This document shows, piece after piece, positions 1 through 45,690 of a DNA stretch of 45,690 bases. The number at the start of each line of letters is the position of its first letter. The first letter of the stretch is position 1. The notes beneath the pieces are model-generated. The model did no database searches. It was not told where the DNA came from and saw only the letters and a program-made list of their open reading frames with translations. Source of the DNA: Jiulongibacter sp. (GTDB lineage: Bacteria; Bacteroidota; Bacteroidia; Cytophagales; Spirosomataceae); the NCBI GenBank assembly GCA_024645245.1, contig JAHEBN010000006.1, forward strand, positions 1 to 45,690, in the 5' to 3' direction. The translations under genes and the position numbers were made by a program.

Positions 1-111
1 CTCAATTTAGCCGACCGCATCATAGTGATGTGTGAGGGGAAAATCACAGCGAACTTCACTGCAGGAGAGGCCAATGAAGAAAAACTATTAAAAGCGGCAT
101 TACCCGTATAA
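1..111 (+). CDS. Sugar ABC transporter ATP-binding protein, C-terminal fragment (RbsA-like)
   Basis: The frame is open from the first base to a TAA at 109-111 and encodes 36 residues beginning LNLADRIIVMCEGKI. This is the typical end of the second nucleotide-binding domain of ribose/galactose-type ATPases (D-R-[IV]-x-V-[ML]-x-x-G-x-[IL]). Only three bases separate it from the permease start at 115, so the two are co-transcribed. The rest lies outside the window. Family assignment rests on the short motif plus the adjacent RbsC-type permease. Confidence 0.75.
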   Translation, partial: LNLADRIIVMCEGKITANFTAGEANEEKLLKAALPV

Positions 112-114
112 TAT

Positions 115-1086
115 ATGACCTTATTGAACAAAGAAACCCTAAAAAAATCGCAGTCATTGATAGCACTTTTTTTATTGTGCCTATTCATTAGTTTACTGTC
201 TGATAAGTTTTTCACAAGTTCAAACCTCTGGAATGTATTACGGCAGATTTCGGTCAACGTATGCATCTCTACAGGCATGACCCTGGTGATTCTGACGTCG
301 GGTATTGACCTTTCTGTGGGTTCTATTTTGGCGTTTTCATCAGCATTGGGTGTAGGTCTATTAAAAAACGGCTTGGCCTTCGCAGGCTTTGATACGTATG
401 TTGGCTTCACCTTATTAGGTTGTATTCTGGCCGTTATGCTTGTGGGTACCTTATTGGGACTTTTTAATGGCTTCATGATCACAAAATTTAGCATTCCGCC
501 CTTCGTGGCTACTTTGGCTATGCTCACCATAGGTCGGGGGCTCACCATGCTTTATACGCAGGGTATTCCGATCTCAAACCTCGGCGAAAACTTTCAATTC
601 ATCGGTTCTGGCTACCTATTGGGCATCCCGGTTCCAGTATGGATTTCTATTGTAGCGGTTTCCATGGTCATTTTCATTACTCGAAAAACCAGTTTTGGCC
701 GTCATATTTATGCTATCGGAGGCAACGAAAGAGCAGCACTTCTTTCTGGAGTCAATGTCAATCGCGTAAAATTGATGGTTTATGGTATTTCGGGTTTTAT
801 GGCAGCTCTAGGTGGTATTTTGGTAAGTTCGAGACTCAACTCCGCTCAGCCCAATGCAGGCATGTCCTACGAGCTTGACTCTATTGCTGCAGTAGTAATT
901 GGAGGCACTTCGCTTTCGGGTGGTGTGGGTACAGTTGGCGGAACTGTCATAGGAGCTTTGATTATCGGGGTACTTAACAATGGTTTGGTACTATTAAATG
1001 TTTCGCCATTCTGGCAGCAGGTAGTCAAAGGTGCTGTAATTCTGTTGGCTGTGATTATCGATCGAAGGAGTAAGGCTTCTAAATGA
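115..1086 (+). CDS. Sugar ABC transporter permease, RbsC/BPD_transp_2 family
   Basis: This 323-residue, strongly hydrophobic protein fits the usual length of ribose-type permeases. Family signatures visible are SGIDLSVGSILAFSS (about residues 62-76), a KFSIPPFVATLAMLTIGRG stretch (about 124-142), the cytoplasmic GNERAALLSGVNVNRVK loop (about 203-219) that contacts the ATPase, and the Gly-rich AAVVIGGTSLSGGVGTVGG segment (about 258-276). It would form the inner-membrane channel for a pentose, hexose or polyol. The ATPase lies 3 bp upstream and an FGGY kinase follows about 200 bp downstream. The substrate cannot be told from sequence; no periplasmic binding protein is in the window. Confidence 0.9.
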   Translation: MTLLNKETLKKSQSLIALFLLCLFISLLSDKFFTSSNLWNVLRQISVNVCISTGMTLVILTSGIDLSVGSILAFSSALGVGLLKNGLAFAGFDTYVGFTLLGCILAVMLVGTLLGLFNGFMITKFSIPPFVATLAMLTIGRGLTMLYTQGIPISNLGENFQFIGSGYLLGIPVPVWISIVAVSMVIFITRKTSFGRHIYAIGGNERAALLSGVNVNRVKLMVYGISGFMAALGGILVSSRLNSAQPNAGMSYELDSIAAVVIGGTSLSGGVGTVGGTVIGALIIGVLNNGLVLLNVSPFWQQVVKGAVILLAVIIDRRSKASK

Positions 1087-1241
1087 TTCTGGGTGAATGA
1101 TTAGATATGAATGATAATCCTGAAAGCTATCGGCGAGATTTTCTAATGTATACATCGGTTTTAAAAACATGATATGTAATTCATAATAACCTTAAAGAAA
1201 AATCATTATTTATCACCAAATAAACATACATCGAGAACAAT

Positions 1242-1280
1242 ATTCAACATTTATCATTCAACATTTATCATTCATCATTA
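1242..1280 (+). repeat. Short A/T-rich tandem repeat upstream of the FGGY kinase gene
   Basis: Two perfect copies of the 14-mer ATTCAACATTTATC (1242-1255 and 1256-1269) are followed by the degenerate unit ATTCATCATTA, ending 6 bp before the kinase start codon. The same word family (ATTCATCATT, CATTAAACATTC) recurs inside the kinase gene itself at about 1990-2090. This looks like a simple intergenic repeat rather than a regulatory site. Confidence 0.7.
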
Positions 1281-1286
1281 AAATAA

Positions 1287-2873
1287 ATGAACTTCATATT
1301 AGCCATAGACCAAGGTACAAGCAGCACCAAAACAGTGATTTTTGATGAAAATGGCAATGCAGTATTCAAAGGGCATGTGGACTTGCACACCGATTATTTT
1401 GACAATGGCTTTGTGGAGCAAAATCCTGATGACATTTACCAAAATGTACTGGATTCCGTTTCAAAATGCCTCCAGAATTTTATAGCAGCAGGTCATGAAA
1501 TTTCTGAGATAGCATCTTGCGGAATAAGCAACCAACGCGAAACCTTTATACTTTGGGATAAAGAAGGAAATTATTTGGCTCCCGCCATAGTTTGGGCTTG
1601 TAAAAGATCGGTAAGTATTTGTCAAAGACTCATTGCAGAGGGGCAAAATGATGTTATCAAAGAAAAAACAGGCCTGATCATTGACCCCTATTTCTCCGCC
1701 ACAAAACTACTTTGGCTCTTAGAAAATGATGCCAATCTTAAAAACAAACTCGAGGATGGCGAAGTATATTTCGGAACGGTTGATACTTGGATTTTGTATA
1801 AAATGACGAAAGGCAAGTCTTTTAAAACAGACTTTACCAATGCCCACAGAACACTTCTTTTCAATATCAATACCTTAATGTGGGACCAAGATATATTGAA
1901 AATGTGGGGCTTAGAAAACCTGAACCTTCCAGAAGTCTGTGCCTCAAGTGCGGATTTTGGTACCTGGAATTTAAGCGAAGCATTCCCAAATTCATCATTT
2001 ATCATTCCAAACACTTCAACCTTCCAAGATTCCTCATTAAACATTCATCATTCACCATTAAACATTCATAATTCATCATTTGCCCTTCCAAATTATTCAT
2101 TAAAAATAACTGCCCTTATCGGCGACTCCCACGCAGCAGCATTTGGCGAAGCATGTTTTGAAGCGGGTACAGCCAAAGTGACTTTAGGAACCGGCTCATC
2201 TATCATGATGAACATCGGTGAAAAACCAGTTATTTCGAAAGCGGGAATGTTGACTACAATCTGTTGGAGTACAGAAAACACAGTAGCTTATGCATTGGAA
2301 GGAGCAATAGTTGCTTGTGGATCTACTATAGAATGGATTAAAAATGAATTAGGATTCTTCAAAGAAGTATCTGAAACAGAAGCAATGGCAAATGCTGTCA
2401 ATGACAATGGTGGCGTATATCTAATACCTGCATTTAGTGGTTTAGGGGCTCCACATTGGCAAATGAACCGCAAAGCCTCCATTAAAGGCATGACCTTCGG
2501 AACGACAAAAAATCACATCGTACGAGCGGCTTTAGAAAGTATTCCATACCAAATCAAAGACGTAATAAATGCCATGGGTGCAGATATGGGTGGCGACCTA
2601 AAAAGCATTGCGGTAAATGGAGGTTTGACTAAAAATCAATTTGTAATGCGTTTCCTAGTTGATTTATTAGGTATTCCATTGCAAAAGCAAGCTGATGCCG
2701 ATATCTCAGCTTTAGGAGCAGCATATCTTTCTGGCCTTAAAAGTGGCGTTTATACGAGTCTTGAACAGATAAAAGATAGTAATCTCCGAAAAACAGAACT
2801 TATTGAGCCGGCAGATGATACTTCGAAAGTAAATAAAGCCTATGAAGGCTGGCTGGCCATTCTTGTTTCCTGA
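1287..2873 (+). CDS. glpK: FGGY-family carbohydrate kinase, glycerol-kinase-like, with an in-frame repeat insertion
   Basis: The protein has 528 residues against about 500 for typical glycerol kinases. Known glycerol-kinase features are present: the N-terminal phosphate-binding AIDQGTSSTK (residues 6-15), NQRET (about 84), IVWACKRS (about 102), DPYFSATK (about 134) and the catalytic-Asp region IGDSHAAAFGE. C-terminal motifs FSGLGAPHW and GGLTKNQFVMRFLVDLLG also match. It would phosphorylate glycerol or a related polyol. Residues about 233-270 form an Asn/Ser/His/Ile-rich segment absent from E. coli GlpK and encoded by simple repeats like those upstream of the gene. Position after an RbsAC-type transporter makes another polyol substrate possible, so the symbol is tentative. 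Confidence 0.8.
   Translation: MNFILAIDQGTSSTKTVIFDENGNAVFKGHVDLHTDYFDNGFVEQNPDDIYQNVLDSVSKCLQNFIAAGHEISEIASCGISNQRETFILWDKEGNYLAPAIVWACKRSVSICQRLIAEGQNDVIKEKTGLIIDPYFSATKLLWLLENDANLKNKLEDGEVYFGTVDTWILYKMTKGKSFKTDFTNAHRTLLFNINTLMWDQDILKMWGLENLNLPEVCASSADFGTWNLSEAFPNSSFIIPNTSTFQDSSLNIHHSPLNIHNSSFALPNYSLKITALIGDSHAAAFGEACFEAGTAKVTLGTGSSIMMNIGEKPVISKAGMLTTICWSTENTVAYALEGAIVACGSTIEWIKNELGFFKEVSETEAMANAVNDNGGVYLIPAFSGLGAPHWQMNRKASIKGMTFGTTKNHIVRAALESIPYQIKDVINAMGADMGGDLKSIAVNGGLTKNQFVMRFLVDLLGIPLQKQADADISALGAAYLSGLKSGVYTSLEQIKDSNLRKTELIEPADDTSKVNKAYEGWLAILVS
1983..2099 (+). repeat. Simple-repeat insertion inside the kinase reading frame
   Basis: This stretch is built from ATTCATCATT/CATTAAACATTC words. 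It includes a near-perfect 21-bp tandem pair (2035-2055 and 2056-2076, differing at two positions). It lies between the conserved FG and IGD segments of the kinase, where I count 48 residues against 13 in E. coli GlpK. The excess of 35 residues equals 105 bp, a multiple of three and of 21. No stop codon is introduced, so the product is extended, not broken. Confidence 0.7.
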
Positions 2874-2952
2874 TTCAAACAATGGCTAAGTTTTTTTTCA
2901 TTTGATTTAGACCTGCAATTCCTTATTTTTACTTCATTCAAACCCTTAGACA

Positions 2953-5112
2953 ATGAAGTTCAATCAGACTATTGCCAAAATAATTCTATCCATATTCTTA
3001 GGTTACTTGCATGTAAATGGCTTTTCTCAGCAAGACTGGCTTATTCAACAACCCAAGGACAAGGCTGAAATTACTTTTAATAAAAACCGCATTGAACTTC
3101 ATAATGGCCTCCTTTCCAGAACAATTTTATTGGCTCCCAATGCCGCCACATTAAGTTTTAAACAAACGCAAACTGGAGAAGAATTTATTAGATCTATAAG
3201 GCCCGAAGGCAGGATTGTTTTGAATGGAAAAACGTACAACATTGGTGGTGTGTACGGTCAGCAAGAGCATGGTTATTTTCTGGAAGAATGGCTTAAAGAC
3301 CTGAAAAGCGATCCAAAAGACTTTCTGTACCTTCGACATGAGGTAAAAAATCTGGAGCTACCTTTTGAAACCAAAACATCCAACTGGTCATTCCAGGATG
3401 CAAAGCCAAAGGGTAAGTCTCTGATTCTTTATTTTATCTCCAATGACGCCAATCTTAGAGGAATTGAAATAGCCCTGCATTATGACCTATACGAAGGTGT
3501 TCCGGTTTTGGGCAAATGGCTTAGTTTAGAAAATAAATCGGGGAAGGCTATCAAAATAAATAATGTAGTGCATGAAATACTCGCCACACCCGAAGAAGAA
3601 TCGGCAGTGGTAGGTAGCCCGCAAATGATGAAAAAGCCACAGAAATTGTATATTGAAAACAGTTTCGCTTTCAATAATGCCATGCGTTATGAATTATCGG
3701 ATCACGCCAACCACTGGAAAACCGACAGTGCTTATACTTCCCAAGTGAATTACAATTACCAAACACCCTGTGTTTTAGAAATTTACCCGGATCTAGGCGT
3801 AGGCATTGATTTGGAACCAAATGATACGTATAAATCCATACGCTCCTATGAGCTTTTGCTGGATTCTTACGATCGAGAAAGAAATGGACTGGCAAGGCGG
3901 AAAATGTACCGAACCGTAGCTCCATGGACCAACCAAAACCCCATTTTTATGCATTTGGTTAGCACGGATCCTGAAAAAGTAAGGACTGCAATAGATCAAT
4001 GTGCAGCTACGGGATACGAAATGGTAATTCTGAGTTTCGGTAGTGGCCTTAACATGGAAGATACCTCAACTGCCAATATCGCAAAATTTAAAATGCTCAC
4101 CGATTATGCTCATAGCAAAGACATCAAATTGGGAGGATACTCTTTATTCAGTAGCCGAAGAATAGACGATGAAAACGATGTGATTGATCCCATCACAGGT
4201 TTGCCCGATAAAGGGGCCTTTTTTGGTCATGCTCCTTGTTTGGCCAGTAAATGGGGTATTGGATATCTAAAGAGTCTGAGGAAGTTTATTATAGAAACAG
4301 GATTTGACCTGCTGGAACACGATGGCCCCTATCCGGGCGATGTATGTGCCTCAACCAGCCATCCCGGCCACAAAGGACTAGAAGACTCGCAATGGATACA
4401 GATGGAAATGCAAAAGGATTTTTACCGCGATCTTAACGCGATGGGCGTATACATCAATGCTCCCGACTGGTATTTTCTGGATGGCAGCCATAAAATAGCT
4501 CTTGGGTATCGGGAAGTGAATTTTTCACTTTCCCGTGAGCAGCAGAAAATTCTGAACCGTCAGAATATTTACGACGGCACTTGGGACAAAACACCGAGCA
4601 TGGGCTGGGGTTTTGTGCCTCTTACCAAATACCAAGGTGGAGGCCCTGAGGCTATTTTGGAGCCTTTGAGTGAGCACTTAAATGATTACAAACAATTGAT
4701 GCTACAATATTACGGTGCGGGCATACAGGCCTGTTACCGCGGCCCGCGACTTTACGATACCGCAGAAACCCAAAAAACCGTAAAAGAAACCATAGACTGG
4801 TACAAAAAATACAGAGACATTTTAAATTCCGACATTATTCACCTTCGACGTCCTGATGGCCGTGACTGGGACGGCATTATGCATGTGAATCCTGCATTGG
4901 AACAAAAGGCCTTGGTCATGCTCTACAATCCTTTGAATGAAGACATAGAAAGAAACATCAAACTACCCCTTTATTATACCGCATTAGATAAAACAGCCCA
5001 CATAAAAATTGGACAAGAAACCAAAAAGGAATACTTGCTCGATCGAGAATATAATGCAAACCTAAAAGTTAAAATCCCGGCCAATGCGTATTTGATTTTA
5101 GAAGTGGAATAG
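2953..5112 (+). CDS. Secreted glycoside hydrolase, clan GH-D-like (alpha-galactosidase-type TIM barrel)
   Basis: This 719-residue protein starts with a signal peptide (residues 1-25, hydrophobic core IAKIILSIFLGYLHVNG). An N-terminal beta-rich region to about residue 300 resembles the beta-supersandwich that precedes the barrel in GH36-type enzymes. The barrel part has YEMVILSFGSGLNMED (about 355), KDIKLGGYSLFSSR (about 392) and a FDLLEHDGPYPGDVCAS segment (about 451) whose Asp sits where clan GH-D enzymes place the nucleophile. The C-terminus is a small beta domain ending in AYLILEVE. It probably cleaves alpha-linked sugars in the periplasm or outside the cell, which fits the sugar transporter and kinase upstream. 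The exact family is uncertain. Confidence 0.65.
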   Translation: MKFNQTIAKIILSIFLGYLHVNGFSQQDWLIQQPKDKAEITFNKNRIELHNGLLSRTILLAPNAATLSFKQTQTGEEFIRSIRPEGRIVLNGKTYNIGGVYGQQEHGYFLEEWLKDLKSDPKDFLYLRHEVKNLELPFETKTSNWSFQDAKPKGKSLILYFISNDANLRGIEIALHYDLYEGVPVLGKWLSLENKSGKAIKINNVVHEILATPEEESAVVGSPQMMKKPQKLYIENSFAFNNAMRYELSDHANHWKTDSAYTSQVNYNYQTPCVLEIYPDLGVGIDLEPNDTYKSIRSYELLLDSYDRERNGLARRKMYRTVAPWTNQNPIFMHLVSTDPEKVRTAIDQCAATGYEMVILSFGSGLNMEDTSTANIAKFKMLTDYAHSKDIKLGGYSLFSSRRIDDENDVIDPITGLPDKGAFFGHAPCLASKWGIGYLKSLRKFIIETGFDLLEHDGPYPGDVCASTSHPGHKGLEDSQWIQMEMQKDFYRDLNAMGVYINAPDWYFLDGSHKIALGYREVNFSLSREQQKILNRQNIYDGTWDKTPSMGWGFVPLTKYQGGGPEAILEPLSEHLNDYKQLMLQYYGAGIQACYRGPRLYDTAETQKTVKETIDWYKKYRDILNSDIIHLRRPDGRDWDGIMHVNPALEQKALVMLYNPLNEDIERNIKLPLYYTALDKTAHIKIGQETKKEYLLDREYNANLKVKIPANAYLILEVE

Positions 5113-5170
5113 GTTGTAAATAGAATTGTCTTAGTTTTCAGATCAAGAAAACATCCAAAAACGTGACTAA

Positions 5171-5929
5171 TTACCGGACAAAGACCCATTCAAATTCTGT
5201 TGAAAGCTTTTCGTCGTATTCGTATTTCTCGTAATTAAAAGCCTTTAACTCTTCTGCCTTGTTGATGTTATTGTCTAAGGCAAAGCGTACCATCGTTCCC
5301 CGGGCTTTTTTCGCAAAAAAACTGATGACTTTGAGCTGCCCATTGTGGTAATCCTTAAAAATGGGTGTGATTACAGGAGACTTGAGCAACTCAGGTTTTA
5401 CCGCTCCAAAATATTCCTGCGAGGCCAGGTTCACGAAATCCTCCCCTTCTTGTAATTCAGCATTTATGGCTTCGGTTATTTTTTTGTCCCAAAATTTATA
5501 CAAATTAGGTTTGCGACCCACTTTAAGTTGAGTGCCCATTTCCAGCCGATATGGCTGAATAAGGTCAAGAGGTCGAAGCAGACCATATAAACCAGATAAA
5601 ATGAGCAGTTTATTCTGCATTTGATTTATTTGTTCAATCGAAAGCGAATACGCATCCAAGCCTAAGTAAACTTCACCCTTAAAAGCGAATGCAGCCTGAC
5701 GGGAATTCACCGGTGTGTATTCCGGAACTCTTTGAAGATTTCGCTCCCGGTTTAATTCTGCCAGAGCTTTGGAAATATCCATTAAGCCAGCCAGTTTTTT
5801 AGGAGACTTTGTTTTTAAGGTTTCATTTAGTTTTTCGGTTTCGTCTAAAAAACGGGGAAGTGTAAAATCGGAAGTTGGAAGTGAATTTTCAAAATCCAAA
5901 GTTTTCGCAGGAGAAATAACTATTTTCAT
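5171..5929 (-). CDS. yaaA: Peroxide stress protein YaaA (DUF328/UPF0246)
   Basis: The protein has 252 residues, the usual length of the family. It begins with the hallmark MKIVISPAKTLDFE and contains LSGLYGLLRPLDLIQPYRLEMGT (about 111-133) and NLASQEYFGAV (about 167), all characteristic of YaaA. In E. coli YaaA limits DNA and protein damage during hydrogen peroxide stress by lowering free intracellular iron, and the family fold binds DNA. The gene is convergent with the glycosidase (58 bp between stop codons) and stands alone. Assignment is firm from the N-terminal signature. Confidence 0.93.
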   Translation of the reverse strand: MKIVISPAKTLDFENSLPTSDFTLPRFLDETEKLNETLKTKSPKKLAGLMDISKALAELNRERNLQRVPEYTPVNSRQAAFAFKGEVYLGLDAYSLSIEQINQMQNKLLILSGLYGLLRPLDLIQPYRLEMGTQLKVGRKPNLYKFWDKKITEAINAELQEGEDFVNLASQEYFGAVKPELLKSPVITPIFKDYHNGQLKVISFFAKKARGTMVRFALDNNINKAEELKAFNYEKYEYDEKLSTEFEWVFVR

Positions 5930-6300
5930 TTTTGGGGTTTTGTAACAAATTAAACGAAGAAGGACTTTGAAGGGTTCGAAATTTCTTGAAATATTGATTT
6001 ATTATGCCTGGAAGTACACTTTGATTATATTTTAAATGTCAAGTTACATTTCTAAATGATTTTAACTACTTCTAGATTTACGGTTAATTTTCGGCGGCTG
6101 TATATCAGGAACATCTTTTATTTTTCATCAAATTTTCTTCCCATTTTGAATCAAATTAGAATTTGAAATCAAATCTTTCAATGTGATTACTTAAAAAGGT
6201 TTTAGACAAAATTCTGATCTTATTTTATTAAAATATTTTAATAAGTTTGAAAAACTAAGTCTTTGGCTTTAGCTTGTAACAAATTTTAAAACCTGTTGAA
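5930..6300. other. AT-rich intergenic region between divergent yaaA and GMC operon
   Basis: No open frame of note was seen. The region should hold the promoters of yaaA (leftward) and of the GMC operon (rightward). The only recognisable element is a perfect -7 box at 6242-6249. The rest is A/T-rich without clear palindromes. Confidence 0.5.
6242..6249 (+). promoter_or_regulatory. Candidate -7 box of the GMC oxidoreductase operon
   Basis: TAAGTTTG matches the Bacteroidota -7 consensus TANNTTTG exactly and lies 51 bp before the ATG at 6301. No convincing -33 TTG is seen at the expected distance, so the promoter may be weak or activator-dependent. Confidence 0.4.
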
Positions 6301-6795
6301 ATGAAAAGAAGAAACGCCCTGAAGAGCCTTGGGCTGGCAATTGGTTCTACCCTGGCCCTACCAGCCTGGGCAAGTAATTGGAATAAGGCCAGTTTTGAAA
6401 ATTATATATTGGAATCAGATGAAATATTAGCTGCCCTGGTAGAAAACATTATTCCTGAAACGGATACTCCCGGAGCTAAAAGCATTGGAGCACACCTGTA
6501 TATAGAACGAATGATCCGCGATTGTTACGACAAAAAAGAGCAGGATTTCTTCGCTGAAAACCTTAAAAATCTGAATAATAAAGCAAATACTACTTTGGGC
6601 AAAGATTTCCATGAATTGAGCTTAGAAAGAAGGTCATCGCTCTTATCTGACATGAATAGCAATGATGAAAAAGCCTTCATGAATATGATCAAAAGACTAA
6701 CGATTCGGGCCTATACCAATTCCGAATATTACCTTACCACCCAAAGAAATTACACCATGGCTCCGGGTTTTTTCCATGGCTGTGTCAACATTTAA
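6301..6795 (+). CDS. Gluconate 2-dehydrogenase subunit 3 family protein (small subunit of GMC dehydrogenase)
   Basis: This 164-residue protein has a twin-arginine-like leader (KRRNALKSLGLAIGSTLALP, ending near residue 24), as is usual for this family, whose member is exported together with its FAD-carrying partner. The mature part has the family's LVENIIPETDTPGAKSIGAH segment (about residues 46-65) and ends with the FFHGCVNI-type tail. It lies 12 bp upstream of the GMC oxidoreductase, the standard arrangement. It probably acts as the chaperone or export and maturation subunit of the dehydrogenase, with no redox centre of its own. Confidence 0.85.
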   Translation: MKRRNALKSLGLAIGSTLALPAWASNWNKASFENYILESDEILAALVENIIPETDTPGAKSIGAHLYIERMIRDCYDKKEQDFFAENLKNLNNKANTTLGKDFHELSLERRSSLLSDMNSNDEKAFMNMIKRLTIRAYTNSEYYLTTQRNYTMAPGFFHGCVNI

Positions 6796-6807
6796 AATGA
6801 ATATCTG

Positions 6808-8526
6808 ATGTCTAATTTGAATATAGATTCCAAGAAAAAAAGAACTTTCGACGCCATAGTAATCGGCTCGGGAATTAGCGGTGGTTGGGCAGCCAAAGAG
6901 CTGTGCGATGCCGGACTGAAAACACTGGTACTCGAGCGTGGCCGCGATGTGCAACACATTGTGGACTACCCTACCACCATGATGGAGCCCTGGGAATTTG
7001 ATCATCTGGGGCAGATTACCAAAGAGTTACGCGATGCCAACCCGATTGCCAGTAAATGCTATGCTTTTAATGAAGATGCTGCACATTTTTTTGTCAAAGA
7101 TGAGGAGCATCCCTACATACAGGATCAGCCTTTCGATTGGATCAGAGGTTACCAAACCGGTGGAAAATCACTAATGTGGGCCAGAGGAACCCAACGCTGG
7201 AGTAAATACGATTTTGAAGGACCGGCCCGTGATGGTTTTGATAATCATTGGCCGATTGGCTACGATGATATCGCCCCGTGGTACAGTCATGTGGAGATTT
7301 TTGCAGGAATCAGTGGCAATAAAGATGGTCTGGAAACTTTGCCTGATGGCGAATTTCTAAGACCCCACGAGCAAACCTGCGTGGAAAAACATTTCAGCGA
7401 TGAAATGGCGAAACATTACAAAGGCAAAAGGCCGGTTATTATTGGTCGCTGTGCCCACCTAACAGATCCACAGGAAATTCATTACAAACAAGGCCGTGCT
7501 CAGTGCCAGCAAAGAGATCTTTGTCAGCGAGGTTGTCCGTATGGCGGGTATTTCAGTAGCAATGCCTCCACCCTTCCCTGGGCCAAAATGACCGGAAAAC
7601 TAACCATGAGAAACAATTCGGTAGTGCATTCCATCAATTACGACGAAAAAACAGGTAGAGCATCTGGTGTTAAAGTGATTGACAGCATCACCAAGGAAGA
7701 AGTGGATTATTTTGCCAAAATCATATTTGTAAATGCCGCTACAATTAATACAAATATTATCCTGTTGAACTCAAAATCTTCCCGTTTCCCCAATGGCTTG
7801 GGAAATGATAATGAGCGACTTGGTAAATACATACATTTCCATAGTTTTCAAACGGGCATGAGTGCCGAATACGAAGGTTTTCTGGATCGAACCACAGAAG
7901 GTATCCGTCCAAATGGCAGCTATATTCCCCGCTTCAGAAATGTATATAAGCAAGAAACTGACTTTTTACGTGGTTATGCCGCTGGTTTTAGTGCAAGCAG
8001 AATTTTGGAGAACAATTACGAAGGCCTGGGTTTGGAATTGAAGAACAATTTGCATCAAAAAAAATACGGAAACTGGCGGATAGGCTCACATTTCATGGGC
8101 GAAACTATCCCCAAAGCCACTAATACCGTTCGGTTGGATGATGTTCAAAAAGACCAATGGGGCGTACCACTGGCCCGGCTAAATGTGGTTTTCGATGAAA
8201 ACGACCGTAAAATGGAAACCGATTACGAAGAACAAATGACCGAAATGCTGACACTTGCCGGATTTACCAACATTAAAGCCCGTAAGCGTGTCAATGCCAA
8301 TCCGGGATTGGATATACATGAAATGGGCGGGGTATTAATGGGAAATGATCCAAAGACCTCTTTACTTAATAAATGGAACCAGTTACACCATTGCCAAAAT
8401 GTATTTGTTACGGATGGAGCATGTATGACCAGTAGTTCTACTCAAAACCCTTCTCTAACTTTTATGGCAATTACAGCACGTGCAGCCAACCATGCGGTAG
8501 AAGAATTGAAAAAAAATAACTTGTGA
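6808..8526 (+). CDS. GMC-family oxidoreductase (FAD-dependent sugar/alcohol dehydrogenase large subunit)
   Basis: This 572-residue protein has an N-terminal FAD-binding Rossmann motif (AIVIGSGISGGWAAKELCDAG, about residues 16-36) followed by LVLERGRD. The GMC signature GYQTGGKSLMWARGTQRW is near residue 115, and the catalytic C-terminal region DIHEMGGVLMGNDP (about 508) is followed by STQNPSLTFMAITARA. Near residue 232 a Cys-rich segment, QCQQRDLCQRGCPYGGY (C-x5-C-x3-C), resembles the 3Fe-4S ligand region of FAD-glucose dehydrogenase alpha subunits. It probably oxidises a sugar or polyol in the periplasm after Tat export with the upstream small subunit. No cytochrome c acceptor gene is adjacent. 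Substrate unknown. Confidence 0.85.
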   Translation: MSNLNIDSKKKRTFDAIVIGSGISGGWAAKELCDAGLKTLVLERGRDVQHIVDYPTTMMEPWEFDHLGQITKELRDANPIASKCYAFNEDAAHFFVKDEEHPYIQDQPFDWIRGYQTGGKSLMWARGTQRWSKYDFEGPARDGFDNHWPIGYDDIAPWYSHVEIFAGISGNKDGLETLPDGEFLRPHEQTCVEKHFSDEMAKHYKGKRPVIIGRCAHLTDPQEIHYKQGRAQCQQRDLCQRGCPYGGYFSSNASTLPWAKMTGKLTMRNNSVVHSINYDEKTGRASGVKVIDSITKEEVDYFAKIIFVNAATINTNIILLNSKSSRFPNGLGNDNERLGKYIHFHSFQTGMSAEYEGFLDRTTEGIRPNGSYIPRFRNVYKQETDFLRGYAAGFSASRILENNYEGLGLELKNNLHQKKYGNWRIGSHFMGETIPKATNTVRLDDVQKDQWGVPLARLNVVFDENDRKMETDYEEQMTEMLTLAGFTNIKARKRVNANPGLDIHEMGGVLMGNDPKTSLLNKWNQLHHCQNVFVTDGACMTSSSTQNPSLTFMAITARAANHAVEELKKNNL

Positions 8527-8530
8527 TCGC

Positions 8531-8552
8531 TTTCGTGATATATATCACGAAA
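8531..8552. promoter_or_regulatory. CRP/FNR-family operator upstream of the rhodanese gene
   Basis: This is a 22-bp perfect palindrome with core CGTGATATATATCACG. It has CRP-like half-site geometry (GTGA-N6-TCAC). Its centre (8541.5) is 29.5 bp before the first base of the -7 box TAATTTTG. That puts it at about -41.5 from the likely transcription start, the class II activator position. A second copy with identical spacing precedes the SQR gene. No CRP/FNR-family regulator gene is in the window. Confidence 0.75.
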
Positions 8553-8570
8553 TTAGGAGATTAGATAGCC

Positions 8571-8578
8571 TAATTTTG
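8571..8578 (+). promoter_or_regulatory. -7 box of the rhodanese gene
   Basis: TAATTTTG is an exact match to TANNTTTG, 25 bp before the chosen start at 8603. There is no good -33 element; the palindrome at 8531-8552 occupies that zone, which fits activator-dependent transcription. Confidence 0.6.
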
Positions 8579-8602
8579 TTTCATCAAATTAAAACACAGA
8601 AA

Positions 8603-8896
8603 ATGATGAACGTAAAAGAATTATTACAACAAAATAAAGGTACCATTGTAGATGTACGCACAATTGGTGAATTTCAGGGTGGCAATGTAGCCGGATCAAA
8701 AAACATTCCATTGAATGAAGTACCTGCAAGATTAGAAGAATTCGAAGCCATGGCAAAGCCAATAATATTGTGCTGTGCCTCTGGCAATAGAAGTGGACAA
8801 GCCACTGCATTCTTATCATCAAATGGTATTGAATGTGTAAATGGAGGTAGTTGGTTAGATGTTAACTATTATCAATCTCAATGTTTGAGTAATTGA
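8603..8896 (+). CDS. Single-domain rhodanese (sulfurtransferase)
   Basis: One rhodanese domain of about 97 residues from ATG 8603. An upstream in-frame ATG at 8576 overlaps the -7 box and is rejected; the second ATG of the MMN start (8606) is equally possible. Visible motifs are TIVDVRTIGEFQGGNVAGSKNIPL (substrate-side CH2A-like motif) and the catalytic loop CCASGNRSGQA, with Cys in a C-A-S-G-N-R loop typical of active sulfurtransferases. No signal peptide, so cytoplasmic. It is separated from SQR by 700 bp but shares its operator, suggesting it accepts persulfide sulfur produced by SQR. The family also serves other sulfur-transfer roles. Confidence 0.88.
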   Translation: MMNVKELLQQNKGTIVDVRTIGEFQGGNVAGSKNIPLNEVPARLEEFEAMAKPIILCCASGNRSGQATAFLSSNGIECVNGGSWLDVNYYQSQCLSN

Positions 8897-8931
8897 TTTT
8901 CTTTTTTTGATTGACAAAATTCAGCTTTTTC

Positions 8932-8970
8932 AAAACCCGGCTATTTTTTTGTATCCGGGTTTTGTTTTTG
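8932..8970 (+). terminator. Rho-independent terminator after the rhodanese gene
   Basis: Perfect 9-bp stem AAAACCCGG (8932-8940) / CCGGGTTTT (8955-8963) with a T-rich loop, followed by GTTTTTG. It lies 36 bp after the stop codon. Confidence 0.8.
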
Positions 8971-9036
8971 ATCGAAAAAATAGATTTTCTTGAATTCCAT
9001 AAAATTTTTAAAAGGCAGGTGTGGGTCACGTCTACG

Positions 9037-9201
9037 ATCGACCTGACTGAGGGGCGACGCTGGACCTCACAGAGGCTACCTTCGGCCTGACCTAGGATAC
9101 CCTCGATCTCACTGAGGTTACCCTCGACTTAACAGAGCCGCAACATGACATGGGATTCCCTCGATCTCACTGAGGCTACCCTCGACTTAACAGAGCCTCT
9201 A
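9037..9201 (+). repeat. Decayed 21-bp tandem repeat array
   Basis: Units of 21 bp start at 9037 (then a 2-bp slip), 9060, 9081, 9102 and 9123; after a truncated 16-bp unit, further copies start at 9160 and 9181. The consensus is close to CTCGATCTCACTGAGGCTACC. The pairs 9102-9137 and 9160-9195 are almost identical. Read in one frame the unit encodes the heptapeptide T-L-D-L-T-E-[AV], but stops and shifts interrupt it. The array is GC-rich against AT-rich surroundings. Its TCGA-x-CTGACAG core resembles the 23-bp units near the GIY-YIG gene at 24.8 kb. It is flanked by intergenic DNA on both sides. Confidence 0.7.
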
Positions 9202-9301
9202 CCTGACAAAGACTTACGTTTCGTTCTACCTGACAGAAGCTATTCTCTACAAGAATAAAGCTGCGATGTTTCTATAGGCATTTACATACATCTGATTTAG
9301 G

Positions 9302-9460
9302 ATGGATTTTAAATTATATTCGCATACCTCTGAAGGATTAAAAGTATTGTCTTTTACAACTATTCAAAGAACCTGTTTCAGCGAAGCCAAGAAACAGTTC
9401 CAGCAAGATCCAGCCGTCAGATCGAGCAGTGTCGACACCATGTACAATTTTGCCAACTAA
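9302..9460 (+). CDS. Short ORF, possible gene remnant
   Basis: ATG at 9302 opens a 52-residue frame ending in TAA at 9458-9460. The C-terminal half contains FSEAKKQFQQDPAVRSSSVD, which faintly recalls the [DS]EA-x-[AK]-x(4)-QDPAV-[RK] stretch near the end of YciI-like proteins, but without the rest of that domain. It is preceded by the decayed repeat array and followed by the SQR promoter. It may be a degenerate remnant or chance; no promoter was recognised. Confidence 0.2.
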   Translation: MDFKLYSHTSEGLKVLSFTTIQRTCFSEAKKQFQQDPAVRSSSVDTMYNFAN

Positions 9461-9525
9461 ACAGATTATAAATCCATACCGGCATGAACTATCTGGAAAA
9501 TTTTATTTTCCACATTTTTCAGAAA

Positions 9526-9541
9526 TGTGATATATATCACA
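9526..9541. promoter_or_regulatory. CRP/FNR-family operator upstream of the SQR gene
   Basis: TGTGATATATATCACA is a 16-bp perfect palindrome matching the CRP half-sites TGTGA-N6-TCACA. Its centre (9533.5) is 29.5 bp before the -7-like box TAATTTCG (9563-9570), exactly as at the rhodanese promoter. The 14-bp core GTGATATATATCAC is identical at both sites. Confidence 0.75.
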
Positions 9542-9562
9542 AGAAAGCTTATAAAAGTGAAA

Positions 9563-9570
9563 TAATTTCG
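9563..9570 (+). promoter_or_regulatory. -7-like box of the SQR gene
   Basis: TAATTTCG differs from TANNTTTG at one position and lies 32 bp before the start codon at 9602. Its distance to the palindrome is identical to the rhodanese promoter. Confidence 0.5.
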
Positions 9571-9601
9571 TGGATTAGTTTAATTCTTTAAATAAAACCG
9601 A

Positions 9602-10846
9602 ATGAAAACTCACTATCAGATTTTGATCATTGGCGGTGGAAATGCCGGAATCTCCTCAGCTTCTCAGCTATTAATTAAGAATAAATCACTGGAAATTGGC
9701 ATAGTAGATCCGGCAGAAAAACATTACTACCAACCTGCCTGGACGCTGGTAGGTGGTGGAACGTTTGACATTAACAAAACTGAAAGGTCAGAAGCCTCGG
9801 TGATTCCAAAAGGAACTACCTGGATTCAGCAAGCCGTATCAACATTTGAACCTGATCAGAATCAAGTATCACTTACAGATGGAACTAAATTAACTTACGA
9901 TTACCTGATTGTAGCCCCAGGTATTCAATTAGATTGGTATAAAATTAAAGGTGCAAAAGAAAGTTTAGGTGCAAATGGGGTCACCAGTAACTATATGTTT
10001 AACATGGCACCTTATACTTTTGAGGCATCTAAAAGAGTCAAAAAAGGAGGTACTGCCCTATTTACAGCTCCAAACACTCCCATAAAATGTGGTGGTGCTC
10101 CTCAGAAAATAATGTATTTACTTTCTGACAATTTTACGAAAAGAGGGATTATAAATGACGTAAATGTCCATTTCTATTCGGGTGGTGGTATTATTTTCGG
10201 CGTAAAAAAATATGCAGAAGCCTTACAAAAGGTAGTAGATAGATATGGCATTCATACACATTGGAAGCATAATCTGGTAGAAGTAGATGGACCAAACCAC
10301 AAAGCTATCTTCCAGGATGAACATGGCAATCTGGTAGAAGAAATATTTGACATGATACATATTACCCCTCCACAATCTGCACCCGATTTTATTAAAAAAA
10401 GTCCATTGGCTGTTTTAGATAGTACGAGCGGTAAAAACCCTTGTATAGGAGAAGATCACATTCCAAAAGATTATCTGGGATGGGTAGATGTAAACAAATT
10501 TACTTTGCAACACAACCGATACGCTAATATTTTCTCTTTCGGAGATGTAGCCAGTACACCAAATGCAAAAACCGGTGCGGCAATCAGAAAACAAGCTCCC
10601 GTTGCTGTCGAAAATATTTTACATTTGATAAACGGCGGCACACTGGATGCCAAATACAATGGCTATGGTTCTTGCCCATTGGTTACCGGTTACGGCAAAT
10701 TGATTTTGGCAGAATTCGATTACGATAATAATCCAATGGAAACCTTCCCTTTCAACCAAGCCAAAGAACGATGGAGCATGTATCAACTTAAAAAATATGT
10801 ACTGCCATGGCTATACTGGAATAAAATTTTGAAAGGCACAGCCTGA
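9602..10846 (+). CDS. sqr: Sulfide:quinone oxidoreductase, type II (SQOR-like)
   Basis: This 414-residue FAD protein starts with the dinucleotide-binding motif ILIIGGGNAGISSASQL. It oxidises sulfide to a persulfide and passes electrons to the quinone pool at the inner membrane. The two redox cysteines of mitochondrial SQOR-type enzymes are present in their motifs: PIKCGGAPQKIMYL (about residue 161) and YGSCPLVTGYGKLILAEFDY (about residue 359). The C-terminal ETFPFNQAKERWSMYQLKKY and LPWLYWNKILKG stretches also match this type and would form the membrane-associating end. The second flavin motif includes NIFSFGDVASTPNAKTGAA. Transcribed alone from a promoter with a CRP/FNR-like operator; a terminator follows. 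Confidence 0.93.
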   Translation: MKTHYQILIIGGGNAGISSASQLLIKNKSLEIGIVDPAEKHYYQPAWTLVGGGTFDINKTERSEASVIPKGTTWIQQAVSTFEPDQNQVSLTDGTKLTYDYLIVAPGIQLDWYKIKGAKESLGANGVTSNYMFNMAPYTFEASKRVKKGGTALFTAPNTPIKCGGAPQKIMYLLSDNFTKRGIINDVNVHFYSGGGIIFGVKKYAEALQKVVDRYGIHTHWKHNLVEVDGPNHKAIFQDEHGNLVEEIFDMIHITPPQSAPDFIKKSPLAVLDSTSGKNPCIGEDHIPKDYLGWVDVNKFTLQHNRYANIFSFGDVASTPNAKTGAAIRKQAPVAVENILHLINGGTLDAKYNGYGSCPLVTGYGKLILAEFDYDNNPMETFPFNQAKERWSMYQLKKYVLPWLYWNKILKGTA

Positions 10847-10871
10847 TAAATAACCTTTATTTATAGACCGC

Positions 10872-10902
10872 AAAAAGATGTCATTTTGGCATCTTTTTTT
10901 GT
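10872..10902 (+). terminator. Rho-independent terminator after SQR
   Basis: Stem AAAAAGATG (10872-10880) / CATCTTTTT (10890-10898), loop TCATTTTGG, followed by a T run. It ends the SQR transcript 25 bp after the stop and separates it from the MBL hydrolase gene. Confidence 0.8.
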
Positions 10903-10944
10903 TTTAAAGTCATTTCTGATGAAATTGCTCTAAAATGTTAGTTT

Positions 10945-11790
10945 ATGCGAATTTCTGTAATTGATGCCGGTAATTTCAAACTGGATGGGGGAGCCATGTT
11001 TGGTGTAGTGCCAAAAACACTTTGGTCAAAAAAAATACCTGCCGACGATTTAAATCTATGCAGTTGGAAAATGCGATGCCTTTTGGTAGAAGATGGTGAT
11101 CGATTAATTTTGACAGATACGGGTATGGGAAACAAGCAATCGGAAAAATGGTTGGGTTATTATTTCCGACATGGGGATGGTGATTTAATACAATCGATTC
11201 GAAATGCAGGATACCACGAAAATCAGGTTACCGATGTCATTATGACTCATTTACATTTTGATCATGCAGGAGGTGCTGTTAGTTGGAATGTTACCAAAGA
11301 CAAATTGGTGCTTTCATTTCCTAATGCCCATTACTGGTCGCACTCCGCACATTGGGATTGGGCCTTGAACCCAAATGCACGGGAAGCAGCTACCTTTTTA
11401 AAGGAAAACCTGAATCCTATTCAAGAGTTGGGTCATTTGAAATTTATTGACAAGGAAAGCCATTTATTGCCGGATTCCTTCTCCTTTCATTATGCCGACG
11501 GCCATACAGAAAAAATGATTTTACCCGTGGTGAAATACAAGGATAAATCCCTCATTTTTATAGCAGACACTATTCCATCGCATGCCCATATTCACATACC
11601 TTGGGTTATGGGTTATGATATCCGTCCACTACAAACCATGCTGGAAAAGGAAGAATTATTACAAAAAATTGCTCAGGAAAAATGGTTGATATTCTATGAT
11701 CACGACCCCTTTTACGAAGTAAGTCTAATAGAAAAAAACGAAAAGGGTTATTCATCAATACATAACGGGACGCTCGCCGAATTTCTGTAA
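10945..11790 (+). CDS. MBL-fold metallo-hydrolase
   Basis: This 281-residue cytoplasmic protein carries the zinc-binding motif THLHFDHAGG (about residues 96-105), a downstream metal His/Asp region around FIADTIPSHAHIHIPW (about 209-224) and YDHDPFYEVS (about 251). The N-terminus (MRISVIDAGNFKLDGGAMFG) and the DTGMGNK loop resemble the lactonase-like branch of the superfamily more than the persulfide dioxygenase ETHE1 branch. The substrate is unknown. It starts a co-directional block: the subtilase gene begins 4 bp after its stop. The SQR terminator makes direct co-transcription with sulfide genes unlikely. Confidence 0.85.
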   Translation: MRISVIDAGNFKLDGGAMFGVVPKTLWSKKIPADDLNLCSWKMRCLLVEDGDRLILTDTGMGNKQSEKWLGYYFRHGDGDLIQSIRNAGYHENQVTDVIMTHLHFDHAGGAVSWNVTKDKLVLSFPNAHYWSHSAHWDWALNPNAREAATFLKENLNPIQELGHLKFIDKESHLLPDSFSFHYADGHTEKMILPVVKYKDKSLIFIADTIPSHAHIHIPWVMGYDIRPLQTMLEKEELLQKIAQEKWLIFYDHDPFYEVSLIEKNEKGYSSIHNGTLAEFL

Positions 11791-11794
11791 ATGA

Positions 11795-13429
11795 ATGAAA
11801 AAAGGGATCTTTATATTACTTCTTTTTACAGATATTGCTTCGGTATCGGCTCAAAACTACCGGTATCTGGTAAAATTTAAGGATAAAGCGAACTCGCCAT
11901 TCTCTATTAATCAACCGCTGGAATTTCTTTCTTTGAGATCAATTGAAAGAAGAAGTAAACAAGGTATTCAGATTACGGAAAACGACCTACCTCCTAACCC
12001 AAGCTATATTTCCGCTATTCAAAATGCCGGTGCCCTTTTGATTTACAAAACCCGCTGGATGAATGGAGCCCTGATTCAGTGCAATGAAACCACCAAAAAT
12101 AACATATTGAACCTTTCATTTGTAGCTGGTATTGAATTTAATGCACCTCTTAAACAAGTTCGTTTATCAAAACACCAGGACAAATTCGGAATTGAAAATA
12201 GCAATGGTTTAAATTATGGAGATGCCACGGCTCAAATCCAGCTTTTAGGCGTAGACTCCATGCACAATGGAGGGTTTCATGGAGAAAACATGTTGATTGG
12301 TATTTTAGACAATGGCTTTTTAAATGCCAGCACAATTACTTGTTTGCAAACCAGTTTCTCCCAAAATCATGTAAAGGAAATTTATGATTTTGTATCCAAA
12401 GATAGCAGTGTATTTACCGATGGTGGGCACGGAACGAATGTAATGAGTTGTATATCCGGATATGTTTCTAATAGCCTGATTGCTCCGGCATTTAATGCAG
12501 ATTTTGTGCTTTATCGTACCGAAGATAATAATTCGGAAAGCCGGGTGGAAGAAGCCTATTGGCTTTTTGGGGCAGAAAGAGCTGATAGCATTGGTGTGGA
12601 TATTATTAATTCATCTTTGGGTTATAGTGAATTTGATAATCCCGCAGATAATTATCTTAGCTCCCAAATGGATGGGAATACAGCATTATCAACCCGAGCC
12701 GCTGATTTAGCTGCCTCAAAAGGTATTGTTTTAGTGAATTCCGCAGGTAATTCGGGTAATGATCCCTGGCACATTATAACTGCCCCTGCCGACGGCGATT
12801 CGGTATTGGCAATTGGAGCAACGAACAGATCGGGAATTGTAATTTCTTTTAGCTCCAGAGGAAGCATTTTAGATAGCCGTACGAAACCGGATGTTATGGC
12901 GGTAGGATATCAAACCGCTCTTTGCGATACAGGGGGAAACCCAACTACCAGTGATGGAACTTCTTTTTCTTCTCCTCTTACTGCCGGAATGATTGCCGGT
13001 TTGTGGCAGGCCAACCCGCACTTAACCGCCTTCGAAATAAGTGATTGTGTCAGAAAATCAGGATCTATTTACCAAAATCCCAATGTGAATTATGGATATG
13101 GGCTTGCAAACTTCGTACGGGCAGATAGCGTGGCTAAAGCAGAATATGAAATAAAACCTATTGTTTCAAATAATGATATATTAAGTTTTGAATTTTCGCC
13201 ATCAAATCCGGCTAATCTAAACATACATTTATCAGGAACAATTACAGGAAACAACATTAGATACAGCATTATTGACTTCAATTCAGCCCAATTGATTTAT
13301 CAAAAAATAACATTAAATGCCGGTAGTTTTGAAATTTTAGAATTACCAATAAATGAAATCACGCCGACTAGTTTATTGAGAATTGAAGATGTAAGTCAGC
13401 GAAAAACCCTCGGTGTGTTCAGGTTTTAA
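11795..13429 (+). CDS. Secreted S8-family serine peptidase (subtilase)
   Basis: This 544-residue protein has a signal peptide (MKKGIFILLLFTDIASVSA|Q). A propeptide-like region (about 22-130) precedes the catalytic domain with Asp in LIGILDNGF (about 170), His in DGGHGTNVMSC (about 211) and Ser in TSDGTSFSSPLTAGM (about 394); the oxyanion Asn is in VNSAGNSGNDP. The last 80 residues are beta-rich and look like a degenerate type IX secretion sorting domain, though the usual conserved motifs are weak. It starts 4 bp after the MBL gene and ends 14 bp before the patatin gene, so it is in the same operon. Likely exported through or processed near the outer membrane. Confidence 0.9.
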   Translation: MKKGIFILLLFTDIASVSAQNYRYLVKFKDKANSPFSINQPLEFLSLRSIERRSKQGIQITENDLPPNPSYISAIQNAGALLIYKTRWMNGALIQCNETTKNNILNLSFVAGIEFNAPLKQVRLSKHQDKFGIENSNGLNYGDATAQIQLLGVDSMHNGGFHGENMLIGILDNGFLNASTITCLQTSFSQNHVKEIYDFVSKDSSVFTDGGHGTNVMSCISGYVSNSLIAPAFNADFVLYRTEDNNSESRVEEAYWLFGAERADSIGVDIINSSLGYSEFDNPADNYLSSQMDGNTALSTRAADLAASKGIVLVNSAGNSGNDPWHIITAPADGDSVLAIGATNRSGIVISFSSRGSILDSRTKPDVMAVGYQTALCDTGGNPTTSDGTSFSSPLTAGMIAGLWQANPHLTAFEISDCVRKSGSIYQNPNVNYGYGLANFVRADSVAKAEYEIKPIVSNNDILSFEFSPSNPANLNIHLSGTITGNNIRYSIIDFNSAQLIYQKITLNAGSFEILELPINEITPTSLLRIEDVSQRKTLGVFRF

Positions 13430-13443
13430 TTGTAATTTTGAGC

Positions 13444-14226
13444 ATGAGCAAAAATTTGTTTCAATCACAAAAAATTGGAATTTGCCTTTCCGGTGGCGGT
13501 GCAAGAGGCTTTGCCCATCTCGGCGTTTTACAAGCATTAGTAGAAAATGGAATAAAAATATCCCATATTTCCGGTTCTAGTGCCGGGGCTATGGCAGGAG
13601 CATTTTTTGCTGCCGGTCTCAAACCAAAAGAAATTTTGGAAATTACGGCTAATAAAAAGGTATGGGAAATGGTAAATTTTGCCCCAAATAAATTCGGAAT
13701 TCTGGGTTTGAATAAATTGGGAAATGAAATCAAAAGATTGATTCCTCATAATTCCTTCGAAAAACTGGAAATACCATTATCTATTTGTGTAAGTAACATT
13801 GGTAAAGGTTTACCTCAATACATCGAATCGGGTGATCTTTCATTGGCCGTAATGGCATCTTCTTCGGTACCTGTAATGTTTAAACCTGTCAAAATTAATG
13901 GTGATTTATTTTTAGATGGAGGATTAATGAATAATCTACCCATAAAACCATTAAGAAAATCATGCGATTTTATAATCGCAGTGAATGTAACTCCATTTGA
14001 AAAAAGGTTACCTGTAAAATCTATGAAATCGATAATACTTAAATCCGTTTACATAAGTGTTGAGAATCAAACCCGACAAAAAGGGAAAAAAGCCGATTGG
14101 CTTATTGAACCAACCGGAATTATCCGATTCGATGGTTTCAAATTGAAAGATTCTGACAAACTTTTTGAGCTGGGCTATAACTATACAAATCAGGCTTTGA
14201 AAGACATGATGGAAACAATAAGCTAG
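13444..14226 (+). CDS. Patatin-like phospholipase family protein
   Basis: From ATG 13444 (a TTG two codons upstream is less likely) this gives 260 residues. Patatin landmarks are the oxyanion GGGARG (about 17-22, in CLSGGGARGFAHLGVL), the nucleophile motif GSSAG (about 44-48) and the catalytic Asp in LFLDGGLMNNLPI (about 157). There is no signal peptide, consistent with the bacterial RssA/NTE-like cytoplasmic branch. It probably hydrolyses acyl esters of phospholipids. It lies between a secreted subtilase and a PorW/SprE-like lipoprotein in one co-directional block. Confidence 0.9.
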   Translation: MSKNLFQSQKIGICLSGGGARGFAHLGVLQALVENGIKISHISGSSAGAMAGAFFAAGLKPKEILEITANKKVWEMVNFAPNKFGILGLNKLGNEIKRLIPHNSFEKLEIPLSICVSNIGKGLPQYIESGDLSLAVMASSSVPVMFKPVKINGDLFLDGGLMNNLPIKPLRKSCDFIIAVNVTPFEKRLPVKSMKSIILKSVYISVENQTRQKGKKADWLIEPTGIIRFDGFKLKDSDKLFELGYNYTNQALKDMMETIS

Positions 14227-14304
14227 ATTATATAGCTATTGGCATAAAATTGGATAATTTTGAAACAAAACGCACGTTACATAAAGAACCAGAAATCTGA
14301 CATT

Positions 14305-16431
14305 TTGAAGCGAAACCTATTCATACTTTTAATTTCAGTATTCCTATTTTCCTGCTCCCAGTTTAGCAAATCGCCTACCAGCAAGGCCTGGCACGATATG
14401 AATGCCAAGTATAATGCTATTTTGATGTGTAGAGATTACATGAAACTTGCCGCTTTTAAGTTGGATTCAACAAGAGCCGAAGACTATTCACGTATATTAC
14501 CGGTATATGAAAAAATCGACTCCAATCGCACAGCAATTTCTAAAGCAGAATACGACGAAGTAATCAAGCTAAGTTCGCTTGTGGCTGAAAGGCATTCTAA
14601 TTCTCAATTTCTGGATGAGGCTTACTTGCTATTAGGTAAAGCCCGGTATTTCAAAGAGGACCTGATAAATTCGATTGAAGTATTTAAATATGTGAATACC
14701 AATGCTCACTCAGAAAAGGCTAAAACGGAAGCTTTAATTTGGCTAATGAGAGCTTACATGGAACACAATGATTTAAAATTAGCAGGCGAAGTGGGCGATT
14801 TATTAGCCACAATGCCTATGGGCAAAAAAAATAAAATTGAATATTTTAAAACCCGTGCTGCATATCACCAGTTTAATAAAGAATTGCCTCTGGCAGTGGT
14901 ATTATTAGAAGAAGCTGTGAAAGACATGAAAAAAAGCCGGGAAAAAGGAAGGATTTATTTCATCATTGGGCAGATGTACGATGACCTCGGGCAAGCTCAG
15001 AACGCACGTAAAAACTGGATCAAAGTAGCAAAAAATAAACCGGATTATGAATTAGAATTTAACGCCGGCATTGCCTTACTTATGTCGGGTAGTTTGGCTG
15101 GTACGGATGCGAATTTTGCCAAAATGCTGGAAGATAGAAAAAACAGTGATCTCAAAGATAAAATCTATTTCAAAAAAGGTGAAGCCGACTTAAAGAAACA
15201 GGAATATAGAGCTGCAATCAACAGTTTCAGTAAATCAGCAGCTTTAGCAAATGATAAGACTCAAAAAGCTAATGCCTACCTTAAAATTGCAGAAATATAT
15301 CATACTAATCTTCACAATTACGAACTGGCAAGCAATTATTACGACAGTACGCTTTTTAATTTGAACATTAAATCACCTGGATTTGAGGAAATTACACAAA
15401 AAGCCTTATCACTTTCTGATTTTGTGAAATACAAAAAAGCACTTGACCTGGAAGACTCCCTTCAGGCTTTGGCTGCCATGAATCCATTAGCACTTGATGA
15501 TTTGCTCGATAAGGTGGTGAAAGAAAAGGAGGCAGAAAAGAAAAGGTTAACCGAAATGGCCAAAGAAATTGCAGGAAGGCCAGAAAATCCGACTAACCCC
15601 TCCCCTGTGGGTAAAAATGTTTGGTTTATGTACGATCAGGTGGCACTTACTCAATCCAGAACTGCCTTTATTAGGCAATGGGGTAATAGACCACTAGAAG
15701 ACGACTGGAGAAGAAAAGACAGGCAGGCAGCTTCTGTAAGTTTTAAAATTGAAAGAGGAATAGTAGGTGTGGATGATGTATTGGAAGAAGCCCCATCGGA
15801 GGAAGAAAAACAAGTCGCAGCCCAAATTGAAATAGATAAAAAGAAAAAAGAAATGAAAGGGGGTATTCCGGATACTCCTGCAAAACTGGCACAGTCGAAA
15901 AGAAAACAACAAGAAGCACTTTATCAACTGGGCAAAATTTACAAATTCCAATTTAATCAGCCGGAAGAAGCACAAAAAGTATTTCAAAGATTGCTTACAG
16001 AGCATCCAAACTCTTCTTACGAGCCGGAAGTTCTGTATTTTATGAGTTTAATGAGCGAGAATACAGAAAATGTATTCGCTGATGAACTAATTAAGAAATT
16101 CCCGCAGTCTTCCTTTGCCCGACAAATGCGAAAGGGAAATGTAACCATTACTGCCACCACTGAAACTAACGCTGAAAAAAATTACCGTGAACTTTTTGAA
16201 CTGTATCGCCAGGGGAAATATGATGATGCAATCAAATTGGCAAATGAAGGTCTGATTAAATATACCGGAACCAGCATAGAGGATAAATTCGCCATGATCA
16301 GAATCCGGATATTGGCAGCCAAAGCGGATAGAAATGAATACCGAACGGCTTTGGAAGATTTTGTAAGAAGTTACCCCTCGAGTGAAATGCACAAGGAAGC
16401 GGCAAATATGCTGACCCTTGTTAATAAATAA
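14305..16431 (+). CDS. porW: TPR lipoprotein, probable type IX secretion protein PorW/SprE
   Basis: A TTG at 14305 gives a 708-residue protein with a lipoprotein leader (KRNLFILLISVFLFSC, Cys near residue 17). No ATG fits; a more upstream TTG at 14260 overlaps a -7-like TAATTTTG (14255-14262). The opening SKAWHDMNAKYN motif, long helical tetratricopeptide array (about 90-370) and second TPR block after a charged linker (about 550-705) agree with PorW/SprE. That is a periplasmic-side lipoprotein of the type IX secretion and gliding machinery. The family is usually somewhat longer, so another TPR lipoprotein is possible. Its stop is 3 bp before the small membrane peptide gene. Confidence 0.7.
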   Translation: MKRNLFILLISVFLFSCSQFSKSPTSKAWHDMNAKYNAILMCRDYMKLAAFKLDSTRAEDYSRILPVYEKIDSNRTAISKAEYDEVIKLSSLVAERHSNSQFLDEAYLLLGKARYFKEDLINSIEVFKYVNTNAHSEKAKTEALIWLMRAYMEHNDLKLAGEVGDLLATMPMGKKNKIEYFKTRAAYHQFNKELPLAVVLLEEAVKDMKKSREKGRIYFIIGQMYDDLGQAQNARKNWIKVAKNKPDYELEFNAGIALLMSGSLAGTDANFAKMLEDRKNSDLKDKIYFKKGEADLKKQEYRAAINSFSKSAALANDKTQKANAYLKIAEIYHTNLHNYELASNYYDSTLFNLNIKSPGFEEITQKALSLSDFVKYKKALDLEDSLQALAAMNPLALDDLLDKVVKEKEAEKKRLTEMAKEIAGRPENPTNPSPVGKNVWFMYDQVALTQSRTAFIRQWGNRPLEDDWRRKDRQAASVSFKIERGIVGVDDVLEEAPSEEEKQVAAQIEIDKKKKEMKGGIPDTPAKLAQSKRKQQEALYQLGKIYKFQFNQPEEAQKVFQRLLTEHPNSSYEPEVLYFMSLMSENTENVFADELIKKFPQSSFARQMRKGNVTITATTETNAEKNYRELFELYRQGKYDDAIKLANEGLIKYTGTSIEDKFAMIRIRILAAKADRNEYRTALEDFVRSYPSSEMHKEAANMLTLVNK

Positions 16432-16434
16432 TTT

Positions 16435-16548
16435 ATGGATGAAAAACCACCTTTGTTAAAAAACTGGAACCAGGCTTACTTTATTGTTATTGGTAATCTG
16501 GTACTTATGATTATAATTTTTTACTGGATAACCCAATATTTTGCATGA
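16435..16548 (+). CDS. 37-residue membrane peptide, probable small subunit of the adjacent symporter
   Basis: This short gene encodes 37 residues: a polar start (MDEKPPLLKNWNQAYF) and one transmembrane helix (IVIGNLVLMIIIFYW). It starts 3 bp after the upstream stop and its TGA overlaps the ATG of the symporter (ATGA, 4-bp overlap), typical of translational coupling. Many Na+:solute symporters are encoded next to such a small accessory membrane protein, so a partner role is likely. The tight packing on both sides argues against chance. Confidence 0.7.
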   Translation: MDEKPPLLKNWNQAYFIVIGNLVLMIIIFYWITQYFA

Positions 16549-18242
16549 CCTGGTTAGATTGGTTATTTCTTATCGGAACGCTGTCCTTTATTATACTTTA
16601 CGGAATATTAAATAGTCGTAAAAATAAGAATATCGAAGGCTATTTTTTGGGCAATAAATCACTTCCCTGGTATCACATTGGCTTGTCGGTAATGGCGACC
16701 CAAGCTTCTGCAATTACTTTTCTTTCGGCTCCCGGTCAGGCCTTTACGGATGGAATGCGATTTGTGCAGTTCTATTTCGGTCTCCCGCTTGCCATGGTTG
16801 TACTTAGCATCACTTTTATACCGATTTTTCACCGCCTAAAAGTGTATACAGCGTATGAATACCTGGAAAGCAGATTTGATGGTCGGGTAAGAGTATTTAC
16901 CGCAATTCTATTCCTTATTCAACGCGGCTTATCTACCGGGATTTCTATTTATGCTCCATCTATAATACTTTCGACAATTTTTAGTTGGGACATTTTCTAC
17001 ACCAATGCGGTAATGGGTTTGTTGGTTTTAACTTATACCCTGATAGGAGGTACTAAAGCCATCAGTTATACGCATATTCAACAAATGCTTATTGTAACTG
17101 GTGCTATGATTTTTGCGGCAGTATTGGTTGTACAAATGCTTCCTCCGGATATTGGATTAGGTGATGCTATGCGATTGGCAGGAAAAGCGGGTAAGGTTAA
17201 TGTAATCGATCTGAAATTTGACCTTCGCGAAAAATACAATGTATGGTCTGGAATTCTCGGTGGGTTTTTCCTGCAACTATCCTATTTTGGAACCGACCAG
17301 TCACAAGTAGGTCGCTATCTTACAGCAAAAAGTATAACGGAAAGCAGGTTAGGCTTACTTTTTAATGGTTTAGTGAAAATACCCATGCAATTCGGTATAT
17401 TATTAATTGGTGTACTGGTCTATGTTTTTTACCAATTTAATACCGCTCCTCTTTTCTTTAATCAGGTGGAAACGGATAAACTTTTGAAAACAGAGTACGC
17501 CGGCGAATTCCGGCAATTGGAGTCCGATTATAAAATATTGGCTGAACAAAAGAAAGCGGCCATGTATGAACTTCACGAAAACCTGCAAAATGGTAATGAG
17601 GAAGGTGCAAATTCGGCAGCAGATAAAGTATTTTCCGCAGAAACAGCTTATAAAAGTATTAAAAAGAAAGTTTCTGAAATGATCGGAAAAAGCAATCCTG
17701 GCGGAGATACAGGTGATGTTAATTATATTTTCCTCAGGTTTATTTTAGATCATTTACCACATGGATTAATCGGCCTGCTCATAGCCGTAATATTCTCTGC
17801 ATCAATGGGTTCTGTAGCATCTGCCTATAACTCGCTTGCCGCTACCACGGTAATTGATGTTTTCAAAAAAACTAGTAAGAAAAACCGCACCGACGTACAG
17901 GAATTATTGATTTCGAAATACATCACCATTTTCTGGGCTTTGTTTTGCATTGTGGTGGCTTATTACGCCAACAAACTGGGCAGTAGTATGATTGAACTCG
18001 TGAATGTATTAGGCTCCTGGTTTTATGGAGTTATTCTGGGAATTTTTTTGGTAGCATTCTATAATAAAAGTATTCAGGGAAAGGCTGTATTTTTTGGAGC
18101 AATTCTGGCCGAAATTATGGTTATTGTAATTTGGAAATTGGATTTAGTGGCCTACCTTTGGTTAAACCCAATAGGAGTTGCCTTGGTTTTTATTTTTGCG
18201 GGGCTTATTCAAGCCTTTATACCGAAAGAAAATGCCCGATAA
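16545..18242 (+). CDS. Sodium:solute symporter (SSS/SLC5 family)
   Basis: This 565-residue polytopic inner-membrane protein has SSS landmarks: FLGNKSLPWYHIGLSVMATQASAITFLSAPGQAF (about 33-66), the GGTKAISYTHIQQM region (about 164-177), a GIYAPS-like helix and the NSLAATTVIDVFKK segment (about 429-442) with the conserved G-S-x-x-S-A-x-N-S pattern. A soluble, charged loop (about 305-395) contains a predicted coiled coil and is unusual. The gene overlaps the 37-aa peptide gene by 4 bp and the response regulator by 11 bp. The solute is unknown. Placement in one operon with a two-component system suggests a transported solute or membrane state is sensed. Confidence 0.9.
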   Translation: MTWLDWLFLIGTLSFIILYGILNSRKNKNIEGYFLGNKSLPWYHIGLSVMATQASAITFLSAPGQAFTDGMRFVQFYFGLPLAMVVLSITFIPIFHRLKVYTAYEYLESRFDGRVRVFTAILFLIQRGLSTGISIYAPSIILSTIFSWDIFYTNAVMGLLVLTYTLIGGTKAISYTHIQQMLIVTGAMIFAAVLVVQMLPPDIGLGDAMRLAGKAGKVNVIDLKFDLREKYNVWSGILGGFFLQLSYFGTDQSQVGRYLTAKSITESRLGLLFNGLVKIPMQFGILLIGVLVYVFYQFNTAPLFFNQVETDKLLKTEYAGEFRQLESDYKILAEQKKAAMYELHENLQNGNEEGANSAADKVFSAETAYKSIKKKVSEMIGKSNPGGDTGDVNYIFLRFILDHLPHGLIGLLIAVIFSASMGSVASAYNSLAATTVIDVFKKTSKKNRTDVQELLISKYITIFWALFCIVVAYYANKLGSSMIELVNVLGSWFYGVILGIFLVAFYNKSIQGKAVFFGAILAEIMVIVIWKLDLVAYLWLNPIGVALVFIFAGLIQAFIPKENAR

Positions 18243-18927
18243 ACAAAAAATATTACTCATTGAAGATGACCAAAGAATTGCTCAGACAATAAGCAAAGGA
18301 TTGGAAGAAAAAGGATTTTTCACCCAAATAGCCTACGATGGTAAAATGGGTTTAAAATTCGCTCTTCATGGCGACTTTGATCTGATATTGCTTGACCTTA
18401 ATTTACCTGTAATGAATGGTTATGAGGTTTGTGAACAAATCCGGATCAAAAATCAGCGGGTTCCTATCATTATGCTTACTGCGTTGGGTGAAACCGAAGA
18501 TAAAATTGAAGGCTTTGAAAAAGGTGCTGATGATTATCTGGTTAAGCCATTTGATTTCCGTGAATTATTAGCCAGAATTACCGTATTATTAAAACGTCGC
18601 ATAAGCTCCTCTGAAATTACTTCTCAGCCTGTTTTGAAAGTTGCTGATTTGGAATTGGACAAAGAAAGTAAAACGGTGACAAGAAGCGGGGTTTCTATAG
18701 ATCTTACACCTAAAGAATTTTTGCTCCTGGAAATATTAATTCAGAATAAAGGTAAAGTACTTTCTAAAGCTGAAATTGCTGAATCTATATGGGATCAAAA
18801 TGCCAATCAAAGCCTGAATGTGATCGAGGTGTATATTAATTTTCTTCGAAAGAAAATTGATAAGGATTTCAGCACCAAACTTATTCATACCAAATCGGGT
18901 ATGGGGTATGTATTGAAAGAAGACTAA
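18232..18927 (+). CDS. OmpR/PhoB-family response regulator
   Basis: I chose ATG 18232, which overlaps the symporter end by 11 bp, because it places MPDKQKILLIEDD at the canonical receiver start; the open frame extends further upstream without receiver homology. The protein has 231 residues. The acidic pair is in IEDD (10-13), the phosphoacceptor is Asp55 in LLDLNLPVMNGYE, and the conserved Lys is in DYLVKPFD (about 105). A winged helix-turn-helix of OmpR type follows (about 130-228, LTPKEFLLLEILIQNKGKVLSK). The cognate kinase starts 16 bp downstream. Confidence 0.95.
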   Translation: MPDKQKILLIEDDQRIAQTISKGLEEKGFFTQIAYDGKMGLKFALHGDFDLILLDLNLPVMNGYEVCEQIRIKNQRVPIIMLTALGETEDKIEGFEKGADDYLVKPFDFRELLARITVLLKRRISSSEITSQPVLKVADLELDKESKTVTRSGVSIDLTPKEFLLLEILIQNKGKVLSKAEIAESIWDQNANQSLNVIEVYINFLRKKIDKDFSTKLIHTKSGMGYVLKED

Positions 18928-18943
18928 AGTCTAATAGAATTAG

Positions 18944-20326
18944 ATGAAAATAAGAACTAAAATAGCCATCCAATTTACCATAATAGTTGCAACCATTCTG
19001 GCTATTTTTTCCCTGTCTATATACTACTTATCGGAAACCTACAGGCAACAAGAGTTTTACAACAGCCTTAAAGACAGAGCACTAACTACTGCGAGATTAT
19101 TAATCAAAGAAAAAGAAATTGACAAAAAACTTCTAAAAATAATTGACAGAAATACCCTGACCACGCTTTATGCCGCTCAGGTGTTGGTTTTCAATGACTC
19201 CAATCAGGTTGCATATTCCAATTACGAAGCAGATACTATTTACTATAGCCGGGAACTAATTAACCGCATTAGAACGGACAGGTATGTGGAAGAGACCATC
19301 GGAGAAAAACAAGTGGTGGGCTCCATGTATCGGGATACAAACGATTCATTGCAAAAAAATTATGTGGTATTGGCACAGGCCGATGATATTTACGGTAAAC
19401 TAAAACTAGCCAACATTAAAAACACCATGATAACCGGTTTTTTTTCAGCCATAATTCTTACCATAATTTTTGGCTTTTTATTTGCGAGTTCGTCGCTTAG
19501 GCCAATTTCAGACATTAACAAAGAAATCAGTAACATTACAGCATATAGTCTCAAAAAGAAGTTAAATACGGGTAATAAAAAAGATGAGATAGCTACGCTG
19601 GCCATAAATTTCAATAGGATGTTAGCCCGGATTGAAAAATCATTTGAGTTACAGAAGAGTTTTGTAAGTAATGCATCTCATGAACTCAGAACACCACTTG
19701 CAGCTCAAAAATCGGAAATACAAATTGCATTGGAAAAAGACCGTTCGGCTGAAGAATATCAGGAAATACTTAAAGCTCTTTCTGTTGATAACCAAAGACT
19801 TATCCAACTTACCAATGGACTATTACAATTAGCCAAATCCGAGAAATCCGATGAGGAAGTGAGTATGGCTCCTACTCGAATTGACCCTATTTTATTCAGT
19901 GTACAGGAAGAAATCATTAATCAGCATAGCGATTACAAGGTAAATATAGATTTCGAAGAAATACCGGATGATGATAATTGGGTTACTGTAAATGGAAATA
20001 CACAATTACTCAGAACCGTATTTTATAATCTTATCGAAAACGCTTGTAAATATTCCAAAAATAAGCAGGCAGACGTGCGAATTAAATTTAATAAAGCCAA
20101 CTGCCTTATTGCGGTTTCTGATACTGGAATTGGAATACCAAAAAACGAAGTTGAAAAGATTTTTGAGCCTTTTTACCGCACCCAAAATGCTGCATCCTAT
20201 CATGGTTATGGCATAGGATTATCTATCTGCAAAAGAATTGTGGATATTCACAATGGAAAAATATCTGTTCGAACCGAATTAGGCAAAGGAAGCACTTTCG
20301 TAGTTATAATACCGCATATAAACTGA
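18944..20326 (+). CDS. Membrane sensor histidine kinase (HAMP-HisKA-HATPase)
   Basis: This 460-residue protein has a first transmembrane helix (about 9-27), a periplasmic sensor of about 135 residues, a second helix (about 163-185) and a HAMP linker starting at SSLRPISDINKEI. The HisKA H-box is SNASHELRTPLAAQKSE (His about 248), and the ATPase domain has N-box NLIENACKYS (about 366), G1 SDTGIGIP and G2 YGIGLSICKRIV. It phosphorylates the response regulator encoded just upstream. The periplasmic sensor has no recognised domain. It is the last gene of the co-directional block. Confidence 0.95.
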   Translation: MKIRTKIAIQFTIIVATILAIFSLSIYYLSETYRQQEFYNSLKDRALTTARLLIKEKEIDKKLLKIIDRNTLTTLYAAQVLVFNDSNQVAYSNYEADTIYYSRELINRIRTDRYVEETIGEKQVVGSMYRDTNDSLQKNYVVLAQADDIYGKLKLANIKNTMITGFFSAIILTIIFGFLFASSSLRPISDINKEISNITAYSLKKKLNTGNKKDEIATLAINFNRMLARIEKSFELQKSFVSNASHELRTPLAAQKSEIQIALEKDRSAEEYQEILKALSVDNQRLIQLTNGLLQLAKSEKSDEEVSMAPTRIDPILFSVQEEIINQHSDYKVNIDFEEIPDDDNWVTVNGNTQLLRTVFYNLIENACKYSKNKQADVRIKFNKANCLIAVSDTGIGIPKNEVEKIFEPFYRTQNAASYHGYGIGLSICKRIVDIHNGKISVRTELGKGSTFVVIIPHIN

Positions 20327-20377
20327 AAGTGCCCTTTCACCGAAGCAAAAGAGCAGCAATAATTATAAATTAACGGC

Positions 20378-20710
20378 TTAAATCAACCCCCCTAATAATC
20401 CTAAAGATGAACCGAGTTTTTTGCTGATTGCTTTTTGAGCTAATTTGGCACTCAAACCATTTTCAGGAAGCTTACTACACCAAGGCCTTAGTAATTTTAC
20501 CCACAGAGAGCCGCCACCCCGTGCACCTAATCGGGCTAAAAGTAAACCTACATTTGAGGATAGGGCATCAGATTTGCCTAAAAGCATTTTTGCGGTTTGT
20601 ATGATTTTTTGAACCGCCCCCACATTCGCATTTCCTTTACTAAAAGCAGGAATTAACGCAGAAGCACCAGAAAGCTGACTTTCCAAAATCACCGGCAGTA
20701 GCTTTTGCAT
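20378..20710 (-). CDS. Hypothetical 110-residue protein (doubtful)
   Basis: This minus-strand ORF encodes 110 residues rich in Leu, Ala, Gly, Lys and Ser, ending in SKKLGSSLGLLGGLI. The composition suggests an amphipathic or hydrophobic helical protein, but no family is recognised. It is convergent with the kinase gene and no promoter or conserved neighbour supports it. The frame stays open ten codons upstream of the ATG without a better start. It could be a small membrane-active protein, a remnant or a chance ORF. Confidence 0.3.
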   Translation of the reverse strand: MQKLLPVILESQLSGASALIPAFSKGNANVGAVQKIIQTAKMLLGKSDALSSNVGLLLARLGARGGGSLWVKLLRPWCSKLPENGLSAKLAQKAISKKLGSSLGLLGGLI

Positions 20711-20970
20711 CTTACTCCAAGCCTCCAGCTGTATATACCTGCTACTTTAGATTGCTTGCAGCTATTCAATAAATTCATCGATTTGTCAAGCATACCAGTA
20801 TCAAACAATCGGACAGGGAAGTATTAAATAAATAACGATAGCTATAAACTTACTTCCTGCATTGCATTTTAATCTAAATAAAAAACATATACTTTATAAA
20901 AATACACTTCTCACTTAAAGTAACTTAAAAAATTATCGCGTCCGAAAAGTTTGATTTGACTTAAATGCCC

Positions 20971-21906
20971 TTATAACCCTTTAATAAACTCAAGATTACG
21001 TTTTAAACCGGCCAATTTGGTTCTTTTTATTGGCGATTGCCTGAAAATTTCCTTGAATACTTCTTCTGTAATTTCTTCCCAGTCAGCTTTTTTCATTCCG
21101 AGTAAATGATCGGATGGTGAAAATTCTACAGTTTGATGCGGTTTTGCAAATCGATTCCAGGGGCAAACATCCTGACAGATGTCGCAACCAAAAATCCAGT
21201 TTTCCATTTTCCCTTTGGCTTCTTTCGGAATCGCATCTTTTAACTCAATTGTGAAATAGGAAATGCACTTACTTCCATTTACTACATAGGGTTCCTCAAT
21301 AGCATCTGTAGGGCAAGCATCCATACAGGCAGTACAAGTGCCACAATAATCTTTGATAGGGCCATCATATTCCAAATCCAAATCACAAATAATTTCACCC
21401 AAAAAGAAAAAAGATCCCATTTCTCTGTTAAGTAGATTACTGTGCTTGCCAACCCATCCTAAACCAGATTTTGCTGCCCATACTTTATCCATCACTGGTG
21501 CCGAATCAACAAAAATTCTTCCATTTACGTCCCCTATTTCTTCGTGTATGTTTTGGAATAATTGCCGGAGCTTATCCTTCAAAACAAAATGATAATCTTT
21601 CCCATAGGCATATTTAGAGATTTTAAAATCTTCATCGCCTTCGGGCAGTTTTTTATCCGGATAATAATTTAGCATAACAGATATTACCGATTTTGCTCCC
21701 GGCACCAGTTTTTGGGGGTCTAGTCTTTTATCAAAGTGATTAGCCATCCATGCCATTTCTCCATGGTAATTACGATTTAGCCATTCTTCCAGCCTTGGTG
21801 CCTCTTTTTCCAAAAATCCGGCTTTTGAAATACCACAAAAATCAAAGCCCAATTCTTTTGCTTTTAACTTTATCAAAGTCGAATAATTAAATCGTTCTTT
21901 CGCCAT
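20971..21906 (-). CDS. queG: Epoxyqueuosine reductase QueG
   Basis: This 311-residue protein reduces epoxyqueuosine to queuosine in tRNA, the last step of queuosine synthesis, using cobalamin and two 4Fe-4S clusters. The N-terminal [25 protein letters not shown] segment, [13 protein letters not shown] (about 75-87) and [29 protein letters not shown] (about 129-157) are family-specific. The clusters are bound by [16 protein letters not shown] (about 188-203) and [10 protein letters not shown] (about 241-250). It lacks the C-terminal HEAT extension of longer homologues, as is usual in Bacteroidota. It stands alone. Confidence 0.95.
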
Positions 21907-22025
21907 AAAACTTAAAATCTATTATAAAATGCATCAATGCTGCTCAAAAGCAGATTAGGCAATGATGATTGTCATAATCCCAATTTATAAAAATCCTCAA
22001 CTTTGACTTATAAAACAAATATAAA

Positions 22026-22412
22026 ATGAGCAACAATACGAATTACATTATTGACGAACATCAGGATCATATTCAATGGATAAAGGATTTGGAATTTTAC
22101 GAAGAAGATTTGGCTTTTCTTACCAGTCAATTGGAAGATGTAAGTTCTAAAAATACAGGTAGTGACCTCAAGAAGAAGGTGGAAAAATTTCAAAATCAAT
22201 TCATTATCCAGCAAAATGAAATTGATATATTAAAACATAATATTAATAAAAATGAAGAAATACTTGAAAATAAAGTAATCGAGAATCCTGTTGCAATTGA
22301 GCATAGAAAAATGGAGGATGACCTTTCGCTTAGGGATCGGGTTGAAACATTTGCCCGACTCTTTAAAGAAATGAAAGCAGAGTTTAATTCTTTTCTGGCT
22401 GCCAATTTATAA
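22026..22412 (+). CDS. Hypothetical coiled-coil protein
   Basis: This 128-residue, charged cytoplasmic protein has no recognised family. It begins with DEHQDHIQWIKDLEFYEEDLAF and is largely alpha-helical with heptad-like spacing over about 25-85 (LEDVSSKNTGSDLKKKVEKF, NINKNEEILENKVIE). The C-terminus (DRVETFARLFKEMKAEFNSF) looks like another helix. It is a stand-alone gene with a terminator shortly downstream, so a real gene is likely. Similar short coiled-coil proteins of unknown role are common in Bacteroidota. Confidence 0.7.
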   Translation: MSNNTNYIIDEHQDHIQWIKDLEFYEEDLAFLTSQLEDVSSKNTGSDLKKKVEKFQNQFIIQQNEIDILKHNINKNEEILENKVIENPVAIEHRKMEDDLSLRDRVETFARLFKEMKAEFNSFLAANL

Positions 22413-22433
22413 ACTAAAAGAATGGTAAGATTT

Positions 22434-22465
22434 AAAAAAAGCTGGTTTAACGCCGGCTTTTTTAT
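22434..22465 (+). terminator. Rho-independent terminator after the coiled-coil gene
   Basis: Stem AAAAAAGCTGG (22435-22445) / CCGGCTTTTTT (22453-22463) with one G-T wobble and loop TTTAACG, the 3' arm serving as T tract. It starts about 20 bp after the stop codon. Confidence 0.75.
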
Positions 22466-22567
22466 TGATAAAGATCACGTAATATTTTGAGTTTTATCAT
22501 TATTTAAAAATGGGAAAAGTCAGACTTTTATAAGGTAATAATTACTAAACCAAAACATATAAATACG

Positions 22568-23221
22568 ATGAGAAAAATAATCATATTAAGTACAGTAACA
22601 CTATTTCTGGGAATCCTGTATTCATGTAGCGTTATCAATGACGTTATAAAACCTGATAAATTGGGTGGAAATCAATCGCCCATCGGTGAAGTAGGAAATT
22701 CTTTTAGCATAAGTGGGGTAAATGGAATGAGCTTTTCCGACGTAAAAATTTCTGAACTAAGTAGTGATGGTATCTCCACCGTGGACGTTAATATGAACAT
22801 CACAAACCCCGTTTTACTAGCCATTGTGGATGCCTTACCTTATTCCAAAACAGTGAATGGGAATCAGGTTTCCATGTCTTTGAAAGCCAAATTTACGGAT
22901 GAAGGAGTAGCCAATGAATTAAATGGGCAAATGTTTACAATGGTTAAATACGATGGAAAAGTTGGTGACCAATATTCAGCAAAAGCCAATGGCAAAACCA
23001 TAACCCGGGAAATAAGGAGTAAATCGGAAACGGATGATTATCCCTACGCTTTCTTTAATATCAAAGCTCTAGAGGTGCAGTCCACCGGATTAAATATACC
23101 CGGGGTTAAGAGATTCGTTTTTTATTTCAACCACAGATTTGGGTTTGTAGGATTGCAAGTGGAATTAGAAGATGGCACCACTCCTAAACTTACCATAATC
23201 AGTAAAAATGAAAATTCCTGA
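22568..23221 (+). CDS. Hypothetical lipoprotein, possibly LEA14/WHy-like
   Basis: This 217-residue protein has a lipoprotein signal (KIIILSTVTLFLGILYSC, lipobox LYSC, Cys at 20). The mature part is beta-rich. The segment VDVNMNITNPVLLAIVDALPYSKTVNG (about 75-101) recalls the start of WHy/LEA14-type domains, in which a conserved N-P follows a beta strand. That resemblance is weak. The last base of its TGA is the first base of the next gene's ATG, so the two are translated as a pair. Confidence 0.65.
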   Translation: MRKIIILSTVTLFLGILYSCSVINDVIKPDKLGGNQSPIGEVGNSFSISGVNGMSFSDVKISELSSDGISTVDVNMNITNPVLLAIVDALPYSKTVNGNQVSMSLKAKFTDEGVANELNGQMFTMVKYDGKVGDQYSAKANGKTITREIRSKSETDDYPYAFFNIKALEVQSTGLNIPGVKRFVFYFNHRFGFVGLQVELEDGTTPKLTIISKNENS

Positions 23222-23655
23222 TGACTCTTCTGAATTATAATTATAAAAAATACAGCACTTTTTTAATCCTATTGGGTTTGGTCGTGCTGTATTTATATCT
23301 TCAGGGAGTTCGACCTATTTGGCTCGACATAAAAACTTTTGCCATAGTAAGTACTTACATGGAAAGCCGGTATTTCCAATTTATCAGTACAAACCTAATG
23401 GATGAACTAGCATTAATACTATTATGCACCGGAATCTATTTATTGGTTTTTACAAAAGAAAAAAATGAAATATCAGCTTTTCAAACATTAAGACTCAAAG
23501 CCTTTATGTGGGCACTCAAAAGTTCACTAATCTGCTTTTTGATACTATATCTGCTTTTCTATGGCTATATAATTTTTGCAGCTACTACCGGAATAATTAT
23601 ATTCTTTATTATGTCTTACTACTTGTATTTCAGGTATTTAATCATCAAAAAATAA
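23221..23655 (+). CDS. Hypothetical membrane protein
   Basis: This 144-residue protein has about four predicted transmembrane helices (about 13-30, 59-77, 92-118 and 121-140) and no recognised domain. It overlaps the upstream lipoprotein gene by one base (TGATG), a strong sign of co-translation. The pair might work together at the envelope, but nothing in the sequence indicates how. Confidence 0.65.
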   Translation: MTLLNYNYKKYSTFLILLGLVVLYLYLQGVRPIWLDIKTFAIVSTYMESRYFQFISTNLMDELALILLCTGIYLLVFTKEKNEISAFQTLRLKAFMWALKSSLICFLILYLLFYGYIIFAATTGIIIFFIMSYYLYFRYLIIKK

Positions 23656-23679
23656 AGATCAGTTGTGTGATTTTTTAAT

Positions 23680-23992
23680 CTATTGATGTACAGTTACTAC
23701 CCGCCTTTTTGGGTCTGGTCCATCATAAATTAATGTAACAGCCCTTTCCCCTAATATTTGTTCGTCGGCAGTGGGAAGTCCTGGAGGGAAACCCTGTAAT
23801 GATTTGGTTAACAGGAGCACTAGATGCACTCTCATTTTTAATAGTTAAACTACTTTCTGAAGCTATAGTATAAATATACAATAAAGTGACGTATGCTTCA
23901 GCTTCTATGCCAGTCAGGCTTATATAAATCTAATTACGGATTTATTGTTTATTGCGAAATTATTAAGTCGACCTGTACTTGAGCTGGTGTTT
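23680..23992 (-). pseudogene. Fragment homologous to the 3' end of the tail-fibre-like gene at 27353-28729
   Basis: On the minus strand this segment closely matches the last 300 bp of the gene at 27353-28729: stretches such as TTCGTCGGCAGTGGGAAGTC and TTTTTAATAGTTAAACTACT are identical. It carries an extra base near 23792 and a deletion of about 13 bp near 23925, so the frame is broken. The end still reads AVTLIYDGPDPKRRVVTVHQ and then a stop at 23680-23682. No upstream part of the gene remains; the homology stops at about 23992, close to the repeat array. It is a decayed partial paralogue. Confidence 0.8.
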
Positions 23993-24042
23993 CAAATGAA
24001 TCAAAAAGAGTACTTCTTAAACTTTCAGGAGTCGTTTTGCTC

Positions 24043-24398
24043 CGTCAAGCGATAGCGGCGGGCGTTCCCGACGAAACCCTCCACCATTTGGCGTGGTTGG
24101 ACTGTTCTCGACTGTCTCGAACTGACATTTGTTCTACTGTCAGGTCGAGAGTAGCGGCGGGCGTTCCCGTCGAGATCCTACTTTATTGACAATGTCAAGT
24201 CAAGCTATAATAGCGGGCGTTCCAGTCGAGACCCTCAAAGATTTGTCGTCGTGAGACTGTTCTCGACTGTCGCTCGAACTGACAGTGATTATGTCAGGTC
24301 GAGAGTAGCGGCGGGTGTTCCCGACGAGACCATCCATTATCGACAGCGGTTGTTTTGTCAGGTCGAGAGTAGCGGCGGGCGTTCCCGTCGAGACCCTC
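24043..24398. repeat. GC-rich palindromic repeat array A, 3' side of the GIY-YIG gene
   Basis: The array has five copies of a unit around GCGGCGGGCGTTCCCG (hairpin CGGG-cgtt-CCCG), usually preceded by GTCAGGTCGAGAGTA and followed by TCGAGACCCTC. Interspersed are TGTTCTCGACTGT...TCGAACTGACA segments. Copies start near 24044, 24139, 24194, 24293 and 24358. Base composition is clearly higher in G+C than the neighbours. Bases 24213-24287 are repeated exactly at 24941-25015 in array B. The array ends 4 bp before the stop codon of the GIY-YIG gene. Confidence 0.8.
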
Positions 24399-24402
24399 TT
24401 AC

Positions 24403-24723
24403 CTACTCCGCTATAAATACTTTATAGTTCGTAAGATTTCTACATTCGGCCAAATCTTTCAAACGCTCAAAATCTCCTTCTGTTAATGCTTTTTTCTTTT
24501 GACCTGACCATTTCTTAATTCGTTTTTCAAACTCGATGGCGTCATATACCTGAGAGAATGTGGCAGTAAATTCGAGTTTCAAGGGTCTTCTTCTTGCTGT
24601 ATAAGCCTTTGGAAATTCTGCATTGTCGTGCTGAAGCATTCGGTTTTCAAGATTGCTAGTCATACCGGTGTAGTATGTACCATCCGAACATAGCAAAATA
24701 TAAACGTGGTATTCTTTAAGCAT
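24403..24723 (-). CDS. GIY-YIG domain endonuclease, single-domain (UPF0213-like)
   Basis: This 106-residue protein consists of one GIY-YIG nuclease domain: EYHVYILLCSDGTYYTGMT (residues 4-22) carries the VYIL/YYTG pair, with the catalytic Arg in NLENRMLQHD (about 28) and the metal-binding Glu in AIEFEKRIKKWSGQKKKAL (about 73). It would cut one DNA strand. No DNA-binding domain is fused. It is bracketed on both sides by GC-rich repeat arrays sharing a perfect 75-bp direct repeat, an arrangement reminiscent of nuclease- or transposase-linked REP elements. It probably acts on those repeats or is carried with them; that is inference. Confidence 0.9.
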   Translation of the reverse strand: MLKEYHVYILLCSDGTYYTGMTSNLENRMLQHDNAEFPKAYTARRRPLKLEFTATFSQVYDAIEFEKRIKKWSGQKKKALTEGDFERLKDLAECRNLTNYKVFIAE

Positions 24724-24763
24724 AAGTGGACTTTAAAGGCTAAATATAAGGATTTCGTGTGAA

Positions 24764-25037
24764 ATGACTGTTCTCGACTGTCGCTCGAACTGACAGTGGG
24801 TCTTTGCTCGAACTGACAGATGTATTTCGCTCGAACTGATAGTGGGTCTTCGCTCGAACTGACATTGTCTATGTCAGGTCGAGCATAGCGGCGGGTGTTC
24901 CCGACGAGACCCTCCTTTATTGACAATATTAATCGTTGCGGCGGGCGTTCCAGTCGAGACCCTCAAAGATTTGTCGTCGTGAGACTGTTCTCGACTGTCG
25001 CTCGAACTGACAGTGGGTCTTTGCTCGAACTGACAAT
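24764..25037. repeat. Repeat array B, 5' side of the GIY-YIG gene
   Basis: It contains three consecutive 23-bp tandem units of type AGTGGGTCTTTGCTCGAACTGAC (24795-24817, 24818-24840, 24841-24863), two GCGGG[CT]GTTCC palindromic units (near 24890 and 24941) and further TCGAACTGACA copies near 24784, 25001 and 25024. Bases 24941-25015 are identical to 24213-24287 in array A and in the same orientation; a shared CTTTATTGACAAT lies just upstream of each. The remaining bases up to the next gene (25038-25171) are AT-rich and hold nothing recognisable. Confidence 0.8.
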
Positions 25038-25171
25038 TAAATCAATTCAAATATCTTCAATATAAAATGATACACTTCTTTAAACACCTGTAAATCATTG
25101 TGTAAGCCCATGTTATTTTTCAAAATTCAACCGCTTACGCGGTATTATTAAATAGTCAAATAGTCAAATTG

Positions 25172-26608
25172 TCAATCCCTGAGACAACGCACAGAAAAAC
25201 CACTACCCTTAATGCCGTCGCCCCTGAATACATCGCCATTGCCACTGCCCAGACCCCGAATCCAGGCATTTGTCGCATCGTACCCTTTCGAACTCCACCA
25301 GAGGCCGCTGCCGCCAATGAGGTAGAATGTTCCACTGTTGTAACGGTAGCCGCCCGGAAGCCCTGTAAAGCCACTTTCATTTGTAGCTCCTGTATTTGGA
25401 GAAAGCCAATGTGCAAGACCCGCTTCTTTCATTTTAACGCCTGCCACACTTTCTCCTCCCAAATTGGTCGTCAGCGTTGTCCACTCCACGTCTGTAGGTA
25501 CGTGCCAGCCCGTAGGGCATACATTCTTATTGCCATTTGCAGTAGTATTTATCGCATACCAGTTGTACAATGCTCCATAGGCTATAAGATTAGAAGATTC
25601 ATTAGGAGCATTGTACCAGGAATACCCAGGAGATGCATTCGTGCTAGCATTTCCCCAAAGTGTATTATCTGTTATTAGCGGAATAAGCGTACCATCATTA
25701 TAGCGGGTCGTTTTAAGATTCTCCGCCATCCAAGTTTGTGTACCTATGGTAATTATATCATATCGGTTATTGTCTATGTCTTTTACTCCCTCTAAGGCTT
25801 CAAGTTTAGTATCTAATAAATCCACATATGCCTTCGTAGCGGCATCTTGAGGATTTACTGGGTTAGTCACACCGCTGATGATACCAGCTACTTTTACATT
25901 GCCTTCTACATGTAGTTTTGTTTCTGGATTTGTTTTTCCTATTCCTACATTACCATTATCCAGGATACTCATTCTTTCTTGTAGATTATTTGGGTTAGAC
26001 GATGCGGATGTAAATAAACCAAGCCGTGCATCAACTGGATTTGTTCCTATTGTCTTAATACCTCCTGTATATCCAAAACCTGTTTTGAAGTACATCGAGG
26101 TCTTTACATCTATACCTAATGACCTGGTATTTTCTAATAATAATATTGAATCACCTGCATAGTTAACATGTAATTTCATCAAGGGCGATGCTGTCCCGAT
26201 GCCAATATTTGTCCCATTGTCAAAAACTTGAGATGAAACCAAAGCCGCTCCATTCCATTTAGAAAGATAATTAGTCGTATTCGCCCCTATCTGAGAACTG
26301 CTACCGGTTGATAACCTACTCCATACTGGCGAGCCAGGAGTTCCTGAATTATAATAATAGCCCGGTTGTACATCGCTTACAGTGACAGTGTTGTAAACCA
26401 ATAAACTTACTGCTGGTGAGGCTATGGTAGTGGCATCCGTGCTTCCGGTAAGCGATACATTGGGTATTAAGATACCCTTGCTTGCTGAATTTACTTCCAG
26501 CATAGCACTGCCGGGGTCGTTTTGATTGTTCAGCTTTATTGATTGTGCAAAGCTTGTCACGTGTAGTATTATACCCAATACTGCCGTTAAAAATAGTGGT
26601 TTCTTCAT
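25172..26608 (-). CDS. Secreted FISUMP-domain protein
   Basis: From ATG 26608 (the frame is open eight codons further, but MKKPLFLTAVLGIILHVTSFAQ is a clean signal peptide start) this gives 478 residues. The mature N-terminus reads QSIKLNNQNDPGSAMLEV, resembling the start of the other surface proteins here. A middle part has GNVGIGKTNPETKLHVEGNV-type tail-fibre repeats. The C-terminal 190 residues are a FISUMP domain: GTQTWMAENLKTTRYNDG, YGALYNWYA, NVCPTGWHVPTDVEWTTL, GYRY, GLWWSS and GSGFSVRCLRD. FISUMP proteins are surface-exposed and often carbohydrate- or adhesion-related; precise role unknown. Confidence 0.88.
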   Translation of the reverse strand: MKKPLFLTAVLGIILHVTSFAQSIKLNNQNDPGSAMLEVNSASKGILIPNVSLTGSTDATTIASPAVSLLVYNTVTVSDVQPGYYYNSGTPGSPVWSRLSTGSSSQIGANTTNYLSKWNGAALVSSQVFDNGTNIGIGTASPLMKLHVNYAGDSILLLENTRSLGIDVKTSMYFKTGFGYTGGIKTIGTNPVDARLGLFTSASSNPNNLQERMSILDNGNVGIGKTNPETKLHVEGNVKVAGIISGVTNPVNPQDAATKAYVDLLDTKLEALEGVKDIDNNRYDIITIGTQTWMAENLKTTRYNDGTLIPLITDNTLWGNASTNASPGYSWYNAPNESSNLIAYGALYNWYAINTTANGNKNVCPTGWHVPTDVEWTTLTTNLGGESVAGVKMKEAGLAHWLSPNTGATNESGFTGLPGGYRYNSGTFYLIGGSGLWWSSKGYDATNAWIRGLGSGNGDVFRGDGIKGSGFSVRCLRD

Positions 26609-27352
26609 TTTTGTTAGTTTAAGGGTTTCCAAAATAGGCCTTTTGAGAGCCTTTCTCCCTTGTTCTTTAATGCTAAATTTGGTAAAATAGCTCTTAATCA
26701 GAAATTAAAAAACTATGAAAATTAATCATTTTAGATGAACTTTTAAATAGGAAAAACATACTCTTCTTGCTGGAACTTCGTTTGAAAAGAAGATTATTGC
26801 AATCAGAAACGTGAATAAAAAAAACTCAATAATTTGATAGTCAGTCAATTATATGATTTGAGCATAATTGACCTTCTCAATCAATTTGTCTAAAAATAAG
26901 GCCTAAAGAAATCAGTTATTTTATTGAGTGGTAGGCGTTCCAGAGCTTGATTTCTGAAATCGTTTCTTATCGTTCTACTTTTTGTGGAGCTTAATCCATC
27001 TTTGTATACTTAAGGGAAAGTGCGATTTAAATTATAGCTGTTCGGCATTTTCCCGAATTAGAAGCGAGATAGGAAGGATTTGTAAATCGAATAAAATAAG
27101 ACTTTATCAATTTTTTTATTGTCAGAAAAGAAGTGAATATCCTTCCTTTTAAATTTAGTTCAATAAGATTGAAAATCCTTTTCCTATACCTATCGGGAAT
27201 AGCTTCAACATGCCCTGCGGAACATGTAGAAGATCGGAATTTAATCTTTTAAATAGAAAACCTATTTTAAGGAGAATTAGTCAATATTTTAATTGAAATT
27301 TCCAATATGAAAAATTACCTTATGAATTCTTATAGAAATATTGCATTAGGTA
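26609..27352. other. Long AT-rich intergenic region
   Basis: About 740 bp between two minus-strand surface-protein genes. No coding frame with recognisable content, no strong palindrome, no terminator and no exact -7 box for the FISUMP gene was found. A phrase GTGGTAGGCGTTCCAG near 26940 faintly resembles the GCGGGCGTTCCAG repeat of the 24-kb arrays but is too short to assign. It may contain eroded sequence, as the duplicated 3' gene end at 23.7 kb shows that this region rearranges. Confidence 0.4.
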
Positions 27353-28729
27353 TTACTGTTTTAAGCTTAATATCCGCCATTTTTGAGAGGTTGAATCATA
27401 AATAAGCGAAACAGCACCTTCCCCTAATATTTGTTCGTCGGCAGTGGGAAGTCCTGGAGGGAAACCTGTAATGATTTGGTTAACAGGAGCACTAGAAGCA
27501 CTCTCATTTTTAATAGTTAAACTACTAACTGAAGCTGTGGTATAAATGTACAATAAAGTGCCATCTGATCCAGCTTCAATACCAGTCAGGGTAATAGCAC
27601 CTGTACCGCTAAACCTAATAACGGATTTATTGTTTCTTACGAAATTATTAAGTTCACCCGTACTTGTGCTGGAGGTTTTACTACTTAAGGCCAAATCGCC
27701 CCCAACAGCAAGTTTTGCAGTAGGGAGACCGTCGGCTATCCCAACATTTCCATTGGGTAAAATCTTCATTTTCTCTCCATTATTGATTTGAAAAGAAATA
27801 TTACCGTTGTCGAAATTATTAAAGTTGGCATTCGTGGCATCCATATTTATTTCAAATCCATCTGTTGGGCCGTCTCCGCCCGTTTCTTCGGTGAGTCTGA
27901 TGGTGGGGTTAGTTGCCCTTATATGAAGCTGGGTATTGGCAACCAAATTTCCGATCATAAGCCTGTTCGCGAACACAGTACCATCTAAATCGATAGTAGA
28001 AGCACTTACTGTAAATTGATTAGAATTAAAAAAAGCATCACCCTCTAAATGAAATTTTTTCAAAGGATTGGTGGTGCCTATACCGACGTTTCCAAGTGAA
28101 TCTATAACCATTCGGGTACTATTTGCAAAAGTCCTGAACTGCAACATTTTATTTGCATTGTAGATAATTCCACCGCTTGAATTGCCTTTATCTGGTCGGC
28201 CGAATATTATTCCGGATTCTCTATTGTTTGGTACCCCGAAACCCAAATAAAAATGGTTATTATTTTCAAAAAAAACATGGCCATTTGTATGAGGAGTGAC
28301 ACCACTTATTCCACCTGTGGTACCTAATACATGAAATCTTTTTTTAGGATCATAAGTACCAATACCTACTCCGAGGTCTGTATCTAAATGAAGAATTGGG
28401 CTAATTGGAGCGATTGTCAATTTATCGAAAGTGAAACTTTTTGCTGTGTTGAAATAAAAATTATCTTTAAAAGAAGTCATCGCTGAATAATCTGGTCCAA
28501 AATCGATACTTGATATTCTTGTGCCTAAACCAGATATACCCCGATCAATATAGAAGTCAAAAATACCAAAGCTATTTTTGGTAGACATAAATCCGTAATT
28601 CCTGTTATTTGTTTTAACCTGTAATCCAGGAGTGTCATTGTCATTGGTTGGTAGCAATTCAATAGATTGTGCCCTGGAAATCATAAGCATTGAGAAATAA
28701 ATTAAAAACATAAAAGTGTATTTTCTCAT
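27353..28729 (-). CDS. Secreted tail-fibre-like surface protein
   Basis: This 458-residue protein has a signal peptide (MRKYTFMFLIYFSMLMISRAQ) and mature start QSIELLPTNDNDTPGL. Tail-fibre-like units recur: DLGVGIGTYDPKKRFHVLGT (about 122), GNVGIGTTNPLKKFHLEGD (about 213) and GNVGIADGLPTAKLAVGGD (about 328), typical of trimeric beta-helical fibres. The C-terminal 100 residues (LYIYTTASVSSLTIKNESAS, GEGAVSLIYDSTSQKWRIL) form a small beta domain also preserved in the pseudogene at 23680-23992. No S74 chaperone is present. It probably forms an extracellular fibre; export route is unclear. Confidence 0.8.
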   Translation of the reverse strand: MRKYTFMFLIYFSMLMISRAQSIELLPTNDNDTPGLQVKTNNRNYGFMSTKNSFGIFDFYIDRGISGLGTRISSIDFGPDYSAMTSFKDNFYFNTAKSFTFDKLTIAPISPILHLDTDLGVGIGTYDPKKRFHVLGTTGGISGVTPHTNGHVFFENNNHFYLGFGVPNNRESGIIFGRPDKGNSSGGIIYNANKMLQFRTFANSTRMVIDSLGNVGIGTTNPLKKFHLEGDAFFNSNQFTVSASTIDLDGTVFANRLMIGNLVANTQLHIRATNPTIRLTEETGGDGPTDGFEINMDATNANFNNFDNGNISFQINNGEKMKILPNGNVGIADGLPTAKLAVGGDLALSSKTSSTSTGELNNFVRNNKSVIRFSGTGAITLTGIEAGSDGTLLYIYTTASVSSLTIKNESASSAPVNQIITGFPPGLPTADEQILGEGAVSLIYDSTSQKWRILSLKQ

Positions 28730-28878
28730 TTTCTTAATTGGTTTAAATTTTCGTTTTAAATTTAATATTACAAATATGGTTCGGATTCAGTATCAAAAAT
28801 ATCATTTTTTGGATTTCAGGTAATAAATTACTTTGCTTTAAAAATCAATCTTGTATTCCACCGTTAATATTTTTATAA

Positions 28879-29949
28879 TTAGCGAATTATGGTAATAAAA
28901 AAAGTATTGACAGCGGGATTGACATCGCCCGTAGTGGCATTGGTAAACTTAATTTCTACCGTATCATTTGCCGGAACTCTTGCATAGGCAATGACAATGC
29001 CGTCAGGCAAGGCACCTGAAGGCGAAACAGTAACCGTACTACCTAAATATGCTTTAGCGACTGGAATAGTCAAAGTTGTAGATTTCACAGCATTTATGGT
29101 GGGAAGGTTAATCGTATAGCTCGTTTTAATGATTTCAGTCAAATACGACCCATTTCCTCCGATCTGTACATTACCCACCACTGCCAAATTTTGAGAAACA
29201 TTAGCGTCACCGCCTAAATTTAAAGTGCCATTAACGGATAGGTTTTGACTTAAGGTCGTATTGCCGCCTACCTCCATGGTAGAGCTGACTCTTGCGGTGC
29301 CGCTTACATCTAGTTTTCTTTGAGGGTCTGTTATTCCGACACCAAAGTTTCCAGTGGGCAATAAGGTGAGTTTCGTGCTGCCATTGCTTTGGAAAAACAT
29401 CGGGCTGCTTAATTGGTTGTTTAGCACCATACTTTTGTCTGTACCACCTTCAATTAAAAAACCTTTAAAAGGAAATGTATCAGTGGAGTTAATCCTGAGC
29501 TTACTAATATCAACCTGATTTGAGCCTTTTACAATTAGAAAGGGAGTCTGTCCATTTGATTCTTTTATAAAAAAAGCATCATCATAAATATAATTATCTA
29601 CTAAAATGAGGTCTTGGTAATTATCGCCGAAAGACCATCTTTGGGTATTTCCATGTTTAAAAACGAGCCCATTAAAGCTTGTACTACCATTAGAGGGATT
29701 ATGAGAAGGGTTTCCTGATAGTTCTATCTGAGCGGAACCATCTCGATAATTATCCAATTCCTCAATCGATTTTCCTTCTATTTTAAAACGGGCGTTTCCG
29801 ATTTTGGACAATTGTTCCATTTGTGAAAAACCACCTTTCGCATTAATCAATGCTTCAGTATTCAGAGGATTAATTTCAACAGATTGAGCATTAATTCTGA
29901 TACTTGCTAAAAAAAGAAAGGGTATTATAAGCGTAACGTTATTCTTCAT
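28879..29949 (-). CDS. Secreted tail-fibre-like surface protein
   Basis: This 356-residue protein has a signal peptide (MKNNVTLIIPFLFLASIRINAQ) and mature start QSVEINPLNTEALINAKGG. Features are a NFGVGITDPQRKLDVSGTARV unit (about 209-229) followed by short near-repeats (GGNTTLSQNLSVNGTLNLGG, then DANVSQNLAVVGNVQIGG) like those of collagen-free fibre shafts, and a C-terminal beta domain ending NTFFITIIR. It is the third gene of an operon after a tail-fibre-like gene and a LytTR regulator, starting 4 bp after the LytTR stop. Role as an extracellular fibre is inferred from composition. Confidence 0.78.
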   Translation of the reverse strand: MKNNVTLIIPFLFLASIRINAQSVEINPLNTEALINAKGGFSQMEQLSKIGNARFKIEGKSIEELDNYRDGSAQIELSGNPSHNPSNGSTSFNGLVFKHGNTQRWSFGDNYQDLILVDNYIYDDAFFIKESNGQTPFLIVKGSNQVDISKLRINSTDTFPFKGFLIEGGTDKSMVLNNQLSSPMFFQSNGSTKLTLLPTGNFGVGITDPQRKLDVSGTARVSSTMEVGGNTTLSQNLSVNGTLNLGGDANVSQNLAVVGNVQIGGNGSYLTEIIKTSYTINLPTINAVKSTTLTIPVAKAYLGSTVTVSPSGALPDGIVIAYARVPANDTVEIKFTNATTGDVNPAVNTFFITIIR

Positions 29950-29953
29950 TTTC

Positions 29954-30319
29954 TTAAAAAAAAATTATTGCCTGTTCCAGGTTGTCCCTTTTCCTTCTTG
30001 ATACCGGACAACTCCAATTGTTTTTCAATGCTGCACGTCCCTTATCGAAACTTTGCAGGTAGTTGACATTAATAATGTGCGAGCGGTGTACCCGTACTAT
30101 ATGCTGTACCCCCAAAAGCCGCTCTTGAAGTTTCTGAATATTGGTACTTACTATTATCTTTTTTCCATCACTGAGATAGATATACGAATAACTGATATCA
30201 GCTGAAATCATCACAATTTCTGCTGGCTTAATGTAGGTTCTACTGCCTACATGTATTTGTGTAAATGCCCTGCTCCACATCTTGGGATTTGGTTCTAAAA
30301 TCCTGTTTCTTGTTTTCAT
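29954..30319 (-). CDS. Stand-alone LytTR-type DNA-binding regulator
   Basis: This 121-residue protein is essentially one LytTR domain. YIKPAEIVMISADISYSYIYLSDGKKIIVS (about 30-59), the LQERLLGVQHIVRVHRSHIINVNYLQSF stretch (about 65-92) with the conserved R-x-H-R-S-[HY]-[IL]-[IV]-N, and a short basic C-terminus are visible. It has no receiver or membrane part, so it may respond to protein partners or simply to its level. The gene sits between two secreted fibre genes with gaps of 5 and 4 bp, so all three are co-transcribed. A regulator made together with surface fibres suggests feedback on this locus; targets unknown. Confidence 0.9.
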   Translation of the reverse strand: MKTRNRILEPNPKMWSRAFTQIHVGSRTYIKPAEIVMISADISYSYIYLSDGKKIIVSTNIQKLQERLLGVQHIVRVHRSHIINVNYLQSFDKGRAALKNNWSCPVSRRKRDNLEQAIIFF

Positions 30320-30324
30320 GATTT

Positions 30325-31830
30325 TTAATTGGTGAAAACTACTCCTCTTAATCCCATCACGCTACCTCCTGTCCAATTTGCACTGGATTCAACTCTTAAA
30401 AAATAGTAAATGCTTTCATTATTTATAATTACGGAACTACCCGGAGTACCTACTTTTTCTTGAATTCCTGCACCTGAAACTGTAATTATTGTGGCTAAAG
30501 TGGAAGCTGCTGAATTGGCTTGTTTTGCCACAGCTAAAAACTTTAAAGTCATATTGCTCTGACCCGTTTGCAAATAATTAAAGTAGATTTTGCTTACTTC
30601 GAAGCCCTGAGGCAATTCAACGGGTGCATACAAGTAAGCCACCGTATTTTTAGTGCCTGAAGCAAATGATACCAGGCATTTTTCTATGTCTCTTTCAAAA
30701 CTACTTGCGAACTGAAAATCAGTGACATGTGGCTGAAAACCCATAGCCGAAACATTATGAAACTGAGTCACGGTAGTATTGGTACATGGAATCAAATTCC
30801 CCGAGGGGTCGGTACAAACCTTTCTTTCACCTGTTCCTGCCAGGTTTGTAGCCTTTAGTCCCTGACCTTGTATAGTAGCCGTTGAGCTAATACCGCCGCC
30901 AACCCGAAGTTTGAAAAGTGTAGGAACATCAGGATTTATACCCAGGTTCATCACCCCATTTTTTTGAATTACCAAGGCATTAGACCTTATAAATTCAGAT
31001 GGACCATTTCCGATAACGAAAAGGGGGTCTGTAGAAACCCATGAATCTAAAGAATTGGTAGAACTTGCGGACCTGACTTGAAAATCAGTACCAACTTCTT
31101 CACCTATAGCCCTGTTAAAAGCCCCAAAAAAACTTGTACCATAACCTGAAGTTCTTAATCCCCAACCCATAGCATTTACATACTCGCCTCCGGTATTCGT
31201 ATTTCCTTCGCCAATGGCGATGGTATTACTACTACCATCTTGAATTTCATTTCCAAAACCAAGTCCAATGTTTTTCAGGCCTCTAACTTGTACATTTTCG
31301 CCAAAAGCAATCGTATTGCTGGTGCCATCAGCTATCGCCCCTTCTCCTATTGCAACTCCTCCCCTAGATCTGCTTTCTGAATTCAAGCCATAACAGAAAC
31401 TAAAAAGGCCGATACTTTCAGAAATGAATCTTGTAGAACCGTCTGCCAGATTAAATGTACCTCCTTGAAAAGCACTACGGCCTGGTATCCAGGCCATTCG
31501 TGTACCGTTTCCGTTTGCAGGTGATTGAGGTGGATAGCTTGTATTATCAGCATCGATGGGTAATGCATTGGCATAAGGCGACCAGAATCCTGCGGGGTTT
31601 GTATTGCTGATGTAGTTGCCGTTTTGTTGCCAAAGTCCAGAATTTGGTAAATTTTGCCAACTTGCATTTCCTACAGCATCGGAGGTCAGAACCCTTCCTG
31701 CGGCCTCATTTATATTGATAAACCTAAGTTTTGGGGCGGTACTAACCAATGAATCCGGACTCATAAAACCAAACTGTGCAAAACCTGAAAATTGGATTAC
31801 CAAAAGAAGAATGGTGAATAATTTCCTCAT
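30325..31830 (-). CDS. Secreted YadA-head-like/tail-fibre-like protein
   Basis: This 501-residue protein has a signal peptide (MRKLFTILLLVIQFSGFAQ). Its centre holds YadA-head-like repeats of the [AS]-x-A-x-G type: GGVAIGEGAIADGTSNTIAFGEN and SSNTIAIGEGNTNTGGEY, then a MGWGLRTSGYGTSFFGAFN block. That block and the following STDPLFVIGNG are paralogous to the S74 gene at 31914-33431. The C-terminal 150 residues form a separate beta domain without a chaperone. It is the first gene of the operon with the LytTR regulator and is preceded by the CTACTAA operator and a perfect -7 box. Likely a trimeric surface adhesin or fibre. Confidence 0.82.
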   Translation of the reverse strand: MRKLFTILLLVIQFSGFAQFGFMSPDSLVSTAPKLRFININEAAGRVLTSDAVGNASWQNLPNSGLWQQNGNYISNTNPAGFWSPYANALPIDADNTSYPPQSPANGNGTRMAWIPGRSAFQGGTFNLADGSTRFISESIGLFSFCYGLNSESRSRGGVAIGEGAIADGTSNTIAFGENVQVRGLKNIGLGFGNEIQDGSSNTIAIGEGNTNTGGEYVNAMGWGLRTSGYGTSFFGAFNRAIGEEVGTDFQVRSASSTNSLDSWVSTDPLFVIGNGPSEFIRSNALVIQKNGVMNLGINPDVPTLFKLRVGGGISSTATIQGQGLKATNLAGTGERKVCTDPSGNLIPCTNTTVTQFHNVSAMGFQPHVTDFQFASSFERDIEKCLVSFASGTKNTVAYLYAPVELPQGFEVSKIYFNYLQTGQSNMTLKFLAVAKQANSAASTLATIITVSGAGIQEKVGTPGSSVIINNESIYYFLRVESSANWTGGSVMGLRGVVFTN

Positions 31831-31846
31831 AGCTATAATTTTTTAT

Positions 31847-31854
31847 CAAAGCTA
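31847..31854 (-). promoter_or_regulatory. -7 box of the LytTR-containing fibre operon
   Basis: TAGCTTTG on the minus strand (plus-strand CAAAGCTA) matches TANNTTTG exactly, 16 bp before the start codon at 31830. The operator centre lies 31.5 bp upstream of its first base. Confidence 0.6.
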
Positions 31855-31877
31855 AGTTGGATTATTCAGGGTCGGTA

Positions 31878-31893
31878 CTACTAATGTTAGTAG
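31878..31893. promoter_or_regulatory. Inverted-repeat operator, fibre operon promoter
   Basis: CTACTAATGTTAGTAG: perfect 7-bp arms CTACTAA/TTAGTAG with a 2-bp spacer, centred at 31885.5. The identical 16-mer, with the same flanks (TA before, GCG after), occurs at 33476-33491. The position relative to the -7 box suggests an activator site near -42. Confidence 0.8.
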
Positions 31894-31913
31894 GCGTCAG
31901 ATTTAATAAAGGG

Positions 31914-33431
31914 CTATTTTCCTATTCCGGAATTTATTGAAGCTTTCAAAACCTCAACATCTTTTTGAATAGAACGGATAAGAGCTTTTAAATCATCATT
32001 TTCGGCTTTCAACTCTTTGATTGCCTGAATACTCATGATATTAAGCTTGGAATAATTTACCGCCTTAAAACCCTTCTCATCCGTTTTGACCAGCTCAGGG
32101 AAAATTTGCTCCACTTCTTGAGCTATAAAACCATAAGACTGCTCATTGCCAAATCCTTTATCCGGAAATTCCTCCGTTTTCCAATCAAAATTTACGGGGT
32201 TAAGTTTTATTAAATCATCCAGTAAGGGATTGAAAGACCTTATATTTTTTTTGTAGCGGCTGTCGGAAACACAGGTACCTGCCAAAATTGTTCCATTTCC
32301 ATCGCTTAAGCAACCATCCGTACTTGACATTCCAATTCTAAGATTCCCCAGTTGATCCAGACGCATTTTTGTAGTATTTGTACCTAATCTAAAATCAAAT
32401 GTATTGGTCTCAGTTAACCTGATGGAACCGATGAACTGATCGGGGTATTCAGTACTGCTGGCTTTCAGAAACTGAATACCGGCTTTTTTATCTGCTGGAA
32501 CAGCAATCGAAACAAATGCATCATCATCGTTCTCTATTCTGACTAAATGCGAAAAATTAGAAGAAGAAGATCCTGATTCTCCATCAGATATATGCAATTT
32601 TTTTGATGGCGAATTGGTACCAATACCCATATTTCCGTTTTTCAGAATTGTTAAAGCCGTAGATCTGTTTATGTCGGACTGCCCATTTCCAATTAAAAAT
32701 AGAGGATCTGTAGCCACCCAGGTTGTATTTGATCCGGTAGGTACGCTATTAAAGGCACCTAAAACTGTATTGGAGTAGCCATTTAGCTTTAATCCCCAAC
32801 CCATTCCATATAAATATTTCCCTGCAGATTGACTATTTCCCTCCCCAATAAGAATAGTATTACTTGTGCCGTCTGTAATGTTATTATTAAATCCTCCCTG
32901 TGCAGAGTTGCTTCCAATTTCTCGCCAATTACCTGCAGTAGGTTGCCATGAAACGTTGCCAATAGCATCTGAAGTCAGTACTTTTCCTAAGGCAGCATTA
33001 TTTGGGTAATTTAATTTTTGAATGGTTACAAAATCATCGGCTTTATTAATTTGAAATGGGATAGTTCCGAAGCCTATATTATTTACAATTTGAAAAGCGT
33101 TGGTATTGACAGGAATTGGGAATGTACCTGCCTCTCGAAAATCTCGGATTGTCCATCTGGGTACGCTAAGATTAGCAAATTCTATGGATTGGGTAGATCC
33201 TTGTATGTCAGTAAAACCACTGAGATAATAGGACTCCCCTGATATTTTCAGTTTGGCGTTTCCCGGAACGCTGATTACCTGGTCGGCTATGGCTTCAATT
33301 GAAACTACATTATTTATTGACATTTTTGCACTAATAATATCACTATTTCCATTATTGATTGGATTCAATGTGATGCTCTGAGCCACAGTCATTTCTGAAA
33401 AAATAAAGCTTAGAAAAAATATTTTTTTCAT
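31914..33431 (-). CDS. Secreted fibre protein with C-terminal peptidase S74 (intramolecular chaperone)
   Basis: This 505-residue protein has a signal peptide (MKKIFFLSFIFSEMTVAQ) and mature start QSITLNPINNGNSDI. The middle shares DGTSNTILIGEGN, MGWGLKLNGYSNTVLGAFN and ATDPLFLIGNG with the paralogue at 30325-31830, then GNMGIGTNSPSKKLHISDGE. From about residue 389 comes an S74 domain: SDSRYKKNI with the Ser/Lys dyad, LNPVNFDWK, YGFIAQEVEQIFPELV and a final coiled coil. In phage tailspikes this domain guides trimerisation and cleaves itself off. The gene has its own promoter with the shared operator. No phage genes are nearby, so a host surface spike is the likely product. Confidence 0.9.
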   Translation of the reverse strand: MKKIFFLSFIFSEMTVAQSITLNPINNGNSDIISAKMSINNVVSIEAIADQVISVPGNAKLKISGESYYLSGFTDIQGSTQSIEFANLSVPRWTIRDFREAGTFPIPVNTNAFQIVNNIGFGTIPFQINKADDFVTIQKLNYPNNAALGKVLTSDAIGNVSWQPTAGNWREIGSNSAQGGFNNNITDGTSNTILIGEGNSQSAGKYLYGMGWGLKLNGYSNTVLGAFNSVPTGSNTTWVATDPLFLIGNGQSDINRSTALTILKNGNMGIGTNSPSKKLHISDGESGSSSSNFSHLVRIENDDDAFVSIAVPADKKAGIQFLKASSTEYPDQFIGSIRLTETNTFDFRLGTNTTKMRLDQLGNLRIGMSSTDGCLSDGNGTILAGTCVSDSRYKKNIRSFNPLLDDLIKLNPVNFDWKTEEFPDKGFGNEQSYGFIAQEVEQIFPELVKTDEKGFKAVNYSKLNIMSIQAIKELKAENDDLKALIRSIQKDVEVLKASINSGIGK

Positions 33432-33444
33432 CTGTTTTTTTCAC

Positions 33445-33452
33445 CAAACATA
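33445..33452 (-). promoter_or_regulatory. -7 box of the S74 spike gene
   Basis: TATGTTTG on the minus strand (plus-strand CAAACATA) matches TANNTTTG exactly, 13 bp before the start codon at 33431. The operator centre is 31.5 bp upstream of its first base. Confidence 0.6.
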
Positions 33453-33475
33453 CGAAAATTAAATCCAAAAGTATA

Positions 33476-33491
33476 CTACTAATGTTAGTAG
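33476..33491. promoter_or_regulatory. Inverted-repeat operator, S74 spike promoter
   Basis: CTACTAATGTTAGTAG, identical to the copy at 31878-31893, centred at 33483.5, 52 bp upstream of the S74 gene start and within the gap after the pseudouridine synthase gene. Confidence 0.8.
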
Positions 33492-33520
33492 GCGATCAAT
33501 AAAAAATATGTTATATTATT

Positions 33521-34201
33521 TTAATTTAAAACCTCAGACTTATTCGTCTCCCGCCATGCTCCTGGTTCCAAATTATTCAATTTCAAACCTCCAATTCTAA
33601 CTCTTTTGAGGATTAATATCTCATAGCTTAATTTATAACACATTCGCCTTATTTGCCTATTTAATCCCTGTATTAAAGTAATTTTGAAATGAAAATCATC
33701 GAGTTTTATCACCAAAGCGGGCAATGTTTTTTCGCCCATGATTTCTACTCCGTTTTTCATTGATTCCAGAAATTCATCGTTAATTGGTTTATCTACTTTT
33801 ATCAGATATTCTTTTTCGGTATTATATTCTTTACGCAGAATTTTGTCATAAAGCCTGCCGTCATCGGTTAACAGTATAAGTCCTTCAGAGTCTTTATCAA
33901 GTCTGCCAACAGGATAAATTCCTTCGAAGGGTAGTAAAGTCGATAGGTTATTATCTATTTCCTTATTTAGTGTAGTTTCGATTCCTCTTGGTTTATATAA
34001 AGCAATATATTTGAACTTTTTTGGTTTTTGTAAAACGATATTTTCATAGACAATTTCATCTTCTGGCAACAAGGTTGGATTTGCAGATGTATAAACTCCA
34101 TTAACGCAAATTTTCTTATCACATAGAAGCTTAAGGGCATCTTTATTAGAAATCCCCAGTTTTTTTACTAAAAAATAGTGAAGTTTATTTCGAAAGCTCA
34201 A
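33521..34201 (-). CDS. rRNA pseudouridine synthase, RsuA/RluF-like
   Basis: This 226-residue protein has an N-terminal S4 RNA-binding domain (about 1-55, LGISNKDALKLLCDKKICVNG) and an RsuA-type catalytic domain. The latter has the KPRGIETT segment (about 69), the catalytic Asp in PVGRLDKDSEGLILLTDDG (about 96-114) and GLNRQIRRMCYKLSYEILILKRVRIGGL near the end, which is most like RluF. It would convert a uridine of 23S rRNA to pseudouridine. The target site is inferred from resemblance. Housekeeping gene, unrelated to the surface genes on either side. Confidence 0.92.
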   Translation of the reverse strand: MSFRNKLHYFLVKKLGISNKDALKLLCDKKICVNGVYTSANPTLLPEDEIVYENIVLQKPKKFKYIALYKPRGIETTLNKEIDNNLSTLLPFEGIYPVGRLDKDSEGLILLTDDGRLYDKILRKEYNTEKEYLIKVDKPINDEFLESMKNGVEIMGEKTLPALVIKLDDFHFKITLIQGLNRQIRRMCYKLSYEILILKRVRIGGLKLNNLEPGAWRETNKSEVLN

Positions 34202-34305
34202 TTTGGATTTCCTAAATTATGACATGCAGACTTAAAAATTATTTGAGGTTAATAGCGAGACAAAAGTTGTCAAGCTCTGATTAAAAACTTTCCAAAAACT
34301 ATTCA

Positions 34306-34725
34306 TTACCAGCTTCTTGTCTTTATGGTTTTAATAAAAAAGAAAATCAGATATCCAATTGGGCCAAACATGAATGTGAATGGCAAAGGAATACTGTACA
34401 GCAATCTCGAAAGACCAATCTCCTGCCCTTTACGTACAATATATGCTCCTACAAAAAGATCGAATGCCAGGTAATGAATCCATCCCGCCGCCACAGCGAT
34501 ATCGTCTTGAAAAAGGGACTTTACATTTTCAAGAGTACTAAAGCTATCCACATTGAAATTACCGATTCCGCTTAAAATCAGAACAGTGTAAATTACTGCA
34601 AGAACCAAAATTACTCCTCCAAGAACTACGCTTTGCGTTTTTCTCCAATTAGGAGCTAATAATAATAATATCCAACCAGTAAGAACAAAGGTATTGGCAA
34701 AAGTAAAAATGGTAGATGGAATCAT
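34306..34725 (-). CDS. ABA4-like (DUF4281) membrane protein
   Basis: This 139-residue protein has four predicted transmembrane helices and the ABA4-like signatures FANTFVLTGWILLLLAP (about 9-25), AVAAGWIHYLAFDLFVGAYIVRKGQEIG (about 77-104) and a PFTFMFGPIGYLIFFFIK end (about 115-132). The plant homologue ABA4 takes part in neoxanthin synthesis; the bacterial role is not established. It follows the DUF2141 gene by 3 bp, so the two are co-transcribed. Confidence 0.85.
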   Translation of the reverse strand: MIPSTIFTFANTFVLTGWILLLLAPNWRKTQSVVLGGVILVLAVIYTVLILSGIGNFNVDSFSTLENVKSLFQDDIAVAAGWIHYLAFDLFVGAYIVRKGQEIGLSRLLYSIPLPFTFMFGPIGYLIFFFIKTIKTRSW

Positions 34726-34728
34726 GAT

Positions 34729-35175
34729 TTAATAAAGTAACTTAATGGTTGTTTTAGTATTATTCTGATCAAAGTAAATCATACAATCGTTAAATTTTGG
34801 TGCTGAAAATTTGGGCTTAAAATTCTGTGAAAAGCCATAAGGTTCGCTGGGTGCACCAAAAATATTTTTATCCAGCTTTCCATTATTATTAACATCCTGA
34901 TATATCGCTATTACATATTCACCATAGGACAAATCGTTCAACGATAACTTGAAAATTCCAACTTTTGCTGGTATAATTTCTTTAGACATAAATATACCTT
35001 TATCTTCTAAGAAGTCAGAACTGTTTTTATAAACCGCCACCCTGATTGCCCGATTAGTAACTTTAATGTTAGGAATGGTAATTTCAAGAGTACTTTGGAT
35101 CTGAAAAAGAAGGAAAATAATTAAAATCAAGCTTTCGAAGTTTTTGATGTCAAATATAACATGGATTAAATACAA
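34729..35175 (-). CDS. DUF2141 secreted protein
   Basis: This 148-residue protein has a hydrophobic N-terminus (about 13-27) and a DUF2141 domain: IRVAVYKNSSDFLEDKG (about 44-60) and the diagnostic YGEYVIAIYQDVNNNGKLD followed by NIFGAPSEPYGFSQN (about 86-119). The D-x-N-x-N-G-K-L-D stretch resembles a calcium-binding loop. It lies 5 bp after the frameshifted gene and 3 bp before the ABA4-like gene, in one operon. Function unknown; the family is common in Bacteroidota and Proteobacteria. Confidence 0.82.
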   Translation of the reverse strand: MYLIHVIFDIKNFESLILIIFLLFQIQSTLEITIPNIKVTNRAIRVAVYKNSSDFLEDKGIFMSKEIIPAKVGIFKLSLNDLSYGEYVIAIYQDVNNNGKLDKNIFGAPSEPYGFSQNFKPKFSAPKFNDCMIYFDQNNTKTTIKLLY

Positions 35176-35180
35176 TTGTT

Positions 35181-35830
35181 TTATTGATAGGGTGATTGGC
35201 GTAAATCGTAAAGTACAAAGTGAAAATAACTTTTTCTTCTTCTGTCAAGTTCTGAAAAACCTGCCACTATACGCGATACATCCACAAATTTAATGCTTGC
35301 TTTCGAAATTGGCCCAATAAAAATCTCACCAGTGGTGACCGTTTGATCCCAGGATCCATTACCAACCGGGGTAATCATTAATAACATACTATCCCTGTGA
35401 TAACTATGACTTGTGATACCCAATTCATACCAATTATTTTCAGTATTCCAGTCTATGGTAAAATTACCGCTACCTGATCTAATAGTGCCCAAACTATCCA
35501 GGCTACCCCATGCCAGCATTCTTGGACCTGTACTAATGGGCAACCATTTATTAATGGGAATTTTAACATCATTTATAGTCAAAGTTCTTTGCCTCATGTA
35601 ACCATAAAATTGATGCTGTTGATTATTATAAATGAGCATTCCTGGTACGGCATCATTTCCTATTAAATTATATTATTCATAGCCTCATTATTTAGGCCAG
35701 TAAGGAGCAAAAGTTTGGTGGCTGATGATAAATTAATAGATGCCTTATTGGTAGGATCAATCAAAACAGATTGAGCAAATGCAGTCATTTTAGATAAAAA
35801 CAAAATCGCAAGAATACTGATCTTTTCCAT
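35181..35830 (-). pseudogene. Frameshifted secreted protein of the tail-fibre-like group
   Basis: An N-terminal piece starts at ATG 35830 and encodes 55 residues: signal peptide (MEKISILAILFLSKMTAFAQ), mature start QSVLIDPTNKASINLSSATK and TGLNNEAMNN, ending in a stop at 35663-35665. A +1 shift near 35670 rejoins YNLIGNDAVPGMLIYNNQQH, which continues to the stop at 35181 as a frame of 152 residues from ATG 35639. Joined, the gene would encode about 215 residues. The second half has a beta-rich domain (NDVKIPINKWLPIST, GSGNFTIDWNTENNWYELG) without known family. Either a recently broken gene or a sequencing error; no slippery homopolymer is present. Confidence 0.7.
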
Positions 35831-35938
35831 AGTTATTACTCATTATAATTCAATAATAATAAGTGAATTAGATTAAAAAAAGCTAAAATTAAAAGGAAAC
35901 CTGAGGAGTTTTATTTTATGGAAATTAATAAGGCATTT

Positions 35939-36574
35939 TCAATGAACGAGTCCATTAAGCAAGGCCATTCTGATTGCCTCATTAGCCGAATTCACATGTA
36001 ATTTTTTGTAGATGTTTTTCAAGTGAAAGTTCACCGTAGGAAAACTTATATTTAATTCAGCAGCTATAAGCTTGTAGCTAAGCCCTTTTACCAACAAATC
36101 GAGCACTTTTTTTTCAGAGGCAGTAAGTTCAACAAATTCCTTTACACCCGAATTTTGATTTTGAAACATGCTAAGTACTTTTCTTGCTATACTCGGACTC
36201 ATGGCAGACCCTCCCTGATAGGTATCGATAATAGCATCAATGTATTTTTCCGGAGAAGAGGCTTTCAAAATATAACCACTGGCACCGGCACAGATAGCGG
36301 CAAATATCTTTTCATTATCTTCAAACACGGTCTGCATGCATATCTGAATATGCGGATACTTATCTTTTACTAACAAAGCAGCTTCAATTCCGCTGATTCC
36401 GGGCATTTGGATATCGAGCAAAATAACATCCGGTTTTTCTTTTCGGGAATTCTCCAGAATATCAACCGCTTTTTCGTGAGAACCGCTTAATACCATATCT
36501 GATGTTGAGCAAATGGTTTCTTCCATAAGCTCCCGTATCTCCGCCACATCTTCGTATAAACTTACTCGTATCAT
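35939..36574 (-). CDS. NarL/FixJ-family response regulator
   Basis: This 211-residue protein has a receiver domain with acidic ED (8-9), phosphoacceptor Asp54 in VILLDIQMPGISG and Lys in GYILKASSPEKY (about 104). A LuxR-type helix-turn-helix follows at about 145-205 (LTASEKKVLDLLVKGLSYKLIAAELNISFPTVNFHLKNIYKKL). It is encoded 74 bp downstream of the 1210-residue kinase with its own promoter: a variant CTATTAATACTAGTAG operator lies 31.5 bp upstream of a -7-like box. LuxR-type domains bind short inverted repeats, so this protein is the best candidate to bind the three CTACTAA sites, including its own. Confidence 0.95.
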   Translation of the reverse strand: MIRVSLYEDVAEIRELMEETICSTSDMVLSGSHEKAVDILENSRKEKPDVILLDIQMPGISGIEAALLVKDKYPHIQICMQTVFEDNEKIFAAICAGASGYILKASSPEKYIDAIIDTYQGGSAMSPSIARKVLSMFQNQNSGVKEFVELTASEKKVLDLLVKGLSYKLIAAELNISFPTVNFHLKNIYKKLHVNSANEAIRMALLNGLVH

Positions 36575-36600
36575 TTTATTTTACTTCATCAGTCATTCAG

Positions 36601-36608
36601 CAAATATC
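36601..36608 (-). promoter_or_regulatory. -7-like box of the response regulator gene
   Basis: GATATTTG on the minus strand (plus-strand CAAATATC) differs from TANNTTTG at one base and lies 26 bp before the start at 36574. The operator centre is 31.5 bp upstream of it. Confidence 0.45.
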
Positions 36609-36631
36609 TTAAAATTAAAATTGGTTCTAAC

Positions 36632-36647
36632 CTATTAATACTAGTAG
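36632..36647. promoter_or_regulatory. Variant inverted-repeat operator, response regulator promoter
   Basis: CTATTAATACTAGTAG differs from CTACTAATGTTAGTAG at three positions, two of them in the spacer. The context AACCTATTA...TAGTAGGTT extends the dyad with one mismatch. It is centred at 36639.5, just after the kinase stop and 65 bp upstream of the regulator start. Confidence 0.65.
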
Positions 36648-36648
36648 G

Positions 36649-39600
36649 TTAGAGACGTATTTTAATTTCGGTCCCTCTATTTTCCATTGAAATTATTTCA
36701 AACTCTGCCCCTATCTTTTCGGCTCTGTTTTTCATATTTGTCAGTCCATTTCCTTTACTGATTTTGCTATGATCAAATCCGGAACCATTGTCTTTTAAAG
36801 TCAAAAAACGGTGCCCGTTTTTCTTTTCTGCCGAGAAATGTGCTGAATCTGCATTGGAATATTTGGCAGCATTATTCATAGCTTCTTTAAATAAATAAAT
36901 TAATTGCCTTCTGTTTGCTGGTTTCAGACCTTTCGAATCAAAATTTTCTGCTATATCTGCCTTGAAATCAATATTTTTACTTTCAAATATTTCTTTGCCG
37001 AAGTCTGTAATACGCTCCAGCCAACCTTCTTCCTGATCGTTTGATGGATTTAATTCATAGACGGCATTTCTAACTTTCGAAAGTATGTTTCTAGATTTTT
37101 CGGCAATGGCCTGCAATCTGTCGGTAAGTTCGATATCTTCTTTTACTCTTCTTTTGCTCAATTCCACATACATTGTGAGGCTACTCAGCGAAGCAGCCAA
37201 ATCATCATGAAGATCACCCGAAATCTGATTTCGCAATTGCTGCTGTCGTTCTTTTTCCAGGTAATTTTGTCTGAATTTATAGCCGAGTGCCAACGAAAAC
37301 AACACTATTTCAATCATTGACCCTGTCATTAATACATATTCCTGATTCAAGGAACGTAGTATACCCAGATTTTGCAAGGCTAAAACGAATGAGGAAGTAC
37401 TCAAGAAAAAAATAGCAAATGAATAATAAAATATCAGAGGATCTCTTGCTTTAATATATACATAACAGATGTAATAGAATAAAATGGTAAAAAGTAAACT
37501 TAATATAATCGCAAAATAATTGATCTCATTCGGATGCCAAAAAGGAGTAATGCAAATTAAGGCAATTGCACTGGTCATTATAAAACCTTTTATTAAATGC
37601 CAGTACTTGAGTTTATGATTCAAATCCAGAAATTTTTCTGTAAAAAGTGTAATAAAAAGGTAAGATATATATAGAAACATTAAAAATGCATATTCATTAA
37701 ATGGGTGATTTGACCAGAAATACTGAAAGGCAAATCCATAGATGGCAAATTGAAAAAGCCCGAATGATAAAATATAAATCATATAATATAAATAGGTCTG
37801 GTCTTTTATAGTTAACCATAAAAACAAATTATAAAATGATATTAAAATGATAAATCCGATAAAAACACCCCAAATAAGTTTTCGATTACTTTGATGCTCA
37901 CTTAAGGCCGACACGTTCCATATTCTAACCGGAATTTTCAAATCACGGGATGTTCTCGCTTTGAGATATATTTCGTATTGTTGATTTTCAATAAGATCCA
38001 GCTCAAATGTAGGGTTTGGGTCTTTTATAAGGTATTTTTCAAAAGGTAATTTATCGCCGGTTTTGGAATAATATACTTCTCGATTTTTTTCAAAAATCCA
38101 AATTTCCAATTCACTTAGTCGTGTATTTTCTACCTCCAGATACCACTTTTCGTTAGTCTCGTTTCTTAAATCAAACTTTACCCAGCCAGTTCCGTTGGTA
38201 TAAAGGAAATTAGGTAATGGGGCATTTAATTGAACAAACGATTTCCTAAATTCTACTTTTTTAATTTCGGGTTTCTTAAATTTTGAATCCTTATCCAGAA
38301 ATACCTGATAATCTGTAGGAATCAGGCTTTTGAGATTTTTTTTTAAAATATTATTCTTTACCTGAACAGGAAGTTTTATATCATCAGGCATAAAATAATT
38401 TAAGCCACTTACACCGCCAAAGTATATACGCCCTTCTGAATTTTTATAAGATGCAAACGAATTATATTCATAATCCTGAAGCCCATCATTTAAATTAAAT
38501 GTGGTAAATAATTCCTTTAAAGGGTCAAACCGAACAATCCCCCGGTTGGTACTTAACCATAAAATACCTCTATTGTCGAATTCACCACAATAAACAAAAT
38601 CATTAGGCAGGCCATCTATTAGCGTGTATTTTTTAATTAAATTGTCATTTAAGTCAAAATGAAATAATCCTTCACTTGTGCCACACCATAAATTTCCTTT
38701 TGAGTCATTCTTAATGAAAATCGGAATAACATCCGGAATCATTATAGTTTTAATACCATTTTTCACCTTTACCAAGCCCTCTTCCATATTCCCGAAATAC
38801 CATTTCTGCCTATTAGGATGAAAAGTAAAAACCATCCTGGAATCAGACTCCAACCTTTCAGTGCTTAATTTCTTTTTAATCAAATCGTAAATCAAAATTC
38901 CTTCTTCTGTACTCAAATAAAGTTTTTTATCGTACTCTTCCATACTTCTCACAAAAACTCCGGTAATACGCCTTTTGAAATTAATAATTGGGATATTTAC
39001 AGGTTGTTCGTTTATAAACTCAGTAATACCTGCATCCGAAGCAATAAATATTTGATTGGTACTGGTTTTGATTAGCTGACTAATGTGATCAGAAACCAGA
39101 TCAGAATTATCTTTGATAAAGTACTTTTTGACAGAAAAATCTTGCTTATTCAAAATCCAAATACCACTATTCAAGGTACCCAGCCATAGGTTTTGGCCAT
39201 CTTCCAAAATGGATCTTATGCTGTAATTTCGAAGAGCTTCAGGAAAATCGGGTGGAAAATCTAATGCATATTTTGAAAAATTTCCCGCTAATCTTTCAAT
39301 TCTGTCAATACCATAAGGATCGCTATTTACCCAGATTACTTCGTTTTGATCTACATATACAAAAGAGACAAAATTATCAGAAAGCCCGGGTTTTGATTCG
39401 GTATTTCTTGAAATTTGTTCAAAAGTCTTTGTCTTCGTATCAAAAATAAGCAAGCCCTTATCCTGAGTACCAATCCAGATTTTACCGTTACTATCAATTC
39501 CAAAATCCTGAATAAGTCCTATTTTTAAAGTATTGAAATTCTCAAAGCGTTCGATTGAATTATTTTTAGGATCCAAAATTCTCAATCCATCTTCAGTGCC

Positions 39601-40281
39601 CAGATAAAGCCGGTTATTCCACCATTTTATTTTAGAAATGAAAAGTGGTTTACCGGCTTTATTCACATTAGATTGTGAAAAATAAATTTCATTTTTACCA
39701 TCTTTAGAATATACAATTCCCTTATCAGAATGCACCCAAAACTCACTCTTTGAAATAATATCCGAAGAATTAAAGGTGTTGGTATAATTGGTACTGAATT
39801 TCTCGCTATTAAAAAAAATCGAAAATTTATTTTGCACAACATCCATGCGAACAAAACCCTTTTTATCGGTCCAAAACCACAAAAAACCATCTGTAAACTC
39901 TATGGGTAAAACCTCTTCGCCATTAAAATATTGCACAAAAGAATTCTTAATATAATTATATTTATTCAGGCCCATTTCAGTACCGATCCAAACATTACCT
40001 GAACCATCTTCCACAATTCCACCTATTTTCCTTCCAGAAATGCTTTTGGAATTTCCGGGTTCTGGCTTGAATACGGTAATCTTTTTCCCGTCAAACATAT
40101 TCAAACCATCCTGGCTACCAAACCACATCAATCCTCTGCTATCACGTAAAATTGAATATACCGAGCCCTGAGATAAGCCTTCAGCCAGTCCAATGTGAGT
40201 AACCCGATAAGGCAAATTCTGAGCATTGCTTTTTAAACTGACAAATACAAAAACCGTAACTAAGAATAAAAATCTGATCAT
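36649..40281 (-). CDS. Two-component sensor kinase with beta-propeller, 7TMR-DISM and HisKA_3/HATPase domains
   Basis: This 1210-residue protein has a signal peptide (about 1-20), then a periplasmic Reg_prop beta-propeller (about 25-640) with repeated WFGSQDGLNMFD, VWIGTEMGLNKYN, LWLSTNRGIVRFDP and IYFGGVSGLNYF units. A 7TMR-DISMED2-like sensor (about 670-795, GTGWVKFDLRNETNEKWYLEVEN) and seven transmembrane helices (about 802-1002) follow. The HisKA_3 H-box is GDLHDDLAASLSSL (His 1025) and the ATPase has KEAMNNAAKYS and LKDNGSGFD. Reg_prop kinases usually have a Y_Y_Y domain and single helix here instead. It is paired with the NarL-type regulator downstream; ligand unknown. Confidence 0.93.
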   Translation of the reverse strand: MIRFLFLVTVFVFVSLKSNAQNLPYRVTHIGLAEGLSQGSVYSILRDSRGLMWFGSQDGLNMFDGKKITVFKPEPGNSKSISGRKIGGIVEDGSGNVWIGTEMGLNKYNYIKNSFVQYFNGEEVLPIEFTDGFLWFWTDKKGFVRMDVVQNKFSIFFNSEKFSTNYTNTFNSSDIISKSEFWVHSDKGIVYSKDGKNEIYFSQSNVNKAGKPLFISKIKWWNNRLYLGTEDGLRILDPKNNSIERFENFNTLKIGLIQDFGIDSNGKIWIGTQDKGLLIFDTKTKTFEQISRNTESKPGLSDNFVSFVYVDQNEVIWVNSDPYGIDRIERLAGNFSKYALDFPPDFPEALRNYSIRSILEDGQNLWLGTLNSGIWILNKQDFSVKKYFIKDNSDLVSDHISQLIKTSTNQIFIASDAGITEFINEQPVNIPIINFKRRITGVFVRSMEEYDKKLYLSTEEGILIYDLIKKKLSTERLESDSRMVFTFHPNRQKWYFGNMEEGLVKVKNGIKTIMIPDVIPIFIKNDSKGNLWCGTSEGLFHFDLNDNLIKKYTLIDGLPNDFVYCGEFDNRGILWLSTNRGIVRFDPLKELFTTFNLNDGLQDYEYNSFASYKNSEGRIYFGGVSGLNYFMPDDIKLPVQVKNNILKKNLKSLIPTDYQVFLDKDSKFKKPEIKKVEFRKSFVQLNAPLPNFLYTNGTGWVKFDLRNETNEKWYLEVENTRLSELEIWIFEKNREVYYSKTGDKLPFEKYLIKDPNPTFELDLIENQQYEIYLKARTSRDLKIPVRIWNVSALSEHQSNRKLIWGVFIGFIILISFYNLFLWLTIKDQTYLYYMIYILSFGLFQFAIYGFAFQYFWSNHPFNEYAFLMFLYISYLFITLFTEKFLDLNHKLKYWHLIKGFIMTSAIALICITPFWHPNEINYFAIILSLLFTILFYYICYVYIKARDPLIFYYSFAIFFLSTSSFVLALQNLGILRSLNQEYVLMTGSMIEIVLFSLALGYKFRQNYLEKERQQQLRNQISGDLHDDLAASLSSLTMYVELSKRRVKEDIELTDRLQAIAEKSRNILSKVRNAVYELNPSNDQEEGWLERITDFGKEIFESKNIDFKADIAENFDSKGLKPANRRQLIYLFKEAMNNAAKYSNADSAHFSAEKKNGHRFLTLKDNGSGFDHSKISKGNGLTNMKNRAEKIGAEFEIISMENRGTEIKIRL

Positions 40282-40430
40282 ACAGAATAATTGTAGTTTT
40301 CAACTCCCTGAGCATAGATAAATTTAAATCTTTATCTCTGATTTTTTGGCTTTAAGTTTTAAAATATGACATATTGACAGGCAAATATAGGCTGGTTTAA
40401 TTATTGTCAAATCTATAAAGTAGTATAATA

Positions 40431-40991
40431 ATGGTGCAAAACATGACAAAGAAGAACAAAAAAGTGGAAACCGAAGAAATACAGGATGATTTGACTACTG
40501 ATAGTTCAGAAAATACTGACAATACGGAGCAGACAGATTCTGTAAGCGAAACAGATCGTCTTACGGCCGAGTTACAAGAACAAAAAGATAAATATATTCG
40601 CCTTTATGCAGAATTCGATAATTTCAGACGCCGTACCGCCAAAGAGAAAATCGAAACCATAATGAATGCATCTGAAAATCTGATCAAAGAGCTTATTCCT
40701 GTTTTAGATGATTTCGAAAGGGCAGACAAGGCAATGGAAAATAGCACTGACCTGAGTGCAATTAAAGAAGGAATTGATCTTGTATATCACAAGTTCTTTA
40801 AAACACTCTCCGCTAAAGGGTTAAAACCAATGGAATCTAAAGACACCGATTTCGATGTGGAATTGCACGAATGCATAACTCAGTTTGCTGCCGGCGATGA
40901 AAAGAAAGGTAAAGTTATCGACGAAATCGAAAAAGGTTATTACCTGAATGACAAGGTGATACGCTATGCGAAAGTAGTTGTAGGTAATTAA
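40431..40991 (+). CDS. grpE: Nucleotide exchange factor GrpE
   Basis: This 186-residue protein has an acidic, disordered N-terminus (about 1-40), a long coiled coil (about 41-75, with KYIRLYAEFDNFRRRTAKEKIE) and a beta-domain containing KFFKTLSAKGLKPMES, ELHECITQF and the terminal GYYLNDKVIRYAKVVVGN, all typical of GrpE. It releases ADP from DnaK. An ATG at 40443 (MTKKNKK) is an equally plausible start. dnaJ follows 48 bp downstream, as in many Bacteroidota; dnaK is not in the window. No CIRCE element was seen. Confidence 0.96.
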   Translation: MVQNMTKKNKKVETEEIQDDLTTDSSENTDNTEQTDSVSETDRLTAELQEQKDKYIRLYAEFDNFRRRTAKEKIETIMNASENLIKELIPVLDDFERADKAMENSTDLSAIKEGIDLVYHKFFKTLSAKGLKPMESKDTDFDVELHECITQFAAGDEKKGKVIDEIEKGYYLNDKVIRYAKVVVGN

Positions 40992-41039
40992 TAAAAAGTA
41001 ACACTAAGCTGTAAAGACCTGTAGTATAAACCGTGACAA

Positions 41040-42203
41040 ATGGCAAACAAAAGAGATTATTACGAGGTATTGGGTGTTGATAGAAATACCAATGCTGATG
41101 AATTAAAAAAAGCATATCGCAAACTTGCAATTAAGTACCACCCGGATAAAAATCCGGGCGATAAAGAAGCTGAAAGTAAATTTAAAGAGATAGCTGAGGC
41201 TTATGCGGTACTTACCGACCCTCAGAAAAAAGCACGTTACGATCAGTTCGGACATGCCGGCATGGGTGGTGCTGCTGGTGGCGGCGGTGGCGGCGGATTC
41301 ACTGTGGAAGATATTTTCAGCCAGTTTGGAGATATTTTTGGTGATGAAAGTCCATTCGGAAGCTTTTTTGGAGGCGGCCGCAGTAATGGTGGTGGAAGAA
41401 GAGGAGTAAGAAAAGGCTCTGACCTTAGAATTAAATTAAAGCTTACCTTAAACGATATTGCCAAGGGAGTTGAGAAAAAAATCAAAGTTAAAAGATATAC
41501 CTCTTGCTCTACCTGTGGTGGTAATGGTGCCAAAAATGGATCTTCATTAAACACTTGCGGTACTTGTCAGGGGCAGGGTCAGGTGCGTAGGGTGCAGCAA
41601 ACTATGCTGGGCCAAATGGTAACCACAAGTACCTGCCCTACCTGTAATGGCGAAGGTAAAATCGTAGCTGAAAGATGTGAAACCTGCTTCGGCGAGGGAC
41701 GTCAGCTGACAGAAGACCAGATTAGCATCAAAATACCTGGCGGAGTGACAGATGGCATGCAGTTATCCATGAGTGGCAAGGGTAACGTGCCTGTCCGGGG
41801 TGGTGTTGCAGGTGACCTTTTGATTGCTGTCGAAGAAGAAGAAGACCCACTATTAAAGCGTGATGGCAATAATATTATTTATGATTTGCCATTAAACTTT
41901 GTGGATGCGGTATTGGGAAGTGATGTGGAAGTACCTACAGTGGACGGAAAAGTAAAAATCAAAATTAAAAATGGTACACAATCCGGTGAAGTGTTAAGGC
42001 TTCGGGGTAAAGGCTTACCCGATATTAATGGTTACGGTGTCGGCGATCAGCTGGTGCACGTAAGTTTGTATACGCCAACTAGTATTACATCTGAAGAAAA
42101 AGATATACTTGAAAAACTTAAGGAATCACCTAATTTTGAACCAAAACCTGGCAATAATCACAAGTCTATATTCGATAAAATGAAAGACTTTTTTCAAGGG
42201 TAA
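41040..42203 (+). CDS. dnaJ: Molecular chaperone DnaJ
   Basis: This 387-residue type I DnaJ contains the J domain with HPD ([19 protein letters not shown], about 33), a Gly/Phe-rich linker including a Gly-run (about 76-90), four zinc-binding CxxCxGxG-type motifs ([32 protein letters not shown], about 155-220) and a C-terminal substrate-binding domain ending in a [11 protein letters not shown] helix. It delivers substrates to DnaK and stimulates its ATPase, working with GrpE encoded just upstream. A strong bidirectional terminator follows. Confidence 0.97.
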
Positions 42204-42222
42204 TCGATAAGAGATTTCATAT

Positions 42223-42261
42223 AAAGGCCTGATTCTGAAACAGAAACAGGCCTTTCTTTTT
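42223..42261. terminator. Bidirectional terminator between dnaJ and the TonB receptor gene
   Basis: Perfect 9-bp stem AAAGGCCTG (42223-42231) / CAGGCCTTT (42247-42255), followed by CTTTTT on the plus strand; the A run on the other side serves the convergent receptor gene, whose stop codon is at 42260-42262. Confidence 0.85.
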
Positions 42262-44575
42262 AAAACTTATAGTTCAACCACAGACTGAAATTTATTCCCA
42301 TAGCATCGGCATAATATCGCTGACGATCTAGATAATCACGGTAGTTTTTGTTTAGTAAATTCTCGCACTTCAGACTCATTTTTACTAATTTCCCCTTTAA
42401 ACTGAACTGGCTATCGTAATTAAAATTCAAAATCGTATAACCTGCAGGTGTTGCCAGAAAATCCTGATCGGGCAAAAGATTTCTTTGTTTTGCCACTGTT
42501 TTCATATTGAGATTGATACTGTTACTTTTCAAAATGCCTAAATCGGCTAATGCTAAATTTCCGCTAAGTGTAAAATTGGCAGGAGGCATATAGACTAGTG
42601 GAATATTATCTGATTTATTCTCTCCTTTTAGTAAGGCCATTTTACCAATTAATCTGAACTTCTTCACAGGTTCAAGTGAAACCAATAAATCAATGCCTTC
42701 GATACCAGCCTTGGTTTGATCATAAATAAAAACAGGAAAAGCCCCACGAATGGTTAGTTGCGGTTCTAATTGTGGCCGGAGAAATATATAATCGTTAATT
42801 TCTTGAATGTATCCCAAAAACTGAACAAACAGCTTATTGTTAAATGTCAGATCTATACCGGTAGTTATTTTAAGCGATTTTTCCGTTTGAAGTTGATTAT
42901 TTCCTATTTCCAGGCTACTTACACCCTGATGTAATCCAAAACTGTATAATTCGTTAATTTCGGGGGATCTCAATGCATAGCCCGCATTTAAACTCCATTT
43001 CAGGTATTTATTTTGATATTTTATTCCTGAAGAAAAACTATAATTATTGAAATTATGGGTAAAGCGATCAATTGTATTGGCTAAAGTGCGTGAAATTTCA
43101 ACCACATTCAGGTATTGATGGTCATACCTTGCCCCTGCTTCATAAAAGAATTTATTATTATCCAGCTGATAAAAACTATATACAGAGGATTTAAGTCCAA
43201 TATAATCAGGAATTAAGGGTAAAATTCCGGTTTCAGGGTTATTGGTATTATTTACGTAGTTAACTTGTATACCGCTTTTTAAAAAGCCTCCATTCTTAAA
43301 AGTATAATTGTTTGCAACATCACCAAAATGCGTATATTGATTCAAACTTAATGCCGGAATATTGCTTCTTCCACCTCTTCTTACATCAAATTCTTTTCTT
43401 GCATTTAACTGTCCGCTATAAGTGAATTCAAGCTTCGACTCCTTACTGTAGTTATAATCAGCCGTAAGTTTTACTAATTGGTGATTTACCTGTTGTGCAG
43501 GGGATTCTATTTTATAAGTGAAATTCGGCTCAGTATAAAATGGTTCACTGCGTGTAAATGCCTGATTTAAATCTGTAAGATTTCCTATTTGCGAACCTTT
43601 TAAAATTCCTAATCTGGTATTGAAGCTGCTTAGGAAAATTTTCGCTTTCCATTGGGTATTTATTTTTCTTTCGAATTGAGCCGCAAAATCCGCCTCTTTT
43701 TTCCCAGTATTTGTCAGGAAATAATCAGGGGCCCTTAAGTCCCCTATTCCTTTAAGCGTACCAGTAAATCGCCAACTCAGTAATTTTTTATCTTGTTGAA
43801 CAGATCCATTCAAGGTATTACCCAAGCCGTTTGACTGAAAAATATAATTAATATTTCCGTGCAAATGTGGTTCCTTTTTTATGTCATCAGGTTCTACAAG
43901 AATAATTGCACCAAGCGAATTGCCATTATAAGCTAATGCACTCACACCTTTCACCACAGAAATATGATCTGCCACAAATGGATCAATTTCAGGAGCATGA
44001 TCGTTTCCCCATTGCTGCCCTGCCTGAGCTATTCCATTATTCAAAATAGCAATTCTGTTTCCATACATCCCATCTACTATCGGTTTAGAAATGCCTGATC
44101 CCGTCCTTAAAGCACTTACACCTGCGATATTCTCGAGTATATCGGCCAGGTTTTTATTACTGCTTTTTTGAATTAAATCATGATCAATAGTTACGCTGGT
44201 CTGTGTACTTACTTCACCTTTGTCGCCATGTACTATTACTTCATTCATGAGTTCTTCATGATGGTGAAGGAAAAATACTACAGTGGTGTCTCTCTTTATA
44301 ACCAGATATTCAGTTTGTGTCTCACAGCTAATGTGACTAATTCGTAAATGGGTACTATCTGCACATAATTTATTAATTTCAAAAACCCCGTTTTCATCCG
44401 CAGAAAAACCTTTTTCTTTATTTTCAAGAAAAATAGTGGCAAATGAAAGCGGTGTATTTGTACTTTCATCCATAACCTGCCCTTTCAAAGTCAGATTGCA
44501 TTCTTGAGCAAATAATTTTGAACAGCTCAGAAAAATTAAAAACAGGGTTAAAAATATTTTATTTGATTTGCACAT
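42260..44575 (-). CDS. TonB-dependent outer-membrane receptor (ZnuD-like)
   Basis: I chose ATG 44575 because MCKSNKIFLTLFLIFLSCSKLFAQ is a signal peptide; the open frame starts 28 codons earlier inside the lipoprotein gene. The 771-residue product has an N-terminal CarboxypepD_reg-like domain (LKGQVMDESTNTPLSFATIFLEN), a plug (NLADILENIAGVSALRTGSG, AGQQWGNDHAPEIDPFVADHISVVKG) and a 22-strand-type barrel ending NFSLWLNYKF. The NDHAPEIDPF plug motif recalls the DHA-x-x-[IV]-DP motif of ZnuD zinc receptors, and HHHEE near 115 and HLHG near 255 are His-rich. It overlaps the upstream lipoprotein gene by 17 bp. Metal uptake is inferred. Confidence 0.88.
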   Translation of the reverse strand: MCKSNKIFLTLFLIFLSCSKLFAQECNLTLKGQVMDESTNTPLSFATIFLENKEKGFSADENGVFEINKLCADSTHLRISHISCETQTEYLVIKRDTTVVFFLHHHEELMNEVIVHGDKGEVSTQTSVTIDHDLIQKSSNKNLADILENIAGVSALRTGSGISKPIVDGMYGNRIAILNNGIAQAGQQWGNDHAPEIDPFVADHISVVKGVSALAYNGNSLGAIILVEPDDIKKEPHLHGNINYIFQSNGLGNTLNGSVQQDKKLLSWRFTGTLKGIGDLRAPDYFLTNTGKKEADFAAQFERKINTQWKAKIFLSSFNTRLGILKGSQIGNLTDLNQAFTRSEPFYTEPNFTYKIESPAQQVNHQLVKLTADYNYSKESKLEFTYSGQLNARKEFDVRRGGRSNIPALSLNQYTHFGDVANNYTFKNGGFLKSGIQVNYVNNTNNPETGILPLIPDYIGLKSSVYSFYQLDNNKFFYEAGARYDHQYLNVVEISRTLANTIDRFTHNFNNYSFSSGIKYQNKYLKWSLNAGYALRSPEINELYSFGLHQGVSSLEIGNNQLQTEKSLKITTGIDLTFNNKLFVQFLGYIQEINDYIFLRPQLEPQLTIRGAFPVFIYDQTKAGIEGIDLLVSLEPVKKFRLIGKMALLKGENKSDNIPLVYMPPANFTLSGNLALADLGILKSNSINLNMKTVAKQRNLLPDQDFLATPAGYTILNFNYDSQFSLKGKLVKMSLKCENLLNKNYRDYLDRQRYYADAMGINFSLWLNYKF

Positions 44576-45119
44576 CAAAGTCGACTTCAATATCCGTTTC
44601 TCCTCCCGCATTTGTAATATCACCTGTAGAAACTCCTGTTCCCGATTTGTTCGGTTCATGGCGTAAAGTTACCGTTAATTTCCCAGAAGAGGGTACGCCT
44701 GTTTCAACTGTATTGCTCAAGCCAATAGGTTGATTATTGTCATCGAAATCATCATATATAACGGACAAATCAAGACCATTTGAAGCCTTAAAAAAGAACT
44801 GATGTGCTAAATTTTCTTCCAAAATATCCTTGTTGGTACTGTCAACCGGTAACGCACTTTCATTTAACAAAGTGAGCTTACCGAAATAGGCAGTATTAGC
44901 TGCTAATACACCACCGGTAATGGTAGGTTGTAAACCGCCATCACCGTCCAGATCCTGAAAAGACATCGTTACCGAAGGACCTCCATTTTGAGGTATTAAC
45001 TCAAATATTATGGTAGTGATAAGTTCTTGTTGTACCGGTATTACCGGATCAGCCTTTTTACATGATTGAATAAAAATTAAGGAGGCCAATAAATAATAAA
45101 ACACTTTCATAAATTTCAT
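44559..45119 (-). CDS. Lipoprotein partner of the TonB receptor
   Basis: This 186-residue protein has a lipobox (LIFIQSC, Cys at 20) and a beta-rich domain with MSFQDLDGDGGLQPTI (about 51-66), FGKLTLLNES, and LTVTLRHEPNKSGTG followed by AGGETDIEVDFDVQI at the end. Similar proteins occur next to this type of receptor in many Bacteroidota and have been labelled type 1 periplasmic-binding-fold-like, without proven function. It is the first gene of the operon, preceded by two 15-bp palindromes of Fur-family geometry, and its end overlaps the receptor start by 17 bp. It probably binds the receptor or its cargo at the outer membrane. Confidence 0.8.
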   Translation of the reverse strand: MKFMKVFYYLLASLIFIQSCKKADPVIPVQQELITTIIFELIPQNGGPSVTMSFQDLDGDGGLQPTITGGVLAANTAYFGKLTLLNESALPVDSTNKDILEENLAHQFFFKASNGLDLSVIYDDFDDNNQPIGLSNTVETGVPSSGKLTVTLRHEPNKSGTGVSTGDITNAGGETDIEVDFDVQIK

Positions 45120-45131
45120 CTTATTTTATAA

Positions 45132-45146
45132 TGCAACAATGTTGCA
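45132..45146. promoter_or_regulatory. Fur-family-like operator 1 (7-1-7 palindrome)
   Basis: TGCAACAATGTTGCA is a perfect 7-1-7 inverted repeat, the geometry of Fur/Zur-family boxes. It overlaps the -7 box on the minus strand by two bases and lies just upstream of the lipoprotein start at 45119, the position expected for a repressor. Confidence 0.65.
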
Positions 45147-45152
45147 AATATA
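45145..45152 (-). promoter_or_regulatory. -7 box of the lipoprotein/TonB receptor operon
   Basis: TATATTTG on the minus strand (plus-strand CAAATATA) matches TANNTTTG exactly. A TTG on the minus strand at 45174-45176, inside operator 2, is at a reasonable -33 distance (21 bp). Confidence 0.6.
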
Positions 45153-45170
45153 AACAAAGGCAAAATACAC

Positions 45171-45187
45171 TTGCAACTATGTTGCAA
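45171..45187. promoter_or_regulatory. Fur-family-like operator 2
   Basis: TTGCAACTATGTTGCAA has perfect 7-bp arms with a 3-bp spacer, or a 7-1-7 repeat with one mismatch. It lies 40 bp from operator 1 centre to centre, about four helical turns, and covers the -33 zone. Confidence 0.65.
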
Positions 45188-45239
45188 AAAAATACCCACA
45201 AAAAGCGGGTATTTCAATAAATTAATGAATTATTTATGC

Positions 45240-45689
45240 CTATTGCATCGCTGCTGCGTGCTTATCATAAATTTTCTGATAACGCTCTGCTGCCTCTTTA
45301 TTATTTTGGGTAGCAATATTAGTTAATATACTCAGATCGCGTAAGTTATTCTGTATGAAATCATTGACTGAATCAGCACCCCATTCTCTGCTTCCCCCCT
45401 CCTTACTTTTTTCAATAAAATAGGTCAACTCTTCATCAGCTCTTTTGGCAATAGCATCTCCTATTTTCACGGCCTTGGCTGTATCCCCTACCTCGTAATA
45501 AAACAAGGTGAAATTGGCACTCAATTGATCGTAAGGAACTGATTCATTAGGTATTACTTTTTCGGCTTTATCCAATACATCGAGTGCTTTTTTCTTGTCA
45601 CCTTCTCTTACTAACTGATCTGCTAATCGTAAAAATGCAAAGCGAGCGGTGATAATCGGCACTTTCAGGTATGTTTCTGAATCGTAATA
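45240..45689 (-). CDS. C-terminal part of a probable DUF2723-family membrane protein
   Basis: The minus-strand frame is open from the window edge to a TAG at 45240-45242; the GTG at 45662 is internal, since YYDSETYLK precedes it in frame. About 149 residues are visible. The part has TPR-like helices (RFAFLRLADQLVREGDKKKALDVLDKAEKVIP, ESVPYDQLSANFTLFYYEVGDTAKAVKIGDAI), resembling the soluble C-terminus of DUF2723 proteins, polytopic glycosyltransferase-like proteins of Bacteroidota. The membrane part lies outside, so assignment is tentative. Confidence 0.65.
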   Translation of the reverse strand, partial: YYDSETYLKVPIITARFAFLRLADQLVREGDKKKALDVLDKAEKVIPNESVPYDQLSANFTLFYYEVGDTAKAVKIGDAIAKRADEELTYFIEKSKEGGSREWGADSVNDFIQNNLRDLSILTNIATQNNKEAAERYQKIYDKHAAAMQ

Positions 45690-45690
45690 A

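What the first reader, a model, noticed from the sequence alone, without database searches (positions are those of the whole stretch)
31847..36647. Three promoters share an inverted-repeat operator at identical spacing: a candidate regulon of the local NarL-type regulator
CTACTAATGTTAGTAG occurs exactly at 31878-31893 and 33476-33491 and as CTATTAATACTAGTAG at 36632-36647. Measured to the first base of the nearest -7 box on the minus strand (31854, 33452, 36608), the operator centre is 31.5 bp away in all three. That equal spacing is unlikely by chance and puts the site near -42, a typical activator position. The targets are the LytTR/fibre operon, the S74 spike gene and the NarL-type response regulator gene next to its giant kinase. 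I infer that the kinase/regulator pair activates surface-spike genes and its own regulator.
Basis: partly seen in the sequence, partly recalled or inferred. Interest (0 to 1): 0.85.

Follow-up and report, generated by a model that had tools for sequence, protein, structure and literature searches.

The report
Surface-protein regulon of a two-component switch
Three promoters next to a sensor-kinase/regulator gene pair carry the same mirror-image DNA site at the same distance from the RNA-polymerase box, and the same arrangement recurs in relatives that encode this regulator (one incomplete genome excepted), so the site is very probably the regulator's own binding site, used to switch on its own gene and a set of cell-surface protein genes.

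Summary
CTACTAA-N2-TTAGTAG is exact at 31878 and 33476; a two-mismatch copy lies at 36632. In all three the centre is 31.5 bp from the first base of the -7 box (third box GATATTTG, not TANNTTTG). No other such composite site exists in the 4.55-Mb genome. Orthologues of the NarL-type regulator (61-91% identity; Lacihabitans, Emticicia, Runella and relatives) occur in 19 of 222 family genomes. The site lies 61-136 bp upstream of the regulator in 14; 5 Runella-type genomes have a degenerate copy in register. It also precedes nearby surface-protein or LytTR genes, with exact TANNTTTG at 31.5 bp in 18 of 19. Exact composite sites occur in 12 genomes, 11 with the orthologue (P about 7e-13). Paralogous regulators have a different palindrome (TCCCYAA-N2-TTRGGGA) at the same distance, and recognition-helix residue 182 (N or H) matches half-site base 5 (T or C) in 45 of 45 cases. 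So the regulator is very likely the binder. Position -43.5 fits a NarL-type activator of its own gene, a stand-alone LytTR gene and secreted surface proteins. Binding, activation and signal are untested. An undescribed regulon of a known kind.

The parts
31878..31893 (-). operator 1, CTACTAACATTAGTAG on the transcribed (minus) strand
31847..31854 (-). -7 box TAGCTTTG of the promoter of the fibre/LytTR operon, 31.5 bp from the operator centre
33476..33491 (-). operator 2, CTACTAACATTAGTAG
33445..33452 (-). -7 box TATGTTTG of the S74 gene promoter
36632..36647 (-). operator 3, CTACTAGTATTAATAG, between kinase stop codon and regulator start; lies in a longer imperfect palindrome (36625-36654)
36601..36608 (-). 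-7-like box GATATTTG of the regulator promoter, same register (orthologues also mostly have GANNTTT here)
35939..36574 (-). NarL/FixJ-type response regulator (Response_reg + GerE); D54, T82, K104; recognition helix N182 F183 H184 L185 K186; proposed binder
36649..40281 (-). sensor histidine kinase, 1210 aa: Reg_prop propeller, 7TMR-DISMED2, 7TMR-DISM_7TM, HisKA_3 (GDLHDDLAAS), HATPase_c
31914..33431 (-). target: secreted protein with C-terminal Peptidase_S74 (tail-fibre chaperone) domain, 505 aa
30325..31830 (-). target: secreted fibre-like repeat protein, 501 aa, first gene of operon
29954..30319 (-). target: stand-alone LytTR DNA-binding protein, 121 aa, second gene of operon
28879..29949 (-). 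probable operon member: secreted protein of unknown family, 356 aa

Best explanation
The palindrome is the binding site of a dimer of the adjacent NarL/FixJ-type response regulator. Shown by sequence: a 7-2-7 inverted repeat centred at -43.5 of TANNTTTG promoters, conserved in position and register upstream of regulator orthologues and of nearby secreted surface-protein/LytTR operons in several genera. Shown by covariation: paralogous regulators with other recognition-helix residues have other palindromes at the same distance. Inferred: the 7TMR kinase senses a periplasmic or extracellular cue and phosphorylates D54; the regulator dimerises on the site next to the -33 region and recruits sigma-A RNA polymerase, raising its own expression (positive feedback) and that of surface fibre proteins and of LytTR, which may act as a second-tier regulator.
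For: Operator and spacing verified and unique to this locus in the genome. Of 19 genomes with a >=61% orthologue, 14 have the site (<=2 mismatches) 61-136 bp upstream of the regulator ATG, and 5 Runella-type genomes have the degenerate CTACTTGAATTAACAG in the same register. Among nearby non-regulator sites, not selected on the -7 box, exact TANNTTTG lies at 31.5 bp in 18 of 19 (background about 0.0008 per position). Exact composite sites occur in 12 of 222 family genomes, 11 with the orthologue, P about 7e-13; about 310 genomes of other families gave no exact hit. Paralogue operators TCCCYAA-N2-TTRGGGA at the same spacing; residue 182 is N with base T in 26 and H with base C in 19, no exceptions, with 4 joint changes on a receiver-domain tree. 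Residues 182, 183 and 186 align with NarL K188, V189 and K192. NarL prefers 7-2-7 sites and has upstream sites at -40/-49 and -38/-47 at napF and yeaR (PMC4549865). Targets are signal-peptide proteins with S74, YadA_head or T9SS-associated domains.
Against: No binding or expression data. The third site in this genome is imperfect and its -7 box is not consensus. The covariation rests on only 2 well-supported independent changes (4 on the best tree), so it is not significant by a sign test. L121 carries N182-F183 yet its LytTR promoter has CCCCTAC-type arms, so F183 alone does not specify CTACTAA. At <=2 mismatches the composite pattern is about as frequent in the family as its reversed control; the signal is in the 0-1 mismatch sites.
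Confidence: 0.82

Rival explanations
1. The regulator binds these sites but represses (bound dimer at -51 to -36 blocks access to the -33 region); loss of signal would turn on the surface genes.
For: In the regulator promoters a TTG lies at or just after the operator's end in half of the cases (7 of 14), so a bound dimer could crowd the -33 element; autorepression is common.
Against: The site leaves the -7 box and start site free, the fixed -43.5 register matches NarL upstream sites at activated promoters (PMC4549865), and target promoters mostly lack a -33 TTG (5 of 36), as expected of activator-dependent promoters. Strict spacing over several genera is typical of polymerase contact.
Confidence: 0.12
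2. The site is bound by the stand-alone LytTR protein of the operon (or another local regulator), not by the NarL-type regulator.
For: LytTR genes recur in the operator-driven operons (10 of 19 orthologue and 14 of 40 paralogue neighbourhoods).
Against: LytTR domains bind direct-repeat sites (own knowledge). Sites occur in Runella-type genomes where no LytTR gene was found within the fetched region. Half-site identity follows the NarL-type recognition helix in 45 of 45 cases and the site is most constant at the regulator's own promoter.
Confidence: 0.04
3. The palindromes act as RNA hairpins (terminators or attenuators) or are a mobile or invertible repeat rather than an operator.
For: The 36625-36654 palindrome can form a 13-bp stem, z -3.8.
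Against: The two exact sites fold little better than shuffles (z -1.4 and -1.1), lie upstream of the promoter (so would not be in the transcript from it), have no T-run, and conservation ends at the 16-20 bp palindrome plus the -7 box.
Confidence: 0.02

Closest known systems
E. coli NarL (7-2-7 sites, napF and yeaR promoters)
   Same: REC + GerE architecture, 7-2-7 inverted repeat, dimer site centred about -43 to -45 at activated promoters, same recognition-helix positions (K188, V189, K192 aligned with N182, F183, K186)
   Different: Different half-site (TACCCCT-like versus CTACTAA), Bacteroidota sigma-A promoter, 7TMR-DISM kinase instead of NarX/NarQ, targets are surface proteins
VraR / LiaR (VraSR, LiaSR)
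   Same: Best solved-structure match of the regulator profile (5hev, 1.6e-34); LiaS and NarQ-type kinase core matches
   Different: Gram-positive envelope-stress systems; kinase has no large propeller/7TM sensor; targets differ
Bacteroides hybrid two-component systems (HTCS)
   Same: Reg_prop propeller sensor kinase and local control of surface gene clusters in Bacteroidota
   Different: Here kinase and regulator are separate genes and the regulator is NarL/GerE, not an AraC-type output in one polypeptide

Membership tests
NarL/FixJ response regulators | receiver domain with conserved acidic pocket, phospho-Asp, Thr and Lys | tested here: met
   Response_reg 66.7 bits against cut-off 30.2; D9, D54, T82, K104 invariant in 19 orthologues
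NarL/FixJ response regulators | C-terminal GerE/LuxR helix-turn-helix | tested here: met
   GerE 62.9 bits against cut-off 23.5; full-length profile match to VraR and NarL structures
NarL/FixJ response regulators | binds inverted heptamers separated by 2 bp (7-2-7) | tested here: inconclusive
   CTACTAA-N2-TTAGTAG has that form and covaries with the recognition helix; binding itself not testable
NarL/FixJ response regulators | phosphorylation-dependent DNA binding | not testable with these tools
   needs protein
7TMR-DISM sensor histidine kinases | 7TMR-DISM transmembrane unit with DISMED2 extracellular domain and kinase core with H-box | tested here: met
   126.9 and 78 bits; HisKA_3 42 bits; HATPase_c 30.3 bits; H-box LHDDLA
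Bacteroidota sigma-A promoters | TANNTTTG at -12 to -5 | tested here: met
   exact in 18 of 19 nearby target promoters; regulator promoters mostly GANNTTT, exact in only 1 of 14
Bacteroides hybrid two-component systems | kinase and DNA-binding output in one polypeptide | tested here: not met
   separate ORFs 36649-40281 and 35939-36574
LytTR-bound operators | direct-repeat site next to LytTR genes in all carriers | tested here: not met
   inverted repeat; sites also where no LytTR gene was found nearby

The most novel reading that the evidence does not exclude
Spirosomataceae genomes carry several parallel copies of one module (7TMR-type kinase, NarL-type regulator, LytTR gene, surface proteins). 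In each, promoter geometry is frozen at 31.5 bp while the palindrome and the recognition helix have changed together, giving insulated surface-coat switches and a readable recognition code (residue 182 N/H with base T/C; residue 183 F or S/T with the outer bases).
Probability: 0.5. Interest if true: 0.7.

Novelty: new member of a known kind. Interest (0 to 1): 0.52.

Why it matters
It gives a concrete, testable regulon for a kind of two-component system (7TMR-DISM kinase with a NarL-type regulator) for which my few literature searches found no described operator, and it links that system to fibre-like surface proteins of unknown role. The paralogue series offers a natural set for working out DNA-recognition rules of NarL-type regulators and for predicting regulons from the recognition helix.

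Tried and rejected
A first palindrome scan required the two central bases to pair and found almost nothing; relaxed to 7-2-7. RNA hairpin/terminator reading rejected for the two exact sites. Composite pattern at <=2 mismatches judged background-level by the reversed control in most genomes, so only 0-1 mismatch sites are used for co-occurrence. The weak DUF1559 (SBP_bac_10) hits of the fibre genes rest on short stretches and are not used. E. coli sigma-70 promoter scan no better than shuffles, as expected for this phylum. Literature searches found no description of this regulon or operator. In more distant regulators (Chitinophagaceae etc.) most promoters gave no clear operator with this method. 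Structure prediction was not run: it would not decide who binds the site.

Full report
OBSERVATION. The 16-mer is exact at 31878-31893 and 33476-33491, with a two-mismatch copy (to CTACTAA-N2-TTAGTAG) at 36632-36647. On the minus strand all three read operator, 23 bases, then a -7 box, so the centre is 31.5 bp from the first base of the box; the third box is GATATTTG rather than TANNTTTG. No other copy of the pattern, and no other operator-N23-TANNTTTG composite within 2 mismatches, exists in the 4.55-Mb genome.

SURROUNDINGS. The sites flank a two-component pair: a 1210-aa kinase with a Reg_prop propeller, 7TMR-DISM extracellular and 7TM domains and a HisKA_3/HATPase core, and a 211-aa REC-GerE regulator. 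Operator 3 lies in the 74-bp gap between kinase stop and regulator start. Operator 2 precedes a secreted protein with a C-terminal S74 chaperone domain (also matched by many phage tail-fibre families). Operator 1 precedes a fibre-like secreted protein followed by a stand-alone LytTR gene and a further secreted protein.

PHYLOGENETIC FOOTPRINT. Regulator orthologues of 61-91% identity form a distinct group in 19 of 222 family genomes, with the next matches at 54% or less; named members are Lacihabitans, Emticicia, Runella and Spirosomataceae MAGs. In 14 of 19 the palindrome (<=2 mismatches) lies 61-136 bp upstream of the regulator ATG; the five Runella-type genomes have CTACTTGAATTAACAG in the same register with a -7-like box (read by eye from the printed upstream sequences). 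Nearby second sites precede secreted-protein or LytTR operons. Among 19 such sites, collected on the operator alone, exact TANNTTTG sits at the same distance in 18; the exception has TAACTTCG. Distant sites found through the composite pattern also precede signal-peptide proteins, including 1,544- and 2,250-residue T9SS-associated repeat proteins and a YadA-head protein.

CO-OCCURRENCE. Exact composite sites were found in 12 family genomes, 11 of them among the 19 with the orthologue (hypergeometric P about 7e-13; related genomes are not independent, so this overstates the evidence). The exception, G185, is 77% complete and has only 46-48% matches, so a missing contig is possible. Outside the family about 310 genomes gave no exact hit and four one-mismatch hits, no more than the reversed-pattern control.

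WHO BINDS. Paralogous regulators (46-54% identity) were examined in 40 loci. Many have TCCCYAA-N2-TTRGGGA upstream of their own gene, and several also before a nearby LytTR gene, at the same 31.5-bp distance. Recognition-helix residue 182 (NarL K188) is N where half-site base 5 is T (26 cases) and H where it is C (19 cases), with no exception; residue 183 (NarL V189) is F in all 19 CTACTAA regulators and mostly S or T in the TCCC group. Operators were picked by palindrome and -7 register, not by base 5, except seven assigned by hand (O_G021, P_L092 and the five Runella-type sites). On a tree from the receiver domain only, residue and base each change four times, together; only two changes are on well-supported branches, so this is suggestive, not significant. 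One regulator (L121) has N182-F183 with Y184 but CCCCTAC-type arms, so the code is not complete.

MECHANISM. TANNTTTG occupies -12 to -5 in Flavobacterium psychrophilum, of the same phylum (PMC9723704), so the operator is centred at -43.5 and covers -51 to -36. NarL prefers 7-2-7 sites, and its napF and yeaR sites lie at -40/-49 and -38/-47 (PMC4549865). The -33 motif was not detected in Flavobacterium johnsoniae though present in Bacteroides (PMC7366714); here target promoters rarely have TTG there (5 of 36) while regulator promoters more often do (7 of 14) and have a weaker -7 box. The most likely reading is an activator with positive feedback on the regulator and a LytTR second tier. Phosphotransfer from the kinase is inferred from adjacency and intact catalytic motifs only.

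NOVELTY. The kind (NarL-type regulator, 7-2-7 operator, autoregulation) is known. The regulon, the operator and its link to surface fibres and LytTR were not found in the literature searched, which covers only open-licence papers.

Noticed in passing
window 29954-30319; L065-L081, L243, L245, L250, L251: A stand-alone LytTR gene recurs within the operator-driven operons of both operator classes, suggesting a regulator-to-LytTR cascade.
   Followed up: partly
L071 (G097:C10:45502-65501): Tandem regulator-LytTR-surface protein modules at 0, about +4.5 and about +10 kb with paralogous regulators; no operator found for the second and third.
   Followed up: partly
L073 4155-5942 and homologues: In Runella-type, g36 and g25 genomes the kinase is about 600 aa; in the one scanned (L073) the Reg_prop propeller is absent, while regulator and operator persist.
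   Followed up: partly
window 36625-36654: The operator in the kinase-regulator gap lies in a longer palindrome that could form a 13-bp RNA stem (z -3.8); not seen in most orthologues.
   Followed up: partly
and 27 hit lists: Several target promoters of both operator classes have TACCG(CCG) directly after the palindrome; meaning unknown.
   Followed up: no
L068 and L071 target sites: G168 and G097 target operators are hybrids with one CCCCTAA arm and one TTAGTAG arm, perhaps read by two paralogues.
   Followed up: no
window 25172-26632: A FISUMP-domain (Fib_succ_major) protein with tail-fibre-like N-terminal matches lies further downstream without the operator.
   Followed up: no
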